DNA from: Candidatus Baltobacteraceae bacterium | GTDB taxonomy: Bacteria; Vulcanimicrobiota; Vulcanimicrobiia; Vulcanimicrobiales; Vulcanimicrobiaceae | DNA: 64,000 nt | Direction: 5' to 3' | Assembly: GCA_036489885.1 (NCBI GenBank) | Contig: DASXEW010000001.1 | Location: 992,001-1,056,000 of the forward strand | Shown here: positions 1 through 64,000 of the stretch, in pieces | How the letters are laid out: each line of letters starts with the position of its first letter | How positions within the stretch are numbered: the first letter of the stretch is position 1 | Notes under the pieces: model-generated | What the model was told of the DNA's origin: nothing | What the model saw: only the letters and a program-made list of their open reading frames with translations | The model's database searches: none | Position numbers and translations under genes: made by a program

Positions 1-546
1 ACGTCTTGCACGGTCTCGAGCGCACTCGCCGTTTGGGTGTCCATCGCTTCTCCGCGCAGTTGGTATCCGCCGTAAATTTCATTCAGCGCTAGGCGCGCGT
101 GCAATTGCTCGCCGTCGTATTCGAAGACCGGTGCCGAAAAATACGGAATCTCGTCGTCTTCGTGTTCGCGGTGGCGGTCATACCAAAACAGGCGATATAA
201 ACGCTCGAGGTGTTGAGGCTGCCGCTGCAGCAACGCGTTATGGACGCTCTCGACGCTGATGACTCGGCTCTTACCACCGGAGACCGATTTGGAAATGCAC
301 GTCAACGCGACTGTCGAGTACAGGATAAAACATCGAACCGTCGAGCTTTTGCGCGACCGGGCGCGCGACAAGGTTTGCAAGCAGCCAATAGAGTTGCGCA
401 AGCTCTTCCCCCGTCGCCGCTTCGGCCGGGAGACGATCGACCACCGCGAACATCGGCGGCCCGTCGAGCCGACGGCGAACGTCGTACATCGTCTGCGCGG
501 TAACCGGACCAGATAATCTTCGGCGCGTACCGTATCGCGCGTCCAC
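1..546 (-). pseudogene. Decayed TauD/TfdA-family dioxygenase (runs off window start)
   Basis: Two reading frames together resemble one Fe(II)/2-oxoglutarate dioxygenase of the TauD/TfdA type. From about 546 down to 273 one frame reads a TauD-like N-terminal part (ELAQLYWLLANLVARPVAQK, then LDGSMFYPVLDS) and ends in a stop. From about 320 to base 1 the next frame reads the family's middle and C-terminal part (SGGKSRVISVESVHNALLQ, later RLALNEIYGGYQLRGEAMD) without a stop. Roughly 40 residues normally lying between the two parts, including the HxD iron-binding pair, cannot be found. A deletion with a frame change is the simplest reading. The 3' end lies outside the window. Confidence 0.7.
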
Positions 547-591
547 GCCCGTGGACCGGAAACGGTCTGGCCTAGGATTGCGTTCGTAACG

Positions 592-852
592 CTACCTCTT
601 GGCCCAGGCGATGCACCAGCCGTCCGGACTGATCGTGCCCGTTACGATGCTGCATCCCTTCGGCTTTCTAAAAAAGCGGCAGCCGGCGCACTTCTTGCCG
701 CCGGGACCCGGCGTGTCCTGATAGTGGAACTGCTTCTTGTTGTCGGCGGCTTCCGCGGGCTCCGCGATGAGGCTTATCATAGCCGCAGCCATGGGGACGC
801 CCGCAACCTTGCGGAGAAATTCGGGGCGGTCGAGCTTGTCCGTCTTCTTCAT
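592..852 (-). CDS. Small high-potential iron-sulfur protein (HiPIP)-like, exported
   Basis: 86 aa. Four cysteines, C55, C58, C67 and C80, have the Cys-x2-Cys...Cys...Cys order and the short aromatic, lysine-rich context of HiPIPs, which carry one [4Fe-4S] cluster and shuttle electrons in the periplasm. The start at 852 is preferred over the longer frame because GGAGGT lies about 7 bases upstream and an export-type segment follows at once (hydrophobic VAGVPMAAAMISLIAEP, residues 16-32). HiPIPs usually use a Tat signal with RR; here the corresponding stretch is DRPEFLRK, so one Arg is Pro. The spacing between Cys 2 and Cys 3 is tight for a classical HiPIP. Confidence 0.72.
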   Translation of the reverse strand: MKKTDKLDRPEFLRKVAGVPMAAAMISLIAEPAEAADNKKQFHYQDTPGPGGKKCAGCRFFRKPKGCSIVTGTISPDGWCIAWAKR

Positions 853-919
853 TGAACTACCTCCGATGGTGAAACATGCGCGCCCGTACGTACGAGCATG
901 ATACCATTCCCCCGCGCCA

Positions 920-1522
920 ATGACCAAAACCGAGCTTGCGGCAAGCCTACCTGCATCTCCAAACGCCGATTCCGTCGAAATCGGTCCGCGGATCTATGCG
1001 CTGCGCGTGTTCACGCCGGCCGAGGCGGCGATGATCGTTTCTCAGGCGATGCTCTCACCTAAATGGTTCCCGGCGGTCATCAACGCCTCGCTCGAGATCG
1101 ATCGGGACATTCGAAACGCCGAGATACTTTTTGAGGAAGTCCATGCGCTAAGCGCGACTTACCGTGAGCGGCTAGAGCAGATCACGCGCCCGCTTGCCGA
1201 CACGCTCGCACCCGGATCGACCTTGCAAGAAGTACAACTCGTGCGCTACGCCCCGGGCGGAAAGTATGTCGACCATCGCGATGGCCCGACGCCCGGCGCA
1301 CTACGCCGCGTGCTTTCCGTTGTCTGCTATCTCAACGATCGTTTCGCGGGCGGCGAGACGACCTTCAGCGAGCTGAACGTCAGCGTTTCTCCGCTCACCG
1401 GCACCGTGATCGTCTTCCCGCCGGAATATCTCCATCGCGCCGATCCGGTCCAAACCGGCAAAAAATACGTCATAACTGCCTGGTACCACGCATCTGAAAA
1501 TGCGACGTCGGTCGCCAGGTAA
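920..1522 (+). CDS. 2OG-Fe(II) oxygenase, prolyl 4-hydroxylase-like
   Basis: 200 aa. A double-stranded beta-helix fold is indicated from about residue 100: VRYAPGGKYVDHRDG supplies H119 and D121, YLHRADPV supplies H172, and TGKKYVITAWY supplies the Lys (181/182) that binds the 2-oxoglutarate carboxylate. GGETTFSE is typical of the P4H-like family. The enzyme probably hydroxylates a protein or small molecule with Fe(II), O2 and 2-oxoglutarate; the substrate cannot be told. The start overlaps no neighbour if the HiPIP-like gene starts at 852, and no strong ribosome site is visible. Confidence 0.85.
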   Translation: MTKTELAASLPASPNADSVEIGPRIYALRVFTPAEAAMIVSQAMLSPKWFPAVINASLEIDRDIRNAEILFEEVHALSATYRERLEQITRPLADTLAPGSTLQEVQLVRYAPGGKYVDHRDGPTPGALRRVLSVVCYLNDRFAGGETTFSELNVSVSPLTGTVIVFPPEYLHRADPVQTGKKYVITAWYHASENATSVAR

Positions 1523-1551
1523 TGTGATGCAGACTGCGTACAACCCGGCCA

Positions 1552-2043
1552 ATGCGAATTAAAGTCTTCGGCACGGGCCCGATCTACGATGCGACACTCG
1601 AGATCTGCGCGAAGCGCGGGCATCAGGTCGTTGACGAGCGCCCCTACGACCTGATCGTCCTCTCGAACGTTACGCGCATCCTCAAAGCGCCCGAGATTGC
1701 AGAGGCCGGACTCGGCGTTCTCTGTTTCCACCCGAGCTTGCTGCCGCGTCACCGTGGCGGCGACGCCGTGTACTGGACTCTCAAGATGGGCGACAAAGAG
1801 ACGGGCTCTACCTGGTTTTGGGTTGACGAAGGCATCGACACGGGCCCGCTCGCGATTCAGGGCTCGGTCCCGATTCCCGCCGAAACCAAGCCATCGACGC
1901 TTTATTACGAAACGCTCGTCCCGCTCGGTGCGAAGCTTTTTGACGAGCTGCTTGCGAAATTGGAAAAAGGCGAACGCCCAAGCAACGTCCAGGACGAATC
2001 CAAAGCTACGTACGAGCCGCTGCGTCCTAAGAAGCCGACGTAG
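1552..2043 (+). CDS. Formyltransferase-family protein, 10-formyl-THF hydrolase-like, shortened
   Basis: 163 aa. FHPSLLPRHRGGDAVYW and WVDEGIDTGPLAIQ are signature blocks of the formyltransferase fold, with H60 and D96 as the expected catalytic pair. The Asn of Fmt and PurN (NxHPS) is Cys58 here. Together with the C-terminal ATYEPLRPKK this makes the protein most like the hydrolase domain of 10-formyltetrahydrofolate dehydrogenase. It is about 40 residues shorter than that domain: the Rossmann part before the active site is compressed to about 55 residues. It lies 29 bases behind the 2OG oxygenase and may be co-transcribed. It could act on a formylated sugar nucleotide or folate. Confidence 0.78.
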   Translation: MRIKVFGTGPIYDATLEICAKRGHQVVDERPYDLIVLSNVTRILKAPEIAEAGLGVLCFHPSLLPRHRGGDAVYWTLKMGDKETGSTWFWVDEGIDTGPLAIQGSVPIPAETKPSTLYYETLVPLGAKLFDELLAKLEKGERPSNVQDESKATYEPLRPKKPT

Positions 2044-2044
2044 C

Positions 2045-2593
2045 CTAGAACCAGCCGTCCGCGACCTGTGCGAGCTGCGCGATCATCGGCTCACCGACGT
2101 CGCGCGGCACCGCCTTGGCGATGATACGCTCGAAGTCGACGCCCCGTTTTCGTTTGGCATCCAATAGACGCTGCAGCTCGCTTGGACCGATCTTCTCGAC
2201 GACGTGCGAGTTCACGTGGGCGCGTGCGTCGTCGACCATTTGACGTGCACGATCGCCGACGTTGGCTGCGCGCGTCGCCTCCGCGTGCGAACCGCCAAAG
2301 GACGGAACGAACGTGTCGAGCGGATCGAAGTCACCGTACGGCGCCGAGTTGCGGGCTTGATTGCGAATCGCGACGACGTCGCGCCGGAATTTCTCCATAG
2401 TAGCCAGCATCTCGCGCGCTTGCGTTCGCGGCAGGGTGCGCTCGATCGTCTTCTGATAGTCTCGGTCGGCTTTTTCTAAATCACGGACCGCCCGATCGAC
2501 TCGCGAGAGAACCTTCTCCGGCTCATCTCCAACAGGCAGACGCGCGTAGAGCAACGCAACGAGTGCGCGCGCAAGCTCACTCACCGTTCTCAT
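2045..2593 (-). CDS. Conserved hypothetical protein, helical
   Basis: 182 aa, not recognised. The ATG at 2593 overlaps the stop of the upstream MFS gene as ATGA, so translation is probably coupled; the longer open frame upstream is a shadow of the transporter. The sequence is highly charged and predicted helical, with heptad-like stretches around residues 20-80 and a C-terminal part containing AKRKRGVDFERIIAKAVPRD. There is no signal peptide or membrane segment. It ends two bases from the end of the converging formyltransferase gene. It is the last gene of a four-gene overlapping minus-strand run. Confidence 0.6.
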   Translation of the reverse strand: MRTVSELARALVALLYARLPVGDEPEKVLSRVDRAVRDLEKADRDYQKTIERTLPRTQAREMLATMEKFRRDVVAIRNQARNSAPYGDFDPLDTFVPSFGGSHAEATRAANVGDRARQMVDDARAHVNSHVVEKIGPSELQRLLDAKRKRGVDFERIIAKAVPRDVGEPMIAQLAQVADGWF

Positions 2594-3735
2594 GCGAGGC
2601 GCGTCCGGGCTGAGATAGCACCGCACGCCATCAATAAGGCTGACAAAAAGAGCACGCTTGATGCTACGACGAGTGCCGTCGTGTAGCTTCCCGAATCGGC
2701 GATTAGGATACCCGCAACCGCCGGACCGAGTATTTGACCGACGCCGAACCCGGCCGTCAATCGTCCGATCGCGATGTGGCTCTGGTGCGGCTGCAATGCC
2801 CGCGCAAGCCCCGTCGTGAGGGCTACAACCCCCAGAAAGGTCCCGCCGAGCGTCGCCGCCGCAACAATGACGCCGAAGGCGTTCGGCGCGCCGACCGGCG
2901 CGATCGCGCCGATTGCCATAACGAGGAGCGCGAGCACGAGTGCGACGTCGCGCCCGAATGCGATACCGAGCCGATTCCAAATGATCGTCGAGGGGATCGC
3001 GACGAGACCGACCACGATCCAACTCGCAGATGCAAATCCGGCGATAGACGGGGACGACGCAATCATCGCCACCATGAACGTCGCCGGGATGACATAGCCC
3101 ATGCCTTGAGCGCTATACGCGGCAAACAGCCAAGCGAACAAGCGGGGATCGAGATTCGAGCCTTCTTGTTCATCCGAGGCAATCTCCGCATTTGCCGAAT
3201 CCGTCAGCCACGGCATCGTCACGCAACATATCGCGAAAGAGATAAGGGCGAGTCCGAGCCAACCAGCACGCCAGCCTCCCCACGCGCCGAGCGGCGGAAC
3301 TGCGATAGCGGTCAGCGCAATCCCGGCACCGACGCCACCGTAAAAGATTGCGATCCAATCGGGTCGTCCTTCGCGCGCGGCGCGATCCAGCAGAATGCTC
3401 GAGCCGAGAACGAACGCAAAGCCGCTCGCAACGCCGGTGATGAATCGAATCACGGTCCACGCCGCCTGTGGCGTAACGGCGACGAGCGCCGTCGTCACGA
3501 TGACAACCGCGATTGCCCACCATGCGGCTTGCAATCGGCGCGCGCGAAAGCGCGCACCACTGGCGAAAATCGCGCCGACCAAATAGCCGGCAAGGTTTGA
3601 CGACGCGATCAAGCCGGCCATCTGATATGAAAGCCCTGCACCGTGTTCCATCAGAGGCAAAAGCGGCGTGTACGCGAATCGTCCGACGCCCATTGCGACG
3701 ATCATGAGGACGACGGCTGCGCAAAGAAAGCGCAC
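2590..3735 (-). CDS. MFS transporter, YbfB/YjiJ family
   Basis: 381 aa with about 12 hydrophobic segments. The N-terminal motif GVGRFAYTPLLPLM is characteristic of the YbfB/YjiJ branch of the major facilitator superfamily, whose substrates are mostly unknown. The first half resembles MFS domain 1 (LAGYLVGAIFA), and the second half contains a typical inter-domain acidic loop around residue 185 (ANAEIASDEQEG). The start is GTG at 3735, sharing one base with the TAG stop of the upstream gene. Its stop overlaps the next gene as ATGA. Transcription probably begins at the permease near 5.6 kb. Confidence 0.85.
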   Translation of the reverse strand: MRFLCAAVVLMIVAMGVGRFAYTPLLPLMEHGAGLSYQMAGLIASSNLAGYLVGAIFASGARFRARRLQAAWWAIAVVIVTTALVAVTPQAAWTVIRFITGVASGFAFVLGSSILLDRAAREGRPDWIAIFYGGVGAGIALTAIAVPPLGAWGGWRAGWLGLALISFAICCVTMPWLTDSANAEIASDEQEGSNLDPRLFAWLFAAYSAQGMGYVIPATFMVAMIASSPSIAGFASASWIVVGLVAIPSTIIWNRLGIAFGRDVALVLALLVMAIGAIAPVGAPNAFGVIVAAATLGGTFLGVVALTTGLARALQPHQSHIAIGRLTAGFGVGQILGPAVAGILIADSGSYTTALVVASSVLFLSALLMACGAISARTRLA

Positions 3736-4517
3736 TATATTTTGGCCGTACCGATCGTCCCTTCGCGGACCGCGGCCGTACCCTCGGCGACGGATCCGAA
3801 GCGCTCAAAGTGGTCGAAGAGCGCAGTGAACGTTCCTGTCCCGTGCAGCAGCATTATGCGCCCTTGATACGATTCATCGATGCGAACGACGTACCAGAGA
3901 TTCGCAAGCGGCGAGCCGGTCGTCTCAGTGACCGTCCCCGCCGTCGCATACTTCGACGGCAACACATACGGAGAATACGTGATTTTGACGACGCGCCCGT
4001 CAGCCGGCGCGATCCACATCGTCCCTGCGCCATGTTGATCGTCGTGTTTTGCGCTCTCGAATTTGACCGCCACCGTCCCGCTCTCGCAATCAGTGCACGG
4101 CGAGACGACTGCAAACGAATAGTCCGGCGCAAACCTGCGGTCGTAGGGCTCTTTGAAAAACACTTTGCCGGACGACCAGCCTTCGGAGGCTTGTTCGTCG
4201 CGATCGCTCAGCTGTGCGGCGGAAAACTCCTTGCCGTCTTCGATAACGGCGTAATAATGGAGCTGGGCGAAGGCCCCATCCTTGAAGAGGATCGCGCTGT
4301 CGCTTCGTTCCGTATGTTTCACGATGCCGGCATCAATCAGCGTCGAAAAATGGCGCTGCATTCCAACCACGCCGTGAACGTTCGCTTCGTAGGAAGCGAT
4401 AACGCGCTGCACGATCTCGGGAGGCTTGGGACTTGCCTCATCGGCTCGTGCAACGCACGTTAAGTAAAACGTCGACGCAAACATCACAACGATGCGCGAG
4501 AGGATCGTGGCCGCCAC
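3735..4517 (-). CDS. Secreted protein of unknown function
   Basis: 260 aa, family not recognised. Residues 1-25 form a Sec-type signal peptide (hydrophobic core VVMFASTFYLTC, likely cleavage after ARA). The mature part looks mostly beta-strand and contains a single CxxC-like pair (SPCTDCESG, near residue 142). The general pattern recalls periplasmic outer-membrane-lipoprotein-sorting-like folds, but I cannot assign it. The GTG start shares one base with the stop of the AI-2E-type permease, and the stop shares one base with the MFS start, so all three are likely translated from one message. Confidence 0.6.
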   Translation of the reverse strand: MAATILSRIVVMFASTFYLTCVARADEASPKPPEIVQRVIASYEANVHGVVGMQRHFSTLIDAGIVKHTERSDSAILFKDGAFAQLHYYAVIEDGKEFSAAQLSDRDEQASEGWSSGKVFFKEPYDRRFAPDYSFAVVSPCTDCESGTVAVKFESAKHDDQHGAGTMWIAPADGRVVKITYSPYVLPSKYATAGTVTETTGSPLANLWYVVRIDESYQGRIMLLHGTGTFTALFDHFERFGSVAEGTAAVREGTIGTAKI

Positions 4518-5617
4518 TACCCCGGCGCTTCTTGACGAAGCGCCATCTCGCCCTGCCGCAGCAAGTTAAGCGTGCGCCGATCTCCATACAGATCGGCCAA
4601 TACGACTCTTATCGCAGCCGCAGTCGGAATAGCGAGCAGTACGCCGACGAAACCAAATAAGACGCCGCCGGCAAGAAATGAAAAGATAATGACCGGCGGC
4701 GGTAACATGACGTAGCGGCCCAGGACGATCGGTCCGATCAAGTTGTCGATCGACAGCCGCAACGCAGCTGCGAACACGCCGAACCCGAACAGGAGCGCCG
4801 GCGTCGCGTGTTCTGCCACGACGAAGCCGAGCAAAATCAATGCGAGCGCCGGCCCAACCATAGGAATCGACTCGAGCAGACCGACGGCGATCGCCAGCAA
4901 TATCGCATGAGGCAAATGCAAGATGAGTCCGGTCACGAGTCCCGTTGCAATCATCGCGTAGGCGACGATCACGATGAGGCCGCGCACGTAATAGTAGACG
5001 ACGGGCTCGACCTCTGCAGCCAAGACGCGCGCGCGTCGCCGATGCTTTGGTGGAACCAGCCACAGGACTCCACGCGCCAGCTCCGGGCCTTGGAACAGAA
5101 AATAGCCTAGCAGCGCGATGGTGAGGAAGAATCCGACGAGACCCGAGATTGATTCAATCCCTGCGAAAATCAACTTCGCCGGGTCACGCACCAGCGTTTC
5201 GAATTCGCGGACGGCGCTCTGCGAAAGGGTCCTTGCGTAGAATGTTTGACCGAGTGCATGCAGCTGTGGCCCGCGGAACGCCACGGTCAGCAAGTGTTCG
5301 GTGATCTGCGGCGCCCGACTCACGACACTCGAGATCTCCGGAATCAAATAGAGCGCCGTGCCGGTTCCGGCGAGCGCGATAAGGACGAAGTAGCCAAGAT
5401 AGACGATGAGCGCGGCTGCCCAGTGCGGCCACCCCGCCTGCTTTTGTAGGCGCCGTACGAGCGGAGCCGCGAGAAACGCCAGCGCCGCGGCAACGCCGAA
5501 CGGCAGAATTACGAGGCGTAGCAGATAAAAAGCGAACGCTAGGATCAGGACGACGGTCACAGCGGCAGCTACGGTCATCCAGCGGCGTTGCTCGCGCAGC
5601 GACGGTGATTGGGGCAT
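4517..5617 (-). CDS. AI-2E family transporter (PerM/TqsA-like permease)
   Basis: 366 aa from the ATG at 5617, preceded by GAGGT about 6 bases upstream; an in-frame TTG lies at 5635. About eight membrane segments occur in the family arrangement: paired N-terminal helices, a long soluble loop (about residues 70-140), then GLLESIPMVGPALALIL and RLSIDNLIGPIVLGRYVMLP, the conserved C-terminal blocks of the PF01594 family. Known members export autoinducer-2 or act as Na+/H+ antiporters, so the substrate here is open. It is the first gene of an overlapping minus-strand run and is divergent from the SDR gene at 5707. Confidence 0.88.
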   Translation of the reverse strand: MPQSPSLREQRRWMTVAAAVTVVLILAFAFYLLRLVILPFGVAAALAFLAAPLVRRLQKQAGWPHWAAALIVYLGYFVLIALAGTGTALYLIPEISSVVSRAPQITEHLLTVAFRGPQLHALGQTFYARTLSQSAVREFETLVRDPAKLIFAGIESISGLVGFFLTIALLGYFLFQGPELARGVLWLVPPKHRRRARVLAAEVEPVVYYYVRGLIVIVAYAMIATGLVTGLILHLPHAILLAIAVGLLESIPMVGPALALILLGFVVAEHATPALLFGFGVFAAALRLSIDNLIGPIVLGRYVMLPPPVIIFSFLAGGVLFGFVGVLLAIPTAAAIRVVLADLYGDRRTLNLLRQGEMALRQEAPG

Positions 5618-5706
5618 CGAAGACCTCATCCCCAAATAGCCGCTCCGTGGCTCGCCCCAAGTCCATTCGGGAGGGCCGCGCCTTCGACGCCGGATAACTG
5701 CGCGCC

Positions 5707-6507
5707 ATGGACTCCCGTGGCTCGGAACGCGTCGCGATCATAGCTGGCGCCTCCGGCGCAATCGGCTCCGCCACGGTGCGAGCCCTCATCAATCAAAAGG
5801 TCAACGTCGTCTTGGCAGCACTTCCCGATCCCGCATTGGACGTATTGGCACACAAAGCCCAAGAGCAGGGCGTGCGCGCTCTCATCGTCCCAACCGATAT
5901 CACGCGCCGCGACCAAATCGACGTGCTCGTCGCCAAGACGCTCGTCGAGTTCGGACGCATCGACATCCTCATCAACGCTGCGGGAATCGGCTCGAGTCCG
6001 TCGATCTGCGATTCGAGCGACAACGATCTCGAAAGAGTCCTAGCGGTCAATTTGCTCGGACCGGCGCGGCTCATGCACGCCGTGTTGCCGGTTATGAAAG
6101 CGCAGGGACGTGGATCGATCGTCAACATCGGATCGCTTGCCGGCGAGGCCGGCATCATGGGCATCTACTCGGGATCGAAGTTCGGCTTGCGCGGTCTTAC
6201 CGATAGCGTTCGGCGTGAAGTGCGCAGCTGCGGAATCGATGTCACCTTGATCCAGCCCGGCTTCGTCCGCAGTCCGATGAATCCGGCGCATGGCAACAAT
6301 CTGCCGGGACCGGAAATCGTTGCGGATGCAATCGTTGCAGCGTTGCGCCGGCCAAAGCGCAAACGCATCGTTCCGGCGTTTTACCGGATCCCCGCGTTTA
6401 TCGTCGGAGCATTTCCGGCGCTAGCCGACGCCGTATTCTGCGATGCGCGAATTCAAGAGCGGATCAACCGCGACGCACGCGCTGAGCGTGGTTCGACACG
6501 TAGCTGA
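5707..6507 (+). CDS. Short-chain dehydrogenase/reductase
   Basis: 266 aa. Classical SDR: the nucleotide-binding GASGAIGSA motif lies at about residues 15-23, NAAGIG replaces the usual NNAG, the catalytic Ser is in NIGSLAGEAG, and the YSGSK catalytic Tyr/Lys pair follows. It reduces or oxidises a carbonyl or alcohol with NAD(P)H. It opens a four-gene plus-strand run with an acyltransferase, a second SDR and an acyl-CoA dehydrogenase, so a fatty-acyl or lipid-linked substrate is likely. Its stop overlaps the next start as TGATG. Confidence 0.88.
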   Translation: MDSRGSERVAIIAGASGAIGSATVRALINQKVNVVLAALPDPALDVLAHKAQEQGVRALIVPTDITRRDQIDVLVAKTLVEFGRIDILINAAGIGSSPSICDSSDNDLERVLAVNLLGPARLMHAVLPVMKAQGRGSIVNIGSLAGEAGIMGIYSGSKFGLRGLTDSVRREVRSCGIDVTLIQPGFVRSPMNPAHGNNLPGPEIVADAIVAALRRPKRKRIVPAFYRIPAFIVGAFPALADAVFCDARIQERINRDARAERGSTRS

Positions 6508-7697
6508 TGTCCGATCCGCAGTCCGCTCTTCGTGTAGCACCACTCCCACTCCAGCCGTTACGGTGGGGATCGGTACTCTTCGGCTCCATCTACTATCGCT
6601 TTCCCTACCGCATCCGCGGCTGGGGACGATTCCCACGCAAACGCGGACCGACACTTCTGATCGCAAACCATCAGCACGAGGTCGAATCCGCCGTGCTGAT
6701 CTCGGATCTTACGATTGCGACGTTCTCGTGGCGCTGGCCGATTTTCACCGTGTCGTCGCGGCGGATGTGGGAGCCGGGTTTCTTCGCTGAACGCATCCCC
6801 CGGCTGAGTTCCGTGCTGCGCATGCTAAACTTCGGCTGGCTTTTCTCCTCGATCGGCTTACAACCGATCGAAAACGAACTGAACGAGCGCCCCTTCGTGA
6901 GCGTCGCGTACGTGCTGCAAGGTCTGCACGGTGATCTCGACGCGGAGGTCGTGTTCACCGAAAAAGCCCGAGCACGGCTACCCGGAACGGTGACGCGCAT
7001 CGGCGACTTGCTGCGCGCCGAGCATTTCGCGGCCGGCCGTTCGCGCGTCAGGCTCATGGAAGTCTTGGAACCCTATCGCAAAGAGATCCTCCAGTTTACG
7101 CGCGCGCAACTCGAGGAAGATTTACAGCATTTCGAAAATCTGCAGCGCTCCGGCTCGACAATCTTCCTTGCACCCGAAGGCGATTATTCCGGCGACGGAA
7201 AGATGCAGCGCTTGCGCGGTTCGCTCCCGCGCCTCGCGCCCCTCGCGCAAATCTGGCTCGCAGGAATTAGCTACGATCCGCTGGTCGGCCGCAGGCTTTC
7301 GATGCTGTATCGCGTGGGAAAGGCGGAGCCCGACGTCCCACTCGATCTGCAGATTAAGCGTATCCGTCCGGTCACGACCAGTGCGTTGCTCGGCGCGTGG
7401 CTGCACGAACGTGGTGACCAAACATTCACTGCGCCCGAGGCGCACCATGCAATCGAAGCCGCACTCGCCACGCTTCCGAGGGTGCTTTTCGTCGAGCCCG
7501 AGTTGCGCAGCGATCCCAATCGGTTGACCCTGCGTGCGCTGCAGGGTCTTCTTCAGCTTGACATCGCCGAGTTAGACGGGGTGACGTATCGTCTCAAGCC
7601 GCAGCGCGCTCACCCGGAATTTCCGCGCACTATCGACATCATCGAGTACCTCTACAATTTTCATCGCGAGACGCTCGACGGCGCAAACGCAACATGA
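6507..7697 (+). CDS. PlsC-like acyltransferase family protein
   Basis: 396 aa. NHQHEVES (near residue 53) matches acyltransferase block I (HX4D) with Glu in place of Asp, and FLAPEGDYSGDGKMQRLRGS (near residue 220) corresponds to the substrate-binding FPEGTRS block. The gap between the two blocks is longer than in PlsC, with an inserted helical stretch (QFTRAQLEEDLQHFENLQ). This points to a divergent 1-acylglycerol-phosphate acyltransferase-like enzyme. It is coupled to both flanking SDR genes (TGATG upstream, ATGA downstream). The last 100 residues have no motif I know. Confidence 0.72.
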   Translation: MSDPQSALRVAPLPLQPLRWGSVLFGSIYYRFPYRIRGWGRFPRKRGPTLLIANHQHEVESAVLISDLTIATFSWRWPIFTVSSRRMWEPGFFAERIPRLSSVLRMLNFGWLFSSIGLQPIENELNERPFVSVAYVLQGLHGDLDAEVVFTEKARARLPGTVTRIGDLLRAEHFAAGRSRVRLMEVLEPYRKEILQFTRAQLEEDLQHFENLQRSGSTIFLAPEGDYSGDGKMQRLRGSLPRLAPLAQIWLAGISYDPLVGRRLSMLYRVGKAEPDVPLDLQIKRIRPVTTSALLGAWLHERGDQTFTAPEAHHAIEAALATLPRVLFVEPELRSDPNRLTLRALQGLLQLDIAELDGVTYRLKPQRAHPEFPRTIDIIEYLYNFHRETLDGANAT

Positions 7698-8536
7698 ACG
7701 TTACGCAGGCGATCGTCGTAACGGGTGCGTCGACGGGGATCGGCGCAGCGGCCGCGCTCGAGCTGGCGCAAATGGGCAACGTCATCTTTGCGGGCGTACG
7801 CAATGATGCCGACGGCGCACGACTGCTGCGCGCGCATTCCAATCTTCGTCCCGTGCGCCTCGACGTCACCGAGCCCACATCAATTGCGGCCGCAGCGCAA
7901 ATCGTTCGCGCCGCAGGCTTTCGGCTTGTGGGTCTGATCAACAACGCGGGGATCGTCGTTGCCGGACCGCTCGAACACGTCTCGGAGGCCGAGCTGCGTT
8001 CGCAATTCGACGTCAACGTTCTGGGACAAATCGCCGTAACACAAGCATTCTTACCGCAGCTGCGCGAGAGCCGCGGCCGCATCATCTTCGTCGGTTCGGT
8101 CTCAGGGCGCATTTCAATGCCATACATTGCACCCTACAGTGCATCGAAATTCGCTCTACGCGCGCTGGTTGACGGGCTGCGGTTCGAGCTTGCACCCGAC
8201 GGCATCTTAGTCGCCCTTATCGAGCCCGGATCCGTGAAGACGCCCATCTGGCGCAAAGGCCGCGAACAATATGAAGGACGATGGGATACGCTGCCCGCGC
8301 GCTATGTGCTCGCGATGCAAGCCGTGCGGGCTCAATCCGAACGCGAGGAACGTATGGGGATTCCGACCGGCCGAGTTACGCGCGCAATCGTCGACGCGCT
8401 TTTCGCGCGCAAGCCGCGGACGCACTATCTCATCGGCGCCTCGGCGCGTTTGGGAGGGACGATCGTCCCGCTGCTGCCCGCGCGCTTTCGCGACATGATC
8501 TTTCGCAAGGCGATGCGACTCGGAGGCCGCAAATAA
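7694..8536 (+). CDS. Short-chain dehydrogenase/reductase (second in cluster)
   Basis: 280 aa. TGASTGIGAA (residues 10-19) binds the cofactor, NNAG is intact, GSVSGRISMP carries the catalytic Ser and YSASK the Tyr/Lys. The family pattern LRFELAPDGILVALIEPGSV and the basic, hydrophobic C-terminal tail (PLLPARFRDMIFRKAMRL) are seen in SDRs that act on lipids or retinol-like substrates. It is not a recent duplicate of the SDR at 5707. Its start overlaps the acyltransferase stop by four bases. Confidence 0.88.
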   Translation: MNVTQAIVVTGASTGIGAAAALELAQMGNVIFAGVRNDADGARLLRAHSNLRPVRLDVTEPTSIAAAAQIVRAAGFRLVGLINNAGIVVAGPLEHVSEAELRSQFDVNVLGQIAVTQAFLPQLRESRGRIIFVGSVSGRISMPYIAPYSASKFALRALVDGLRFELAPDGILVALIEPGSVKTPIWRKGREQYEGRWDTLPARYVLAMQAVRAQSEREERMGIPTGRVTRAIVDALFARKPRTHYLIGASARLGGTIVPLLPARFRDMIFRKAMRLGGRK

Positions 8537-8556
8537 GCAACGTGACGACAACGATT

Positions 8557-9705
8557 ATGACGCCCGAGCGTATCGCGATACGCGACGCCGTTGCGCAGCT
8601 GTGCAGCCGCTTCGGACACGAATATTGGACGGCGCTCGACCGCGAACGCAAATATCCCGAGGAATTCGTGAAAGCCCTTACCGACGGTGGTTGGCTCTCG
8701 ATCCTAATCCCCGAGGAGTACGGCGGCGGCGGCTTGGGGATCATGGAAGCCGCAATCGTTCTCGAAACCATCGATCGTTCGGACGGAACCGCCGTTGCCG
8801 CGCACGCGCAGATGTACACGATGGGCACCGTGCTTCGTCACGGCAACGCCGAGCAAAAGCAACGTTATCTCCCCGGGATTGCAAGTGGGAAGCTGCGTCT
8901 ACAAGCTTTCGGCGTGACCGAACCCAATGCAGGGTCCGATACGACGCGGATTCAGACGATGGCCGTTCGCAAAGGCGACCATTACATCGTCAACGGTCAA
9001 AAAGTTTGGACCTCGCGCGTGCAACACTCGGATCTGATGCTACTGCTGGTCCGAACAACGGCGTACGAGGAGGTCGAGCGTAAAACGGACGGTCTCAGCG
9101 TTCTGCTCGTCGATCTCCGTGAAGCCGGCAGCGCGATCACGGTCAAACCGATTCGCACGATGGAGAATCACGAAACGAACGAGGTCTTCATCCAAAACCT
9201 AAAGGTGCCCGCGGAGAACTTGATCGGCGAAGAGGGCAAGGGCTTTCGCTACATTCTCAGCGGGATGAACGCCGAGCGTATTCTCCTTGCGTCGGAAGTT
9301 TTGGGCGACGGCTATTGGTTCATCGAGCGTGCGTCACGCTATGCGAGCGAACGTGTCGTCTTCGGACGGCCGATCGGCCAAAATCAGGGCGTGCAATTTC
9401 CATTGGCCCAGGCGTATGCGCAGCTGGAAGCAGCCAGCCTCATGCGCTGGAAAGCGGCTGAGCTCTTCGACGCCGGCGAACAACCTGGATTCGAATCCAA
9501 CGCTGCAAAGCTGCTCGCATCACAAGCCACGTGGGCAGCTGCGCAAGCCGCGATGGATACGCACGGCGGCTACGGACTCGCCGAAGAGTATGGCATCGAA
9601 CGAAAGTTCCGCGAATCGCGGCTCTTTCTCGTCGCGCCGATTGCAAATAATCTCGTGCTCGCGTTCATCGCACACAACGTTTTGGGGATGCCGAAATCGT
9701 ACTAG
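8557..9705 (+). CDS. Acyl-CoA dehydrogenase family flavoprotein
   Basis: 382 aa from the ATG at 8557; a GTG five codons earlier (8542) is possible. The N-terminal helical domain (IPEEYGGGGLG) is followed by the FAD/substrate block FGVTEPNAGSDTTRIQTMA, the middle beta domain (GQKVWTSRVQHSD) and the C-terminal helical block DTHGGYGLAEEYGIERKFR. The usual catalytic Glu position is occupied by the VAPIANN segment, as in one large subgroup of ACADs. It likely introduces a 2,3-double bond in an acyl thioester. Together with the two SDRs and the acyltransferase it makes an acyl-modifying cluster. Confidence 0.9.
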   Translation: MTPERIAIRDAVAQLCSRFGHEYWTALDRERKYPEEFVKALTDGGWLSILIPEEYGGGGLGIMEAAIVLETIDRSDGTAVAAHAQMYTMGTVLRHGNAEQKQRYLPGIASGKLRLQAFGVTEPNAGSDTTRIQTMAVRKGDHYIVNGQKVWTSRVQHSDLMLLLVRTTAYEEVERKTDGLSVLLVDLREAGSAITVKPIRTMENHETNEVFIQNLKVPAENLIGEEGKGFRYILSGMNAERILLASEVLGDGYWFIERASRYASERVVFGRPIGQNQGVQFPLAQAYAQLEAASLMRWKAAELFDAGEQPGFESNAAKLLASQATWAAAQAAMDTHGGYGLAEEYGIERKFRESRLFLVAPIANNLVLAFIAHNVLGMPKSY

Positions 9706-9712
9706 CGCGCGG

Positions 9713-10090
9713 CTAGTGAACCCAAGCTTCGGCCCACTGGGCTACGTTGCTTATGATCGGCCCGAGGCTGCGCCCGCAAGCCGTCAACTCGTAACAGACC
9801 CGAACCGGCCGCTCGCCGTGCACGACGCGCGCAACGATGCCTTCCGACTCGAGCTCGCGCAGACGCTCCGTCAGGAGCCGGTCCGAGAGGCCGGGAATCG
9901 CGGCTAATATCTCATTGAAGCGCCGCGGAGCAGCCATCAGCGTCCGAAGGATAGCCCCGACCCACCGCCGCCCGATCAGCTCGAGAGTGTACTGGAAGCG
10001 CGGGCAAAAAGGGCTCATCTCGCCGTTGTCGGTTGAGTCGTCGTGCGTAACAATTACGGGCTCGGTCCGAAGGTGCATACTTATTTCCAA
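9713..10090 (-). CDS. HxlR-family transcriptional regulator
   Basis: 125 aa (an in-frame ATG four codons later is also possible). The winged-helix HxlR pattern is complete: CPRFQYTLELIGRRWVGAIL, then RRFNEILAAIPGLSDRLLTERLRELE and a wing VRVCYELTACG. The Cys at about residue 29, just before the first helix, is where redox- or electrophile-sensing members such as YodB and HypR react. It is divergent from a DoxX-family gene, with a palindrome in the 76-base gap. It probably represses that gene and itself. The C-terminus ends in an aromatic tail (AQWAEAWVH). Confidence 0.9.
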   Translation of the reverse strand: MEISMHLRTEPVIVTHDDSTDNGEMSPFCPRFQYTLELIGRRWVGAILRTLMAAPRRFNEILAAIPGLSDRLLTERLRELESEGIVARVVHGERPVRVCYELTACGRSLGPIISNVAQWAEAWVH

Positions 10091-10100
10091 TGGGCTAGGC

Positions 10101-10115
10101 TACTTGACGTAAGTA
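10101..10115. promoter_or_regulatory. Probable HxlR operator (TACTT-N5-AAGTA palindrome)
   Basis: TACTTGACGTAAGTA is a perfect 5-base inverted repeat with a 5-base spacer. It lies between the divergent regulator and the DoxX gene. Palindromes of this size near the target promoter are usual for HxlR-type dimers (YodB and QorR sites have a similar TACT/AGTA ends pattern). It covers the -35 box of the DoxX promoter, so bound regulator would block RNA polymerase. A second, weaker repeat (TACC...GGTA, 10121-10140) follows. Confidence 0.55.
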
Positions 10116-10133
10116 TACCATACCTACTAGAAT
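10104..10133 (+). promoter_or_regulatory. Promoter of the DoxX gene
   Basis: TTGACG (10104-10109) and TAGAAT (10128-10133) are separated by 18 bases and match the sigma-70 -35 and -10 boxes well. The start codon follows about 34 bases after the -10 box, with AAGGAGA as ribosome site. The -35 box overlaps the palindrome described above. Confidence 0.55.
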
Positions 10134-10166
10134 GTTGGTAGCTTATCTTTCGTAAGGAGAACTCTT

Positions 10167-10676
10167 TTGGACCTCGCACTATTGCTTGTACGCCTTATCG
10201 GGCTCGGATTCGCCGCCCACGGCGCGCAGAAACTCTTCGGAATGTTCGGCGGCTATGGCTTGGCCGGAACGGGAAGCTTTTTCGAGCAAATCGGATTTCG
10301 CCCCGGACGCGCGTACGCGGCAGCTGCGGGCTTTAGCGAGCTAGCCGGCGGCCTGCTGGTTGCGTTCGGACTCCTCGGCCCCATCGGCCCGATGTTTATC
10401 ATCGTCGTGATGACGACAGCCGCGCTGACCGTGCACGTTCCCAACGGATTCTTCGGCCAGAACAACGGCTACGAGCTCCCACTCGTCTACGGCGGCTTCG
10501 CGTTCTTGCTCGCCTTCACCGGATTTGGGGCCTACAGCTTGGATGCCGTATTCGGCCTCAGCTCCGTCTGGACACCGACGCTCAGTTGGATATTTGTTGC
10601 TCTTGGAATCCTCGGCGGAATCGGCAACACCGCGACGCGCCGAAAAGCGGCAACTCCGGAGGCGGCTGGGAACTAA
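10167..10676 (+). CDS. DoxX family membrane protein
   Basis: 169 aa. Four hydrophobic segments with the DoxX signature LLVRLIGLGFAAHGAQKLFG at the N-terminus, GFSELAGGLLVAFGLLGPIG in the middle and NGYELPLVYGGFAFLLAFTG. DoxX relatives are small membrane proteins linked to thiol or quinone redox stress in several bacteria. That fits control by an HxlR-type redox regulator. The TTG start at 10167 is set by AAGGAGA six bases upstream. The small gene at 10683 follows after 6 bases. Confidence 0.88.
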   Translation: MDLALLLVRLIGLGFAAHGAQKLFGMFGGYGLAGTGSFFEQIGFRPGRAYAAAAGFSELAGGLLVAFGLLGPIGPMFIIVVMTTAALTVHVPNGFFGQNNGYELPLVYGGFAFLLAFTGFGAYSLDAVFGLSSVWTPTLSWIFVALGILGGIGNTATRRKAATPEAAGN

Positions 10677-10682
10677 GGAGAC

Positions 10683-10931
10683 ATGCCCGACGAACGCACA
10701 GACTTTCCAGCCGACAAACTCAATGCCGTCACTCCCAACGATCCCGAAGCGCGAGCTCGCATCGAAGCCTTAAAACGCGAGCTCGCCGCGGATCGCCCGA
10801 CGGCGGCAAACATTCAATCTCACGTCACGGAGCTACGCAAACACGCGTCGCTTCGTGATCTCGTTACCGCATGGTTCGAGAGCCCCCGCACGCAGGCGTT
10901 TATCGAGGAGCTAACGGCGGCCGGTCTGTAG
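10683..10931 (+). CDS. Small acidic helical protein, unknown
   Basis: 82 aa, not recognised. It starts 6 bases after the DoxX gene with AAGGAG at the junction, so it is probably co-transcribed under the HxlR-type repressor. The sequence is soluble and helical, rich in Ala, Glu and Arg (ARARIEALKRELAADRP), and has a C-terminal amphipathic piece (SPRTQAFIEELTAAGL). Its last 21 bases overlap the end of the converging hydro-lyase gene. Confidence 0.6.
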   Translation: MPDERTDFPADKLNAVTPNDPEARARIEALKRELAADRPTAANIQSHVTELRKHASLRDLVTAWFESPRTQAFIEELTAAGL

Positions 10932-11708
10932 CGCCAGCTCCTCGTGATGCATGTCCGTAATGAACATGTGTCCGGGCTCGTGCACGATCACATACGGAAT
11001 GCGGCTTTCGATAGCGACATGCTGCGGCGTGACGCCGCAGCCCCAAAACACCGGGATCTCTCCACGCTCGAGTGTGACTGCGTCGCCCTCGTCGGGATGA
11101 TCGAGACGCCGAATGCCGATGGCTTCGGGGTCGCCCCAATGTACGGGCTCACCGTGCGCAGCGCGATACGGACGCGTGACCTCACGAACGGTTTCAACAT
11201 CTTCCGGCTTGAACGGACGCATGCTGACCACCATATGACCCCACAGACGTCCGGCCGGCATCAATCGCAGCGAGGTGCGGTACATCGGAACGCTCTTTCC
11301 TTCAGCGTGATGTCGCATCGGGAACCCGGCTTGTTCGAGCGCATACTCAAACGTGTACGAGCAACCGATCAAGAACGTAACAAAATCTTCGTGCCAGAGA
11401 TCGAGAATGTCGTGCCGCTTGTCCAGGAGCAAACCTTTACGATAAACGCGGTATTGCGAAAGGTCCGTGCGAATGTCCGCATCCGGCGCACATTGCGGCG
11501 TGAACTTTCCCGGCGGCAGCGTTTCGATCAACGCGCACGGCACGGGATTGCGGGCACAGAGATCGGCCATTTCACCGGCGTGATCGCTCGGAATGACGAC
11601 GAGGTTCGTCTGCACGTACTGCGGCGCAAGACCCGCAGTCGGTCCGTCGTATTCGCCCGAACGAATTGCCGCACGAATCTCCGCCGGCTCGGCTTCACGC
11701 AGATTCAC
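10911..11708 (-). CDS. Putative hydro-lyase, D-glutamate cyclase-like (DUF1445)
   Basis: 265 aa, the usual length of the family. Recognisable blocks are YVQTNLVVIPSDHAGE-like near residue 30, the phrase DFVTFLIGCSYTFEYALEQAG, and near the C-terminus PVFWGCGVTPQHVA and EPGHMFITDM, with the conserved Cys and His. Members are annotated as putative hydro-lyases, and one mammalian homologue is D-glutamate cyclase; the bacterial substrate is generally unproven. The ATG at 11708 overlaps the stop of the next minus-strand gene as ATGA. Confidence 0.86.
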   Translation of the reverse strand: MNLREAEPAEIRAAIRSGEYDGPTAGLAPQYVQTNLVVIPSDHAGEMADLCARNPVPCALIETLPPGKFTPQCAPDADIRTDLSQYRVYRKGLLLDKRHDILDLWHEDFVTFLIGCSYTFEYALEQAGFPMRHHAEGKSVPMYRTSLRLMPAGRLWGHMVVSMRPFKPEDVETVREVTRPYRAAHGEPVHWGDPEAIGIRRLDHPDEGDAVTLERGEIPVFWGCGVTPQHVAIESRIPYVIVHEPGHMFITDMHHEELALQTGRR

Positions 11709-12193
11709 GGAAATGAAGGCACAACGGGAACCGGCGTACGCCGCGGCTGCGGAATGCCTGTCGGCGACGCTCGCGGTGTCGTCAGCGGCTGGGGTGTAAA
11801 GACCATCGTCGGTGCGACGCTCGGATTCGCCGAATTGAACGGCGTCGCCGTCGCCACCGGCGAGGGACCCGGCATTTCAACTGTCACGACTTTTCGTACA
11901 GCGTCAAAGCTTGCGCTTCCCCCGAGATCGCGCACGACCGTTCCCAGTCGCACGTAAATCGTCCCGTCGGCTTCCGCAATTACATCGAGCGGCGTCCTGA
12001 CTACGACACGTTTCCCGTTGCCTTCGAACGTAATGGCAAGGTCCCGCGGATCGATTTGCACGCGTTCTGCGATCCTACGCACGATGGGATCGATCGGGGC
12101 ATAGACGAATCCGTCCGGACTCACCCACGCCGGTTGTGACGACGGTAACGACATACCGCCGAGGACGACCGTGACGACGATGAACGCGATCAC
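11705..12193 (-). CDS. Exported stalk-domain protein (copper amine oxidase N-like)
   Basis: 162 aa from the GTG at 12193, chosen because the longer frame (to 12298) would run through the divergent YihY gene. Residues 1-22 are a signal peptide or membrane anchor (IAFIVVTVVLGGMSLPSSQ). A single stalk domain follows, with the pattern VVVRTPLDVIAEADGTIYVRLGTVVRDLGGSASFD, and VTVEMPG closes it. The last 50 residues are Pro/Thr-rich (RTPVPVVPSFP at the end). Such domains often present or support cell-envelope proteins. Confidence 0.68.
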   Translation of the reverse strand: MIAFIVVTVVLGGMSLPSSQPAWVSPDGFVYAPIDPIVRRIAERVQIDPRDLAITFEGNGKRVVVRTPLDVIAEADGTIYVRLGTVVRDLGGSASFDAVRKVVTVEMPGPSPVATATPFNSANPSVAPTMVFTPQPLTTPRASPTGIPQPRRTPVPVVPSFP

Positions 12194-12213
12194 TTCGGGA
12201 CGAATACGTCCCG

Positions 12214-13038
12214 GTGCGGCGATTGATCGGCATCCTGCGTGCAGCCGGCGTCCGTTTTTCCCGCGATGGATGCGCGTTTCTCGCCCAAGCACTGGCATAC
12301 AATGCTGTCTTTGCCATGATTCCGCTCGGGTTGCTCGCGATCGCGGTCTTCGGCTTCATCTTCGGCTCGCAAGACGGTCAGGATCTCGTGCTCTCGACGA
12401 TCGATGACGTCGCTCCGGCGTTGCACGATCTCTTGGCCGACAACCTCAAGAACGCAATCGCCGTGCGCGGTATCTCGGGCGCAATCGCCGTCGTCGCGCT
12501 CATATGGTCCGGCAAGAATCTCTTTCAAGGTTTGGCGTTCGCTCTCAACCGTGCGCTGAACGTACCGGCCGGCCGACCGCTGGTTCACGACATTGCATTG
12601 GCGATCGTCATGCTTCCGGCGATGGGACTGCTCTTACTGCTCTCGACGTTTGTCCCGCCGGCGGTAACCTACCTCGCGCACGCCGGAGGCTTTTCATCGC
12701 CGGTCCTCGCGCAGCTTACAGCGTTCGGCGTATCGATCTTTTTGATCTTCGTCGTGGCTGCTACGCTCTATCGGTTCTTGCCGAATCGCAAGCTGCCGTG
12801 GAGTTTCGGGATCTCCGGGGCGATCTTTACGGCCATCGCATACGAGGTCGCTCAGATTGCGTTCACGATTTTCACCGCGCGTACGAATCTCTTTCACGTC
12901 TATGGCGCGCTTTCGACTGTCCTCGCGTTACTGCTCTGGTTCTATCTCTTAGGCAACATCTTCTTATATGGTGCCGAAATCAGCGCGGTAGGGCTCGAAG
13001 AGGGGGCTCCGCCGCTCTTGGGGACGAATACGCAATAG
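12214..13038 (+). CDS. YihY/BrkB family inner-membrane protein
   Basis: 274 aa with six membrane segments. The family pattern is clear: GCAFLAQALAYNAVFAMIPL near the N-terminus, then IWSGKNLFQGLAFALNRALN, and the C-terminal LLWFYLLGNIFLYGAEISAV. The family was once called RNase BN but is a membrane protein of uncertain role. GTG start at 12214; the stop TAG shares a base with the GTG of the next gene. It is divergent from the stalk-domain gene with only about 20 bases between. Confidence 0.85.
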   Translation: MRRLIGILRAAGVRFSRDGCAFLAQALAYNAVFAMIPLGLLAIAVFGFIFGSQDGQDLVLSTIDDVAPALHDLLADNLKNAIAVRGISGAIAVVALIWSGKNLFQGLAFALNRALNVPAGRPLVHDIALAIVMLPAMGLLLLLSTFVPPAVTYLAHAGGFSSPVLAQLTAFGVSIFLIFVVAATLYRFLPNRKLPWSFGISGAIFTAIAYEVAQIAFTIFTARTNLFHVYGALSTVLALLLWFYLLGNIFLYGAEISAVGLEEGAPPLLGTNTQ

Positions 13039-13730
13039 TGCGTCCCCGTATACTTATGGCGCTTGCCCTGCTATCAGCGAGCGTCTGCTGGCTTGGCGCG
13101 ATATCGCCTTCGCTTCTCCCACCGCCGCTCGTCGTCGTCTATCCGCTGACCGTGAACGGTGATGCGCAAAAAGACTCCGGCGAACGCCTCGCGGTAATGT
13201 TCGCTCAGCAGCTCTCGGACAACGGCGTCAAAGTTGTGCCGCCTGTCCCCGGAACGCAGCGAACGGATTTCTTGATCTCGGCGCGCCAGCTCGGCTGCGA
13301 CTATTACATCACCGGTTTCATCACGCCGCTCGGCGCAGAAGTCAGCGTTGTCGAACAAGTGGTCAGCACCTCGAGCGGCACCGTCGTCGCCAGCAACTCG
13401 GTACAATTCCTAACGTACTCGGATGCGAATGGCCAAGGCGCGCTCCTCGGACAAATGATTCACGAGCACGCTGAACGTGCGCTGGCGTCGCTACAAGAGA
13501 ATCCACAACCGTCGGCGACTGCCGAACCTAAAGAGTCGCCGGGAGCGAACCTCGAGAAACTCGGCGGCCTCTTCAAGAGAAAAGGCAAGGCAAAGGCGAC
13601 GCCGGCTCCGACCGTCCCGCCGGATGAAGCTGCGTCAGGTCCGACGCCGACTCCGGGACCAACGGCAACGGGAGTCACGATCCAACAAATGGAGTTCCCG
13701 GCGCCGCCTACCAGCAAGCCCAGCAGCTAG
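13038..13730 (+). CDS. Secreted protein with Pro-rich tail, unknown
   Basis: 230 aa. GTG at 13038 overlaps the YihY stop (TAGTG). A signal peptide (LMALALLSASVCWLGA) is followed by about 120 residues resembling the TolB-N/CsgG-like fold, with VVVYPLTVNGDAQKDSGERL, YYITGFITPLG and a strand-rich middle, though no family match is certain. A low-complexity Pro/Ala/Thr tail starts near residue 155. The last four bases (CTAG) are shared with the converging rimM gene, whose stop is read from the same palindrome. Confidence 0.62.
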   Translation: MRPRILMALALLSASVCWLGAISPSLLPPPLVVVYPLTVNGDAQKDSGERLAVMFAQQLSDNGVKVVPPVPGTQRTDFLISARQLGCDYYITGFITPLGAEVSVVEQVVSTSSGTVVASNSVQFLTYSDANGQGALLGQMIHEHAERALASLQENPQPSATAEPKESPGANLEKLGGLFKRKGKAKATPAPTVPPDEAASGPTPTPGPTATGVTIQQMEFPAPPTSKPSS

Positions 13731-14248
13731 AGGGCTTCACCCTCGACGAGACCCGGGGGTAGTTCGACGCGAATCAGACGCGCATCGACATCGATCTCGC
13801 GTACGAACGCGCGAACGAGAGGTACCATTGCGCCGCCCTCGAGCTCCAGCACGTCTTGTGCGGGATAATGGCGCACCGCGCGAACAACGCCGATCGTCCG
13901 TTCGCCATCGAGCAACGCGCAGCCGATAAGGTCGTCGTCTAAATACTCGTTCTCGGCGAGCGCGGCGTTATCGCGCGACGTCCAGAGCTCGGCACCGACC
14001 AGGGATTCTGCATCATTTGCGGTCTCGATCTCATCGAAGCGCACGATCATGAGGCGCTTTTGTTGACGTGACTGCGCGATTTTCGCGTCGCGTTCATCGC
14101 GACCGTCTTCGAAACGCAACCTCACAGGCGTGCCCTTGCACACCGCGTCGACGCCGATGCTCGACGGCGCGAGTTTTAGTTCACCGCGGACGCCGAACGT
14201 TCCGACGATTCGCCCGAGCGCGACATGACCCGCGCTCTTACGAGTCAG
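13727..14248 (-). CDS. rimM: Ribosome maturation factor RimM
   Basis: 173 aa if it starts at CTG 14248. RimM assists 30S maturation by binding protein S19. The N-terminal RimM fold is clear (VALGRIVGTFGVRGELKLAP), followed by the PRC-barrel part (ENEYLDDDLIGCALLDGE and VLELEGGAMVPLVRAFVREI). No ATG, GTG or TTG lies in frame between the upstream stop and GRIVG. The first GTG (14143) would drop the conserved N-terminus. The CTG at 14248 overlaps the stop of the KH gene by 11 bases. The out-of-frame ATG at 14226 could alternatively be the start if a single-base shift follows it. trmD and rplS do not follow. Confidence 0.85.
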   Translation of the reverse strand: MTRKSAGHVALGRIVGTFGVRGELKLAPSSIGVDAVCKGTPVRLRFEDGRDERDAKIAQSRQQKRLMIVRFDEIETANDAESLVGAELWTSRDNAALAENEYLDDDLIGCALLDGERTIGVVRAVRHYPAQDVLELEGGAMVPLVRAFVREIDVDARLIRVELPPGLVEGEAL

Positions 14249-14768
14249 TCACGTCCGCCGCAACCGTGTCGCCTGCTCCTTCTCCTTCGTCATCGAGGTC
14301 TTCGACTTCGATGATTTCCACGCCGACTTTCCCTTCGGCGCTGGCGCGCACGAGCGTGCGTAAAGCCTGCGCAACGCGGCCTGCGCGTCCGACGACTTTA
14401 CCTATGTCTTCCTGATCGACTTCCACTTCAAGTACAGGCCCGCGATCCGACGGCACGGTTTGTACCGCGATTACGCCGGGTTTGCTTACGAGCTTTTGCA
14501 CGAGAAAATACAGCAGCTCGGCGGCGCGGCGGCTTGAGGTTGCGGGATCGGCCGCCGGCCGGCGCGTGCGCCTTCCGCGTGGACCACCACGTTCGCCGCC
14601 ACCACGCTCCCCACGGCGGCGCGGCGGACCACCTTCTTCCAGCTCAACGTCGTCGATAATCGTTTCACTGGACGCGATGCGGCGCGCGCCGAGAGTCGGC
14701 TTGCGCTCTTCGTCCTCGCGCGGTGCCTCTTCGCCGAATAGCCCGAATTCGTCGTCGAAAGCGCTCAT
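14238..14768 (-). CDS. KH-domain RNA-binding protein with Arg-Gly-rich N-terminus (KhpA-like)
   Basis: 176 aa, over twice the usual 75-80 aa of KhpA. Residues 1-45 are acidic (DDEFGLFGEEAPREDEE). Residues 46-72 are Arg/Gly-rich (RRRGERGGGERGGPRGRRTR). The KH domain occupies about residues 78-160, with the GxxG loop in DIGKVVGRAGRVAQALRTLV. A Glu/Asp tail ends the protein. KhpA pairs with KhpB to bind small and messenger RNAs, and its gene normally lies between rpsP and rimM, as here. The RGG-like region adds a second, disordered RNA-binding element. Confidence 0.85.
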   Translation of the reverse strand: MSAFDDEFGLFGEEAPREDEERKPTLGARRIASSETIIDDVELEEGGPPRRRGERGGGERGGPRGRRTRRPAADPATSSRRAAELLYFLVQKLVSKPGVIAVQTVPSDRGPVLEVEVDQEDIGKVVGRAGRVAQALRTLVRASAEGKVGVEIIEVEDLDDEGEGAGDTVAADVTDS

Positions 14769-14771
14769 CGT

Positions 14772-15065
14772 TTAGTCCGCTTTCGCATTCTTGGGAGCGC
14801 GTTTCGTGTCTGGAATCGGACCGCGCTCGCACAGACCTTTCTCTGCAAACAAACGCCTGACCGGAGCCGACGGCTGTGCCCCCTTGGAAAGCCATTCGCG
14901 CGCGCGTGTCTCATCGACGACGAGCGTCTTCGGCTCGGTTCGCGGATTGTAATGACCGAGAATTTCGATAAACCGGCCGTCGCGCGGACTCTTCGAATCT
15001 GCGACGACAAAACGGTACGTTGGCTGTTTCTTGGCGCCCATGCGCCGTAGACGGATCTTAACCAT
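14772..15065 (-). CDS. rpsP: 30S ribosomal protein S16
   Basis: 97 aa. [20 protein letters not shown] at the N-terminus and [12 protein letters not shown] in the middle are diagnostic of bS16, which binds 16S rRNA in the platform. The ATG lies 8 bases inside the end of ffh, and the KH gene follows after 3 bases, so the four genes ffh-rpsP-KH-rimM are one tightly coupled unit. The C-terminal extension ([16 protein letters not shown]) is a little longer than in short S16 proteins and strongly basic. Confidence 0.97.
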
Positions 15066-16383
15066 AGCTCTCCATAGGGAATCTCCGGCCGCGTTTGCCG
15101 CCGGTAAATTGTTTCATCATCTGACGAGAGGCGTCGAACTGCTTCACGAGCCGGTTGACGTCAGAAACTTGCGTTCCGCTGCCTTGCGCGATGCGCTTGC
15201 GGCGCGAGCCGTTCAGGATCGAGGGATTACCACGCTCGCGCGCAGTCATTGAGCAGATGATCGCTTCGATTTTCGAAAGCTCGCCTTCGTCGATTTCCAC
15301 GTCTTTGGGCAGCGCACGCGACATTCCCGGGATCATCTTGAGCAGCTCGCCCATCGATCCCATCTTGCGCACTTGACGAAGCTGACCCAGAAAATCGTCG
15401 AGCGTAAAATCTTGAGTGCGCAGCTTGGTCGCGAGCTCGCGCGCTTGCTCTTCCGAATAAACGGCCTGCGTCTTCTCGATCAGGGTCAACACGTCGCCCA
15501 TGCCGAGAATCCGCGATGCCAAGCGTTCCGGATGGAACGGCTCGAGGGCTCCGAGCTTCTCGCCGACGCCGACGAATTTGATCGGTGCGCCGGTGACGTG
15601 ATGAATCGAGAGCGCCGCACCACCGCGCGTATCGCCGTCGAGCTTCGTAAGAATGACGCCCGTAATGCCGAGACGCTCGTTGAAGCCCTTGGCAACGTTC
15701 GTAGCTTCTTGACCCGTCATCGCATCTGCGACGAGCAGGATTTCGGTCGGCGCAATTGCCGCGCGCATGCGTTCGAGTTCGCGCATGAGATCGTCGTCGA
15801 TCTGAAGCCGGCCCGCGGTGTCGACGATGACGGTCGGAATCCCAAGCCGGCGCGCTTCAGCGACACCGTGCTCTGCAATGCGAACCGGATCGCCGGCCCC
15901 TTCATCATAAACCGAAATGTCGATTTGTTTGCCGAGCGTCTGCAGCTGCGTAATAGCTGCGGGCCGATAAACGTCCGCTGCGACCAGCAAACTCCGCCGT
16001 CCGCCTTCTTTCAGGCGTTGCGCCAACTTACCGGCTTGCGTTGTTTTTCCGGAACCCTGTAGGCCGACGAGCATGATGACGGTCGGGGGTGCGTCTGCGA
16101 ACTGCAAACGCGCGTTCGCGCCGCCGAGCAAGGTGACGAGTTCGTCATGAACGATCTTGACAACGGACTGTGCCGGCGTTAGTGAAGTGAGGACTTCGCT
16201 TCCAACGGCGCGCTCGCGAATGCGCGCGACAAAGTCCTTCGTTACGGAAAGATTGACGTCGGCTTCGAGAAGTGCGATGCGCACTTCTCGCATGACCTCG
16301 CCAACGTCGGATTCAGTAAGACGACCACGCGAACGCAGGCGCTGAAATATCGCGCCAAGTCGTTCCGAGAGCGCTTCGAGCAC
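15058..16383 (-). CDS. ffh: Signal recognition particle protein Ffh
   Basis: 441 aa. The NG GTPase domain includes [15 protein letters not shown] (G1), DTAGRL (G3) and [10 protein letters not shown] (G4). The methionine-rich M domain (about residues 300-430) has [15 protein letters not shown], and [20 protein letters not shown] binds the 4.5S RNA. Ffh recognises signal sequences and works with FtsY at the membrane. The C-terminus is short, ending in a basic GGKRGRRFP piece. It overlaps rpsP by 8 bases and follows acpP by 8 bases. Confidence 0.97.
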
Positions 16384-16390
16384 GGAGTTC

Positions 16391-16651
16391 CTAGCTGCTC
16401 GAACCCGCCGAACTCATCGCGTCGATCTTGGTAACGGCATCGCCGACCGTTTTGATCTTCTCCGCTTCTTCGTCGGGGATGTCGATGTTGAACTCGGTCT
16501 CGAATGCCATGACCAGCTCGACTTGATCGAGCGAGTCCGCGCCCAAGTCGTCGGTGATCGACGCTTCCGGCGTCACTTCGCCTTCTTCGACGCCGAGTTG
16601 CTCGACGATAATTTTCTTGACTTTATCGAACGTGCCGGTGGCTGCTGACAT
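16391..16651 (-). CDS. acpP: Acyl carrier protein
   Basis: 86 aa. The four-helix ACP pattern is complete: [17 protein letters not shown], then [18 protein letters not shown] with S40 for 4'-phosphopantetheine attachment, and [16 protein letters not shown]. The Ser-rich C-terminus (SSAGSSS) is slightly longer than usual. It carries growing acyl chains for fatty-acid synthesis. It lies 14 bases behind fabG with an AGGAAGG-type ribosome site. Confidence 0.97.
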
Positions 16652-16664
16652 GGAACTCCTTCCT

Positions 16665-17414
16665 CTAGTACGTTACGAGGCCGCCGTCGACCACGAGTGT
16701 CTGACCGGTAATGTATGCTGCTGCGTCTGAACACAGAAAGCGCACGACACCGCTGACGTCCTGAGGTCTTCCGGGGCGGCCGAGCGGAATCGTGTTAAGA
16801 TACTGCGCCTTGGCGTTCTCGGGCATAGCGGTCGTCATCGCGGTTTCGATGTAGCCCGGAGCGACGGCGTTGACTCTTACCCCCCGCGACCCCAACTCCT
16901 TTGCCAAGGACTTGGCCAGGCCCAGCAGGCCCGCTTTGGTCAACGCGTAGATCGACTGGCCCGCATTTCCGGTAATGCCCACAACGCTGGAGAGGAACAC
17001 GATCGACCCGCCCCGCTGGCGCAGCATCGGCTTAGCCGCCGCCTCCGCCAGATAGACCGCGGACTTGAGGTTTACGTCGATCAAGCGATCGACGTCGCCG
17101 TGCCGCAGGCGCAGAATGAGCCCATCGATCGATTGGCCGGCGTTCGCGATCGCGAAGTCCAGGCGCCCGAAGTGCTCGAGAGTCTGCTCGACTGCGTCCG
17201 CCACGGCGGGCGGTTCAGCCACGTCGGCGACGAGGATCTCGACTTTGCCGGTCGGGTGGACCTCGATGCAGGCGGCGCGCGTTTCCTCGAGCGCGGCCTG
17301 GTCGCGACCTAACAGCGCCAGGTCGGCGCCCGCCAGCGCAAATTCAACCGCGATGGCCCGTCCGATTCCACGGCTTGCTCCGGTGATGAGCGCGCTGCGT
17401 CCCGAGAACTCCAT
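16665..17414 (-). CDS. fabG: 3-oxoacyl-ACP reductase FabG
   Basis: 249 aa, the typical length. GASRGIG lies near residue 13, NAGQ replaces the usual NNAG core, the catalytic Ser is in [14 protein letters not shown], and YALTKAG gives Tyr and Lys. [15 protein letters not shown] and the C-terminal [13 protein letters not shown] are FabG hallmarks. It reduces 3-oxoacyl-ACP with NADPH. Position between fabD (2 bases away) and acpP supports the fatty-acid role over other SDR functions. Confidence 0.95.
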
Positions 17415-17415
17415 G

Positions 17416-18375
17416 TCAGCGCGAGGTCAACGCGCCCAAACGCGATTGCAGGCGAAGCACTCCCGCGTTGTCGGAAACGCTGTCCGTTTCGGGGACGCCT
17501 TCGAGCCGCTTAAGCATTGGGACGAGCACGGGGCTGGCGCCGAACTCGACGACGAGATCGATCCCGCCATCAACACCAATCACCTTCATCGCCGTCGCGT
17601 GCCACAAGACTTCCGCCGTCAAAGACTTGATCAAGTTTTCCTTGATGTGAGGGACGTCGCGATACGCTTGCGCATCGACATTCGAAATAACAGGGAAACT
17701 CGGCATCGCTACACGCGCGCGCTCGACGACGGGCGAGAAGAGCGGAACCGCCGGTTGCATCAGCTCGCTATGCCACGCACCCGAGACGTTGAGCGCAACG
17801 ACGCGCTTTGCGCCGGCTTCGAGACAAAGATCGCCGGCCCGGCGAACCGCCGCCAGATCTCCCGAAATCACGATTTGCGTTGGCGAGTTGAAGTTCGCGA
17901 GCGAGACACGCCCCGCGCCTTCAGCCCGCGCTTGGTTCACCGCGACTTCGATCTTCTGTGAATCGAGACCTAAGATTGCAGACATGCCGCCGGCTGCCAT
18001 CTCTGCCGCGCGTTGCATCGCAATACCGCGCGCATTGACGAGCTCGAGCGCGTCTTCGAATAGGAGTGAACCTGCAAGCACGAGACTGCAGTATTCACCA
18101 AAACTATGTCCGGCCGAAACGACCGGCGAAAGGTTTGCTGCGACGGCGAGCGCGCAATTCGTTACGAAGATCGCGGGTTGACTGAAGCGCGTCTCGCGCA
18201 AACGGTCTTCCGGACCCTCGCGGCACAGCGCAAGCAAATCATATCCGACGACTTTTGCCGAGCGCTCGAAAAGATCGCGTGCAGCCTGCGAATTTGCAGC
18301 GACGCCGGCGCCCATGCCGACGACCTGCGAGCCTTGCCCGGGAAAGATAACCCCGGCGCGGCTGCGTGCCTCCAT
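17416..18375 (-). CDS. fabD: Malonyl-CoA:ACP transacylase FabD
   Basis: 319 aa. [12 protein letters not shown] opens the protein, [10 protein letters not shown] carries the nucleophile S91, and [10 protein letters not shown] supplies the catalytic His. The ATG at 18375 shares a base with the fabH stop (TGATG); the longer open frame upstream lies within fabH and is discarded. It loads malonyl groups onto the neighbouring ACP. The C-terminus ends with [11 protein letters not shown] just before fabG. Confidence 0.95.
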
Positions 18376-19355
18376 CAGGCCGCCCAGCGCCAGGCCACGG
18401 CCCCCCACGAAAGCCCCGCGCCGAAGCCCGTGAAGACGATCAAATCATCGCTCTTGAGCTTGCCTTCGCTCTCGGCTTCGGACAGCGCCATCGGAATCGA
18501 CGCCGCGCTCGTGTTGCCGTATTCGTGAATGTTCACGATGACTTTTTCCGGCGGCATTGAGAGGCGTTGCGCAGCCGCATCGATGATGCGGCGATTGGCT
18601 TGATGCGGAATCAGATACGAAACGTCGGCCGGGGAAAGATTGGCGCGAGAGAGCGCATTGAGCGAAGATTCCACCATGCGGTTGACCGCGTATTTGAACA
18701 CCTCGCGTCCCGCCATGTGAATCTTGTCTTGATGCGCCGCGAGCGACGCCGGTGTGATCGGCAGTCGTGAGCCTCCGGCCGGAAGATACAGCGTTTCGGG
18801 CGTCGTGCCGTCGCTTCCGAGATCAGCCGATAAAAACGAATCGACTGCCGACTCCTCGAGGATCACGGCGCCGGCGCCGTCACCAAAAAGAATTGCAGTC
18901 GAACGATCTTCGTAATTGACGAGCTTCGTCAAGGTTTCTGCGCCGATCAACATGACGCGCTTGTACACGCCAGCACGGATCAAGCTCGAAACGACGGTTA
19001 AACCGTAAATGAAGCCGCTGCAAGCGATTTCGATATCGAAGGCCGGCTTACCGGAGCAGCCGAGCTTCGAGGCAACGATGCAACCCGTCGCCGGGAACGC
19101 GAAATCGGGCGTTACCGTCGCGACGACGTAGCAATCAATTTGTTTGGGTTTTAAGTTCGCACGCGCCAGCGCTTCTTTGGCGGCGTTGATCGCAAGATCG
19201 CTGGTGGCCTCATCCGCGGCCGAAACGTGACGGCGTTTCATGCCGGTACGAGTTGTAATCCATTCGTCCGACGTGTCGAGGATTTTCTCGAGATCTGCGT
19301 TCGTTAGGACTTTAGCGGGCGCGTAATGTCCGACGCCTGCGATCCGTACGCCCAA
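18375..19355 (-). CDS. fabH: 3-oxoacyl-ACP synthase III FabH
   Basis: 326 aa. C112 in FDIEIACSGFIYG is the acyl-binding Cys; IPHQANRRI gives the catalytic His and NIHEYGNTSAAS the Asn. It starts fatty-acid synthesis by condensing acetyl-CoA, or another primer such as propionyl-CoA, with malonyl-ACP. The gene follows rpmF by 2 bases. In many bacteria plsX lies between rpmF and fabH; here it is absent. Confidence 0.96.
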   Translation of the reverse strand: MGVRIAGVGHYAPAKVLTNADLEKILDTSDEWITTRTGMKRRHVSAADEATSDLAINAAKEALARANLKPKQIDCYVVATVTPDFAFPATGCIVASKLGCSGKPAFDIEIACSGFIYGLTVVSSLIRAGVYKRVMLIGAETLTKLVNYEDRSTAILFGDGAGAVILEESAVDSFLSADLGSDGTTPETLYLPAGGSRLPITPASLAAHQDKIHMAGREVFKYAVNRMVESSLNALSRANLSPADVSYLIPHQANRRIIDAAAQRLSMPPEKVIVNIHEYGNTSAASIPMALSEAESEGKLKSDDLIVFTGFGAGLSWGAVAWRWAA

Positions 19356-19357
19356 TC

Positions 19358-19561
19358 TCAGCCGCGCTTACCGGCTGCTTCGTCTTTGGGTTTGACGACG
19401 GTGCGGCCGTTGTACGTGCCGCAGTTCTCACACGCGAAGTGCGGTCGCTTGGGCTGGTGGCACTGCGGACACTCGACCGCGGTCACCGCCGAGAGCTTCC
19501 AGTTCGCCGCGCGGCGGCTACGCGTTTTTGAACGCGGTGTCTTCCATTTAAGATTAGCCAT
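19358..19561 (-). CDS. rpmF: 50S ribosomal protein L32
   Basis: 67 aa. It begins MANLKWKTPRSKTRSRRA, with the conserved basic N-terminus. The zinc-ribbon type Cys pairs ECPQCHQPKRPHFACENCG are both intact, so this is the Zn-binding (C+) form of L32. It overlaps the DUF177 gene by 8 bases, the normal partner arrangement, and precedes fabH. Confidence 0.97.
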   Translation of the reverse strand: MANLKWKTPRSKTRSRRAANWKLSAVTAVECPQCHQPKRPHFACENCGTYNGRTVVKPKDEAAGKRG

Positions 19562-20039
19562 TATCGGTATCCCCTAGTGGCGGGCACGTGCATGCGCCGT
19601 TGTTACGATTGCGCCCGCACTGCGGGCAGAGCCCCTGGCAGCCCTCCGAACACAGCGCCCCCATGGGTAGCGCCGTGAACGTTACTTGCCTAACGAAGTC
19701 TCCCAAGTCCAGCCGTTCGCCGGTTAGTACATTGCTTTCGGAAAGTGGGTCCGCTTCCTCGCCCGGCGCGATCCGCTCGTCGACGTCCAGGTGTAGCGGG
19801 ATCTCGACCTCTTCCAAGCAGCGGCGGCAATCCGCAACGGCCTGGGCATCGATGGTTCCCTCGATCTGGATCCCACGATCGACCCCGCGGAGCTCTAAGT
19901 CGACGTGGGCTGGACCGACGAAGCGAAGGTCGTCGAAGGCCGGCACGTCGATCTTGGAGTCGACGGTAATCGTCCGACGTGCGGGCCCGAGCAGAGGACC
20001 GACGTCGACCGTGTTTTCCTTATTAACCGCGGAACCCAT
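19554..20039 (-). CDS. DUF177 (YceD-like) protein
   Basis: 161 aa from the ATG at 20039; an in-frame TTG two codons earlier is less likely. The family block DCRRCLEEVEIPLHLDVDE is clear, and a C-terminal four-Cys cluster (CSEGCQGLCPQCGRNRNNG) probably binds zinc, as in many members. In plants and bacteria DUF177 proteins are linked to 23S rRNA processing, and the gene is nearly always next to rpmF. It is the first gene of the long minus-strand block 13.7-20.0 kb. Confidence 0.9.
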   Translation of the reverse strand: MGSAVNKENTVDVGPLLGPARRTITVDSKIDVPAFDDLRFVGPAHVDLELRGVDRGIQIEGTIDAQAVADCRRCLEEVEIPLHLDVDERIAPGEEADPLSESNVLTGERLDLGDFVRQVTFTALPMGALCSEGCQGLCPQCGRNRNNGACTCPPLGDTDNG

Positions 20040-20136
20040 AGACAAGAGACCAAAAAGACGCCTTATCGTATGCGGCAGGGGGCATCCTTGTCAACGGAAG
20101 GCCTTGTCGCGGCCTTCTCCGCCGTGAACGAGGGGC

Positions 20137-20508
20137 ATGAGCTTCAATATATTGGGCGCCCTCTCGGGCGCCGCTCAAGGGTTTGCAGTAGGCGGACCGG
20201 GCGGCGCAGTCGCGGGCGCGATTGGTGGCGGCGTCTTGGGCAGCGGCGACCCGATTTCCACGACCGGGAACGTCGGAAACGGCATCCTCTCGGGTTGGGA
20301 GAGCAACGTGCTTGGTCAGCAAGACGCACTGAACGAGCAAATGGCCTATTTTCAGCTCGGCGTCCAAAAGCAAGCCAACCAATTCGACATGATGACGGAC
20401 GAGAAATCGGAGCTACAGCGCGAGTCCAACACGTTGCGCGAAGTCTCGATGGAGCAGCGCAAAGCGGACATCGGCATCATGAAAGAGTTCATCCGATCGA
20501 TCGGCTAA
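20137..20508 (+). CDS. Small Gly-rich/helical protein A, paralogue of the next gene
   Basis: 123 aa, family not recognised. GAGGGG lies just before the ATG. Residues 1-40 form a Gly/Ala-rich hydrophobic segment with small-residue packing motifs (FAVGGPGGAVAGAIGGGVLG). Residues 72-122 are a helical module (QANQFDMMTDEKSELQRE, ending MKEFIRSIG). That module aligns without gaps to the last 51 residues of the next gene, at about 21 of 51 identical positions. The stop overlaps the next start as TAATG, so both are made together. The Gly-rich N-terminus could insert in a membrane or form an assembly. Confidence 0.65.
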   Translation: MSFNILGALSGAAQGFAVGGPGGAVAGAIGGGVLGSGDPISTTGNVGNGILSGWESNVLGQQDALNEQMAYFQLGVQKQANQFDMMTDEKSELQRESNTLREVSMEQRKADIGIMKEFIRSIG

Positions 20509-20801
20509 TGCGAGCGGCGCCCGCCGCTCCGCCCGCCCCGGCTCCAGCTTCGAACGTCGCGACGCCGGCTCCACGCCGTCCCACGCCCCGTGCGCGTACG
20601 ACGGACGGCGTCGATCAGAGCGGCAACACCGCGCAGCAAAGCGAGATTCAACTCGCACTCGCTGCACAAGCCGCGCGTTTCGATGCGATGATGAAGGTTC
20701 TCGCGGAGCAGCAGCGCGAGATCAACGCCATCATCGATCTTGGTATGGCGCAAACGAAACGCGACGATCAGCTCATGAACGAGTGGATCCGGCTGATCTA
20801 G
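20508..20801 (+). CDS. Small helical protein B with Pro/Ala-rich N-terminus
   Basis: 97 aa, not recognised. The ATG at 20508 overlaps the upstream stop (TAATG). Residues 1-35 are Ala/Pro-rich and basic (PAPRRPTPRARTT), probably disordered. Residues 46-97 form one long helix-prone module (ARFDAMMKVLAEQQREINA, ending MNEWIRLI) that matches the end of protein A. The pair thus looks like a duplication with different N-terminal pieces. The 3' end overlaps the converging TPR/ATP-grasp gene by 29 bases. Confidence 0.62.
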   Translation: MRAAPAAPPAPAPASNVATPAPRRPTPRARTTDGVDQSGNTAQQSEIQLALAAQAARFDAMMKVLAEQQREINAIIDLGMAQTKRDDQLMNEWIRLI

Positions 20802-22275
20802 TCAGCATCTCGCGGACGGCTGCAATGACGCGTTCCTGGTACGGGAGGCGATAGGCAAGATCCGGATTTGCCTCACGTGACGGGACCACCATCGTTGCGT
20901 TCGCCTCAAAGAGCAGGACGTTGCGCTCGCGATCGATGCCGAAGTCGACACCGGCGTATTCCAAGCCCAGGCGTTGCGCAAGTTCGCGCAACGCTTCAAC
21001 AGCGCGCGCACCAATTGCGCCATCCATGTCGCTTAGAAAACGTTGTTCCTCACTGCGATACTCCATATCGGCGAGCATGTCCGAGGTGAAGTAGTGCACC
21101 TTCCAATCGGATGCGATGCCGAGATGTAACGGATACAGCTCGCCGTCAACGATCATCACCCGGTACTTGCGGTAGTTTCCGTCCTCACCGCGCGCATCGA
21201 GGAATTCTATCGCCATGACGTTCTCGCCCGGAAGCGCCCCGAGCGCGGACGCAAGCTCTTCTTCATCACGCACGAGCGAAAAGTACATGCCGGTGTGAAA
21301 GCCCGGTGCGCGTACGAGGAACGGAAATGCGAACGGCGGGCGCGCGGCGATCTCGGCTTTCGAGATGCTAAGAGTCTTGGGCGCTACGAGATTTGCAATG
21401 CCCGCCGCGCGTTCGCTAACGGCGACGCGTCCGGTCCGCTGCACGAACTGCGGCGCGTTTATGACGGGTGAAGAACCCCCCAAGAGGAGACTTGCCGCCC
21501 GCGCAAGGGTATCGGCGCAGCGATCGGCATCCCCGATGGCATTGAACGTGAGATCGGCTCTCGGCAACTTTGTCTCACGATAGTAGTCGACGAAGATCCG
21601 CGTCGTCGCGTAGAGCCGGTCATCGAGAAACTCGCCGGTCGCGACGTTACCTCCAAGCGCGCTAACCAAGAGTACCGCTTGGATCGGCGTGCCGGAACCA
21701 CGATAAGGAAACGCGGTAACCGCGCGGTCACGAAAGCCGGCATCGCGATGACGCGCAGCGCCTTCTTCGTCACCCATCCGCGCAAAGACGTAGCTCAGGC
21801 CTTGGTGCGCTTCGGGTTGCGTCGCGTCGAGCTCCAGCGCACGTTCGAAATGTGCCTCCGCAAGCTCGTTGTCGTTCGTGTCGAGATACGTATTTCCGAG
21901 ATTGACATAGACGAGCGCGCTTTCGCGAGCCTTTGCGGCCTCCAAATACGAAAGGCGCGCCGCATTACGATAACCCGTTCGATTCAAAAGATTACCGAGC
22001 GCGACGAGCGCGTCGAAGTGTCTGCCGTCCTGCTCGATCACCTTGATGTAGGCTGCCTGGGCTTCGGCATCGCGTCCCTGTGCTTCGAGCTGCCAGGCTC
22101 GCGCAAAGAGCTCCGCGACCGAATCAGGTTGCGCCGTGCGCGACTTCCTCGATCTTGCGGGCGCCGATACCGAGCGAATCTGCAGCCGCGCGAATGTCGG
22201 CCCACGTCTTTGCGTCGATCGGAATCCCCTCGGCCATCCGCTTCTTGCGGGTGTTGCGTTCCGGCTCGCCCGCAA
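20773..22275 (-). CDS. TPR protein with ATP-grasp domain
   Basis: About 450-500 aa. From near residue 50 come three to four TPR units (LEAQGRDAEAQAAYIKVIEQ; VYVNLGNTYLDTNDNELAEA; AHFERALELDATQPEAHQGL). The second half is an ATP-grasp domain (FPFLVRAPGFHTGMYFSLV; YRVMIVDGELYPLH; YAGVDFGIDRERNVLLFEAN). ATP-grasp enzymes ligate a carboxylate to an amine through acyl phosphate. The only canonical start in frame is TTG 22275, deep inside the upstream dehydrogenase gene; no ATG, GTG or TTG lies between it and the first TPR, so the true start is unclear. Confidence 0.75.
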   Translation of the reverse strand: MRASRNATPARSGWPRGFRSTQRRGPTFARLQIRSVSAPARSRKSRTAQPDSVAELFARAWQLEAQGRDAEAQAAYIKVIEQDGRHFDALVALGNLLNRTGYRNAARLSYLEAAKARESALVYVNLGNTYLDTNDNELAEAHFERALELDATQPEAHQGLSYVFARMGDEEGAARHRDAGFRDRAVTAFPYRGSGTPIQAVLLVSALGGNVATGEFLDDRLYATTRIFVDYYRETKLPRADLTFNAIGDADRCADTLARAASLLLGGSSPVINAPQFVQRTGRVAVSERAAGIANLVAPKTLSISKAEIAARPPFAFPFLVRAPGFHTGMYFSLVRDEEELASALGALPGENVMAIEFLDARGEDGNYRKYRVMIVDGELYPLHLGIASDWKVHYFTSDMLADMEYRSEEQRFLSDMDGAIGARAVEALRELAQRLGLEYAGVDFGIDRERNVLLFEANATMVVPSREANPDLAYRLPYQERVIAAVREMLTRSAGSTRS

Positions 22276-23221
22276 TTAGGACCGGGGCGCTCGGATCCGA
22301 CGGCGGCGAGGCTTTCACGAAATCCAAGAACGCTTGCATCTCGTCTTGGAATGTTTCAAGACTGCCGAACCGCTTCGGATCGAAGACGATTGCGAGCATT
22401 CCGTTCTTGATGCCGACGTCACGCGAATTTTCCGGTTGATACGTAAGGTTCCCGGTCAGAGCGCCGCCGAGCAGCTCGGCGACAACCCCCAGACCAAAGC
22501 CCTTGTGCAAGCCGAACGGCAAGATTGCACCTTTGGAACGATCCGGCCAGAGTACGCCGGGGTCCGTCGTTGGTTTTCCGCGTTCATCGATCAACAATCC
22601 CGGCGCGACTTGTTTGCCGGAGTTGTACGCGACACGCACTTTACCCATCGCGACCGTGCTCGTTGCAAAATCGAGGACGAGCGGCTCATCAGGGTTCTTG
22701 CCGGGAATTGCAACGCAAATAGGATTCGTTGAAAACCGGCCGTCCGAACCGCCGAACGCCGCCACGAACGGGTGACCGCTCAGCGCGTTTACAAATAACA
22801 TTGCGATCAAGCCCGCATCTGCAGCCTGTTCGCCGTAGCTGCCGACGCGCGCAATGTGCTGCACGTCGCGCAATGCGACGATCGCAACACCGTTTTTCCG
22901 AGCGCGTTCGATCGCCCAATCCATCACCTCACGCGCGATCTTCTGACCGTAGCCCATCTCGCCGCTGAAGACTGCGATTGCCCCGTCTTCGCTCAACATG
23001 CGCGCATGTTGATTCGCCTTCAGGTTGCCGCCTTGGAAATTCTTAACGTAGAGCGGCAGCATCCCGACGCCATGACTGTCGTGGCCGCGCAGATTTGCTT
23101 CAACCAGGTGATCGGCGACGATGGCCGCCTCGGCATCGTCGCTTCCCGTCGCTTTCACGATCGCGCGTGCCACGTCGCGCAGGTTCTTGTGATCGACGGT
23201 AATCGAGCTGACGGTGCTCAC
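22124..23221 (-). CDS. Ldh-family NAD(P)-dependent oxidoreductase (malate/L-lactate dehydrogenase type)
   Basis: 365 aa from the GTG at 23221, chosen because upstream codons run into tRNA-Ile. Motifs of the YlbC/ComC/MdH family are visible: NLRGHDSHGVGMLPLYVKN near the N-terminus (catalytic His), then FSTNPICVAIPG, LPFGLHKGFGLGVVAELLGG and FDPKRFG. These enzymes reduce 2-oxoacids such as oxaloacetate or sulfopyruvate with NADH or NADPH and are unrelated to classical LDH. The 3' end overlaps the TPR gene's reading frame. Confidence 0.88.
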   Translation of the reverse strand: MSTVSSITVDHKNLRDVARAIVKATGSDDAEAAIVADHLVEANLRGHDSHGVGMLPLYVKNFQGGNLKANQHARMLSEDGAIAVFSGEMGYGQKIAREVMDWAIERARKNGVAIVALRDVQHIARVGSYGEQAADAGLIAMLFVNALSGHPFVAAFGGSDGRFSTNPICVAIPGKNPDEPLVLDFATSTVAMGKVRVAYNSGKQVAPGLLIDERGKPTTDPGVLWPDRSKGAILPFGLHKGFGLGVVAELLGGALTGNLTYQPENSRDVGIKNGMLAIVFDPKRFGSLETFQDEMQAFLDFVKASPPSDPSAPVLIAGEPERNTRKKRMAEGIPIDAKTWADIRAAADSLGIGARKIEEVAHGAT

Positions 23222-23242
23222 TTCTTGCGTCCTTCTAGTTTC

Positions 23243-23319
23243 TGGTGGGCCATCGTGGGTTCGAACCACGGACCTCATGCTTATCAAGCATGCGCTCTAA
23301 CCAGCTGAGCTAATGGCCC
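23243..23319 (-). tRNA. tRNA-Ile (GAT)
   Basis: 77 bases including the encoded CCA. The acceptor stem GGGCCAT pairs with ATGGCCC, the anticodon loop is CTTGATAAG (anticodon GAT), and the T arm has GGTTCGAACC. It is transcribed away from the two tRNA-Ala genes. It lies 21 bases upstream of the GTG start of the Ldh-type gene, so the two may share a transcript. Confidence 0.96.
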
Positions 23320-23337
23320 TCGTTTTCTCGGCGGCTT

Positions 23338-23367
23338 ATCGTAAATTGCAGCCGTCGTCGATGTCAA
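23338..23367 (-). promoter_or_regulatory. Promoter of tRNA-Ile
   Basis: On the minus strand TTGACA (23367-23362) is followed after 18 bases by TACGAT (23343-23338). The -35 box is a perfect match. The predicted transcript would begin about 10 bases before the tRNA's 5' end at 23319. Confidence 0.5.
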
Positions 23368-23422
23368 CGGGTCAAACCGGAGGTCCTGCCCGTCGAAGGG
23401 ATAATACGACGACGCCGCTCGC

Positions 23423-23498
23423 GGGGATGTAGCTCAGTTGGTAGAGCACCTGCTTTGCAAGCAGGGGGTCAGGAGTTCGAATCTCCTCATCTCCACCA
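23423..23498 (+). tRNA. tRNA-Ala (TGC)
   Basis: 76 bases with encoded CCA. Acceptor GGGGATG pairs with CATCTCC (one G-T), the anticodon stem-loop is CCTGC-TTTGCAA-GCAGG (anticodon TGC), and the T loop is TTCGAAT. It is followed after 10 bases by a second tRNA-Ala. Confidence 0.96.
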
Positions 23499-23508
23499 AG
23501 CCGGATCT

Positions 23509-23584
23509 GGGGGCATAGCTCAGTTGGTAGAGCATCACGCTGGCAGCGTGAGGGTCAGGAGTTCGAGTCTCCTTGCCTCCACCA
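23509..23584 (+). tRNA. tRNA-Ala (GGC)
   Basis: 76 bases with encoded CCA. Acceptor GGGGGCA pairs with TGCCTCC, and the anticodon stem-loop is TCACG-CTGGCAG-CGTGA (anticodon GGC). It reads the GCC codon, frequent in this GC-rich genome. Most likely co-transcribed with the TGC isoacceptor. Confidence 0.96.
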
Positions 23585-23707
23585 GATTCTCGTCCTGAGC
23601 AGTAAGACAAGCGTACTTTCTTGAAGAGGTGTCTCAGCTCGCTTGCCTGACATGCCGATTTCATGGGAAGATGAGCTTGGGTTTGCCCGCTTCCAAGGAG
23701 GCTCTCA

Positions 23708-24856
23708 GTGAGCGGTATTAGTGGCTTAGGCAGTAGTAGCCTTACCTCGCTTTATAGCTTCCAGCAAAGCTTACTGCAGTCGGGTAACCAGCTTTCATCC
23801 GGTAACCGGATAACGTCGGCGGCGGTGGATCCGTCGGGCCTTGCAATCTTCAACGCGCTCGAGGCGCAGGCGTCTGGATTCGACCAGGGCTCGCTCAACG
23901 CGCAAGATGCGCTGAACGCTACGAACGTCGCTGAAGGCGGCGCGCAATCGATCACCGGCATCCTCGGGAGCCTGAACACCGAATCGGTGGCAGCTTCGAA
24001 CGATCTGCTCTCCCCGTCGGATCAGCAAGATATTCAAGCCCAAGCGAATCAGCAGATTCAGCAGATCAACACGATCGCGCAGAACACGAATTTCAACGGC
24101 GTAAACCTGCTCCAAGGTCAATTCGCCGGAACGCAAGCAGCGACGCCCGCAAGTTCGGCCGTCACGAACAACGATCTTCTGCTGAGCAGCGGCAACAGCG
24201 TCATCAACACGAGCGCCGGAATCACGACGCCCGCGACGACGCCCGGCCAATCGATTCAAGTCTCGGTCAGCGCCGGCCAAGCTCAAGTCAATCTCGTCGA
24301 CGACGCCACCGGTAACGTCACCAACGTCGGCTCGTTCTCGTCCGGCTCAGCCGTGACGGCGGGCGGCGTGTCGTTCACGCTGGGCAACTTCAGCAGCACC
24401 GACACGGGCTCCGCGACGATCGACGTAACGGGCGCGACCAGCTTCTCTGCCGGCAATTCGCTGACGGTGCAAACCGGTGCGAACCAAGGCGCGACAACGC
24501 AGCTGAACTTCAGCAACCTGTCGTCATCGTCGCTGGGCGTTTCGAACCTTGATTTCGGAACGACCGCAAATGCCGAAAGCAGCATCGGCGTCATCGGCAA
24601 CGCGCTCAACTCCGTGCTCTCGGCTCAGGCACAGCTTGGTGCGCAAGCCACGTCGCTGCAAAATCAGATCAACTCGAACAATATCGCTTCGACGAATCTC
24701 ACCGCGTCGGCATCGTCAATCGGCGATACGAACGTTCCGAACACCGTCAACACTTTCAACAAGAGCATCGAGCAAAGTTTGATTTCGCTCGACGTTCTGC
24801 GCGGCGCAAACGCCAGCCAAGGATTTCTGTCCGCCGGCCTTTTCGGTTCGGCCTAG
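23708..24856 (+). CDS. Flagellin-type protein
   Basis: 382 aa, GTG start with AAGGAGG 8 bases upstream. The N-terminal coiled-coil pattern of flagellin is present (FQQSLLQSGNQLSSGNRITS, then PSGLAIFNALEAQ, NTNFNGVNLLQG). The C-terminal helical part is too (QAQLGAQATSLQNQINSNN, then NKSIEQSLISLDVLRGANA). The middle, about residues 140-290, is Ser/Thr/Gly-rich and lacks Cys, as in variable surface domains. The usual RINSAKDDAAG motif is changed to RITSAAVDPSG. No other flagellar gene is in the window. A weak GCCGATTT (23654) resembles a sigma-28 -10 box, but no -35 is seen. Confidence 0.85.
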   Translation: MSGISGLGSSSLTSLYSFQQSLLQSGNQLSSGNRITSAAVDPSGLAIFNALEAQASGFDQGSLNAQDALNATNVAEGGAQSITGILGSLNTESVAASNDLLSPSDQQDIQAQANQQIQQINTIAQNTNFNGVNLLQGQFAGTQAATPASSAVTNNDLLLSSGNSVINTSAGITTPATTPGQSIQVSVSAGQAQVNLVDDATGNVTNVGSFSSGSAVTAGGVSFTLGNFSSTDTGSATIDVTGATSFSAGNSLTVQTGANQGATTQLNFSNLSSSSLGVSNLDFGTTANAESSIGVIGNALNSVLSAQAQLGAQATSLQNQINSNNIASTNLTASASSIGDTNVPNTVNTFNKSIEQSLISLDVLRGANASQGFLSAGLFGSA

Positions 24857-24876
24857 CCGAATTCGCCGCGCCCCGG

Positions 24877-24882
24877 TATAAT
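24877..24882 (+). promoter_or_regulatory. -10 box (TATAAT) of rnpB
   Basis: A perfect TATAAT lies about 15 bases before the start of RNase P RNA and 21 bases after the flagellin stop. No good -35 box is seen at the right distance. Confidence 0.5.
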
Positions 24883-24896
24883 GACGGCTGAGCTTC

Positions 24897-25249
24897 GCGG
24901 AGCTCGCCGGATCATCGCGCGCGCCGAACGGCGCGTGAGGAAAGTCCGGGCTCCTATGGGCAAGGGTGCAGGATAACGTCCTGTCGAGGTAACTCGAAGG
25001 AAAGTGCCACAGAAACATACCGCCGGGCAACCGGTAAGGGTGAAATCGTGAGGTAAGAGCTCACGGAGCACCGCGGTGACGCGGGCTCGGGTAAACCCCA
25101 CCTGGAGCAAGATCGCTCGAATACCCCTTCGGGGGCGGTGCCCAACCGCACGAGCAACATCGCACCGAGCTCACCGGTAACGGTGAACCCAGAGAGATGA
25201 TGATCCCCGGCTTCGCCGGGACAGAATCCGGCTTATAGGCGAGCTCCGC
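24897..25249 (+). ncRNA. rnpB: RNase P RNA, bacterial type A
   Basis: About 353 bases. P1 is formed by GCGGAGCTCGCC (24897) and GGCGAGCTCCGC (25238-25249). Universal core segments are in order: GAGGAAAGTCCGGGCTC, CAGGATAACGTCCTG, GAAGGAAAGTGCCACAGAAA, GGTAAGGGTGAAA, GGAGCAAGATCG, then AGAGAGATGATGATCCCCGG and ACAGAATCCGGCTTATAG. With RnpA it processes the 5' ends of tRNA precursors, including the three just upstream. It starts only 40 bases after the flagellin gene. Confidence 0.97.
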
Positions 25250-25317
25250 GTATCTCGAAACCGAGTGGCTGCCGCAAGCGTCTTAAGGCAGAGAGATTTC
25301 TCTAGTGGGGTGACCTC

Positions 25318-25713
25318 GTGGCTGACCAATTCTCGAAAGATCTGACCGTCGAGCAAGCGTTCAAAGTACATGCGGGTGCTCGCCGTGTCTTCGCCCGGTT
25401 TCATTTGGGCGGCTGCTCGAACTGCGCGATCAGCGAGCATGAGACGATCGAACAGGTTAGCCAGGGTTACGGCATTCCGCTCGACATGTTGATGTCCCAA
25501 CTCAACAAGCTCTTTGAAGCACCTGAGCTCAGTGTCGGAGACACGGTTCGTCTTCCGGACGAGATTCGCAGCAAGGTTCCGCAGCTTGCGAACGTCCCCG
25601 AGACCGGCGAGGTCAAAGACGTTGCAGCCGGCGCCTACACGGTAGAATTCGGCGACGTACGGCTCCAGGGGCTGGCTGAAGACTTTATCAAGGTTCAGCC
25701 GCAGCACGTATAG
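25318..25713 (+). CDS. DUF1858-domain protein with CxxC
   Basis: 131 aa, GTG start. Residues 8-60 match the DUF1858/hybrid-cluster-associated redox disulfide domain: LTVEQAFKVHAGARRVFARF followed by GGCSNCAISEHETIEQVSQG, with the Cys pair two residues apart. The C-terminal half has no known motif and looks beta-rich (VPETGEVKDVAAGAYTVEFG). A thiol-redox or metal-binding role is likely. It begins about 68 bases after the rnpB core. Confidence 0.78.
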   Translation: MADQFSKDLTVEQAFKVHAGARRVFARFHLGGCSNCAISEHETIEQVSQGYGIPLDMLMSQLNKLFEAPELSVGDTVRLPDEIRSKVPQLANVPETGEVKDVAAGAYTVEFGDVRLQGLAEDFIKVQPQHV

Positions 25714-25725
25714 CTCGGGCGGCTG

Positions 25726-26088
25726 CTACTCCAGCGGCTTGCGGTCGACGAACGCTTCGTCGGTGCCGTGCCAGTGGCCGATCTCCGGCTCACCGGCTTT
25801 CCAACAAAGATAGATCGGGCGTCCGTCGCGCAGCGCGGGAAAATCGAGGAGGCCGAGATCGAGATCTTTCACGACGCAGCCGTGCTCTTCGATGCGATTG
25901 ATCAACCGTACGATCTCAGCTTTGAGCTCCGTGAACTTGCGTGAGCGTGTTGACGCTCCACGGCGCAGCGCCGGATCGTTCTCGAGCAATCGAATTGCAA
26001 GCTCGCGCCGTTTGGCCCACAACTCCTCGATGAGCGGCGAAACCGTGGGGATCAGTGAGTTCGCTTTCTCAGCCGAGAACAGTTTCAT
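25726..26088 (-). CDS. DUF2203 family protein
   Basis: 120 aa. The family pattern is almost complete: F(S)AEKANSLIPTVSPLIEEL at the N-terminus, then RIEEHGCVVKDLDLGLLDFP, and ALRDGRPIYLCWKAGEPEI, ending GHWHGTDEAF. The protein is small, helical and soluble; its function is unknown. It is encoded opposite to its two neighbours. The ATG lies 18 bases from the rapZ start on the other strand. Confidence 0.85.
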   Translation of the reverse strand: MKLFSAEKANSLIPTVSPLIEELWAKRRELAIRLLENDPALRRGASTRSRKFTELKAEIVRLINRIEEHGCVVKDLDLGLLDFPALRDGRPIYLCWKAGEPEIGHWHGTDEAFVDRKPLE

Positions 26089-26106
26089 CCTAGAGAGGCT
26101 CCTTCG

Positions 26107-26964
26107 GTGAGCGTTCGCCGTTTGGTCATCGTAACGGGGTTGTCCGGCGCAGGCAAGAGCCAGGCGTTGGCAGCGTTCGAGGATTTGGGGTTCTATTGCC
26201 TCGACAACTTACCACCCACGTTACTTCCCCAGATAGTGACGCTTGCCGCGGCCTCCGGGTACGATCGGCTCGCAATCGCGCCGGATGTTAGGACATCCGG
26301 CCCCTTCGGTGATCTCTCCACGAGCATCGCTTCAGCCTCCACCAACGGCGCTTCCCCGGAGATACTCTTCTTGGATGCCACGGAAGAGGCGCTGGTGCGC
26401 CGTTTCAGCGAGACGCGCCGCAAGCATCCCGTCGCGCGCGAACGATTGACCGAAGCAATTGCGTCCGAACGGAGCGCGCTTGCACCCGTGCGCGACCGCG
26501 CCGCACGGGTCTGGGACACGAGCACGATGAGTGCAATTCAGTTGCGCCGGCGCATCGCGGAGACATACGCGCAGCAAACCGGCGAACCGCTGCTCCACGT
26601 TACGCTCGTGTCGTTCGGATATAAATACGGCCTGCCGCTCGACGCCGACATGGTTTTCGACGTGCGATTCTTACCGAACCCGTATTACGTCGACGAGCTT
26701 CGCGAGCTCACGGGACTCGACAAAGCAGTCGGCGACTATCTCGAGCGATTACCGCAAACGCGGACCTTTTTACAGCACGCCGAAAAGTTGCTTGATTTCC
26801 TGATACCACGCTTTATCGAAGAGGGGAAAGCGCAACTGACGATCGCGATTGGCTGCACCGGCGGGCGTCATCGCTCCGTCTATCTCGCTGGACGTCTGAA
26901 CGAATTTCTGAGAAAGAACTGCCAACTCGACGTCGAGCTGGCAGCGCGGGACATTCTGAGATAA
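26107..26964 (+). CDS. rapZ: RNase adapter/nucleotide-binding protein RapZ (YvcJ)
   Basis: 285 aa. GLSGAGKSQALAAFEDLGFY holds the Walker A motif (about residues 11-18), followed by the family phrase CLDNLPPTLLPQ. FGYKYGLPLDADMVFDVRFLPNPYY and IAIGCTGGRHRSVYLA are diagnostic C-terminal blocks. RapZ binds nucleotides and, in enterobacteria, glucosamine-6-phosphate. The gene is followed by yvcK as in Firmicutes and Actinobacteria, but whiA is not next. GTG start at 26107. Confidence 0.94.
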   Translation: MSVRRLVIVTGLSGAGKSQALAAFEDLGFYCLDNLPPTLLPQIVTLAAASGYDRLAIAPDVRTSGPFGDLSTSIASASTNGASPEILFLDATEEALVRRFSETRRKHPVARERLTEAIASERSALAPVRDRAARVWDTSTMSAIQLRRRIAETYAQQTGEPLLHVTLVSFGYKYGLPLDADMVFDVRFLPNPYYVDELRELTGLDKAVGDYLERLPQTRTFLQHAEKLLDFLIPRFIEEGKAQLTIAIGCTGGRHRSVYLAGRLNEFLRKNCQLDVELAARDILR

Positions 26965-27082
26965 TGTTGTTGCGGGCCACCTCGGGGAATGCTTGCGCTT
27001 TCGCGACAGTGACAGGCCCGCGCATTTGGGGGCCCCGTGCAACGCATGGGGCGCGCGCAGCCTGGGGCGGAGCGCCTTCAAA

Positions 27083-28435
27083 ATGATCGGGCAGCGGGCA
27101 AAGCAGATCGCGCGTTGGTTCTATCCGGGCCTTGGTGTCAAACGCTGGCTCGTCATGGCGATTCTCGGCGCGATTCTGTTCGTCAACGGACTCAACCGTT
27201 GGTTGACGGCCGAAGGCGCGCATTTCGAGATCAATACTTGGGTCGACGAAACACTCGACGGCTATCTTCCGCTCGCGTGGCTGCAATGGCTATTCATGGC
27301 CGGCGGCGCGATACTCGTTGCGGTCGGCATGCGCCAGTGGATGCACTCGATCGTCGATGCGCTCACGCCGGATCGTAAGGACCGTATCGTCGATGCGCTC
27401 TTCGCATCGCGCTTACGCGCGGGTTACCGCATCGTCGCCGTCGGAGGTGGAACCGGACTCTCGACGTTGTTACGCGGACTAAAGCGATACACGCACAACT
27501 TGACCGCTGTCGTAACCGTCAGCGACGACGGCGGCAGCTCCGGACGCTTGCAAAAAGAGCTCGGCATTCTTCCACCCGGCGACCTGCGCAACTGTCTCGT
27601 GGCTTTGGCCGATGACGAAGCGCTCGTGACCGATCTCTTTCAATATCGCTTTCACGAAGGCGAAGGCCTCACGGGGCACTCGTTCGGCAATCTCTTCCTC
27701 GCGGCGATGACGGGCGTGACCGGAAACTTCGATACCGCCGTGAAAGAATCAAGCCGCGTTCTGAACATCAAAGGCCGCGTGTTGCCTGCAACCCTTGCGG
27801 TGACGTGGCTGCGCGCTACAATGGAAGACGGAACGATCATCGAGGGTGAAAGCGCGATCACGCAGGCGCGCAAGAAAATCGAATCGATCACGCTCGAACC
27901 CGAACACTCTGCACCTCTGGGCGAAGTGATCGATGCGATTCGTACTGCGGATGCGATCATACTTGGGCCCGGGTCGCTCTACACCTCGATCTTGCCGAAT
28001 CTACTGGTCGATCGCATCTCGCGCGAGATCGAAAGCGCCAATGCAGTCAAGGTCTACGTCACGAACGTCATGACGCAGCCGGGCGAGACCGAAGAATTCA
28101 AAGCCTCGCGCCATCTCGAGGTTCTTCTCGCGCATGCCGGCGCAAAAGTATGTGACTACGTCATCGTAAACAGCCAGCCGCCGCGCCGCCTGCGTGACGT
28201 GTATGCCGAGGAAGGCCAGATTTGGGTTGAACCGGACGTCGAAGCCATCAAGAAGCTCGGTGTGCGTCCGGTCTTAGCCGACGTCATCGGTGAAACGACG
28301 AACGTGCGACACGATCCGGATCGTCTAGCCGAAGTCGTCGTCGATTTGATAGCGGAGGCTATCGCCGAACGCGCGACCTTCGTCAAGCGTACGCCGCCGG
28401 CGCCGACGATCGCGCCGCCGGCCGCGTCACTCTAG
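27083..28435 (+). CDS. YvcK/CofD-like gluconeogenesis factor with two membrane helices
   Basis: 450 aa from ATG 27083. The N-terminus carries two hydrophobic segments (WLVMAILGAILFVNGLNRW and WLQWLFMAGGAILVAVGM), which the canonical B. subtilis YvcK lacks. The YvcK fold follows: VAVGGGTGLSTLLRGLKRYT, VSDDGGSSGRLQKELGILPP, GDLRNCLVALAD, and LGPGSLYTSILPNLLV. YvcK binds UDP-sugars and is needed for growth on gluconeogenic carbon. The Pro-rich tail ends at 28435, overlapping the converging glycerate kinase by 9 bases. The 118 bases before the gene hold no clear feature. Confidence 0.9.
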   Translation: MIGQRAKQIARWFYPGLGVKRWLVMAILGAILFVNGLNRWLTAEGAHFEINTWVDETLDGYLPLAWLQWLFMAGGAILVAVGMRQWMHSIVDALTPDRKDRIVDALFASRLRAGYRIVAVGGGTGLSTLLRGLKRYTHNLTAVVTVSDDGGSSGRLQKELGILPPGDLRNCLVALADDEALVTDLFQYRFHEGEGLTGHSFGNLFLAAMTGVTGNFDTAVKESSRVLNIKGRVLPATLAVTWLRATMEDGTIIEGESAITQARKKIESITLEPEHSAPLGEVIDAIRTADAIILGPGSLYTSILPNLLVDRISREIESANAVKVYVTNVMTQPGETEEFKASRHLEVLLAHAGAKVCDYVIVNSQPPRRLRDVYAEEGQIWVEPDVEAIKKLGVRPVLADVIGETTNVRHDPDRLAEVVVDLIAEAIAERATFVKRTPPAPTIAPPAASL

Positions 28436-29536
28436 CGCAAAGGTCCGCGCCACGCGCGCGGCTGCGGCTTCAATCAGCGCGACCGCATCGTGCATTGCCG
28501 CTTCGAGCGGCATGGGTGACGTGACAATGGGTTCGCACACGATCCCATGCGCAGCGAGCTCTGCCTCAACGCTCCTCTCGACGCGCCCGCCAAGCGCGAT
28601 CACCGGGACCTTGGCTTTCGCCGCGTAGCGCCCCACGCCGAAGACCGTCTTTCCGCGGAGCGTCTGCGCATCAATCGAGCCTTCACCCGTGATGCAGAGC
28701 GTCGCGCCGGTCAAGGCTTGCGGCAGGCCGCATAGCTCGGCGACGATGTCGACGCCGCGGCGTAGTTTCGCCCCAAGCGCAAGCAGTGCAAATCCCGCAC
28801 CACCGGCAGCGCCCGCCCCGGGAACGTCGCGCAAATCACGGCCGAGAGCGCGCGCCATCGCATCGGCCGTCTGCGCCAGCGCGGCGTCGAGCTTCGGCAC
28901 ATCCTCGGGCTTCGCACCCTTCTGCGGACCGAAGATCGCAGACGCACCGTTTGGACCGCAAAGCGGATTGTCGACGTCCGATGCGACCAGCAGTTTCGTT
29001 TTTGCGATGCGCGGATCGAGCCCGCCCAAGTCGATGCTCTCGATGCCGTGCAAGGCGTTCGCGGGCTGCGTTCTCGCGCCAAGTGCGCGCAAGAGTCCAA
29101 TGCCGGCATCGTTGATCGCGCTGCCGCCGATGCCGACGACGATCGACGTCGCACCGGAGTCGAGCGCCGCGCGAATGAGCTCGCCGGTGCCGCGCGAATC
29201 TGCGCGCCACGGATTGCGCTCCTCGGGCTTCTCGAGAACCAGCCCACTTGCGCTCGCGAGCTCAACGATTGCCTGCTCGCCATCGAGTGCAAACTTCGCC
29301 GAGATCACGCGTCCAAGCGGATCGTGCACGTTCGCCGTACACGCACGCGCGCCCGAATCGAGGAACAGTTCCACGGTACCGTCGCCGCCATCCGCCATAG
29401 GACGCAGGATCAGTTTACTCCCCGGCGAGACCGACCGAACGCCGCGTGCGACGGCGTTCGCAACGTCATGCGCGCTGGCAGAGCCCTTGAACTTGTCCGG
29501 CGCGATTACGACGCGCCCTAAGGGGCCGCTAGTGAT
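28427..29536 (-). CDS. Glycerate kinase (GlxK/GarK type)
   Basis: About 369 aa if translation starts at ATC 29536. Motifs: VVIAPDKFKGSASAHDV at the N-terminus, MADGGDGTVELFLDSG, GGSAINDAGIGLLRALGA (glycine-rich loop), and LCITGEGSIDAQTLRGKTV. It phosphorylates glycerate to 2- or 3-phosphoglycerate. The family start APDKFKGS lies upstream of the first ATG (29398), yet no ATG, GTG or TTG occurs in frame between the stop upstream (near 29553) and that motif. The possible ATC start overlaps the end of the lipoprotein gene. Confidence 0.85.
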   Translation of the reverse strand: MTSGPLGRVVIAPDKFKGSASAHDVANAVARGVRSVSPGSKLILRPMADGGDGTVELFLDSGARACTANVHDPLGRVISAKFALDGEQAIVELASASGLVLEKPEERNPWRADSRGTGELIRAALDSGATSIVVGIGGSAINDAGIGLLRALGARTQPANALHGIESIDLGGLDPRIAKTKLLVASDVDNPLCGPNGASAIFGPQKGAKPEDVPKLDAALAQTADAMARALGRDLRDVPGAGAAGGAGFALLALGAKLRRGVDIVAELCGLPQALTGATLCITGEGSIDAQTLRGKTVFGVGRYAAKAKVPVIALGGRVERSVEAELAAHGIVCEPIVTSPMPLEAAMHDAVALIEAAAARVARTFALE

Positions 29537-29876
29537 AGAGCGTGGCGTTTAGCGTGAAGTGGTCGCCGGCTGCGACCGAACCTTGATCCTGGTGATCTTG
29601 AAACCCGCCGGCCGTCTCACTAGCCGTAAATGGGCCGACCGGAATGTTCGCGATCGTGTAGCTTCCGTCAGCACCCGTCGTCGCCGAAAGAACAGAATCG
29701 ACCGTCACCGTTGCGCCTACGATCGGCTGTCCGCTAGTGCCGTCGGTGATGACGCCGGTGATTGTTGCATAATTTTGCTGTGGTGGGACAGCGTTGTTGC
29801 ACGCAGTCAGCACTGCAATCGCAGCAAACGCGAAGATGCGGCGCACCTTACGCGGGGACCACGCCTTCTTCGGCAT
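29529..29876 (-). CDS. Lipoprotein with carboxypeptidase regulatory-like domain
   Basis: 115 aa. ATG 29876 starts a signal sequence with the lipobox LTAC at about residues 23-26 (AIAVLTAC|NN). The rest is a single Ig-like CarboxypepD_reg/SdrD-B domain (ITGVITDGTSGQPIVGATVT, then DGSYTIANIPVGPFT). Such domains are envelope-exposed accessory folds. The start lies 29 bases inside the end of the DUF5069 gene, suggesting coupling. Confidence 0.78.
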   Translation of the reverse strand: MPKKAWSPRKVRRIFAFAAIAVLTACNNAVPPQQNYATITGVITDGTSGQPIVGATVTVDSVLSATTGADGSYTIANIPVGPFTASETAGGFQDHQDQGSVAAGDHFTLNATLYH

Positions 29877-30201
29877 CCTGACGGTCGAGATTCGCGTTCT
29901 TCTCGTCGAGCAGCCACCGGTTCGCGGCTTCACGCCGCTCTTCGGGGACCCGCGCTTGAATCCACGTCAAAATCTCATCGTCGGTATCGCGCGTCGCGAT
30001 GGCTGCATCAAACGCATTCGACGTGATGCCCCAGCGGTCGAATACGCCGCGGTCCATAGGACACGGATAAATATAATCGTGAATCGTGCTGTCGCGTGCC
30101 GCGCGCCCCTTGTCGAAAACGCGTACTAACCAGAGGTAGCCGCCGAACGACTCACGTCCACGGCGCGGAAAAACTGACCCGCTGCGAAAATCCGTTGGCA
30201 T
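29848..30201 (-). CDS. DUF5069 family protein
   Basis: 117 aa from the ATG at 30201, set by GAAGGG 7 bases upstream; an earlier ATG-like start at 30234 is possible. The family pattern is complete: DFRSGSVFPRRGRESFGGYL, WLVRVFDKGRAARDSTIHDY, and YPCPMDRGVFDRWGI, followed by the TWIQARV helix. DUF5069 is common in soil bacteria; its function is unknown. It overlaps the lipoprotein gene's start. Confidence 0.85.
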   Translation of the reverse strand: MPTDFRSGSVFPRRGRESFGGYLWLVRVFDKGRAARDSTIHDYIYPCPMDRGVFDRWGITSNAFDAAIATRDTDDEILTWIQARVPEERREAANRWLLDEKNANLDRQDAEEGVVPA

Positions 30202-30276
30202 CAAAATCCCTTCTCGTCCGTCGGTGATCTTCAAAACGCAGGCTGCCGTTCCTCGGTTGCGGAATCGCGAGGAACG

Positions 30277-31671
30277 ATGTCTGCTGTGAAGTCGCAGACC
30301 CCTTCAGTCCTTCCCCAGCACGGCTACTACGAAAACGCGCTCCAGGCCGTTGGCCGCACGCCGCTGGTTCGGCTCAACAAGGTCATGGACGGCGCGAAGT
30401 GCCTTGTCCTCGCCAAGGTCGAGTACATGAACCCGGGCGGAAGCGTGAAAGACCGCCCGGCGGTCGCGATGCTCGAAGACGCCGAGAGCAGTGGAGTACT
30501 GCGTCCCGGCGCGACGATCATCGAAGCCACAAGCGGGAACACGGGGACGGGTCTTGCCATGGCCGCCGCAATTCGCGGTTATCGCTGCATCCTCGTAATG
30601 CCCGATAAAATGTCGAAAGAGAAGATCGATCTCTTGCGGGCGTACGGCGCGGAAGTGGTCGTGACGCCGACCAACGTCGCGAACGATTCACCCGAATCGT
30701 ACTATTCGGTTGCGAGCCGGCTCGCCGCCGAGATCCCCGGCGCCTTCATTCCGGATCAATGGCACAATCACATGAATCCGGATGCGCATTTCAAATCCAC
30801 TGGTCCTGAAATTTGGGAGCAGACGCAAGGACGCATCACCCACTTTGTCTGCGGCATGGGCACCGGCGGGACGATCTCGGGCACGGCACGCTTTCTCAAG
30901 GAACAGAATCCAAAGATCGTCGTGACGGGCGCTGACCCCGAAGGCTCGATCTATTCCGGCGACACGCCAAAATCGTACAAAGTCGAGGGAATCGGAATGT
31001 CGTATCTCCCGCAGACTGTCGACATGCGCGTAATCGATAAGATCTTACGTGTCTCAGACAAGGAATCGTTCCTCATGGCGCGCCGCATCGCACGCGAAGA
31101 GGGTCTGCTCGTCGGCGGTTCGTCGGGTACGGCAGTGGCTGCCGCCGCGCGCGTCGCACAGACTTTGAACGAAGGCGACGTTCTCGTCGTGGTCATGCCC
31201 GACTCGGGCCGCGGCTACATGTCGAAGATCTTCAACGACGAGTGGATGATCGCAAACGGTTTTCTCGAGGATCAGCGTGCGAAGGTCACCGTCGGCGACG
31301 TTCTGCGCAGCAAACGGCCGTTACCGCCGATGATCGCAATCGGTGAGGACGACGTCGTCAAGCACGCACTCGATCTTCTGCGCACGCACGGTATCTCGCA
31401 GATGCCAGTGATGCGCGGCGATACGGTCGTCGGGAGCGTGAACGACGTCGCGGTGATGCAGTCCGTCTTCGATCACTCGGATTTGATTCACAAACCGATC
31501 AAGGAAGTGATGGGCCGGCCATTTCCGACGCTCGACGTCGGCGCAGAAGTCGACCAGGCGTACAAGCTGTTAACGCTTGCGAATTCCGCGATCGTCGTCA
31601 GCGAACACGACAAGCCGATCGGGATCATCGCGCGACAAGACATCATCAGCTTCCTGAGCGCGACCTCTTAG
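30277..31671 (+). CDS. Cystathionine beta-synthase with two CBS domains
   Basis: 464 aa. PLP-fold type II: the Lys is K58 in YMNPGGSVKDRPA, EATSGNTGTGLAMAA and GMGTGGTISGTA bind substrate and phosphate, and SSGTAVAAAARVA closes the domain near residue 290. Residues about 340-460 hold a pair of CBS regulatory domains (GISQMPVMRGDTVVGSVND and NSAIVVSEHDKPIGIIARQD). The enzyme condenses serine or O-acetylserine with homocysteine. Cystathionine gamma-synthase/lyase lies 3.5 kb away beyond the mutase operon, so reverse transsulfuration is likely. Its stop overlaps the converging ligase by four bases. Confidence 0.92.
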   Translation: MSAVKSQTPSVLPQHGYYENALQAVGRTPLVRLNKVMDGAKCLVLAKVEYMNPGGSVKDRPAVAMLEDAESSGVLRPGATIIEATSGNTGTGLAMAAAIRGYRCILVMPDKMSKEKIDLLRAYGAEVVVTPTNVANDSPESYYSVASRLAAEIPGAFIPDQWHNHMNPDAHFKSTGPEIWEQTQGRITHFVCGMGTGGTISGTARFLKEQNPKIVVTGADPEGSIYSGDTPKSYKVEGIGMSYLPQTVDMRVIDKILRVSDKESFLMARRIAREEGLLVGGSSGTAVAAAARVAQTLNEGDVLVVVMPDSGRGYMSKIFNDEWMIANGFLEDQRAKVTVGDVLRSKRPLPPMIAIGEDDVVKHALDLLRTHGISQMPVMRGDTVVGSVNDVAVMQSVFDHSDLIHKPIKEVMGRPFPTLDVGAEVDQAYKLLTLANSAIVVSEHDKPIGIIARQDIISFLSATS

Positions 31672-32999
31672 CGTTCGTCGCGGACGCGTCGCGACTTCAA
31701 ATCGGTTCGCGCCAGCGAATCGGGTTCACAGAGTTCGATTGCCGGACGTACGCCGGCTTTGGCCCGGACGGCGGTCGATAACTTCTCGGCGTATTCATCG
31801 GGTGCGTTTCCGGCATACTCGAGCCGGACGATCAGCTCGTCCATGTGCCGCTCCTTGCGAACCACGATCTCGAACTCGCCTGAGAACTCACCCACGAACG
31901 CACGTATCGCTTCTTCGATCGCGCTCGGATAAACGTTTTCGCCGCGGATGACGAGCATGTCGTCGATGCGCCCGATCACGCCGTGCGGGAAACGCGGATA
32001 GGTTCGTCCGCACGGACACGGCGCGTCGGTCCATTCCGCAAAGTCGCCGGAGACCAGACGAATCATCGGCTGACACTCACGATCGAGCGACGTATAGACC
32101 GGCGTGCCGTGAGCACCGAACGGGACACGGCGCCACGTCCCCGGATCGAGAAGCTCGGTGTACACGACGTCCTGCCACAAATGCATGCCGGTGCGCTCAC
32201 TGCACTCACACAAATTCATCCAAGGAGTCATCTCGCCCATACTTCCGCTGTCGATGCAGATCACGCCGAATGTTTCTTCGATCAGATGCTTCGTCGCCGG
32301 GATTCCGGCGCCGGGCTCGCCGGAAAAGAACATGATACGGAAGCCGAGTTTTTGCGGATCGTAACCGATCGTCCGGGCCGTCTCCGCGAGGCGCAGCGCA
32401 TATGACGGCGTTCCATAAAACGCGGTCGGCTGCATCTGATCGATCCAGGTCAGCGCCTGTTGCGTTTGTCCTTTCACGCCTGCACCAAACGGAAAGACGC
32501 TCGCGCCGAGCCGCTCCGCACCCATGAGCGCGCCCCACGATCCGACATAGAGCGAAAGTATCGAGCCGACGAAGACGCAATCATTCGGCCGCAGGCCGAA
32601 GCTCCACATGATGCGTGCGTGATCCTCGGCGATCGCATCCATATCGCGACGCGTCCACGCGAAGGCCGTTGGACGACCGCTCGTCCCCGAGGTACCGTGA
32701 ATGCGTTTGACGTCCGCGACGTCGACGCACAGATAGGAACCGAACGGCGGATTCTCGGTTTGATCGGCGCGAAGATCGGCTTTCGAGATCGTCGGCACGC
32801 GCTCGAAATCAGCGAGGCTTCGAATATCGCCCGGCTCCAGTCCCGCAGCCGACCAGCGCTTACGATAGAAGGCTGAGCGTTCGTACGCCCATTGCATCGT
32901 CTTCTGAATTTTAGCGAGAACGACGGCATCGCGCTCATCCGGCGGCATCGTTTCGAGCCGCTCATCCCAATATTTCGATTTAGGCGGTGCGGCGATCAT
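31668..32999 (-). CDS. Phenylacetate-CoA ligase-like (PaaK) acyl-CoA synthetase
   Basis: 443 aa. The ATG at 32999 lies within the last 20 bases of the B12-binding gene. The adenylate motif is [19 protein letters not shown] (near residue 96). The PaaK-type signature continues with [19 protein letters not shown] and [20 protein letters not shown], and a conserved Lys in DLKSRRV near the end could be catalytic. The family includes CoA ligases of phenylacetate and coenzyme F390-like synthetases. In this operon a short or branched carboxylic acid feeding propionyl/methylmalonyl-CoA is possible, but the substrate is unproven. Confidence 0.85.
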
Positions 33000-33396
33000 C
33001 GGTGCCTCGCTCTCGCACCAGGCGATTGATGCCGTCGATGAGATCTTGCGTCGTCGCATCCGCGTCGAAAATGTCGGCGACACCAAGGTCGCGCAACTTG
33101 GGCCGGTCTTCTTCCTGAATGACGCCGCCGGCGACCACGATCACGTCGTCCATTCCGCGCTCTTGCATAAGCGAGAAGACGCGAGGAAAGATCGTCATGT
33201 GCGCGCCCGACAGAATGCTGATGCCAACGACGTCGACGTCTTCTTGCAGCGCCGCCGTAACGATCATCTCAGGCGTCTGGTGCAGGCCGGTGTATACGAC
33301 TTCCATTCCGGCGTCGCGTAACGCACGCGCCACGATCTTTGCGCCGCGGTCGTGTCCGTCCAGTCCGGGTTTTGCAACGAGTACCTTGATCGGCAT
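32980..33396 (-). CDS. Methylmalonyl-CoA mutase, B12-binding subunit
   Basis: 138 aa. It carries the base-off/His-on motif D13-x-H15-x-x-G18 in [10 protein letters not shown], the SxL block ISILSGAH, and the GG block VVAGGVI. This is the stand-alone C-terminal half of methylmalonyl-CoA mutase. Its ATG shares a base with the large-subunit stop (TAATG). It binds cobalamin at the interface with the catalytic subunit. Confidence 0.95.
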
Positions 33397-35087
33397 TAGA
33401 AAATCGGCGTCTCCGTATATGTCCCAAAGATCGGCCGTAGCGCGTTGACGATCTCACCACCCGTCGCGCGGACCCGAACCGCTTCGAGCGTCGCCGGCAT
33501 CAGGTTCTCGTCCGACTTCGCGACGCGAACGAGTTCCGCCAGCGTTTTTTCGACGTTGGCTTCGTCGCGTCGTTTCTTGACTGCTGCGAGGCGGCCAAGT
33601 TGCCGGTTTGAGGCGGCTTCATCGACGTGGTGGAGCTCGACTTTCGGATTCGCACTCTCGTCGCGGTACTTCGAAACGCCGACGAACTGGAATTCGCCGC
33701 GTTCCTTGCGTTTATGGAATTCGAAGGCCGCATCCGCGATCTCGGCTTGGAAGTAGTTGTCCTCGATGCAGCGGACGACGCCGCCGCGCCGGTCGATCTC
33801 AGCGAAATACGCGAACACGTCGCGCTCGATGTCGGCGGTCATCTTCTCGATCGCGTACGAGCCGGCTAGAGGGTCGATCGTGTTTGCGACGCCCGTCTCT
33901 TCGGCAATGATCTGCTGGGTACGCAAAGCGATCTTCATCGCCGGTTCGCTTGGAATCGCGAGCGCCTCATCGTAGCCGTTGGTGTGCAAGGACTGGGCCC
34001 CCCCGCACACCGCAGCCAGCGCTTCAATCGCCGTGCGCGCGATGTTGTTCAGGGGCTCGCGTGCCGTACAGGAAGCACCGGCCGTCTGGCAATGGAAGCG
34101 CAATCGCATCGACTCGGCTTTCTTCGCGCCGAACCGCTCCTTCATCACGCGCGCCCAAATGCGCCGTGCCGCCCGGAACTTGGCGACCTCTTCCAAGAAG
34201 TCGATCTGCGAGACGAAATAAAACGACAATCGCGGCGCAAACTCGTCGACGTCGATCCCGAGCTTGCGAACCTCCTCGACATACGCGATCCCGGCGCCAA
34301 GCGTGAACGCGACTTCTTGCACCGCCGTTGAGCCGGCCTCGCGCGTGTGATAACCGCTCACGTTGACCGGGTTGTAGCGCGGGAGATGCTTCGCCGAAAA
34401 GACGATCGAATCGCGCACGATCCGCATCGCCTGACGCGGCGGATAGATCCACTCCTTTTGCGCGATATACTCTTTGATGATGTCGTTCTGAACGGTACCC
34501 GACAGCTTCTTCCAGTCGAAGCCGCGCTCTTCGGCGACGACGAGATACATCGCGAGCAATATCCAGGCGCTCGGATTGATCGTCATAGAAACGGAGATCG
34601 TCTCGAGATCGATGTCGCGGTAGAGATCGTGCATGTCGTCGACGGTATCGACGGCGACACCCTCGCGCCCGACTTCGCCTTCGCTACGCACGTCGTCGCT
34701 GTCGTAACCCATCAACGTCGGCATATCGAAATCGGTCGAGATGCCGGTTTGACCTTGAGAGATGAGATACTTGAACCGCCCGTTGGTGTCGTCGGCCGTT
34801 CCGAAGCCCGCGATCTGTCGCATCGTCCACGGCTGCGCGCGATACATCGTCGGATACGGGCCGCGCGCGTAGGGAAACTGTCCCGGAAAGCCGAGATCGG
34901 CGATGTAGTCGAGATTCTCGATGTGCGCCGGCGTGTAGATGCGCTCGAGCGGCGTACCGCTGATCGTCCGAAACTCGGGCCGCCGCTCGGCACGCCGTTC
35001 CATGAACGGTAGGAGTGACATCTGCTCCCACTCGTGCTGCGCTTCGCGAATGTCGTCGGCGGTCGTTGCTTTCTCGCGCAATTGCAT
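33396..35087 (-). CDS. Methylmalonyl-CoA mutase, catalytic subunit
   Basis: 563 aa. ATG 35087 has GAGGAG upstream; the longer open frame is a shadow of the divergent gene. Family motifs: [38 protein letters not shown], and [20 protein letters not shown]. The active-site stretch [19 protein letters not shown] and [20 protein letters not shown] follow. It interconverts (R)-methylmalonyl-CoA and succinyl-CoA with adenosylcobalamin. The usual partner MeaB chaperone and the epimerase are not in this operon. Only 35 bases separate it from the divergent cystathionine enzyme. Confidence 0.95.
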
Positions 35088-35122
35088 GTCGTCTCCTCGT
35101 CCGGCGAGAAGGGTAGTATACC

Positions 35123-36280
35123 ATGCGATTCTCGACGCGAGCCATTCATACCGGTCAGGACGCGGACCCCACGACCGGCGCAACGATCGTACCGATTTAC
35201 CAAACCTCAACGTACACGCAAACGGCCGTCGGCGAACACAAAGGGTTCGACTACAGTCGCACCGTGAATCCGACGCGCGTCGCACTCGAAACGCAGCTCG
35301 CGTCGCTCGAGGACGCCAAATTCTGCAGTGCGTTTGCGAGCGGTATGGCCGCGGCTTCGGCGACGCTCAACCTGCTCTCAGCGGGCGATCACGTGGTCGT
35401 CACGGACGACCTGTACGGCGGGACGTACCGGCTGTTTTCCCGCGTGCTTGCCCGCTACGGGCTCGAGTTCACGTACGTGGACATGACCGATGACGCGAGC
35501 ATCCGCAGCGCTATGCGTCCGAGCACGCGTATGTTATGGCTCGAAACGCCAACGAATCCGCTGCTCAAGCTGATCGACATTGCTGCAATCGCGGCACTCA
35601 AAGGACCGCGTCAAGTCGTGGTGGTCGACAATACTTTTGCGACACCCTACTTGCAGTCGCCGCTCGCGCTCGGCGCAGACGTCGTCGTCCACTCGACGAC
35701 AAAATATCTCGGCGGTCACAGCGACGTTATCGGTGGTGCGACGATGACGAACTCGCCCGAGATCGCCGAAACGATCAAATTTCATCAAAACGCCGTCGGC
35801 GGTGTGCCGGGACCAATGGATGCGTATCTCGTGATGCGCGGTGCCAAGACGCTCGCGATCCGGATGCGCGAACACGAAAAGAACGCGCGCACGATCGCGG
35901 AGTTTCTCGCCAAGCATGGTGAGGTCGAGCGCGTCTACTATCCCGGTCTCGAGTCGCATCCGCAACATCAGCTGGCCAAACGTCAGATGCGCGGATTCGG
36001 CGGGATGCTCAGCTTCGTGCTCCGCGGCCCGCAAGAACGTGCGCACGACTTCGTGCGACGGCTCAAATTTTTCAGCCTCGCTGAGAGCCTAGGCGGCGTC
36101 GAATCCTTGATCTCCATTCCAGCGCGTATGACGCACGGTTCGATTCCAAAGGAAGACCGCGAGCGGCGCGGCGTCACCGATGGGCTCATTCGCCTTTCCG
36201 TCGGTATCGAAGACGCTGACGATCTCGTTGCCGACCTCGATCACGCACTCTCGACCTCCCGAGCGGCCGCACTGACCTGA
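35123..36280 (+). CDS. Cystathionine gamma-synthase/gamma-lyase (PLP, Cys/Met metabolism)
   Basis: 385 aa. Fold-type I: K194 in HSTTKYLGGHSD binds PLP, YSRTVNPTR and FASGMAAASATLNLLSAGDH are conserved, and SLGGVESLISIPARMTHGS closes the active site. Family members act as gamma-synthase or gamma-lyase, which sequence alone cannot separate; the nearby cystathionine beta-synthase favours lyase. The lyase reaction releases 2-oxobutyrate, a precursor of propionyl-CoA, linking it to the divergent mutase operon. GAAGGG lies before the ATG. Confidence 0.92.
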   Translation: MRFSTRAIHTGQDADPTTGATIVPIYQTSTYTQTAVGEHKGFDYSRTVNPTRVALETQLASLEDAKFCSAFASGMAAASATLNLLSAGDHVVVTDDLYGGTYRLFSRVLARYGLEFTYVDMTDDASIRSAMRPSTRMLWLETPTNPLLKLIDIAAIAALKGPRQVVVVDNTFATPYLQSPLALGADVVVHSTTKYLGGHSDVIGGATMTNSPEIAETIKFHQNAVGGVPGPMDAYLVMRGAKTLAIRMREHEKNARTIAEFLAKHGEVERVYYPGLESHPQHQLAKRQMRGFGGMLSFVLRGPQERAHDFVRRLKFFSLAESLGGVESLISIPARMTHGSIPKEDRERRGVTDGLIRLSVGIEDADDLVADLDHALSTSRAAALT

Positions 36281-37599
36281 TCCGCGGGGTCGGACTCTCC
36301 GCCGCGATCGCGACCAATGCGATCGCAATGATCGGAATCGGTCTTCTCATCACAATTCCGCTCGTCCTTGCCGCCTTGCACGGGCCGCTTTCGCTTGCGG
36401 CGTGGATATTGGGCGCGCTCGTCGCGATTTGCGACGGACTGGTATGGGCCGAGCTCGGCGCCGCTCTCCCGCGCTCGGGCGGGCTCTACGCGTTCTTTCT
36501 CGAGCTATTTGGTCCGCGCAGCGGGCGTCTGTTGGCGTTTCTTTTCGTCTGGCAGTTCGTGATCACGACGCCGTTCTTACTCGCCAGCGGATACATCGGT
36601 TTCGCGCAGTACGCGACCTATATTCTGCCCGCGCTGCGAGCCAGCGATCTTGCGCAGCATCTGCTTGCGGTTGCAATCGGCGTGGTGACGATCTTCTTGC
36701 TCGCACGCGTCATCGTTCGCGTCGCCTTGATCTCGGTCGTGCTCTTCGGCGCTGCGACCCTGACGCTCGTCATCGTAACGCTCGCCGCTTGGATCCGTTT
36801 CGATCCGCATCTCGCCTTTACGCCCGATCCCCAAGCTCACACATTTTGGCCTTTGATCGCGGGTCTGGGCAGCGGACTGACCGTGACCCTTTACGACTAT
36901 CTCGGCTACAACACGATAACCAGCATCGGCGAGGAAGTAATTACGCCGGCGAAGACGATCCCGCGCTCGATCATCGCCGCCGTCGCGATCGTCGCCGCAT
37001 TGTATCTCGCGTTGCAGACCGGGATTCTTGGATCCACGCCGTGGCAGCAGTTGCTCGGCGCCTCATTCGTTGCATCAACCGTCGTCGAACGCGCACTCGG
37101 AGCGCCGTTTGCGAGCGCGGTTACCGTGCTCATCCTCATCACCGCATTCGCGTCGACCTTTGCGCTCTTGCTTGCGGCTTCGCGCGTTCCGTATGCGGCT
37201 GCCCGCGACGGACTATTTCTTGCAGTTTTTGCGCGACTGCATCCGCGCGACGCCTATCCGGTCGTCTCGCTTGTCGCAATCGGCGTCGCGGCGCTCGCCT
37301 GCTGCTTCCTGCCGCTCGATCAAATCATCGCGATCATCGGCGTCGGCATCGTCGTGCTGGGCGGGATCGGGGCATTTGCGTCGATTCTACGCCTGCGCGG
37401 CGCAGACGTTGCGATGCCGTATCGCATGCCGCTCTTTCCGTTGCCGCCGTTGATCGCGCTCGCAGCGTGGGTTTACGTCGTCCTGAGCGCAGGCGTCGTC
37501 GCGGACGTCTTTACGCTGCTCTCGCTCGCCGCCGGCGCGCTCGTCTACGTTTACTCCCGGTCGAGAACCTCGGCCAAAGCCGGAAGCGAAACGTCGTAA
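36277..37599 (+). CDS. APC-family amino acid permease
   Basis: 440 aa if it starts at CTG 36277. About 12 membrane segments; TM1 contains the glycine motif in LIRGVGLSAAIATNAIAMIG, and TM3 has AELGAALPRSGGLYAFFLEL. The annotated-looking ATG at 36328 would remove half of TM1. No ATG, GTG or TTG precedes it in frame, but a CTG at 36277 overlaps the upstream TGA as CTGA, mimicking the usual ATGA junction. Substrates in this family are amino acids or polyamines. The last 49 bases are also coding on the other strand. Confidence 0.85.
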   Translation: MIRGVGLSAAIATNAIAMIGIGLLITIPLVLAALHGPLSLAAWILGALVAICDGLVWAELGAALPRSGGLYAFFLELFGPRSGRLLAFLFVWQFVITTPFLLASGYIGFAQYATYILPALRASDLAQHLLAVAIGVVTIFLLARVIVRVALISVVLFGAATLTLVIVTLAAWIRFDPHLAFTPDPQAHTFWPLIAGLGSGLTVTLYDYLGYNTITSIGEEVITPAKTIPRSIIAAVAIVAALYLALQTGILGSTPWQQLLGASFVASTVVERALGAPFASAVTVLILITAFASTFALLLAASRVPYAAARDGLFLAVFARLHPRDAYPVVSLVAIGVAALACCFLPLDQIIAIIGVGIVVLGGIGAFASILRLRGADVAMPYRMPLFPLPPLIALAAWVYVVLSAGVVADVFTLLSLAAGALVYVYSRSRTSAKAGSETS

Positions 37600-38603
37600 C
37601 GATAGCCGATCCGCATGTGGTCATCATCGAACTCTTCGTGCCGTACGTCGAGACCCAGATCGCGAATCTGCTGCGCCATGACGCGCGCTCCGATATCCAA
37701 GCCGTATTCGTCACGCCGTCCACAATCGATATACCGTAGACGTAGCGCCGCGAGCTCCGTTCGCTTGTGCGGGATCTGCTCGGTCGGATCGAATGCGAGC
37801 CACCGCGCCCAAACGTCGTCTCGGAACGCACCGGTTTTCACGTCGATCGGCAAATCGAACGCGAACGCTTTTGCGGCCGTCGGCGAATACGCCGCCGCAT
37901 ACCCGAGCATCTCCATCGTGGAGACCTCTTCAAACTTTGGCTTCTCTTTCGCCTCGAAGGCTTGGACGAACGCTTCGAAGTTTGGATATCTCTCCAAGAC
38001 GCGTCCGCACGTGATGAGCGACTTCACCTGGCACATTCGGAAATACGAATCGCCACTGTGCGATGCGAACGCCCCGAAATGCCCGGGATAGTTCATCGTA
38101 AGATACAACGATCCGAAGCCACCGGTCGATTTTCCGAGTACGCCTCTTCCCTCGGCTCGCGGAATCGTACGATAATTTCGATCGACGTGCGCGAGCGTCT
38201 CGTGCACCACGTATGATGCGTAGTCCCCGTTGTGAATCGAGTTGACGTACTGCGATCCGCCCAGGCGCGTCACGCCGTCGACGATCACCATGATCGCGGG
38301 CGACATCTTCTTTCCGGCGATCAAACGGTCGAGACGTTGGACGACGTTCTTCTCCCACAGGCGCGTGCCGACGACGCCGGCCAGATCGCCCGTATATCCG
38401 TGCAGCAGATACAGAACCGGATAGCGTCTCGAGCCTTCGGGGTCATAACCCGGCGGCGTGTAAACGCCCAGCGGGCGGTCCGAACGATCGCCGAGAGGAT
38501 TGTTGGCCAGTGCTTTGCTTTCGAAGGCATCCAGCGCAACGATTCCCTCGATTCCGAGGAGGTCCGAGAGATCGTTGCGCGTTCGCGATATCGTGCGCAT
38601 CAC
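37551..38603 (-). CDS. Alpha/beta-hydrolase esterase (esterase D/putative feruloyl-esterase type)
   Basis: 350 aa. The nucleophile elbow GKSTGGFGSLYL gives the catalytic Ser, LYLLHGYTGDLAG the oxyanion region, YIDCGRRDEYGLD the Asp, and FDDDHMRIGYRY the His. The order fits the esterase D-like family (PF00756). No signal peptide is seen, so it is probably cytoplasmic. Its 3' end overlaps the converging permease by 49 bases. Its start is 68 bases from the tRNA-Leu gene. Confidence 0.82.
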   Translation of the reverse strand: MMRTISRTRNDLSDLLGIEGIVALDAFESKALANNPLGDRSDRPLGVYTPPGYDPEGSRRYPVLYLLHGYTGDLAGVVGTRLWEKNVVQRLDRLIAGKKMSPAIMVIVDGVTRLGGSQYVNSIHNGDYASYVVHETLAHVDRNYRTIPRAEGRGVLGKSTGGFGSLYLTMNYPGHFGAFASHSGDSYFRMCQVKSLITCGRVLERYPNFEAFVQAFEAKEKPKFEEVSTMEMLGYAAAYSPTAAKAFAFDLPIDVKTGAFRDDVWARWLAFDPTEQIPHKRTELAALRLRYIDCGRRDEYGLDIGARVMAQQIRDLGLDVRHEEFDDDHMRIGYRYDVSLPALAEVLDRE

Positions 38604-38671
38604 TAAAGGTGTCCCATGTGCGCGCCAGCCGCAAGACTCCCCCCTGCTACACGCGAAAGCCGCATACGGAC

Positions 38672-38757
38672 GGGGGAGTGGCGGAACGGTCTACGCAGTC
38701 GCCTCAAAAGCGACCGGGTGAAAGCCCTTGTGGGTTCAAATCCCACCTCCCCCACCA
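38672..38757 (+). tRNA. tRNA-Leu (CAA)
   Basis: 86 bases with encoded CCA. Acceptor GGGGGAG pairs with CTCCCCC; the anticodon stem GTCGC/GCGAC encloses CTCAAAA (anticodon CAA, reads TTG). A long variable arm (CCGGGTGAAAGCCC) confirms the class II type. The T arm is GTGGGTTCAAATCCCAC. It stands alone between the esterase and the methyltransferase-like gene. Confidence 0.95.
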
Positions 38758-38836
38758 GGCCTTGCTAAAAGTTTACGGTCCCCATACCGATAACTGACCG
38801 TTATCCTGTGGACGGGCAAGGGAGCCCCCCGGCGTC

Positions 38837-40117
38837 GTGGAACCGCAAACTACGATGACGACGACTATCAGCTCGGCTCGACCTTCGCATACCTACTCAC
38901 CACTAGAGTTCGAACACGAAGCCCGCCGCATCGAAGCGCTTACGTTCGATACGCTCGCGTTAACCGCGGGCGAAGCCGTTGTTTTTTGCGGCTTCAGCAG
39001 CAATATCGGCTACATCCGCCGAGCAATCGAAATCGGCTGCAAAGTTGCAGTCATCGAAGCACGCGAAGCGACCATTCGTGAATACGCCGACCTCGGCGTG
39101 CGCACGATCCGAGGCAGCACGTCCGTTATTCCGGCGCGCGATCTCGCATTTGACGCCGCAATAGCCGTCGGATACCTGCATGAAGTCGATCCGTCATTCC
39201 ACTCGCAGATTCTGACCGAGCTGGCGCGCGTTGCAAAGCGCGTCGCACTTATCGAGCTCGCGCCGCCGACCGATCCGCTCGGCCGCCGCATCGCAGCGCT
39301 CTATCAGCGCGCGAAGCGTGAGTTCGGCTCGTTCGAACACTATCAAGGCGTCGACTACTGGAAAAAGCTGCTGATGATGGTCAAACCCGACGTCGCGCAG
39401 TCGATCTTCCAGTTCGGCAAACTTCCGCCGATCGAGTATTTGATCGACACCGTTGATCTTCTGCTCGACACCATCGAGGCTGAAGAGGCGCCCGAAGAAG
39501 ATGTTGAGGAGCTGCGACGCATTGCGAAGCGCTCGAATGCGATGCTGCTTCCGCAAGCGCGACTGGTATTAATCGGCGCGGCGATGGGCGAAATTCCGAA
39601 GCCCGTTTATTCCGACGCAGCAATCGCTCCCGCGCCTACGACAACGGTCGAAACCGTTCGGTCGACGCCGGTCGCTCCCGCGATTTCCGCGCCGCAACCG
39701 ACGCCGATTCTCGCACCGGCTGCCGCCAATACCGCCTCTCCCGCGGCACCCACAGTTATCACTTCAGAGACAATAGCGGCGCCGAGCGCGCCCCAACCGG
39801 CCGCACCCCCCGTAACGGTAGCGCCCATGGGCGCACCTCAACCCGTCGCGCAACCCGCCGTAGCACCGGCGTTTGCCGCACCGGAGTTGACCCTCAATCC
39901 GTTCGGGCTCCCCGATAGTCAGCTCCAACCAACGCCGGCGAATCCGCGCTTTGCAGCGCCAACGCCGCCTGCAGCTCCAGCCGCAGAACATCCGCCGTTC
40001 GGCGCGCCTTTCCCGGTTCCACCGGCTCCCGACGCACCAGCTTTTGGCGCTTCCACAGGTCCTGCCGCCGTTCCGGGCTGGACGTGGGAACCGCCTGAGG
40101 ATGATCGCTTAGGCTAA
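38837..40117 (+). CDS. SAM-methyltransferase-like protein with Pro/Ala-rich tail
   Basis: 426 aa, GTG start with GGAG upstream. Residues 25-160 look like a Rossmann methyltransferase (LTAGEAVVFCGFSSNIGYIR, then VAVIEAREATIREYADLGV and FDAAIAVGYLHEVDPSFH), but the glycine motif GxGxG is changed to CGFSSNIGY, so cofactor binding is uncertain. Residues about 245-410 are a Pro/Ala/Thr low-complexity region (PQPTPILAPAAANTASPAAP). The end is a short acidic piece (WTWEPPEDDRLG). It could be a scaffold rather than an enzyme. The 3' end overlaps the converging small gene by 9 bases. Confidence 0.58.
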   Translation: MEPQTTMTTTISSARPSHTYSPLEFEHEARRIEALTFDTLALTAGEAVVFCGFSSNIGYIRRAIEIGCKVAVIEAREATIREYADLGVRTIRGSTSVIPARDLAFDAAIAVGYLHEVDPSFHSQILTELARVAKRVALIELAPPTDPLGRRIAALYQRAKREFGSFEHYQGVDYWKKLLMMVKPDVAQSIFQFGKLPPIEYLIDTVDLLLDTIEAEEAPEEDVEELRRIAKRSNAMLLPQARLVLIGAAMGEIPKPVYSDAAIAPAPTTTVETVRSTPVAPAISAPQPTPILAPAAANTASPAAPTVITSETIAAPSAPQPAAPPVTVAPMGAPQPVAQPAVAPAFAAPELTLNPFGLPDSQLQPTPANPRFAAPTPPAAPAAEHPPFGAPFPVPPAPDAPAFGASTGPAAVPGWTWEPPEDDRLG

Positions 40118-40396
40118 TCCCCATCGCGCGAGCAGCGCGCGATACGTATGCACACTTGCCAGGATCGACGCGCTCGCCATTCCAGCGCGCGGTGTGAGCG
40201 CGCCGATTGCGCCCAACGATTTTGCAGTGCGCTTTGCATCGATTTGCGCGAAGCGCAACTGCGAGAGCAGCGTGCGCGGAACCATTGCATTGGCGCGGCG
40301 CGATAGGTGCATCGCAATTAGTACGGCACGCGCAAAACTATAAAACGCAGCGGCGAAGACGAGAACGCACGCAATCGTAAACGCGACGACGATCAT
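40109..40396 (-). CDS. Small membrane-anchored protein, unknown
   Basis: 95 aa from the ATG at 40396; the longer open frame upstream is a shadow of the FmdB gene. An N-terminal membrane helix (VVAFTIACVLVFAAAFYSFA) is followed by basic cytoplasmic residues (AMHLSRRANAMVPRTLLSQL) and a helical tail. No family is recognised. It follows the FmdB gene by 7 bases and ends against the methyltransferase-like gene. Confidence 0.55.
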   Translation of the reverse strand: MIVVAFTIACVLVFAAAFYSFARAVLIAMHLSRRANAMVPRTLLSQLRFAQIDAKRTAKSLGAIGALTPRAGMASASILASVHTYRALLARWGLA

Positions 40397-40403
40397 CGCA
40401 GAA

Positions 40404-40709
40404 CTACGCGGCAGCGTCTTTCTTCGGCTCTGGTTTCGTCTCGCTCTTGGCGGGCTCGCTCTTGGCGGGCTCGCTCTTCTCCGAAGGCTTCTCGGTCGAT
40501 TCGGACTTTTCGGATTTGTTGCTGCTATTCGATCCACGCGAATCCGTGACGTAGAATCCCGACCCTTTGAATACGATCGGCGCAGCGCTGAAACGGCGCG
40601 TCATGCCGGCGCTACATTTTTCGCACGCTACCTCCGGCTTATCGTCAAAGCCGTGGCGAACGTCCGCGACATGCCCGCATTTCGGGCAGCCGTATTCATA
40701 CAATGGCAA
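40404..40709 (-). CDS. FmdB-family zinc-ribbon protein with charged tail
   Basis: 101 aa, TTG start (TTGCCATTGTATG). The zinc ribbon is complete: MPLYEYGCPKCGHVADV and VACEKCSAGMTRRFSAAP, with four Cys. FmdB-like proteins are widespread small regulators of unknown activity. The C-terminal half is a low-complexity Ser/Glu/Lys/Pro tail with a tandem SEPAK unit, coded by a 15-base repeat. The gene starts a minus-strand pair with the small membrane protein. Confidence 0.88.
   Translation of the reverse strand: MPLYEYGCPKCGHVADVRHGFDDKPEVACEKCSAGMTRRFSAAPIVFKGSGFYVTDSRGSNSSNKSEKSESTEKPSEKSEPAKSEPAKSETKPEPKKDAAA
40443..40478. repeat. Tandem 15-base repeat within the FmdB gene tail
   Basis: GCTCTTGGCGGGCTC occurs twice in a row (40443-40472), followed by a partial third copy. 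It encodes the SEPAK repeats in the disordered C-terminus. Copy number may vary between strains. Confidence 0.8.
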
Positions 40710-40767
40710 GCCTGGGTCTCTCCTTAAACTGGGTGCCTTCTAGTATACCCACCTCTAGCAATTAGCG

Positions 40768-41295
40768 TCAATGACTGCTAACGGCTTCGACCGCAACCAG
40801 AACCGCGGTTTCGGACGGGTCGCCTTCGTACTCGACCAAGCCCTTAAAGTGGAGGAGAGAGTCGGCCAGTTGACCGTCGAGCCGCCGGCGAGTGGTTACC
40901 CGGTCGACGAGGGCCGGAAAGACCCCACCGTAGGTCGGATAATCAAGCCGCACGACCAGCTTCGAGCGCGCGGTCTTCCCCTCAATGCGCACGTCGATGC
41001 GGCGCCGGACCGAATATGCGCCGACCAGCGAGACCATGTGGCCTTCGACGAATCGATCGACCTCGTAGAGCTCTTCTTCGGCGCCCGGGATCATCGAGCG
41101 GATCGTAACCTCGCTCCCGGGTCCAAAAGGTTTAGCCGCCTCGACGCGGCGCACGCTGCGCAGAAACGATAGCCATACCGGCCACTTCTCGACCGCTCGG
41201 AGCAGCTCGAAGGCCGTCTTCGCCGGTACGTCTAGGTCTGCGCTTTGGTACAGTGAGCCGGCAAGACGTTCGCCGGGACCCATAGCAGCCATCAT
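40768..41295 (-). CDS. SRPBCC (START/Bet v1-like) protein
   Basis: 175 aa. The polyketide-cyclase/START pattern is visible: DVPAKTAFELLRAVEKWPVW near residue 22, FLRSVRRVEAAKPFGPGSEV, and YEVDRFVEGHMVSLVGAYSV. The fold makes a hydrophobic ligand pocket, but the ligand is unknown. It lies behind the FmdB gene on the same strand and does not overlap it; the gap (about 58 bases) contains no strong promoter I can define. Confidence 0.75.
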   Translation of the reverse strand: MMAAMGPGERLAGSLYQSADLDVPAKTAFELLRAVEKWPVWLSFLRSVRRVEAAKPFGPGSEVTIRSMIPGAEEELYEVDRFVEGHMVSLVGAYSVRRRIDVRIEGKTARSKLVVRLDYPTYGGVFPALVDRVTTRRRLDGQLADSLLHFKGLVEYEGDPSETAVLVAVEAVSSH

Positions 41296-41334
41296 CCACG
41301 TTGTTCGACCCCAAGATATAGTGGTCCCCCGGGC

Positions 41335-42525
41335 TCACTGCCCCAAGATACGGCCCGATCCCGCAGAGCGGGCGAACTCGACCAGCGTCGCAATGCCTAT
41401 TGGAAGTGCCCGTTCGTCGATGCGGAACTTCGGACTGTGCCCCGAGTGGGTTATCCCCTGGCTTTCGTTCCGGATCCCCAGACGCACCAGCGTGCCCGGT
41501 GCGCGTTCGGCGAAGTACGCGAAGTCTTCACCGCCCATTGTCGCCGGCGGACTCTCGACGCGAATTCCCGGATACGCATGTCGCATCTGCACCGCGAACG
41601 CTTCCGTCATCGGAACGTCATTGTGAACGGGCGGATACATGTAGAACACTTCGAGCTTGGCTTTGCAGTTATATGCGGCGGCAACGCTCTCCACGATGCG
41701 GCGAGCGCGCGTCTCGAGGCCTTCGCGCACGGTCTTGTCTTGCGAACGAAACGTGCCGGTCATCTTCACGTTATCGGCGATGATGTTGTTGCGGTAACCG
41801 CCGTTGATCGTTCCGACCGTGACGACGACGGTCGCAAGCGGGTCCGTTTCGCGAGCCGCAATATTTTGCAGCGCCAAGACGGTCGCAGCTGCGCACGGAA
41901 TCGTGTCGACCGCGCGATGCGGCGCAGCTCCGTGACCACCGACGCCGGTGATCGTCACGTGAAATTCATCAGCTGCAGCGTTTACGACGCCCGGCGTGAC
42001 GCCGACGATTCCAACGTCGAGACGATTGTCGACGTGAAGCATCGCAACTGCTTCGATCTTCGGATTCTCCATGACGCCGGCCTCGATCATCGGCAGCGCG
42101 CCGCCCGGGCCTTCTTCCGCCGGCTGAAACAGCAGGACGGTCGTACCCTCGAGCTGATCGCGCGTCCGCACCAGCTCGCGTGCGGCACCGAGCAGCATGG
42201 CCGTGTGCGCATCGTGTCCGCAGGCATGCATCTTACCGGGAACTTCCGAGCTGAACGGCTCGCCGGATTGCTCGTCGAGCGGGAGCGCATCCATGTCGGC
42301 GCGCAGACCGACGACGTGCCCCGGCTTCGCGCCGCGAATGATCCCGACGACGCCCGTCTTTGCAACGCGACGATGTTCGATGCCGATCGCATCCAGCTCA
42401 CTCTCGACCAGCGCGGCGGTGCGCTGCTCCTCGAAACCCAATTCGGGATGACGGTGAATCAAGCGGCGAACTTCGACCGTTCGCGTGACTATTTCCGGAG
42501 CAACCGGAACCTCGAGCGTTTCCAT
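41335..42525 (-). CDS. M20-family amidohydrolase/peptidase
   Basis: 396 aa from ATG 42525, with AGAGGAA upstream; a TTG at 42543 is possible. Metal-binding motifs: HRHPELGFEE near the N-terminus, MHACGHDAHTAMLLGAA, and PAEEGPGGALPM. The dimerisation domain follows (HVTITGVGGHGAAPHRAVD) and GEDFAYF lies near the end. Members hydrolyse N-acyl or N-carbamoyl amino acids such as hippurate or indole-3-acetyl-amino acids. It is divergent from the DUF3810 gene, whose start codon is 18 bases away. Confidence 0.92.
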   Translation of the reverse strand: METLEVPVAPEIVTRTVEVRRLIHRHPELGFEEQRTAALVESELDAIGIEHRRVAKTGVVGIIRGAKPGHVVGLRADMDALPLDEQSGEPFSSEVPGKMHACGHDAHTAMLLGAARELVRTRDQLEGTTVLLFQPAEEGPGGALPMIEAGVMENPKIEAVAMLHVDNRLDVGIVGVTPGVVNAAADEFHVTITGVGGHGAAPHRAVDTIPCAAATVLALQNIAARETDPLATVVVTVGTINGGYRNNIIADNVKMTGTFRSQDKTVREGLETRARRIVESVAAAYNCKAKLEVFYMYPPVHNDVPMTEAFAVQMRHAYPGIRVESPPATMGGEDFAYFAERAPGTLVRLGIRNESQGITHSGHSPKFRIDERALPIGIATLVEFARSAGSGRILGQ

Positions 42526-42542
42526 GGGGTTCCTCTTTCCCA

Positions 42543-43598
42543 ATGGGCATAGCTCGCCTTCTGGCGATTATCGCAGGCGTGGCCGCGTTGTTGCTGACGC
42601 CTTCTCAGAATTTTCTGGACGGGTACTACGCGAATACGTTCTATCCGGCTGCGCAAACGATGCTTACCGGACTGACGAACCATCTGACGTTCGCATTCAG
42701 TGATTGCATCCTCGTCATCGTCGTCGTCGGACTCGTCGCACGTTGGATCCTGGACCTGCGCGCACAACGGACGTGGCGCACGGTCATGAACCTCGCGCTC
42801 CACACGCTCGCAACCCTTAGCGTGATCTACGTTTGGTTTATGATCGACTGGGGTTGGAATTACGATCGTCCATCGCTCGAAGCTGCGCTCCACTTCGACG
42901 CCGACTCCGTCGAACGAATCGCGCTGGTGCCGATGGAGCTGCGCGCAGTTCGCGTGCTGAACGACGCGGCAATTGCCGCCCATCGCGAGCGCGAAGGAAA
43001 TGTCGACGTTCGCCCGCAGCTCATCGAAGCCGAGCGGGCGACGCTCGTCACACTCGGGATCACGCATTCGGTCGTACCGACACGTCCGAAGCGCAGCATC
43101 ATGGATTGGTATTTCACGTCCGCCGGCGTTACGGGGATGTTCGTCCCCTTCACGTACGAGACATACTTGGCCAGCGATCTGCTCTGGTACGAGTATCCGT
43201 TCACGCTCGAACACGAGTGGGGACACGTCGCGGGCATAGCGCGGGAGTCCGACGCAAACTTCATCGCAGCGCTCGCGACCCTGCAATCGGCCGATCCCAT
43301 CGTGCGATACTCCGGTCTGCTGATCGTCTACGGTGCGCTTCCGCGAATTCCGCGCGCCGATGCACGTCTCTCGAAGCTCGTGCTCGACGATTACGGTGCG
43401 ATGCGCCGGCGCGACGTCCAGCACATCCGACCGCTTGCATTCAAAATCGCGTGGGGAACGTACGATACGTATCTCAAGGCACAGCACGTTCCGACCGGCA
43501 TCGTGAGCTACACCGAATACATCCGGCTTCTGTTGGGAACGGACGCCGGCCGCGCAGCTCTTTCAACCGCGCTCGGCGCCTCGCTTCCGCTACGTTAG
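42543..43598 (+). CDS. DUF3810 membrane metalloprotease-like protein
   Basis: 351 aa. Two to three N-terminal membrane helices (LLAIIAGVAALLL; DCILVIVVVGLVARWILDL; ATLSVIYVWFMIDWGW). The soluble C-terminal part contains the zinc-binding EHEWGHVAGIARESDANFI, an HExxH motif with the downstream Glu in RESDAN. These blocks are typical of DUF3810, a family of putative membrane proteases. Its function in cells is unknown. The end overlaps the converging aldolase gene by four bases. Confidence 0.85.
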   Translation: MGIARLLAIIAGVAALLLTPSQNFLDGYYANTFYPAAQTMLTGLTNHLTFAFSDCILVIVVVGLVARWILDLRAQRTWRTVMNLALHTLATLSVIYVWFMIDWGWNYDRPSLEAALHFDADSVERIALVPMELRAVRVLNDAAIAAHREREGNVDVRPQLIEAERATLVTLGITHSVVPTRPKRSIMDWYFTSAGVTGMFVPFTYETYLASDLLWYEYPFTLEHEWGHVAGIARESDANFIAALATLQSADPIVRYSGLLIVYGALPRIPRADARLSKLVLDDYGAMRRRDVQHIRPLAFKIAWGTYDTYLKAQHVPTGIVSYTEYIRLLLGTDAGRAALSTALGASLPLR

Positions 43599-44641
43599 CT
43601 GCCGCTCAGAACCGAAACGAGCGTCTTCGCCGCCAACTCGACTTGCGCGCGCGTCACGTCCAGGTGCGTTACGGCCCGCAGTCTCGTCTTGCCCATCACA
43701 CTCAGACGCACGTGCTCCTCGCCGAGACGGTTCTCGACGTCCGCGGCGGTCACGCCGAGATCCTCGACGTCGAAGATCACGATGTTCGTCTCTACGTCCT
43801 CGATCCGAAGCTTCGGGATCCGGTGAATCGCTTCGTAGATGACCCGTGCGTTTGCATGATCGTCGGCTAGCCGTTCGACGTTATTCTCCAGTGCATAAAG
43901 ACAGGCAGCGGCGACGACTCCGGCTTGCCGCATCGCACCGCCGAAGCGCTGTTTGAAATACCACGCCTCCTCGATGAAGCTGCGCGAGCCGGCCAGCACG
44001 GCACCGACCGGTGCGCCGAGGCCCTTGCTGAAGTCGATCCAGATCGAATCGAAGTGCTTTCCATAGTTGGCGGCCGGCGTCTTACTAGCCACGACCGCGT
44101 TCAACAAACGCGCACCGTCGCAGTGCATCCACAAGCCATTTGCGCGCGCGACGTCCGCGATGTCGACAATCGTCTGCAGCGGCCACACGCCCCCACCACC
44201 CAGATTGGTCGTCTGTTCGATCGAAACGACGCGGGTGCGCGGCGAATAGCGTGACGGGGCGCGCACCGCAGCCGCTACTTGTGCGGGCGTGAACATCCCG
44301 CGCGCTCCGTCTTGCGGATTGAATAGCGCACCGCTGAAGGCGGGGGTCCCACCGCCTTCAGCAACGATCGGATGCGCGGTCCGATGCAAGATGATCTCAT
44401 CGCCCGGTTTCGTCGCAACGGCGAACGCGATTAAGTTACACATCGTGCCGGAAGGCAAGAAGAGTGCGGCTTCTTTGCCCAACAGCTGCGCGACGGCAGC
44501 TTGCAGGCGGTTGACGGTTGGATCTTCGCGCCGTTGCTCGTCGCCGACCTCAGCCTCGGCGATCGCACGGCGCATGCCCTCGGTCGGCCTCGTCGCAGTG
44601 TCGCTGAACAGGTCGATAACGGTCGTTGCTGTTTCGATCAT
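43595..44641 (-). CDS. Low-specificity threonine aldolase
   Basis: 348 aa. PLP fold I: DLFSDTATRPTEGMRRAIAE at the start, then VGDEQRREDPTVNRL, FLPSGTMCNLIAF, and the Lys in WIDFSKGLGAPVGAVLAGS. It cleaves threonine to glycine and acetaldehyde and can act on allo-threonine or related beta-hydroxy amino acids. It is the last gene of the dnaE-to-ftsZ run, 34 bases behind ftsZ. Confidence 0.9.
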   Translation of the reverse strand: MIETATTVIDLFSDTATRPTEGMRRAIAEAEVGDEQRREDPTVNRLQAAVAQLLGKEAALFLPSGTMCNLIAFAVATKPGDEIILHRTAHPIVAEGGGTPAFSGALFNPQDGARGMFTPAQVAAAVRAPSRYSPRTRVVSIEQTTNLGGGGVWPLQTIVDIADVARANGLWMHCDGARLLNAVVASKTPAANYGKHFDSIWIDFSKGLGAPVGAVLAGSRSFIEEAWYFKQRFGGAMRQAGVVAAACLYALENNVERLADDHANARVIYEAIHRIPKLRIEDVETNIVIFDVEDLGVTAADVENRLGEEHVRLSVMGKTRLRAVTHLDVTRAQVELAAKTLVSVLSGS

Positions 44642-44674
44642 CCCCGCTCTTACGCCGCGGGAGGCGTCGGGCCC

Positions 44675-45733
44675 TTAGCCCCTATAGCGCAAAAATGCAG
44701 GCACTTCAATGTCGTCCATATTGACCGGCGCGACTTTATCGAAGTCGATTCCCGCCGCCGTCTGCACGTGCGTCTTGGGAGCGCCGAACCCGGCCGCCAA
44801 TACGGTGACGCGGACGCGGCCTTGCATCGTCGGATCGATCGACGCCCCGAAGATGATCTGCGCATCCGAATCGACGGCACGCGAGATCATTTCCGCAGCC
44901 TCGTTCACTTCGTACATCGAGAGATCGCTGCCGCCCGTGATGTTGAAGATCACGCCGCGCGCGCCCTCGATCGTGGCCTCGAGCAGCGGCGATGCGATCG
45001 CCTTTTGCGCAGCGTCGGCCGCGCGATGCTCGCCGGTGCCTTCGCCGATTCCCATCATGGCTGAGCCGGCATCGGTCATAACCGTCTTAACGTCGGCAAA
45101 GTCGAGATTGATGAGACCCGGTTGCGTGATCAGGTCGCTGATCCCCTGAATCCCTTGCCTCAGAACGTCGTCGGCATGCGAGAAGGCTTCTTGCAATGGC
45201 GTCTTCTTCTCGATGATCTGCAAGATGCGTTCATTCGGAATCGTGATGAGCGTATCGACTTTGCTTTCCAGCTCGGCGATACCCCGCTCGGCGACTTGCA
45301 TGCGCTTACGGCCTTCGAATTGGAACGGCTTTGTAACGACCGCAATCGTCAGTGCACCCGATTCGCGCGCTAGTTCGGCAACGACCGAGACCGCTCCGGT
45401 GCCCGTCCCGCCGCCCATGCCGGCGGTCAAGAACACGAGATCCGCACCGTCCAGAACCATCGCAAGATCTTCGCGTGACTCGTTTGCGGCTTCGTGTCCG
45501 AGATTCGGATTTGCGCCGGCCCCAAGGCCACGCGTCAAGCTCGAACCGATTTGCACGGTGTTGTCGGTCTTCACGTTGCGCAAGGCTTGCACGTCGGTAT
45601 TGATCGCGTAGAACTCCACGCCGCCGAGACCCGCCTCGATCATACGGTTGACGGCGTTGCATCCACCGCCGCCAAGGCCGATCACCTTGATTGTCGCGGC
45701 ATGATCGGGAACGAAACGTTTGGCGTCTGCCAT
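44675..45733 (-). CDS. ftsZ: Cell division protein FtsZ
   Basis: 352 aa from ATG 45733 with GGAGGA upstream. Tubulin-type GTPase: [20 protein letters not shown], the GGGTGTG loop in [17 protein letters not shown], and the T7 loop [11 protein letters not shown]. The C-terminal linker is very short, and the end ([13 protein letters not shown]) resembles the conserved FtsA-binding peptide. It forms the Z-ring. It follows ftsA by 32 bases. Confidence 0.97.
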
Positions 45734-45765
45734 CGGCGTACTATCCTCCAAAGAAAGCGGTAAGT

Positions 45766-46980
45766 TTAGTTCCAAAGGTCGCCGAGCCAAGTCCCAAGGC
45801 GACCGACGACGCCGCGCTTGTGACCATTTGCCGGTGCGCCGTCGGATTTCGGGCCGAAGATGACGAGCCCAACCGCCGTCGCGTACTCGGGTTGTTTGAC
45901 GGCATCATTGAGTCCCGCGAGCGTCGATGGATATCCAATGCGCGTCGGTAGGCCGAAGATCTCACTGGCAGCTGCGTCGATGCCTGACAACCGCGCGCCG
46001 CCGCCCGTGAGCACGACTTCGGCTAAGATCATGTCGCGCGCGACATGCTCGGAGATGTGCGCGCGTGCCATGCGGAAGAGTTCGCTGATACGCGGCTCGA
46101 TGATCGCCCGCAGCTCTTGCGTCGTAACCATCCGCGAGTTTCGTCCGTCAAGTGTCTTTACGGAAAAGCTTGTCTCGTCGCCGAGCTCAAATTTGGCCGC
46201 GCTGCCGTACGTACGCTTGACCATCTCGGCTTCGGCGAAATTCGTTTTCAAGCCGAGCGCGATGTCGTTCGTCAGGATATTTCCGCCGACAGGCAACGTT
46301 CCGGTATGAATCGCACCGCCGCCCACGTAGACGGCGATATCGGTCGTCCCGCCGCCGATGTCGAGCAAAATCACGCCGACGTGTTTTTCTTCAGGCAAGA
46401 GTGTCGCAGCCGATGAAGCAAGCGGCTCGAAGACAAGGCCTGCGGTTTCTAGGCCGGCACGGTGCACGCACTTGAGGACGTTGGCGATGAACGTCGCGCC
46501 GCCCGTGACGATGTGCGTCTCGACTTCGAGACGTCCGCCCGACATACCGACCGGATCGGTCACGCCTTCGTGTCCGTCAACGGTATAGTGACGTGGCAGC
46601 GCGTGAATGATTTGCCGGTCAGCTGCCAAGTTGATGATCTTTGAGGCGTCGAGGACACGCCGAACGTCACCGTGGACGACCTCGCGCTCCTCACCGGAGA
46701 CTGCGACGATGCCGCGATTGTTCGTGCTCTGAATGTGCTCGCCGGTCACGCCTACGTAGACTTGGGAGATGGCAACGCCGGCCATCCGCTCCGCTCGTTC
46801 CGTCGCGGCTTCGATCGCCCTGACGGTCTCCTCGAGATCGGTTACGACGCCACGACGAAGCCCGGTGGAAGGCGCTTCACCGACACCGATGATCTCGAGG
46901 CCGGCGGGTCCGTTGGCGGCGACGACGGCACACGTTTTGGTCGTCCCAATGTCGAGCCCGGCGAGGGTCTGCGACCGCAT
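45766..46980 (-). CDS. ftsA: Cell division protein FtsA
   Basis: 404 aa. Actin/Hsp70-type ATPase with the phosphate 1 motif [15 protein letters not shown], phosphate 2 in [14 protein letters not shown], and the adenosine motif [10 protein letters not shown]. The C-terminal amphipathic helix ([14 protein letters not shown]) anchors the protein to the membrane. It tethers FtsZ to the membrane and sits directly upstream of it, as usual. Confidence 0.96.
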
Positions 46981-47015
46981 CCCCTAGATATTGTGTTTCC
47001 CTAGGCAAATCCCTA

Positions 47016-47774
47016 CTACTTGTGGTGGCTGCGCTCCTCGACGACGGGGGTCGAGGGTGCGCGGAGGTCGATGACCGCGACGTCCCGGGAGCGCTTCCCA
47101 TAGGTCTGAAGGATCGGATCGACGAGCGTGGCCTTCTGCGCCAGGTCGCGATCGTCGCCGAAACGCACCGCGATCCCACCGCTTAACGTAACGTCCAGGC
47201 CGCCGAAGCGATCGAAGGCGCTGTAGACGGGGTCGACATGATTGGCGCGCAACGTCCGCACGTCCGAAAGAAACCGCGTCAACTGCGCGACGTCGATCGT
47301 CGACCCGGCTTGCTGCGGCGTAAGCCCAGGCCACCCGATCACGACCGCGCGCGGCCCATCGTTGCACGATGTTTCGATGACGTGTCCATTTGCATCGACT
47401 AAGTATCGCGCGGATGCAGACTGTACGCAGGCCGCCGGCGTTCGTTCAACGACGACAATCCGGACGCTCGCAGGCAACGAACGATGAATGCGCGTCGATT
47501 GCACCCACGGAATCGCATCGACACGCGTTTCCGCAGCGTGTTTGTCGATCAACCACGCGTTACGATTGCTCGGAATCGCGGCACGTTTGAGGACATCCGC
47601 TACAGCGACGTGCTTGGTTCCATAAACGTCGACGTTCTTCGGAGTGAAACCCGGCCAGGTCGCAATACGGAAGCCCGCGACGCCCGCCGCGATCAGCAGC
47701 AGAACGATGAAAATCCAAAATACGCGCAGTCGTGCGAGCAGCGACGGTTTCGCGCGGCGGCGCACCGTCGTCAT
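47016..47774 (-). CDS. ftsQ: Cell division protein FtsQ/DivIB
   Basis: 252 aa. A short basic N-terminus (TTVRRRAKPSLLARLRVFW) precedes one membrane helix (IFIVLLLIAAGVAGF). The POTRA domain follows (VDVYGTKHVAVADVLKRAA) with the FtsQ beta domain (RIVVVERTPAACVQ). It bridges early and late divisome proteins. Its ATG overlaps the stop of the HAD gene by four bases and ftsA begins 35 bases downstream. Confidence 0.9.
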   Translation of the reverse strand: MTTVRRRAKPSLLARLRVFWIFIVLLLIAAGVAGFRIATWPGFTPKNVDVYGTKHVAVADVLKRAAIPSNRNAWLIDKHAAETRVDAIPWVQSTRIHRSLPASVRIVVVERTPAACVQSASARYLVDANGHVIETSCNDGPRAVVIGWPGLTPQQAGSTIDVAQLTRFLSDVRTLRANHVDPVYSAFDRFGGLDVTLSGGIAVRFGDDRDLAQKATLVDPILQTYGKRSRDVAVIDLRAPSTPVVEERSHHK

Positions 47775-48580
47775 GCGGCGCTCAAGATGAAACGCTCGAT
47801 CGCCTCGGCGACACCGTCTTGCTCCACACCGGCGACGATCGCATCGGCCTTTTCACGCAACTCAGGCGGAGCAGTCCCCATTGCGACACCGAAGCCCGCG
47901 CTCGTGATGAGCGGCACGTCGTTCCATGAATCCCCGATCGCCATCGTCTCTGCGAGCTCGACCCCATAGTACTTCGCGACCGTCGTAAGCGCGCGTCCCT
48001 TGTCGACGTTCGCATCGATGACTTCGACGAACTCGGGTTGACTGCGCGTAACGCTAGCGTCGCCTGCAAGCCAGATGCGCAGCTCTTCTGCATACGCGCC
48101 GGCGAGCTTGGGATCGAGCACACAATTGATCTTGGTCGACGGCCGCTCCGCAAAGAATTTCGCGAGCGGACCAACCTCGTGCGCCTCTACCTTCGCAAGC
48201 GCCGTATAGCTGCGCGTGTATTCGTCGTTGACTTCCGTGTAAAGCTTGTCCTCAAAATAACCGAGCGCGCGCACACCCTCGCCGGCGGTGCGCTCAAACA
48301 CCCGGAGGCCCGCCGCAATCGGCATCGGCGTATGGGCGAGACGTTCACCCGACGCAACGACGTACGTGGCTGCACCATGATAGCACACGATAGGCCCCTC
48401 GATTCCGATCGCCGCCGCGAACGGACGCGCAGCCGAGAACATGCGGCCCGTAACCATCGTGAACGCGACGCCCGCACCGCGCGCGCGCGTGATAGCGGTC
48501 TTGACGTTCTGCGAGATCTGCAGCTTCGTCGAGACGAGCGTTCCGTCCAAATCGAGGGCCACAAGGCGAATCTGGGTCAT
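47771..48580 (-). CDS. HAD-superfamily hydrolase, Cof type
   Basis: 269 aa. HAD motif I is VALDLDGTLVSTKLQ with catalytic Asp residues; motif II lies in FTMVTGRMF; motif IV is ETMAIGDSWNDVPLI. The cap type fits the Cof/YidA subfamily, sugar-phosphate or nucleotide phosphatases. It is wedged between hisD and ftsQ with four-base overlaps on both sides. A role as histidinol-phosphatase is possible in this his context but Cof-type proteins are not the usual HisB or HisN form. Confidence 0.88.
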   Translation of the reverse strand: MTQIRLVALDLDGTLVSTKLQISQNVKTAITRARGAGVAFTMVTGRMFSAARPFAAAIGIEGPIVCYHGAATYVVASGERLAHTPMPIAAGLRVFERTAGEGVRALGYFEDKLYTEVNDEYTRSYTALAKVEAHEVGPLAKFFAERPSTKINCVLDPKLAGAYAEELRIWLAGDASVTRSQPEFVEVIDANVDKGRALTTVAKYYGVELAETMAIGDSWNDVPLITSAGFGVAMGTAPPELREKADAIVAGVEQDGVAEAIERFILSAA

Positions 48581-49866
48581 CGTTTACGCATCCTCGCGCT
48601 TTGCGCATGCGCGGGAAGACCTTCGAAATCGGCGAGCGATGCGAGCACGTCCGCATCTTGCTGCATGCGCGCGTCACTGTACTCAACGAGCGACATCGTC
48701 CGCATAAAATCGGCGAGACGCAACCCCGATGCGAAACGGGCAGCGCCGGCGGTCGGCAAGACGTGATTCGTTCCGGCGATATAATCGCCGGCCGCAACCG
48801 GCGTCGATGCGCCCACAAAGATGGCGCCCGCGTGCCTGACGCGCGGCACGAGCCGCATCGGCTCGCGCGTTTGAATCGAAAGATGCTCCGGCGCAAAACG
48901 ATCGATAACCTCGACGATCTCGTCTTCGTTACGCGCGTGGATTAGCCAAGCTCGCTCGCCCAGCACACGGCGCACGATCTCGTTGCGTTCCGTCTCTTTC
49001 GACGCCGACAATGCATCGGAAACGCGCTCCAACACCTCGCGGCTGGTTGATACCGTTGCGACGCGCGCATACGGGTCGTGCTCGGCTTGTGCAAGCATCT
49101 CGCCCGCAACGAACTCGGGCTGCGAAGCCTCATCTGCGACGACGAGGACTTCGGACGGACCGGCGAGTCCATCGATACCGACTGCGCCGAAGACTTGCCG
49201 TTTTGCTTCGGTGACCCAGACGCTGCCGGGTCCAACGATTTTATCGACGGGCGCGATTCGCGACGTGCCGTACGCTAGTGCTCCGATTGCCTGCGCACCT
49301 CCGACTGCGTACAGCTCGTCGACACCGCAGAGCACGCAGGCGAAAAGAATCGCCGGATTCACGCCGAGTTTCCCGCGGGCGGGCGGCGTTGCGACGACGA
49401 TGCGACCGACCCCGGCGAGTTTGGCCGGGACCACCGTCATAATGGCCGACGACGGCAGTGATGCAGTCCCGCCCGGGACATACGCACCGATGCTCGCAAG
49501 CGGACGGGCGAGCATTGCATAACGTGAGCCGTCGCGTTCGTCGAATTCGATATCCGGGATGCGTTGCCGCGCATGAAACGCGAGCACGCGTTCACGGGCC
49601 AGCTCGAGGCCGGCGGCAACCTCGCTCGGAACGAACGTTCGCGCTTCCTCGGGCGGAGGAAGAGCCACTCGCAGCCGCTCGAGCTTAAAATCCGGATCGT
49701 CGAAGCGTCGCGCGTAGTCACGTAGCGCGTCGTCACCGCGCGAACGGACGTCGCGCAAGATTTTTGCGACGCTCGCAACGACGTCTTCATTCGGCGCCCA
49801 TCCCGGCGCGTAAAGGTCGCTCAGCGCGCCGCGATCGCGGCTTTCAACAATCGGGGGCGGCTTCAC
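48577..49866 (-). CDS. hisD: Histidinol dehydrogenase
   Basis: 429 aa. Diagnostic blocks: YVPGGTASLPSSAIMTVVPA, GSVWVTEAKRQVFGAVGIDG, and AGPSEVLVVADEASQPEFVA. The zinc-binding and catalytic Glu/His region is GAIFVGASTPVAAGDYIAGT with TNHVLPT. It oxidises histidinol to histidine in two NAD-dependent steps, the last steps of histidine synthesis. It overlaps hisG by four bases and the HAD gene by four. Confidence 0.96.
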   Translation of the reverse strand: MKPPPIVESRDRGALSDLYAPGWAPNEDVVASVAKILRDVRSRGDDALRDYARRFDDPDFKLERLRVALPPPEEARTFVPSEVAAGLELARERVLAFHARQRIPDIEFDERDGSRYAMLARPLASIGAYVPGGTASLPSSAIMTVVPAKLAGVGRIVVATPPARGKLGVNPAILFACVLCGVDELYAVGGAQAIGALAYGTSRIAPVDKIVGPGSVWVTEAKRQVFGAVGIDGLAGPSEVLVVADEASQPEFVAGEMLAQAEHDPYARVATVSTSREVLERVSDALSASKETERNEIVRRVLGERAWLIHARNEDEIVEVIDRFAPEHLSIQTREPMRLVPRVRHAGAIFVGASTPVAAGDYIAGTNHVLPTAGAARFASGLRLADFMRTMSLVEYSDARMQQDADVLASLADFEGLPAHAQSARMRKR

Positions 49867-50501
49867 GCCCGCACCGGATCGGTTTGGGCTCCCAGACGCT
49901 CCAGAAGACCGCGAAGCTCGGCGTACTTCGCGCGGAAGCGAATCGGATTGACGACGAAGCGCGCCGTCGAGCGCTCGATTTCGTCGACGATGACGAGATC
50001 GTGGTCGCGCAGCGTGTTTCCCGTTTGCGTAAGATCGACGATGAGATCTGCCAAACCGACGAGTGGTGCAAGCTCGACCGAGCCATGCAGCGGGATGATC
50101 TCGACTGGAAGGTCACGTTCCGAGAAAAAGACTTCCGTGCTCCGAACGTACTTCGTTGCGACGCGCAAGAACGTCGGCAACGCCGCACCTTCGTGATAGC
50201 GATCGATGCGGCGCGCCGCGACGACCAGACGGCAGGCACCAAATCCGAGATCGGCGAGCTCGCTGACATGACGATCGGTTTCCCACAGAACATCCTTACC
50301 GACGATCCCGCAGTCCGCAGCGCCAAACTCGACATAGGCGGGGACGTCACTCGGCCGCAAGAACACGAGCTCAACCTTGTCGTCGACGCGCACTGCAAGG
50401 CGCCGGCCTGCGTCTTCCGGCACGTCGATTCCCGCCGCGCGCAGCCGGGCCGCCGCATCGTCGAAGAGCGCACCCTTGGGGACCGCAATCACTAAGCTCA
50501 T
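49863..50501 (-). CDS. hisG: ATP phosphoribosyltransferase, short form (HisG-S)
   Basis: 212 aa, the length of the short form that lacks the C-terminal regulatory domain and needs HisZ. VIAVPKGALFDDAAARLRAA opens it, the PRPP-binding region is DLTQTGNTLRDHDLVIVDEI, and VEFGAADCGIVGKDVL is conserved. It commits ATP and PRPP to histidine synthesis. Its start shares a base with the hisZ stop, matching the need for a one-to-one complex. Confidence 0.96.
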   Translation of the reverse strand: MSLVIAVPKGALFDDAAARLRAAGIDVPEDAGRRLAVRVDDKVELVFLRPSDVPAYVEFGAADCGIVGKDVLWETDRHVSELADLGFGACRLVVAARRIDRYHEGAALPTFLRVATKYVRSTEVFFSERDLPVEIIPLHGSVELAPLVGLADLIVDLTQTGNTLRDHDLVIVDEIERSTARFVVNPIRFRAKYAELRGLLERLGAQTDPVRA

Positions 50502-51700
50502 CAGTGCGGAGCCCCGAACGGGCGCGCAACCTCGAGGGGTGTCGACGGTCCTTTGCGCACACGCAGCTCTTTTACGGCCCCGTTACGCGCGACCAAAATG
50601 CGCGGAATGCCGTGCGCACGCGCGTCGGCGATCAGCGCTTCATCGCTGAGATCGGCAGAGGCGCAGCGCACCACGTTGCCGGCTGCCCGTTCGCGTGCGG
50701 CTACGATATCGGAGCCGGCAACCAGCATATCGATGCGGGGACGTTTGCGGTCGAGATGCCGTCCGCGACGTTCCAGCGCGATCAAAATGCGTTCGATCCC
50801 ACCCATCCAGCCAACCGCAGGGACGTCAAACCCGAAGCGCGGCAGCAAACTGTCGTAGCGTCCTCCGCCGCAGAGTGAGAATCCGATTTCTTCGATGTAG
50901 CCTTCGAAAACGAAACCCGTGTAGTATTCGAGATCGCGCAGCATTGCAAAATCGACGTTGATGCGCCCGCCGATCCCCAGACTCTGAGCGCGATTCAGTA
51001 ATTGCTCGAGCCGATCGAGTGCAATTTGCGATACCGGTGTGACGCACAGCGGCCTGACTTTATCGAGCGCCTCCAGGCCCCCGCGCAACATCGCATATTC
51101 CGTCAGGCGTGGATCGCATTCGCGTAACGCAACGATGTTGCGATCCGAGATCGCCTGCTTGCAACGTTTGCGGTCGCCGGGCGGAATTTGCATCGCTTCC
51201 AAAACGCCGTCGACGACGTTCCCGTCATTGATGTCGAACGCTGCATCCGAGAGTCCCACCGCGTCCAGAACCTCGACCGCCATGAACAGCGCCTCGGCAT
51301 CTGCATCGACGCCGCCCCAGCCGATCAGCTCGACGCCGGCCTGCGTGAACTCGCGCATGCGGCCCTCTTGCGGCTCTTCGTAGCGATACGCCGGCGCAAT
51401 GTACGAGAGACGAAGCGGCAGTGGATCTTCGCGCATGCGCGTTGACACGAGCCGTGCGATCGGAGTCGTCATCTCAGGGCGCAACGCCATCGCATTGGCT
51501 TGACGATCCGTAAAGCGAAACGTTTCGTCGGTCAGCGTGTCGCCGAGACCGAACTCGAGCACTTCGAAGCGCTCGAATCCGGGCGTCATCACTTCTTGAT
51601 ACGACCAGCGTCCGAAGACCGCACGAATTTTCTGCTCGATCTCGCGTTTGCGAGCAAGCTCGTGCGGAAGCCAGTCGCGGACCCCCGCAGGAAGCCGCAC
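50501..51700 (-). CDS. hisZ: ATP phosphoribosyltransferase regulatory subunit HisZ
   Basis: 399 aa. It resembles the catalytic domain of histidyl-tRNA synthetase: MRLPAGVRDWLPHELARKRE, motif 2-like LRLSYIAPAYRYEEPQEGRM, and GGGRYDSLLPRFGFDVPAVG. It has no full anticodon-binding domain but a short C-terminal Rossmann-like piece. The position before a short hisG favours HisZ over HisS. The start overlaps the dnaE stop by one base. Confidence 0.9.
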   Translation of the reverse strand: MRLPAGVRDWLPHELARKREIEQKIRAVFGRWSYQEVMTPGFERFEVLEFGLGDTLTDETFRFTDRQANAMALRPEMTTPIARLVSTRMREDPLPLRLSYIAPAYRYEEPQEGRMREFTQAGVELIGWGGVDADAEALFMAVEVLDAVGLSDAAFDINDGNVVDGVLEAMQIPPGDRKRCKQAISDRNIVALRECDPRLTEYAMLRGGLEALDKVRPLCVTPVSQIALDRLEQLLNRAQSLGIGGRINVDFAMLRDLEYYTGFVFEGYIEEIGFSLCGGGRYDSLLPRFGFDVPAVGWMGGIERILIALERRGRHLDRKRPRIDMLVAGSDIVAARERAAGNVVRCASADLSDEALIADARAHGIPRILVARNGAVKELRVRKGPSTPLEVARPFGAPH

Positions 51701-54700
51701 TAGGGTGGACCCTCGACGACGTTCACAGCACCAAAGATTCGCTCGAGCTCCTTGCGAACGCTCGCGCTTCCCGTGATCCCACGCTCAACGCGCCGGGATT
51801 CCGCGCCCACGTGCAATACGACCGGCACGGGTCCTGGGAATTCCACACATAAAGCGGCTAGCGCGTCGACCTGTTCGCGGCGGCCTACCGAAAGATGCCA
51901 ACCCGGGGGCAACGGGTCGCTCGCGGGACGAACGAACGGTGTCACCGTCGAGACCTGCATCGTCGCCTCCGGCGGGGCCTCCGTAGCTGCGGCGTTCCCG
52001 GGGCGCTCGCGCACACGTATGCGCCCTGAAAGAACGACGATGTGATCCTGCACGAACGGCGCTTGTAATTCATCGTAGAGCTTCGGATAGACGACGCACT
52101 CGATGCTGCCGCTCATGTCTTCGAGCGTCGCGATCAGCATTTGTGACTGCGCGCGAGTGAGCGTCCGGCGCACGTGCGTCAAAAGACCGGCGATGGTGAC
52201 GGCCTCTTCTTCGGTCCGTGTCTTCGCATCGCGAATATTGATCGCCCCGCTGCGTGCGAGAGCCTCGGCGATGTCCGCCAGCGGATGTCCGGAGAGAAAC
52301 ACGCCGAGCGTGTCACGTTCCCAGCCAAGCATCTCTAGCGGATGCGGTGCTGCGAGGTTGCGCAACTTCGGCGCGATCTTCGCGGTGCCGTTCGACTCGC
52401 CGAACAATGAGACTTGACCCAGCTCGCGCTCGCGCGCGTGCGCCGCGGCCAGATCGAGCGCCGCATCGATCGCGTCAAGCAGCTGAGCGCGATTGCCCTC
52501 GAGTGAGTCAAGCGCCCCCGATTTCACGAGCGCTTCGAAGACGCGCCGATTGGCGTGCTTCGGATCGACGCGGCCGGCGAACTCGAAGATGCCTGTGAAC
52601 CTGCCACCTTCTTCGCGCGCGTCTAAGATCGAGCGCACCGCATTCTCGCCAACGCCCTTGATCGCTGCCAAGCCGAATCGGATCTGCCCGATCCCGCCAT
52701 CCGCGAGCGAGGTGAAGTCGACCAACGACTCATTGACGTCGGGCGGCAGCACGGTGATTCCGATCTTGCGCGCTTCATCGATGTACTCGACGAGCTTGTC
52801 GGTCTTGTCTTTCACCGAGGTCATCAGTGCGGAGAGATATTGGAGCGGGTAGTTCGCTTTCAGATACGCCGTTTGATAAGCGATCCAGCCATATGCGACC
52901 GCGTGGGCCTTGTTGAAACCGTAGCCCGCAAAGGGCTCGATGAACGTGAATATCTCATTTGCAACGCGACGGTCCACGCCCTCACGTTCCGCACCGGCCA
53001 AGAATTTCTCGCGGTAGATCGGAACCTGATCTTTGAGCTTCTTGCCCACGACCTTGCGCAACTCATCAGCTTCGGACATCGAGAATCCGGCGATGTCACG
53101 CGCGATTTGCATGATCGATTCTTGATAGATTGCGATTCCGTAGGTGTCGCGCAGAATCGGCTCGAGCTTAGGATGCACGTACGTTGTCGGCTCGCGTCCG
53201 TGCTTGCGCGCGATATATTTCGGGATCCATTCCATCGGTCCGGGCCGATAGAGGGCCACGAGCGCGACGACGTCGTCGAACGAGTTCGGTCGCAGCTCGG
53301 TGACGACGCGCTTCATCCCCTCGGATTCCAGCTGGAAGACCCCGATCGTCTCCGCGCGGCTGAGCATCTCGAACGTCTTCTGGTCGTCGTCCGGAATCTT
53401 CTCGAGATCGAAGTCCGGGCTCGTCGTGCGCCGGATTTCGTCGGACGCGTTCTTCATGACGGTGAGATTGCGAAGCCCCAGAAAGTCCATCTTGAGCAGG
53501 CCGATCTTCTCGACCCATCCCATGTCGTATTGCGTGTTGACGTCGCCTTCGCCCAGCTTGATCAGCGGTGCATAGTCTATCAACGGCCCCTTCGAGATCA
53601 CCACCCCGGCCGCGTGCGTCGAAGCGTGACGCGCCATCCCCTCGATCGTACGCGCCGTATCGCACAGCTCGCGAATCTGCGCGTTCATATCGTAGAGCGA
53701 ACGCAGTTCGGGAATCGATGCGAGCGCTTGTTCGATCGTCAAGCCTCCCGGACCGGAGGGGATCAGCTTCGCAACGCGGTCGACGTCTTGCAGGGGAACG
53801 CCGAGCGCGCGCCCTGCGTCGCGGACTGCAGCACGCGCAGCCATCGTCCCAAACGTGACGATTTGCGCGACACGTTCGGTGCCGTATTTTTCCGTCACGT
53901 AACGGATGACTTCGTCGCGGCGATCGACACAGAAATCGGTGTCGATATCCGGCATCGAGATCCGATCGGGGTTGAGGAACCGTTCGAAGATCAGCTTGAA
54001 CTTGAGCGGGTCGAGGTTCGTAATTCCAAGACAGTACGACGCGACGGAACCCACGGCAGAACCACGACCCGGCCCGACCGGAATATCATTGTCGCGCGCG
54101 TACTTGATGAAATCCCAAACGATCAGGAAGTACGAGGCGTAGCCCATCTTCTTGATGACCGAGAGCTCGTAGTCGAGCCGCTCTTGCAGCGAGGCATCGT
54201 TCGCGGCGCGTTCCTGACCGTAGCGTTCGCTCAAGCCCTCGAGGCACAGCTCGCGGAGATAGTCGTCCGGCGATCGTTCTACCGGGAGCAAATCGCCGCT
54301 GACCGCATCGGCTATCGCTATCGAGGTCGCGACCGCTGCGTCGCGCCCGAGACTGAACAGTGACGGCGCCGTAGTGGCGCGCGGCGGCACCGGATAGTCG
54401 GGAAGATGAAACACCTTTTCGGGAATCTTGATGTCGATGCGCTTTGCGATCGCGATCGTATTGTCGCAAGCGTCCGGGAGGTCGGCAAAGAGCTCGCGCA
54501 TTTCGCTCGCCGACTTGACGTAGTACTCCGGCGTGGAAAACTTCAGCCGGTTGGTGTCGGCGACTTGTTTCCCCGTCCCGATGCAAAGCAGCACGTCGTG
54601 CGCGACGGCGTCGTCACGCTGCAGGTAGTGTGAGTCGTTGGTCGCGACCAGTGGAATGTTCAGCTCGTGCGCGACCTTGATCAAACCCGTATTGATCGCA

Positions 54701-55248
54701 TCTTCCTCAGGCATCCCGTGACGCATGATTTCGATATAGAAACGGTCACCGAAGATGTCCAAATACGTGCGCGCGGCTCGTTTGGAGCCTTCGTAGTCGT
54801 TCTTCAGCAGCGGCGCCGCGCACAAGCCCGACATGCAGCCTGAAAGAACGATGAGGCCATCGTTGTGCTGCGCCAGCAAATCGAGATCGATTCGCGGCTT
54901 GTAATAGTAGCCTTCGAGAAAGCCTTTTGAGATCAGAGCGACGAGATTGCGGTACCCGACGAGATCGGCTGCGAGAAGTGTGACGTGCGCCTCATCTCGC
55001 ACCGTCCGGTCGAAGCGACCTCGGGGAGCGATGTACGCCTCGCACCCGACGATGGGGGTAAGCCCGTGATCCTTCGCCGCGTAGTAGAATTCCATCGCGC
55101 CGAACATTACGCCGTGATCTGTGAGCGCAACGGCGGGTGCTCCGTCCTGGGCGGACCGCTTGCAAAGCGCATCGACGCGACATGCGCCATCGAGCAAAGA
55201 GTACTCGCTGTGCACGTGAAGGTGGACGAAGGAGTTCAAACCGCTCAC
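51700..55248 (-). CDS. dnaE: DNA polymerase III alpha subunit, DnaE1 type
   Basis: 1182 aa, GTG start at 55248. The PHP domain begins FVHLHVHSEYSLLDGACRVD. The palm carries the catalytic Asp motif ISMPDIDTDFCVDRRDEV, with GPGRGSAVGSVASYCLGIT upstream. The fingers follow, and LYRPGPMEWIPKYIARKHG is typical. An OB-fold domain (VRRTLTRAQSQMLIATLEDM) and a C-terminal part end the protein. It is the main replicative polymerase, and the length and domain order fit DnaE1. It is the first gene of a nine-gene run reaching ftsZ. Confidence 0.97.
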   Translation of the reverse strand: MSGLNSFVHLHVHSEYSLLDGACRVDALCKRSAQDGAPAVALTDHGVMFGAMEFYYAAKDHGLTPIVGCEAYIAPRGRFDRTVRDEAHVTLLAADLVGYRNLVALISKGFLEGYYYKPRIDLDLLAQHNDGLIVLSGCMSGLCAAPLLKNDYEGSKRAARTYLDIFGDRFYIEIMRHGMPEEDAINTGLIKVAHELNIPLVATNDSHYLQRDDAVAHDVLLCIGTGKQVADTNRLKFSTPEYYVKSASEMRELFADLPDACDNTIAIAKRIDIKIPEKVFHLPDYPVPPRATTAPSLFSLGRDAAVATSIAIADAVSGDLLPVERSPDDYLRELCLEGLSERYGQERAANDASLQERLDYELSVIKKMGYASYFLIVWDFIKYARDNDIPVGPGRGSAVGSVASYCLGITNLDPLKFKLIFERFLNPDRISMPDIDTDFCVDRRDEVIRYVTEKYGTERVAQIVTFGTMAARAAVRDAGRALGVPLQDVDRVAKLIPSGPGGLTIEQALASIPELRSLYDMNAQIRELCDTARTIEGMARHASTHAAGVVISKGPLIDYAPLIKLGEGDVNTQYDMGWVEKIGLLKMDFLGLRNLTVMKNASDEIRRTTSPDFDLEKIPDDDQKTFEMLSRAETIGVFQLESEGMKRVVTELRPNSFDDVVALVALYRPGPMEWIPKYIARKHGREPTTYVHPKLEPILRDTYGIAIYQESIMQIARDIAGFSMSEADELRKVVGKKLKDQVPIYREKFLAGAEREGVDRRVANEIFTFIEPFAGYGFNKAHAVAYGWIAYQTAYLKANYPLQYLSALMTSVKDKTDKLVEYIDEARKIGITVLPPDVNESLVDFTSLADGGIGQIRFGLAAIKGVGENAVRSILDAREEGGRFTGIFEFAGRVDPKHANRRVFEALVKSGALDSLEGNRAQLLDAIDAALDLAAAHARERELGQVSLFGESNGTAKIAPKLRNLAAPHPLEMLGWERDTLGVFLSGHPLADIAEALARSGAINIRDAKTRTEEEAVTIAGLLTHVRRTLTRAQSQMLIATLEDMSGSIECVVYPKLYDELQAPFVQDHIVVLSGRIRVRERPGNAAATEAPPEATMQVSTVTPFVRPASDPLPPGWHLSVGRREQVDALAALCVEFPGPVPVVLHVGAESRRVERGITGSASVRKELERIFGAVNVVEGPP

Positions 55249-55305
55249 AAGGGTTCTTGCGCGGCATAGGACTGCCCTCGGAGGCCTCCGAAGCCGCTTG
55301 TTATA

Positions 55306-56400
55306 GTGGCCGATCCCACTGTTCTTTCGCTCGACGAGTTACGAGCGCGTATCGACGAGCTCGAACGGCGCCTTTCCGAGGTTGAATCGGAGCGCAACGA
55401 GCTTGCTGCTGAAAACGCGGAGCTTCTGGTTTTCCAGCAGGTTCTCTCGACGATCAACGCGAGCTTGGCGATCGATGACATTCTCTCAATTGTAATCCGC
55501 GGCGTGCGTGAAGCGCTACGCTTCCGCCGGATCATTTTGTTCGACATGGTCGAAGGCCGCGCGCGCCGCCGCCTGGAGACCAACAACGAAGGCAACGTCG
55601 TCCCCTCGCGCTCCGGCGATTTCCGCGAGAGCTCGTCGCTGCGCGGCGTGGTCCAGCGGACGATCGACTACCATCTCGGCTCCTCCGGCGACGGCGAATC
55701 GCCGGTCGGGGGAACGAAGGGCGCGTACGCGCTCGTCCCGATGATCAGCCGCGATATCGTGCGCGGCGTCTTGTATGTCGAAGGCCCTCCGACCGAGGGG
55801 ATCACCGACATGCAGGTGCGGATGCTGATCGACTTCGGATCGCAAGCGGCGATCGCAATCGAAAACGCACAGCTGCTCGCCGAGACGCAACAGCTTGCCA
55901 TGACGGATTCTCTAACAGGGCTTCTCAATCGGCGCGCCCTCGAGCAGATGCTCGACCGAGAGCTGCTCAACGCCGAGCGCTACAACGCGCACCTCGCCTT
56001 CTTCATCTTCGATCTGGACGATCTCAAGACGATCAACGATACCGGCGGGCATCCCGCGGGTGACGCCGCCCTAAAGGCGCTGGCCGAAGTTCTTAAAGGA
56101 AGCGCGCGTAAGGGCGACATCGTGGCCCGCTACGCCGGCGACGAATTCGTCCTGGTTCTCACCAACACGAATCGGCCAGCTGCCGTCCGCGGCGTCGAAC
56201 GCGTCTTCACAAACCTCGATCGCCACCACGTCAAAGCCTCGGCGGGCGCCGCTATCTTCCCGAACGACGGAACCGACGGGAAAGCGCTATTCCGCTCGGC
56301 CGACGCCGCGCTCTACGTCTCAAAGCAAGCCGGCAAGAACCGCTTCTTTTTCTTCGACGCGTTAACGCAAGCCGCGCAAGCGTCACGTCAACGGGGTTAG
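55306..56400 (+). CDS. Diguanylate cyclase with coiled coil and GAF domain
   Basis: 364 aa, GTG start. Residues 8-42 are a coiled coil ([20 protein letters not shown]). A GAF domain spans about 45-195. The GGDEF domain covers about 200-355 and contains MTDSLTGLLNRRALEQM and the active-site loop AGDEF (277-281). An inhibitory RxxD site (268-271) lies exactly five residues before it, so product inhibition is expected. It makes c-di-GMP from two GTP. It converges on a PilZ gene, a likely receptor. Confidence 0.93.
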   Translation: MADPTVLSLDELRARIDELERRLSEVESERNELAAENAELLVFQQVLSTINASLAIDDILSIVIRGVREALRFRRIILFDMVEGRARRRLETNNEGNVVPSRSGDFRESSSLRGVVQRTIDYHLGSSGDGESPVGGTKGAYALVPMISRDIVRGVLYVEGPPTEGITDMQVRMLIDFGSQAAIAIENAQLLAETQQLAMTDSLTGLLNRRALEQMLDRELLNAERYNAHLAFFIFDLDDLKTINDTGGHPAGDAALKALAEVLKGSARKGDIVARYAGDEFVLVLTNTNRPAAVRGVERVFTNLDRHHVKASAGAAIFPNDGTDGKALFRSADAALYVSKQAGKNRFFFFDALTQAAQASRQRG

Positions 56401-56409
56401 TAGCCGGCT

Positions 56410-57087
56410 CTAGTCGACGTCGATGAGCTTGGTGTGCCCGTCGTCGCAGCTGACGAGCACGTTCGTCATGTGATCGACGACGGTCTGCAGCGTGCGGTCG
56501 GTGCACCGGCTGCGCACACGCAGCCACACATACGGCGCGCCTTGCCGCATGGTGTATTTCACGAAGTTGTATTCGATCAGCGGCAGTCTGTTCTCGGAGT
56601 ACGGATCGATGCGGCTCTTGGCGAGCAGCGCTTCGGCGATCTTATCTTGGGTCTGCTGCGTGATCAGCGAGTCGCGTTGCGCAGCCGAGAGCGTCGTGCC
56701 CTCGGAGAAGTCGGCGTTGTTCTCGACCGTCCACAACATGAGACGATCCCAGTCGTCATCGGCAATCGACTTCAGCTTTAGCCCGTAGCGGAAGTGATCG
56801 ACGCCCTTCACTTTGACGACGTCGCTCCAACGGACAGTCCCGATCACCGTGAACGGTTTTGCCTGAATAACGGCGCCGAGCATGAGCTCGGCGGAAAGAT
56901 CCTTGACCGGCTGCTGCAAGAGAACGCAGAGCCCGCCTCCGCTGATATCCAGCCCTACGAGCGGTACTCGCTCACCCGGGGTGGCGTAGTAGACGCCCTG
57001 AAAAGGCTTTGTCCGACGAAAAAATTTCCGCCGGTTCGGAGTGGACGGCTGCTGCGGCGTCGTGGTCGCCGAGGTCGTCTTAGCCAC
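56410..57087 (-). CDS. PilZ-domain c-di-GMP receptor-like protein
   Basis: 225 aa, GTG start. PilZ signature residues are complete: R20-x3-R24 in RRKFFRRTKP and D47-x-S49-x-x-G in LDISGGGLCV. About 100 further residues (WTVENNADFSEGTTLSAAQR and after) form a second region of unknown fold, with two Cys near the end. The protein probably binds c-di-GMP and relays it. It is convergent with the cyclase at 55306 and divergent from the desaturase. Confidence 0.88.
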   Translation of the reverse strand: MAKTTSATTTPQQPSTPNRRKFFRRTKPFQGVYYATPGERVPLVGLDISGGGLCVLLQQPVKDLSAELMLGAVIQAKPFTVIGTVRWSDVVKVKGVDHFRYGLKLKSIADDDWDRLMLWTVENNADFSEGTTLSAAQRDSLITQQTQDKIAEALLAKSRIDPYSENRLPLIEYNFVKYTMRQGAPYVWLRVRSRCTDRTLQTVVDHMTNVLVSCDDGHTKLIDVD

Positions 57088-57167
57088 CGTCGCTATTTAA
57101 GCGTAAGCCGCCGCGTATGCCTGCCCGCATGGCCGGAAGACCTCCCATTTTACAAAAACTTACAGGG

Positions 57168-57214
57168 GGAAGGCCAGCCGGGAAAGGGGAAGCCGCCGTG
57201 CGGCCCAGCCTTCC
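57168..57214 (+). promoter_or_regulatory. Paired-stem leader upstream of the desaturase (possible regulatory RNA)
   Basis: GGAAGGC (57168-57174) pairs with GCCTTCC (57208-57214), enclosing a second perfect hairpin GCCGC-CGT-GCGGC (57192-57204). Nineteen bases later comes the GGAGGG ribosome site of the desaturase. It does not match a riboswitch consensus I know. It may be a regulatory leader, a protein-binding site or chance in GC-rich DNA. Confidence 0.4.
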
Positions 57215-57244
57215 AGAGCCGGTCGCCATTTCGGAGGGACAGTT

Positions 57245-58114
57245 TTGCGTCTCAAGCGCCATCAAGCCACAGGCATTGGCCTGCTGCTCATCCACGTCAT
57301 CGCCCTCGCAGCATTCTTGCCGATGTTTTTCAGCTGGTCGGCCTTGTTGGTCGCCTTCGTCTTATACAACATAACGGCGCTGGGGATCACCCTCTGTTAT
57401 CATCGTACGCTTACGCACCGCGGGTTACGCTTGAACACTGCGGCCGAATACGTCGGCGTGATTTTCGGCGCGCTCGCGTTGCAAGGCGGGCCAATCGAAT
57501 GGGTCTCGACGCATCGCAAGCATCATGCATTCTCGGACGGCGAGGACGATCCACACACGATGGCCCGCGGTTTCCTGTGGGCGCATTGCTCGTGGCTCTT
57601 CCGTCAAAATGCCAAGATGTGCACCGAGGCGGATGTGCGCCACTTCGCGCCGGACGTCGTCGACGTTCCGTTCTATCGTTGGGTCGATCGCAACACGCTT
57701 TGGCTGCAAATCGCGCTGGGCGTTGGGCTTTTGGCTGTGGGCGGCTGGTCGTGGGTGATTTGGGGAATCTTTGCACGCCTGGTCGTTTGCTATCACATTA
57801 CGTGGATGATCAACAGCGTCGCCCATATGATCGGCTACCGTTCATTCAAGACGACCGATCTTTCAACGAATTGCTGGTGGCTCGCGCTCCTGTCGTGGGG
57901 CGAAGGCTGGCACAACAACCACCACGCGTTTCCGTTCTCGGCACGTTTCGGACTGCGCTGGTTCGAGTTCGATCCGACCTGGCTGATGCTGCGCGTATTG
58001 CGCCTGATGCATCTCGCCCATGAGATCAAGATTCCCACGCGCGAAATGCTCGAGCGCCTGCGCAACCCCGCGAAGCAGAAGCGGGCCGCGCGCGCCGCAA
58101 AAGTTTCAGCCTAG
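57245..58114 (+). CDS. Acyl-CoA/acyl-lipid desaturase (Delta-9 type)
   Basis: 289 aa, TTG start with GGAGGGA upstream. The three His boxes are HRTLTHR (after TLCYHRT), HRKHH in EWVSTHRKHHAFSD, and HNNHH in GWHNNHHAFP. Four hydrophobic segments surround them. It inserts a cis double bond into saturated acyl chains using O2 and a di-iron center, raising membrane fluidity. It is divergent from the PilZ gene, with a 157-base gap that contains the paired stems described above. Confidence 0.92.
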   Translation: MRLKRHQATGIGLLLIHVIALAAFLPMFFSWSALLVAFVLYNITALGITLCYHRTLTHRGLRLNTAAEYVGVIFGALALQGGPIEWVSTHRKHHAFSDGEDDPHTMARGFLWAHCSWLFRQNAKMCTEADVRHFAPDVVDVPFYRWVDRNTLWLQIALGVGLLAVGGWSWVIWGIFARLVVCYHITWMINSVAHMIGYRSFKTTDLSTNCWWLALLSWGEGWHNNHHAFPFSARFGLRWFEFDPTWLMLRVLRLMHLAHEIKIPTREMLERLRNPAKQKRAARAAKVSA

Positions 58115-58117
58115 GGC

Positions 58118-59305
58118 TTACCGGCGATACTGCGCTAAGAGCGCGCGAACGCGCGGGTGCGGTAATCCGTAGAGTACCCAACCGTCGGCTCCAACCATAG
58201 TGCGCGCACTCCAGAGCGCATCGTAAACGGCAGATTCTGCTGCATCGGCAGTTGCCGAATAAAGCGCATCGATGTGGTGTTCGTCCTCGTCTATGGTTTC
58301 GGTCTGCTTGCCGGGGTTGCGCCGCGTCAAATTCGTCGTGCTGAACCCCAAAACGAAATCACCGCTGGAAATCAGCGAGGACCATCCCGCTTTCCCCAAG
58401 CCGAACGCGACTCGTTGGATCATCGCGTGCAAGATGTGTGAATCGATCGGTGCATCGGTCGCAACGATGACGTTGATGCTTCCACCGGCTATGCGGCCGC
58501 GCCCCGCGAGATATCCGACGCGGCGCCGAAAGCTTCGAACGACCGGTAGCAATTCGTGACGCATGATCATGCCGATCGGGACGCCGGCGATCGTCAGTCG
58601 TTCGCGCGAGCCGCCGTTGAGATTCAGCAAGACGCCGACGGTATAGCCTCCCAAGTTCGCCGGAAGCACGCGCGACGCTGAGCCGATCCCACCTTTGAAC
58701 GAGAATCCGTGCATCCCCGTGCCCGCCCCGACGTTGCCACGCGCGAACTGCCCGCTCCCGGCACGATTGAGAAGTGGCGGAATTTCCGTCGCCAAAACAT
58801 GACGTCCCTGATCGTCATTCATGCCCTGGTCGTCGCATTCTCCGACGACGGGCAATGGTACGTCTTCAGTAATGCCGATGTCGGGATACTGCTGTATCAT
58901 CCAGCTTTCGACACCGTCTGCAACCCGCGGAACGTTCATCGTCCCGGTCAACAAGATCGGGTGCTCGATGAAGCCGGATTCTTCTATCCAATGTGTCCCT
59001 GTAAATTCACCGTTGCCGTTGAGAGCATAAAACGCCGCGGCACAGCGTTGCGTCCATGGATCGCGATTTTGAAGGATTGCAGTCGCACCCGTACGCACCG
59101 GACCGATTCCCGGACGAAGCGCTCCGCTTCCCGAGATCTTCGTGAGATGCGCAACGCGCACGCCGGCGACATCCGTGATTCCGTCGACGTTGCCGCTCGG
59201 GAACGACCCGGAATGCAATGCTGCCGGCTTCGCGCCCGCGGCATAAACCATGGCCGGAGCAAGCATCCAGCCAGCGCTAAGGGTAAGAGCCGTGCTACGT
59301 CTCAC
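58118..59305 (-). CDS. P1-family (DmpA/BapA) aminopeptidase, exported
   Basis: 395 aa. A signal peptide is likely (STALTLSAGWMLAPAMVYAA). GITDVAGVRVAHLTKISGSG is the family's start of the mature domain, and GNVGAGTGMHGFSFKGGIG is followed by SASR, where self-cleavage makes the Ser nucleophile of the beta subunit. Later MIMRHELLPVVRSFRRRVG and STTN are typical. Members cleave N-terminal D- or beta-amino acids. It is convergent with the desaturase, four bases apart, and divergent from pckA. Confidence 0.87.
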   Translation of the reverse strand: MRRSTALTLSAGWMLAPAMVYAAGAKPAALHSGSFPSGNVDGITDVAGVRVAHLTKISGSGALRPGIGPVRTGATAILQNRDPWTQRCAAAFYALNGNGEFTGTHWIEESGFIEHPILLTGTMNVPRVADGVESWMIQQYPDIGITEDVPLPVVGECDDQGMNDDQGRHVLATEIPPLLNRAGSGQFARGNVGAGTGMHGFSFKGGIGSASRVLPANLGGYTVGVLLNLNGGSRERLTIAGVPIGMIMRHELLPVVRSFRRRVGYLAGRGRIAGGSINVIVATDAPIDSHILHAMIQRVAFGLGKAGWSSLISSGDFVLGFSTTNLTRRNPGKQTETIDEDEHHIDALYSATADAAESAVYDALWSARTMVGADGWVLYGLPHPRVRALLAQYRR

Positions 59306-59466
59306 AAGTTAACTCCCAGCTGCGACAATCGTCGGTAAGGCTGCCAGGTGTACACACGTTGCGAGAGGGTTGCACTACCGGAGCCCGCTAAGGTTCTAAT
59401 TACCTCCCAGACGGGAACGACAATTTCCGTGACCTTTCCTCTCTCGAAGAAGGAGTGACCATTCCC

Positions 59467-61080
59467 ATGATCCTGACCGTGAATGATGTTGCGGGACCGA
59501 TTGATGTCGATCTCGCCTCCATCGGGATCAAACCGGGCGGCCGCGTTTTTCGAAATCTCTCGGTTGCGGAGCTTTACGAGCACGCGCTTCGACGGGATGA
59601 AGGCGCAATCGGCGCGAGCGGGCAGCTGATCGTCGACACCGGAAAACACACCGGTCGCTCGCCCAAGGACAAGTTCTTCGTCAAAGAGCCTTCGAGCGAG
59701 AAATACATCGATTGGGGCACCACCAACAAGCCGATCGATGAAGCGAAGTTTGATGCGCTCATGGCGCGCGTCGCCGATTACCTGAGCCGCAAAGATCTCT
59801 ATGTTCTCGATTGCAACGTCGGAGCGGATCCCCGTTACAAGCTCAACGTACGCGTCGTAACGGAGCTCGCATGGCAAAATCTCTTTGCACGCGATCTGTT
59901 CATCGTCCCCGAAGAAGTCCCGGCTGATTTCAAACCGGATTTCACGGTTGTTGACGCCGCGCTTTTCGATGCCGATCCGGCACGCGACGGCACGAATTCC
60001 TCGACGTTCATTCTCGTCAACCTTGCCAAGAAGATCGTTTTGATCGGCGGAACGCGCTATGCGGGCGAAATCAAGAAATCGGTCTTCACGATCATGAACG
60101 CACTTTTACCGCTCAAGAACGTGTTGAGTATGCACGCTTCCGCGAACGTCGGGCCTTCGGGCGACGTCGCAATCTTCTTCGGCCTCTCGGGCACCGGTAA
60201 GACGACGCTCTCGGCCGACTCGCGCCGGCCGCTCATCGGCGACGACGAACACGGCTGGTCACTCGATGACGGCGTATTCAATTTCGAGGGTGGGTGCTAC
60301 GCAAAGGTGATTCGCCTCTCGCAGAGCGCCGAGCCCGAGATTTGGGCCGCCTCGCACCGCTTTGGAACCGTGCTCGAGAACGTCGTCTTCGACGAGAAGA
60401 CGCGGGAGCTAAAGCTCGATGAACAATCGAAGACCGAGAACACGCGCTCGGCATATCCGCTCGACTACATTCCGAACGTGCATCCCGGTTCGCGCGCGGG
60501 TCACGCGCGCGCCATCGTCATGTTGACGGCCGACGCGTTCGGTGTGTTGCCGCCGATCTCGAAGATGACACCCGAGCAGGCAATGTACCACTTCCTCTCA
60601 GGGTACACCGCGAAAGTTGCCGGCACGGAGCGTGGCGTCAACGAGCCTGAGGCCACGTTCTCGACGTGCTTCGGTGCGCCGTTCATGGTGCATCCGCCGA
60701 CGACGTATGCGAGGATGCTCGGCGAGCGCATTCAGAAATTCAACGTAAGCTGCTGGCTGGTGAACACCGGTTGGACTGGCGGCCCGTACGGCGTCGGTTC
60801 GCGCATGAAGATTGAATACACGCGCGCCATGGTCAATGCCGCAATCGAAGGAAAGCTCGACGCCGGCATTACCTTCAAGCCCGAGCCCTTCTTCGGCTTA
60901 CAGATTCCCTCGAGCGTGCCGGGAGTTCCGAGCGAAGTGCTCGATCCGCGTGCATCCTGGGCCGACAAAGCTGCGTACGACGCACAAGCGAAAAAGCTCG
61001 CGAAACTCTTCGCGGACAATTTCACGAAGTACGCCGCACAGGCCGGGGACGCGGTCAACGCGATCGCGATCCGGCCCTAG
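59467..61080 (+). CDS. pckA: Phosphoenolpyruvate carboxykinase (ATP)
   Basis: 537 aa from ATG 59467; an in-frame GTG at 59455 sits directly on the AAGGAG box. Motifs: [19 protein letters not shown] at the N-terminus, the P-loop [20 protein letters not shown], the kinase-specific [20 protein letters not shown], and [17 protein letters not shown]. It makes PEP from oxaloacetate and ATP, the first step of gluconeogenesis. The 5' region (59306-59466) has only a weak TTGCAC/TCTAAT pair with a 19-base spacer, so the promoter is uncertain. Confidence 0.97.
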
Positions 61081-61090
61081 CTCACCTCGC

Positions 61091-61513
61091 CTAAGGAGAG
61101 CCTAAGCCGAGCGCTTTTAAGAGTATTCGCTTCGGGCGCTGACCGTCGAATTCGCCGTAATGCACGCGTTCCCACGGACCAAAATCCAGCTTGCCGCCGG
61201 TTACCGGAACGACGACCTGATGCCCGAGGATCATCCGCTTGAGGTGTGCGTCGGCATTGTCTTCGCCCGTTTCGTGATGCTTGTAATCCGGTTTGTTCGG
61301 GGCGAGCTCTTCAAGCCAGGCGGCGATGTCCTTCCACAAGCCCGGCTCGTGATCGTTCACGAAGATGCTGGCGGTTATGTGCATCGCCGTGACCAAGATC
61401 ATGCCATCGTTCAATTTCGATTTTACGCAGAAACGCTGGACCTCATCGGTGATGTCGATGATCTCGTAGCGCTTCGCGGTCTTCATCGTGAGATATTCGG
61501 TGTACGCGATCAT
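61091..61513 (-). CDS. YjbQ/UPF0047 family protein
   Basis: 140 aa. [39 protein letters not shown] and the C-terminal [19 protein letters not shown] carry the conserved His/Glu/Asp set of the family. The E. coli YjbQ member has thiamine-phosphate synthase side activity; the main role is unclear. It is convergent with pckA, separated by about 10 bases. Confidence 0.9.
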
Positions 61514-61572
61514 GCGTGTGGTTTGCGAGAATTCGCTGAGGGCTCCTCGCGCGGCGGGGCGAACTGGCCGCC

Positions 61573-62466
61573 ATGGAGCTGATCGGCGTCAACGTCGGCG
61601 GAACGACGACCACCGTCGTACGCGGTGACGAAACCGGAGCGATGACGGAGCGCAGCAGTTTTCCGACGGAGAGTACCCTTGGCGCCGAACCGCTTTATGC
61701 AAAAATCACCGCTGCTATAAGGGATTTTCGCACTTCTAAAACACGGGCGGCGGGCGTCGCGATTGGCGGCCCGCTCGATGCAAAGCGTGGCGTGATCTTG
61801 AATGCGCCGCATTTGCCGTTCCGCAATTTTCCGCTGCTTGATCGCTTACGTGCAGATTGCGCCCTACCGGTGCTCGTACACCACGATGCGGCCGCATGTG
61901 CGCTCGCCGAATGGCGTTGGGGGCCGGATGCCGGCGCGTCCGGTATCGCGTATCTCACCTGCGGCACCGGCTTCGGTGCGGGACTCGTCCTCGACGGTCG
62001 CGTTCGGTACGGTGCAAGCGGCCATTCACCCGAGATCGGCCACATTCGATACCGCGACATGGGCCCGAATATCTTCGCAAAGCCGGGCTGTTTCGAAGGA
62101 TTTGGGTCGGCAAAAGCGCTTCTGCTTCTTGCGCAAGAGCGCGATCCGGACGGCCTCGGCCAAACGAGCCCCCCCGAAATCCTCTCCCGAGCTCAGGCTG
62201 GTGAATCGCTTGCGCTCGAAATCGTCCGGGAAAACGCCCTTGCGGTCGGTGCAGCCTGCGCGCTCTTGGCAGATTTGCTCGTCCTCGACGTCGTTGCCCT
62301 CGGAAGCCTGTCCCTGTATGGGGGTGACGAATGGATCGGCTGGGTGCGCGAGAGGTTCGAGCGCGAAGCTCTCCCCGCAAACGTCGAAACCTGTCGTCTG
62401 CGTGCGGCCATGCCCGCCGTCCAGGACCTTTCCGCCCTCGCCACGGCGCTTGACGCAGCTTCGTAA
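61573..62466 (+). CDS. ROK-family sugar kinase, zinc motif incomplete
   Basis: 297 aa. ROK blocks: [20 protein letters not shown] (phosphate 1), [40 protein letters not shown], and [15 protein letters not shown]105 in [12 protein letters not shown] is the expected catalytic base. The CxCGxxGC zinc site after the EIGHI motif is reduced to a single Cys, C173 in [17 protein letters not shown]. Without the other Cys it may not bind zinc, as in some atypical ROK proteins. The substrate is probably a hexose, unproven. Confidence 0.85.
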
Positions 62467-62517
62467 AACTCTTTTTATACTGCGGGACGGCCGTCACTGG
62501 CGCCGAAGCGATTGAAT

Positions 62518-63567
62518 ATGCAGACCGTCCTCGCACTCGATGACGCGTTTACAAGTCTTCAAGGCTACCAGCGCATCCTCAAACAACTCGACGGCATCGA
62601 GGTCGTTCCGTATACGACGTCGCGTGCTGCCTTGATGTTCGCCGAGAGCAACTCGGTCGATCTCGTGATCACGGAGTATGATCTCGAGCCCGAGACCGGC
62701 CTCGATTTCGTTCAGAAATTTCGCAAGATCCCGGAACGCAAAGCCATTCCGGTCATCATGATCAGCGGAAAGAACGAGAATGATATCCGAGGCAACAAAG
62801 TTTTCGATGAAGAGGTCGACGACTTTCTGCACAAGCCGGCCGATCCGGTTCAGTTCCTGGCGCGCGTACGCAGCTTGCTCAAACTTCGCAGTAAAGATCT
62901 CGAGCTAAAAGAACGCGCTGAAATGCTCGCTGAGACGGTGCGCGACAAGACCAACGAAATCTTGCTCGCCGAGGAAGAGACGATCTTCCGCCTGACGCGT
63001 GCGGCCGAATATCGCGATAAGGAAACGAAAAATCACATCGTGCGCATGGGTCACTACGCACGCCTGCTAGCGGCGCGTATCGGCCGTTCGACTGCGGATC
63101 AGGAATTGATCTTCTTGGCTGCGCCGATGCACGATATTGGCAAAGTTGCGATTCCGGATAGCATTCTGCTCAAAGAAGGCAAGTTGACGCCGACCGAATG
63201 GGAAGTCATGAAGTCGCACGCACGCGCCGGTTACGAGATTCTCAAGGAAAGTGAGTCGCCCGTCATCAAGATGGGCGCCGAAATCGCGCTCGCGCATCAC
63301 GAGAAGTGGGACGGCAGCGGATATCCTCAAGGCCTCAAAGGCAAGGATATCGCGCTGACCGGCCGCATCTGCGCGCTCACCGACGTTTTCGACGCGCTCG
63401 TTTCGACCCGCCCGTACAAAAAAGCGTGGCCGCTCAATGAAGTGCTCGACACGCTGAAAAAAGGCAAAGCACAGCACTTCGATCCGGCGCTCGTCGACGA
63501 GTTTTTGCAGATTATTCCGGACGTGCAGAAAGTCCGCAAAGCGCTCCCCGACTCCGAGGCCGCCTAA
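62518..63567 (+). CDS. Receiver-HD-GYP c-di-GMP phosphodiesterase with altered receiver
   Basis: 349 aa from ATG 62518; an in-frame TTG is two codons earlier. The receiver domain covers about 1-125: acidic pair D8-D9, Glu at the phosphoacceptor position (E53, in DLVITEYDLEP), S83 and K106. A coiled-coil linker follows (LELKERAEMLAETVRDKTNE). The HD-GYP domain (about 160-345) has HDIGK (H205-D206) and HHEKWDGSGYP (260-270), so cleavage of c-di-GMP is expected. Because E53 mimics phospho-Asp, the receiver may be permanently active. TTGACG and TATACT upstream are 20 bases apart, too long for a sure promoter. Confidence 0.9.
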   Translation: MQTVLALDDAFTSLQGYQRILKQLDGIEVVPYTTSRAALMFAESNSVDLVITEYDLEPETGLDFVQKFRKIPERKAIPVIMISGKNENDIRGNKVFDEEVDDFLHKPADPVQFLARVRSLLKLRSKDLELKERAEMLAETVRDKTNEILLAEEETIFRLTRAAEYRDKETKNHIVRMGHYARLLAARIGRSTADQELIFLAAPMHDIGKVAIPDSILLKEGKLTPTEWEVMKSHARAGYEILKESESPVIKMGAEIALAHHEKWDGSGYPQGLKGKDIALTGRICALTDVFDALVSTRPYKKAWPLNEVLDTLKKGKAQHFDPALVDEFLQIIPDVQKVRKALPDSEAA

Positions 63568-63593
63568 CTACCCGGCGTCTTTGTGGATAAAAC

Positions 63594-63866
63594 GTGGGTC
63601 CTGGGGACAGTAACAAAATAGACGTCGAGGCACTTGGGCCGGGGCACCGGATCGAGCTGTACATCAAATCGGACTGCCCCTATTGCGCGCAAGCGCAGGC
63701 ATTTTATCGCAGCAAAGGCTGGGCGTTCGAGTCGTACGATGCGCAACGTGATGCTGCAGTTAGGCGCCGGATGCTGCAACTTTCAAGCGGCGATCCAACC
63801 ACGCCCGCGATCGTCGTCGACGGAACGTACGTGCAATCCGGCTGGGGTAAGCCACCGAGGGGTTGA
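63594..63866 (+). CDS. Glutaredoxin-like protein (CPYC motif)
   Basis: 90 aa, GTG start. The redox motif C28-P-Y-C31 follows a thioredoxin-fold strand (RIELYIKSDCPYCAQAQAFY) and the cis-Pro region is TTPAIVVDG, all standard for glutaredoxins. The C-terminus is short (TYVQSGWGKPPRG). It likely reduces disulfides or carries Fe-S with glutathione-like thiols. A weak GC hairpin (GCGCC-GGTC-GGCGC, 63880-63893) follows. Confidence 0.85.
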   Translation: MGPGDSNKIDVEALGPGHRIELYIKSDCPYCAQAQAFYRSKGWAFESYDAQRDAAVRRRMLQLSSGDPTTPAIVVDGTYVQSGWGKPPRG

Positions 63867-63896
63867 ACGGTTCACTGACGCGCCGGTCGGCGCCTC

Positions 63897-64000
63897 TCAG
63901 ACGGGCATGCCGCGAGAGAATACGAAAACGTACATTACAACCATGACGAGATACGCGCCAATCGCGAACGGGTCGATGCGCAGCGGGGCATCAACGCCAT
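63897..64000 (-). CDS. Membrane protein, C-terminal end only (partial)
   Basis: A minus-strand frame entering from beyond 64000 encodes a short hydrophobic C-terminus: DPFAIGAYLVMVVMYVFVFS then RGMPV and a TGA stop at 63899. It looks like the last transmembrane helix and short tail of a membrane protein. It converges on the glutaredoxin-like gene 31 bases away; the GC hairpin at 63880-63893 lies between the two stops. The protein cannot be identified from 33 residues. Confidence 0.55.
   Translation of the reverse strand, partial: GVDAPLRIDPFAIGAYLVMVVMYVFVFSRGMPV

Follow-up and report, generated by a model that had tools for sequence, protein, structure and literature searches.

We establish here that two small adjacent genes, A and B, are duplicates of one another, overlap, are conserved across the class Eremiobacteria, and are linked to an SLT-type lytic transglycosylase (LT) by a shared locus, joint loss and in-frame joining. 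They form an unnamed protein family pair, nearly universal in a class of little-known soil bacteria represented mostly by metagenomes, that is tied here to a peptidoglycan-cutting enzyme. Judging from sequence, the pair probably helps something cross the cell envelope. In our preferred reading, which is tentative and to which we assign a probability of roughly 0.4, A and B would form a helical assembly working at the envelope in concert with LT.

Overlapping genes with a shared helical module

The window, the whole 64,000-nucleotide stretch of DNA that was analysed, encodes A (20137..20508, forward strand; 123 aa) as a Gly/Ala-rich N-terminal segment followed by a long predicted helix, and B (20508..20801, forward strand; 97 aa) as a Pro/Ala-rich, non-helical N-terminus followed by one helix (residues 40-96). 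The stop codon of A overlaps the start codon of B in the motif TAATG (20506..20510, forward strand); the lengths, coordinates and overlap given in the initial annotation all proved correct on re-checking. The helical module shared by the two proteins (20350..20502 in A and 20649..20798 in B, both forward strand) aligns A72-122 with B47-97 over 51 gapless columns with 21 identities, leaving Gly123 as one extra residue of A. Three approaches agreed on this similarity, which had been noted earlier at about 21 identities: the local alignment scored 93 against 49 for the best of 5,000 shuffles, BLASTP of window A against window B gave E 2e-6, and hhalign of the A family profile against the B family profile gave a probability of 99.0 and E 2.9e-18. 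The motifs reported with it (FDxM, QRExN, MxQxKxD and ExIR) are all found in both modules.

The genome that contains the window is related to Candidatus Eremiobacterota, and we compared relatives in three families: f1, the family of the window; f2, the other family of the same order; and f3, a further family of the class. A tree of 75 modules over 53 columns, weakly resolved inside and built with the reversed A fragment of locus L092 left out, separates the 35 B modules from the 35 A and 5 single modules with split support of 100/99, indicating one duplication before the split of f1 and f2. The single gene of f3 groups with A. On the evidence of the module sequences, A and B arose by one ancient gene duplication and B is a single clade. 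Loss of the similarity in homologues, or conservation of only one of the two genes in relatives, would have counted against the initial view; within f1 and f2 neither is the case, whereas f3 has a single gene.

The single duplication in the tree, the distinct N-termini in relatives' pairs and the helix models of both proteins bear out the initial view of one duplicated helical module attached to two different N-terminal parts. In the B model, residues 40-96 form one 57-residue helix (pLDDT ~98), and the Pro/Ala-rich residues 1-39 (20508..20624, forward strand) are low-confidence and non-helical. In the A model, whose mean pLDDT is only 63, one long helix follows two short Gly-rich ones, and at this confidence just the helical nature of A is usable. 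The two short helices fall in the moderately hydrophobic Gly/Ala-rich segment (approximately residues 1-38; 20137..20250, forward strand); lineages differ widely in the length of this N-terminal part, whose Gly/Ala-rich character is shared by f1 and f2. The 19-residue mean Kyte-Doolittle hydropathy of A reaches 1.6, the transmembrane threshold used here, in 2 of 37 proteins, with most at 1.0-1.5 and window A peaking at 1.37. The N-termini are thus as different in composition as first described, but the label 'membrane-like' given to that of A is only partly right.

Both genes are under purifying selection between the window and its congener G001, with dN/dS of 0.128/1.478 for A and 0.239/0.953 for B, comparable to yceD (0.194/1.211) and fabG (0.159/0.939). 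Within the databases searched (Pfam, PHROGs, NCBIfam, PADLOC and PDB), neither A nor B fits a described family, in agreement with the initial annotation, which knew of none. The A proteins gave weak matches to glycine-zipper/OmpA-type proteins (PdsO, 7/37, best 3.7e-6), to two phage families without an assigned function (9/37, best 3.9e-5; 8/37, best 8e-5), and to tape measure (3/37, best 3.6e-4), T7_gp14 (2/37, best 0.0074), DNA-ejection pilot (2/37, best 0.081) and type III translocon (2/37, best 0.0054) proteins, matches of a composition-prone kind that Gly-rich sequence yields. A fold search of a viral structure library with the A model returned nothing at E 0.001, and no significant sequence or structure match of A to any ejection or pore protein was found across Pfam, PDB, PHROGs and viral structures.

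Distribution and chromosomal setting

A profile built from 37 A proteins detected A in 98 of the phylum's 149 genomes, including 97 of the 117 genomes of the class (80/99 in f1, 3/4 in f2 and 14/14 in f3), with one marginal match outside the class (E 5.7e-4). Named records with A are nearly all labelled Candidatus Eremiobacterota or an unclassified 'bacterium'. An outlying match in G058 was rejected because it covers just a Gly-rich stretch in a protein of 184 aa (L082). Among the paper titles listed in literature searches on these bacteria, none concerns the A-B pair or the flagellin-less machine discussed below, although a description inside a paper could be missed by such a search.

We examined gene order in 41 loci, comprising the window and 40 fetched loci; further loci came partly from the same genomes and were excluded from the counts. 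A is followed by B in 34 loci, lies at a contig end in 1 and occurs as a single gene in 5 (all f3), and the remaining locus, which had been fetched for a weak hit, has no match to either protein. In f1 and f2, B almost always comes after A, and in f3 there is a single A-like gene. The start codon of the B frame overlaps the A stop by one or four bases in 23 of the 34 pairs, with no overlap in the other 11; gene calls in relatives were made by a simple codon-usage script, not a standard gene caller. In most f1 and f2 loci that cover this flank, A-B is divergent from yceD-rpmF-fabH-fabD-fabG-acpP-ffh-rpsP-khpA-rimM. The f3 neighbourhood differs, with the single gene beside the gene for ribosomal protein L31 (one locus scanned). 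The converging TPR/ATP-grasp gene of the window, for which a modification role had been mentioned as speculation, is matched in none of the 40 relatives' loci, and PADLOC was empty; we rejected it as a modifying partner, and it is a chance neighbour of the pair.

Several loci show changes in or near the pair. A is a recurrent insertion site, and integrated elements interrupt it near conserved QRK codons (L115, 6456-8320; L159, 10010-17269; L145, 6494-6856; L152, 9947-10309), so that A is disrupted in some genomes. The elements in L115 and L159 carry serine-recombinase-like genes that are ~35% identical to each other. A second B copy lies near the pair in L080 (G012; 10339-12217) and a reversed A fragment in L092 (G009; 10436-10582), both signs of rearrangement at this locus. 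Elsewhere in the window, a flagellin-like open reading frame ~3 kb downstream of the pair (23708-24856) matches Flagellin_N at 1e-23 and Flagellin_C below cut-off, and lacks homologues in the genes called at 95 other loci, some of them from the same genomes. The window also contains an RNase P class A RNA gene and four tRNA genes (24899-25251; 23246-23581; 38672-38754).

A lytic transglycosylase upstream of A

The initial annotation had suggested looking for conserved neighbours of the pair, and the partner that shows up is LT, a protein of ~200-290 aa encoded between yceD and A in most f1 loci, typically directly upstream of A and overlapping it by one base in L116. At a cut-off of E 1e-20, LT is present in 78 of the 149 phylum genomes, all of them in f1 (f1 78/99, f2 0/4, f3 0/14). 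Two LT proteins scanned against Pfam matched the SLT family with 36.8 and 36.0 bits (E 3.2e-9 and 5.7e-9) against a gathering score of 21.3. Among 26 strong LT copies, AAQE and the YN and G of ALxxYNxG are invariant; the Glu of AAQE and the Y, N and G of this AYNAG-type motif are residues that we take to be catalytic. Hydropathy revealed no signal-like N-terminus in any of the 26.

LT and A tend to be kept or lost together. A count by script across the 99 f1 genomes gave 73 with both, 7 with A only, 5 with LT only and 14 with neither, for a P of 2.4e-8 that is inflated and partly confounded by broken assemblies and the adjacency of the two genes. Restricting a count by hand to high-quality f1 genomes gave 42, 5, 3 and 5, respectively (P 0.003). 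The five genomes with LT only include one in which LT is disrupted (G084) and some in which the locus lies at a contig edge, for example G021 and G127. In 5 loci, representing 4 genomes and ~2 lineages, the SLT domain and A share one open frame (L098 and L121 from the same genome, L136, L137, and L142, which has an ambiguous base between the SLT domain and A); an internal ATG remains in these joined frames, so separate proteins could still arise. Position upstream, joint loss and in-frame joining together indicate that LT belongs with A.

The association is not universal. A occurs without LT in 7 of the 80 A-positive f1 genomes, namely both members of the window's genus and G029, G022, G011, G032 and G126. 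All f2 and f3 genomes are without LT, and they keep A except in one f2 genome. This pattern suggests that A-B can dispense with LT or use another transglycosylase.

Possible roles at the envelope and comparison with known systems

In our preferred reading, A and B would be the subunits of a single helical assembly in which the shared module makes up a hetero-oligomeric coiled coil, and translational coupling would allow them to be made in balance. A would bring a Gly-rich segment for insertion into, or packing against, the membrane, and B would contribute a flexible Pro/Ala tail. The assembly would work with the signal-peptide-less LT, whose cutting of peptidoglycan would leave the envelope breached or remodelled; LT itself would presumably be exported or released to reach the wall. 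In the window's genus, where LT is lost, another transglycosylase may stand in, or A and B may act alone. Several points speak against this reading, including the low confidence of the A model, the lack of a significant match to ejection or pore proteins, the confounding of joint absence and the internal ATG in the joined frames, all described above. In addition, A falls below a usual transmembrane hydropathy threshold in 35 of 37 proteins, the A-positive genomes listed above (7/80 in f1 and all those of f2 and f3) lack LT, and integrated elements disrupt the A gene in some genomes.

An export machine encoded elsewhere in these genomes offers the likeliest of the alternatives. Most genomes of the class carry a second FHIPEP protein (~610-730 bits), either in addition to flagellar FlhA (~850 bits) or in its place. 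The cluster that encodes it, here called T3SS2, contains flgB, flgC, fliE, fliF, fliH, fliI, an SLT gene, a flgF/G-like gene, fliM, fliN, fliP, fliQ, fliR, flhB and flhA, with a methylenetetrahydrofolate-reductase-like gene between fliP and fliQ; eight of the proteins were named by Pfam and the rest by similarity and position. Separate from the flagellar FlhA locus, conserved across the class and found in flagellin-less genomes too, T3SS2 looks like a filament-less, flagellum-derived machine. The clusters lie in L105 and L172 (contigs C4 and C3 of the window's genome), L106/L173, L174 and L107/L171. G103 holds two full-length second-type FHIPEP genes (contigs C53 and C188), and L178 (G005) retains a fliP fragment with a stop and fliI pieces but no flhA, with LT and A absent as well. 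Flagellin was detected in 23 of 60 relatives, and 29 of the 60 have A but no flagellin; on that ground we rejected A as a part of the flagellum itself, including a filament or hook component, which would be expected only with flagellin-bearing flagella.

It is conceivable, though unlikely, that A and B, along with LT, serve T3SS2 as distal parts, translocon or early substrates, with LT opening the wall; in other type III systems, transglycosylases beside needle or rod genes do so. Many of the genomes with this machine have no flagellin, so a distal part is unaccounted for; a machine without a filament has no known distal end, which makes LT-A-B a candidate. Besides the presence of the cluster in most class genomes, LT, A and B are without recognisable Sec signals by inspection and hydropathy, G005 combines a decayed cluster with loss of both LT and A, and two genomes without T3SS2 show changes at the other locus: an in-frame stop in LT (G106) and, in A, a nearly invariant Leu replaced by Pro (G025). 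Against this, co-occurrence of A and T3SS2 is not significant in 70 high-quality class genomes counted by hand (56 with both, 5 with A alone, 7 with T3SS2 alone and 2 with neither; P 0.22). G087, which gave a weak match, and G093, whose only match was flagellar, were scored as lacking T3SS2; counting the fragmentary G119 among the T3SS2-lacking genomes or not gives P 0.27 versus 0.22. A is retained without T3SS2 in G025, G106 and G112, and T3SS2 without A in G006, G073 and G084. Moreover, the A-B locus and the T3SS2 cluster are separate in the loci read, profile comparison shows no relation between A and T3SS2 FliE, and in most genomes an SLT gene of its own is part of the cluster. For this last reason we also rejected the idea that LT moves between the two loci. 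Used as a phylum-wide query, the T3SS2 SLT protein matched in 149 of 149 genomes and was non-discriminating.

A fuller version of this reading, which we consider slightly less probable again, would make LT-A-B part of an undescribed secretion machine, flagellum-derived but flagellin-less, that is conserved throughout Eremiobacteria, including a cultured non-flagellated member; LT-A-B would supply its wall-crossing enzyme and the end that lies outside the cell or inserts into the membrane. The published description of Vulcanimicrobium alpinus WC8-2 reports no flagella, no flagellin gene and the presence of type IV pili (PMC9758169). We infer that G008, which carries both T3SS2 and LT-A-B, is this strain, a cultured member of the class, so that the function of A-B can be tested. 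If the pair does belong to the flagellin-less machine, it would reveal how that machine is finished outside the cell.

About as doubtful as that fuller version is the view that LT-A-B is a domesticated phage part, either a lysis cassette of endolysin (LT), holin-like A and soluble antagonist B or a piece of a tape-measure or ejection apparatus. LT does resemble phage SLT proteins at the level of its domain, matching a lytic tail protein (2.9e-11) and an internal virion protein with an endolysin domain (3.4e-9), and it is 39% identical to SPbeta-group phage proteins annotated as transglycosylase or tape measure; the Gly-rich and helical architecture of A, together with its weak matches to T7_gp14, tape measure and DNA-ejection pilot proteins, points the same way. 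These weak matches, however, are of the kind that Gly-rich composition gives, and a tblastn search of 50,697 phage records with two A proteins as queries returned nothing at E 1. The lone IMG/VR match of A is host flank beside an integrated element, the position beside yceD-fabH is conserved in f1 and f2, and few A proteins (2/37) pass the transmembrane threshold expected of a holin-like protein.

We regard as improbable a role of A-B as a cytoplasmic scaffold or regulator of the neighbouring fatty-acid and ribosome genes. The conserved divergent position beside yceD-rpmF-fabH-fabD-fabG-acpP would favour such a role, but the f3 gene sits elsewhere, beside the ribosomal-protein-L31 gene and others, the LT partner does not fit, and searches of Pfam and PDB found no DNA-binding family for A or B. 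That A and B resemble each other by chance coiled-coil composition and not by homology is already refuted: both helices are Glu/Gln/Lys-rich, but 0 of 5,000 shuffles reach the observed score, the same columns are conserved in both families and the tree has a single split.

Compared with known systems, A and B are small tandem helical proteins like WXG100/ESX pairs; no WXG100 match over cut-off was found in 60 relatives, or for A or B in Pfam, and this assignment was rejected. Holin-endolysin(-antiholin) cassettes likewise combine a wall enzyme without a signal peptide with two small proteins that share a domain, one more hydrophobic and one soluble. Here, in contrast, A is mostly below transmembrane hydropathy and the A-B locus is chromosomal and widely conserved. 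Type III secretion needle and inner-rod pairs can adjoin a transglycosylase, and they resemble A-B as two small, related, tandem helical proteins with differing N-termini, in genomes that hold a flagellar-type export machine. They differ in that the B module is modelled as one long helix with no hairpin, in that A-B lies outside the export cluster in the loci read and in that LT has no Sec signal by hydropathy; no needle or rod family stands among the Pfam and PDB matches listed for the members searched. Phage tape-measure and internal virion proteins with SLT domains, families that LT matches, join the SLT domain to Gly-rich and long helical parts, whereas here these parts are spread over three host genes at a conserved chromosomal locus, with no phage relative of A at E 1 (two queries). 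As no phage homologue of A was found, we draw this last comparison for how the envelope assembly may work and not as a claim of membership: A, B and LT would act much as phage ejection and tape-measure proteins do, by bringing an SLT domain together with Gly-rich and helical parts.
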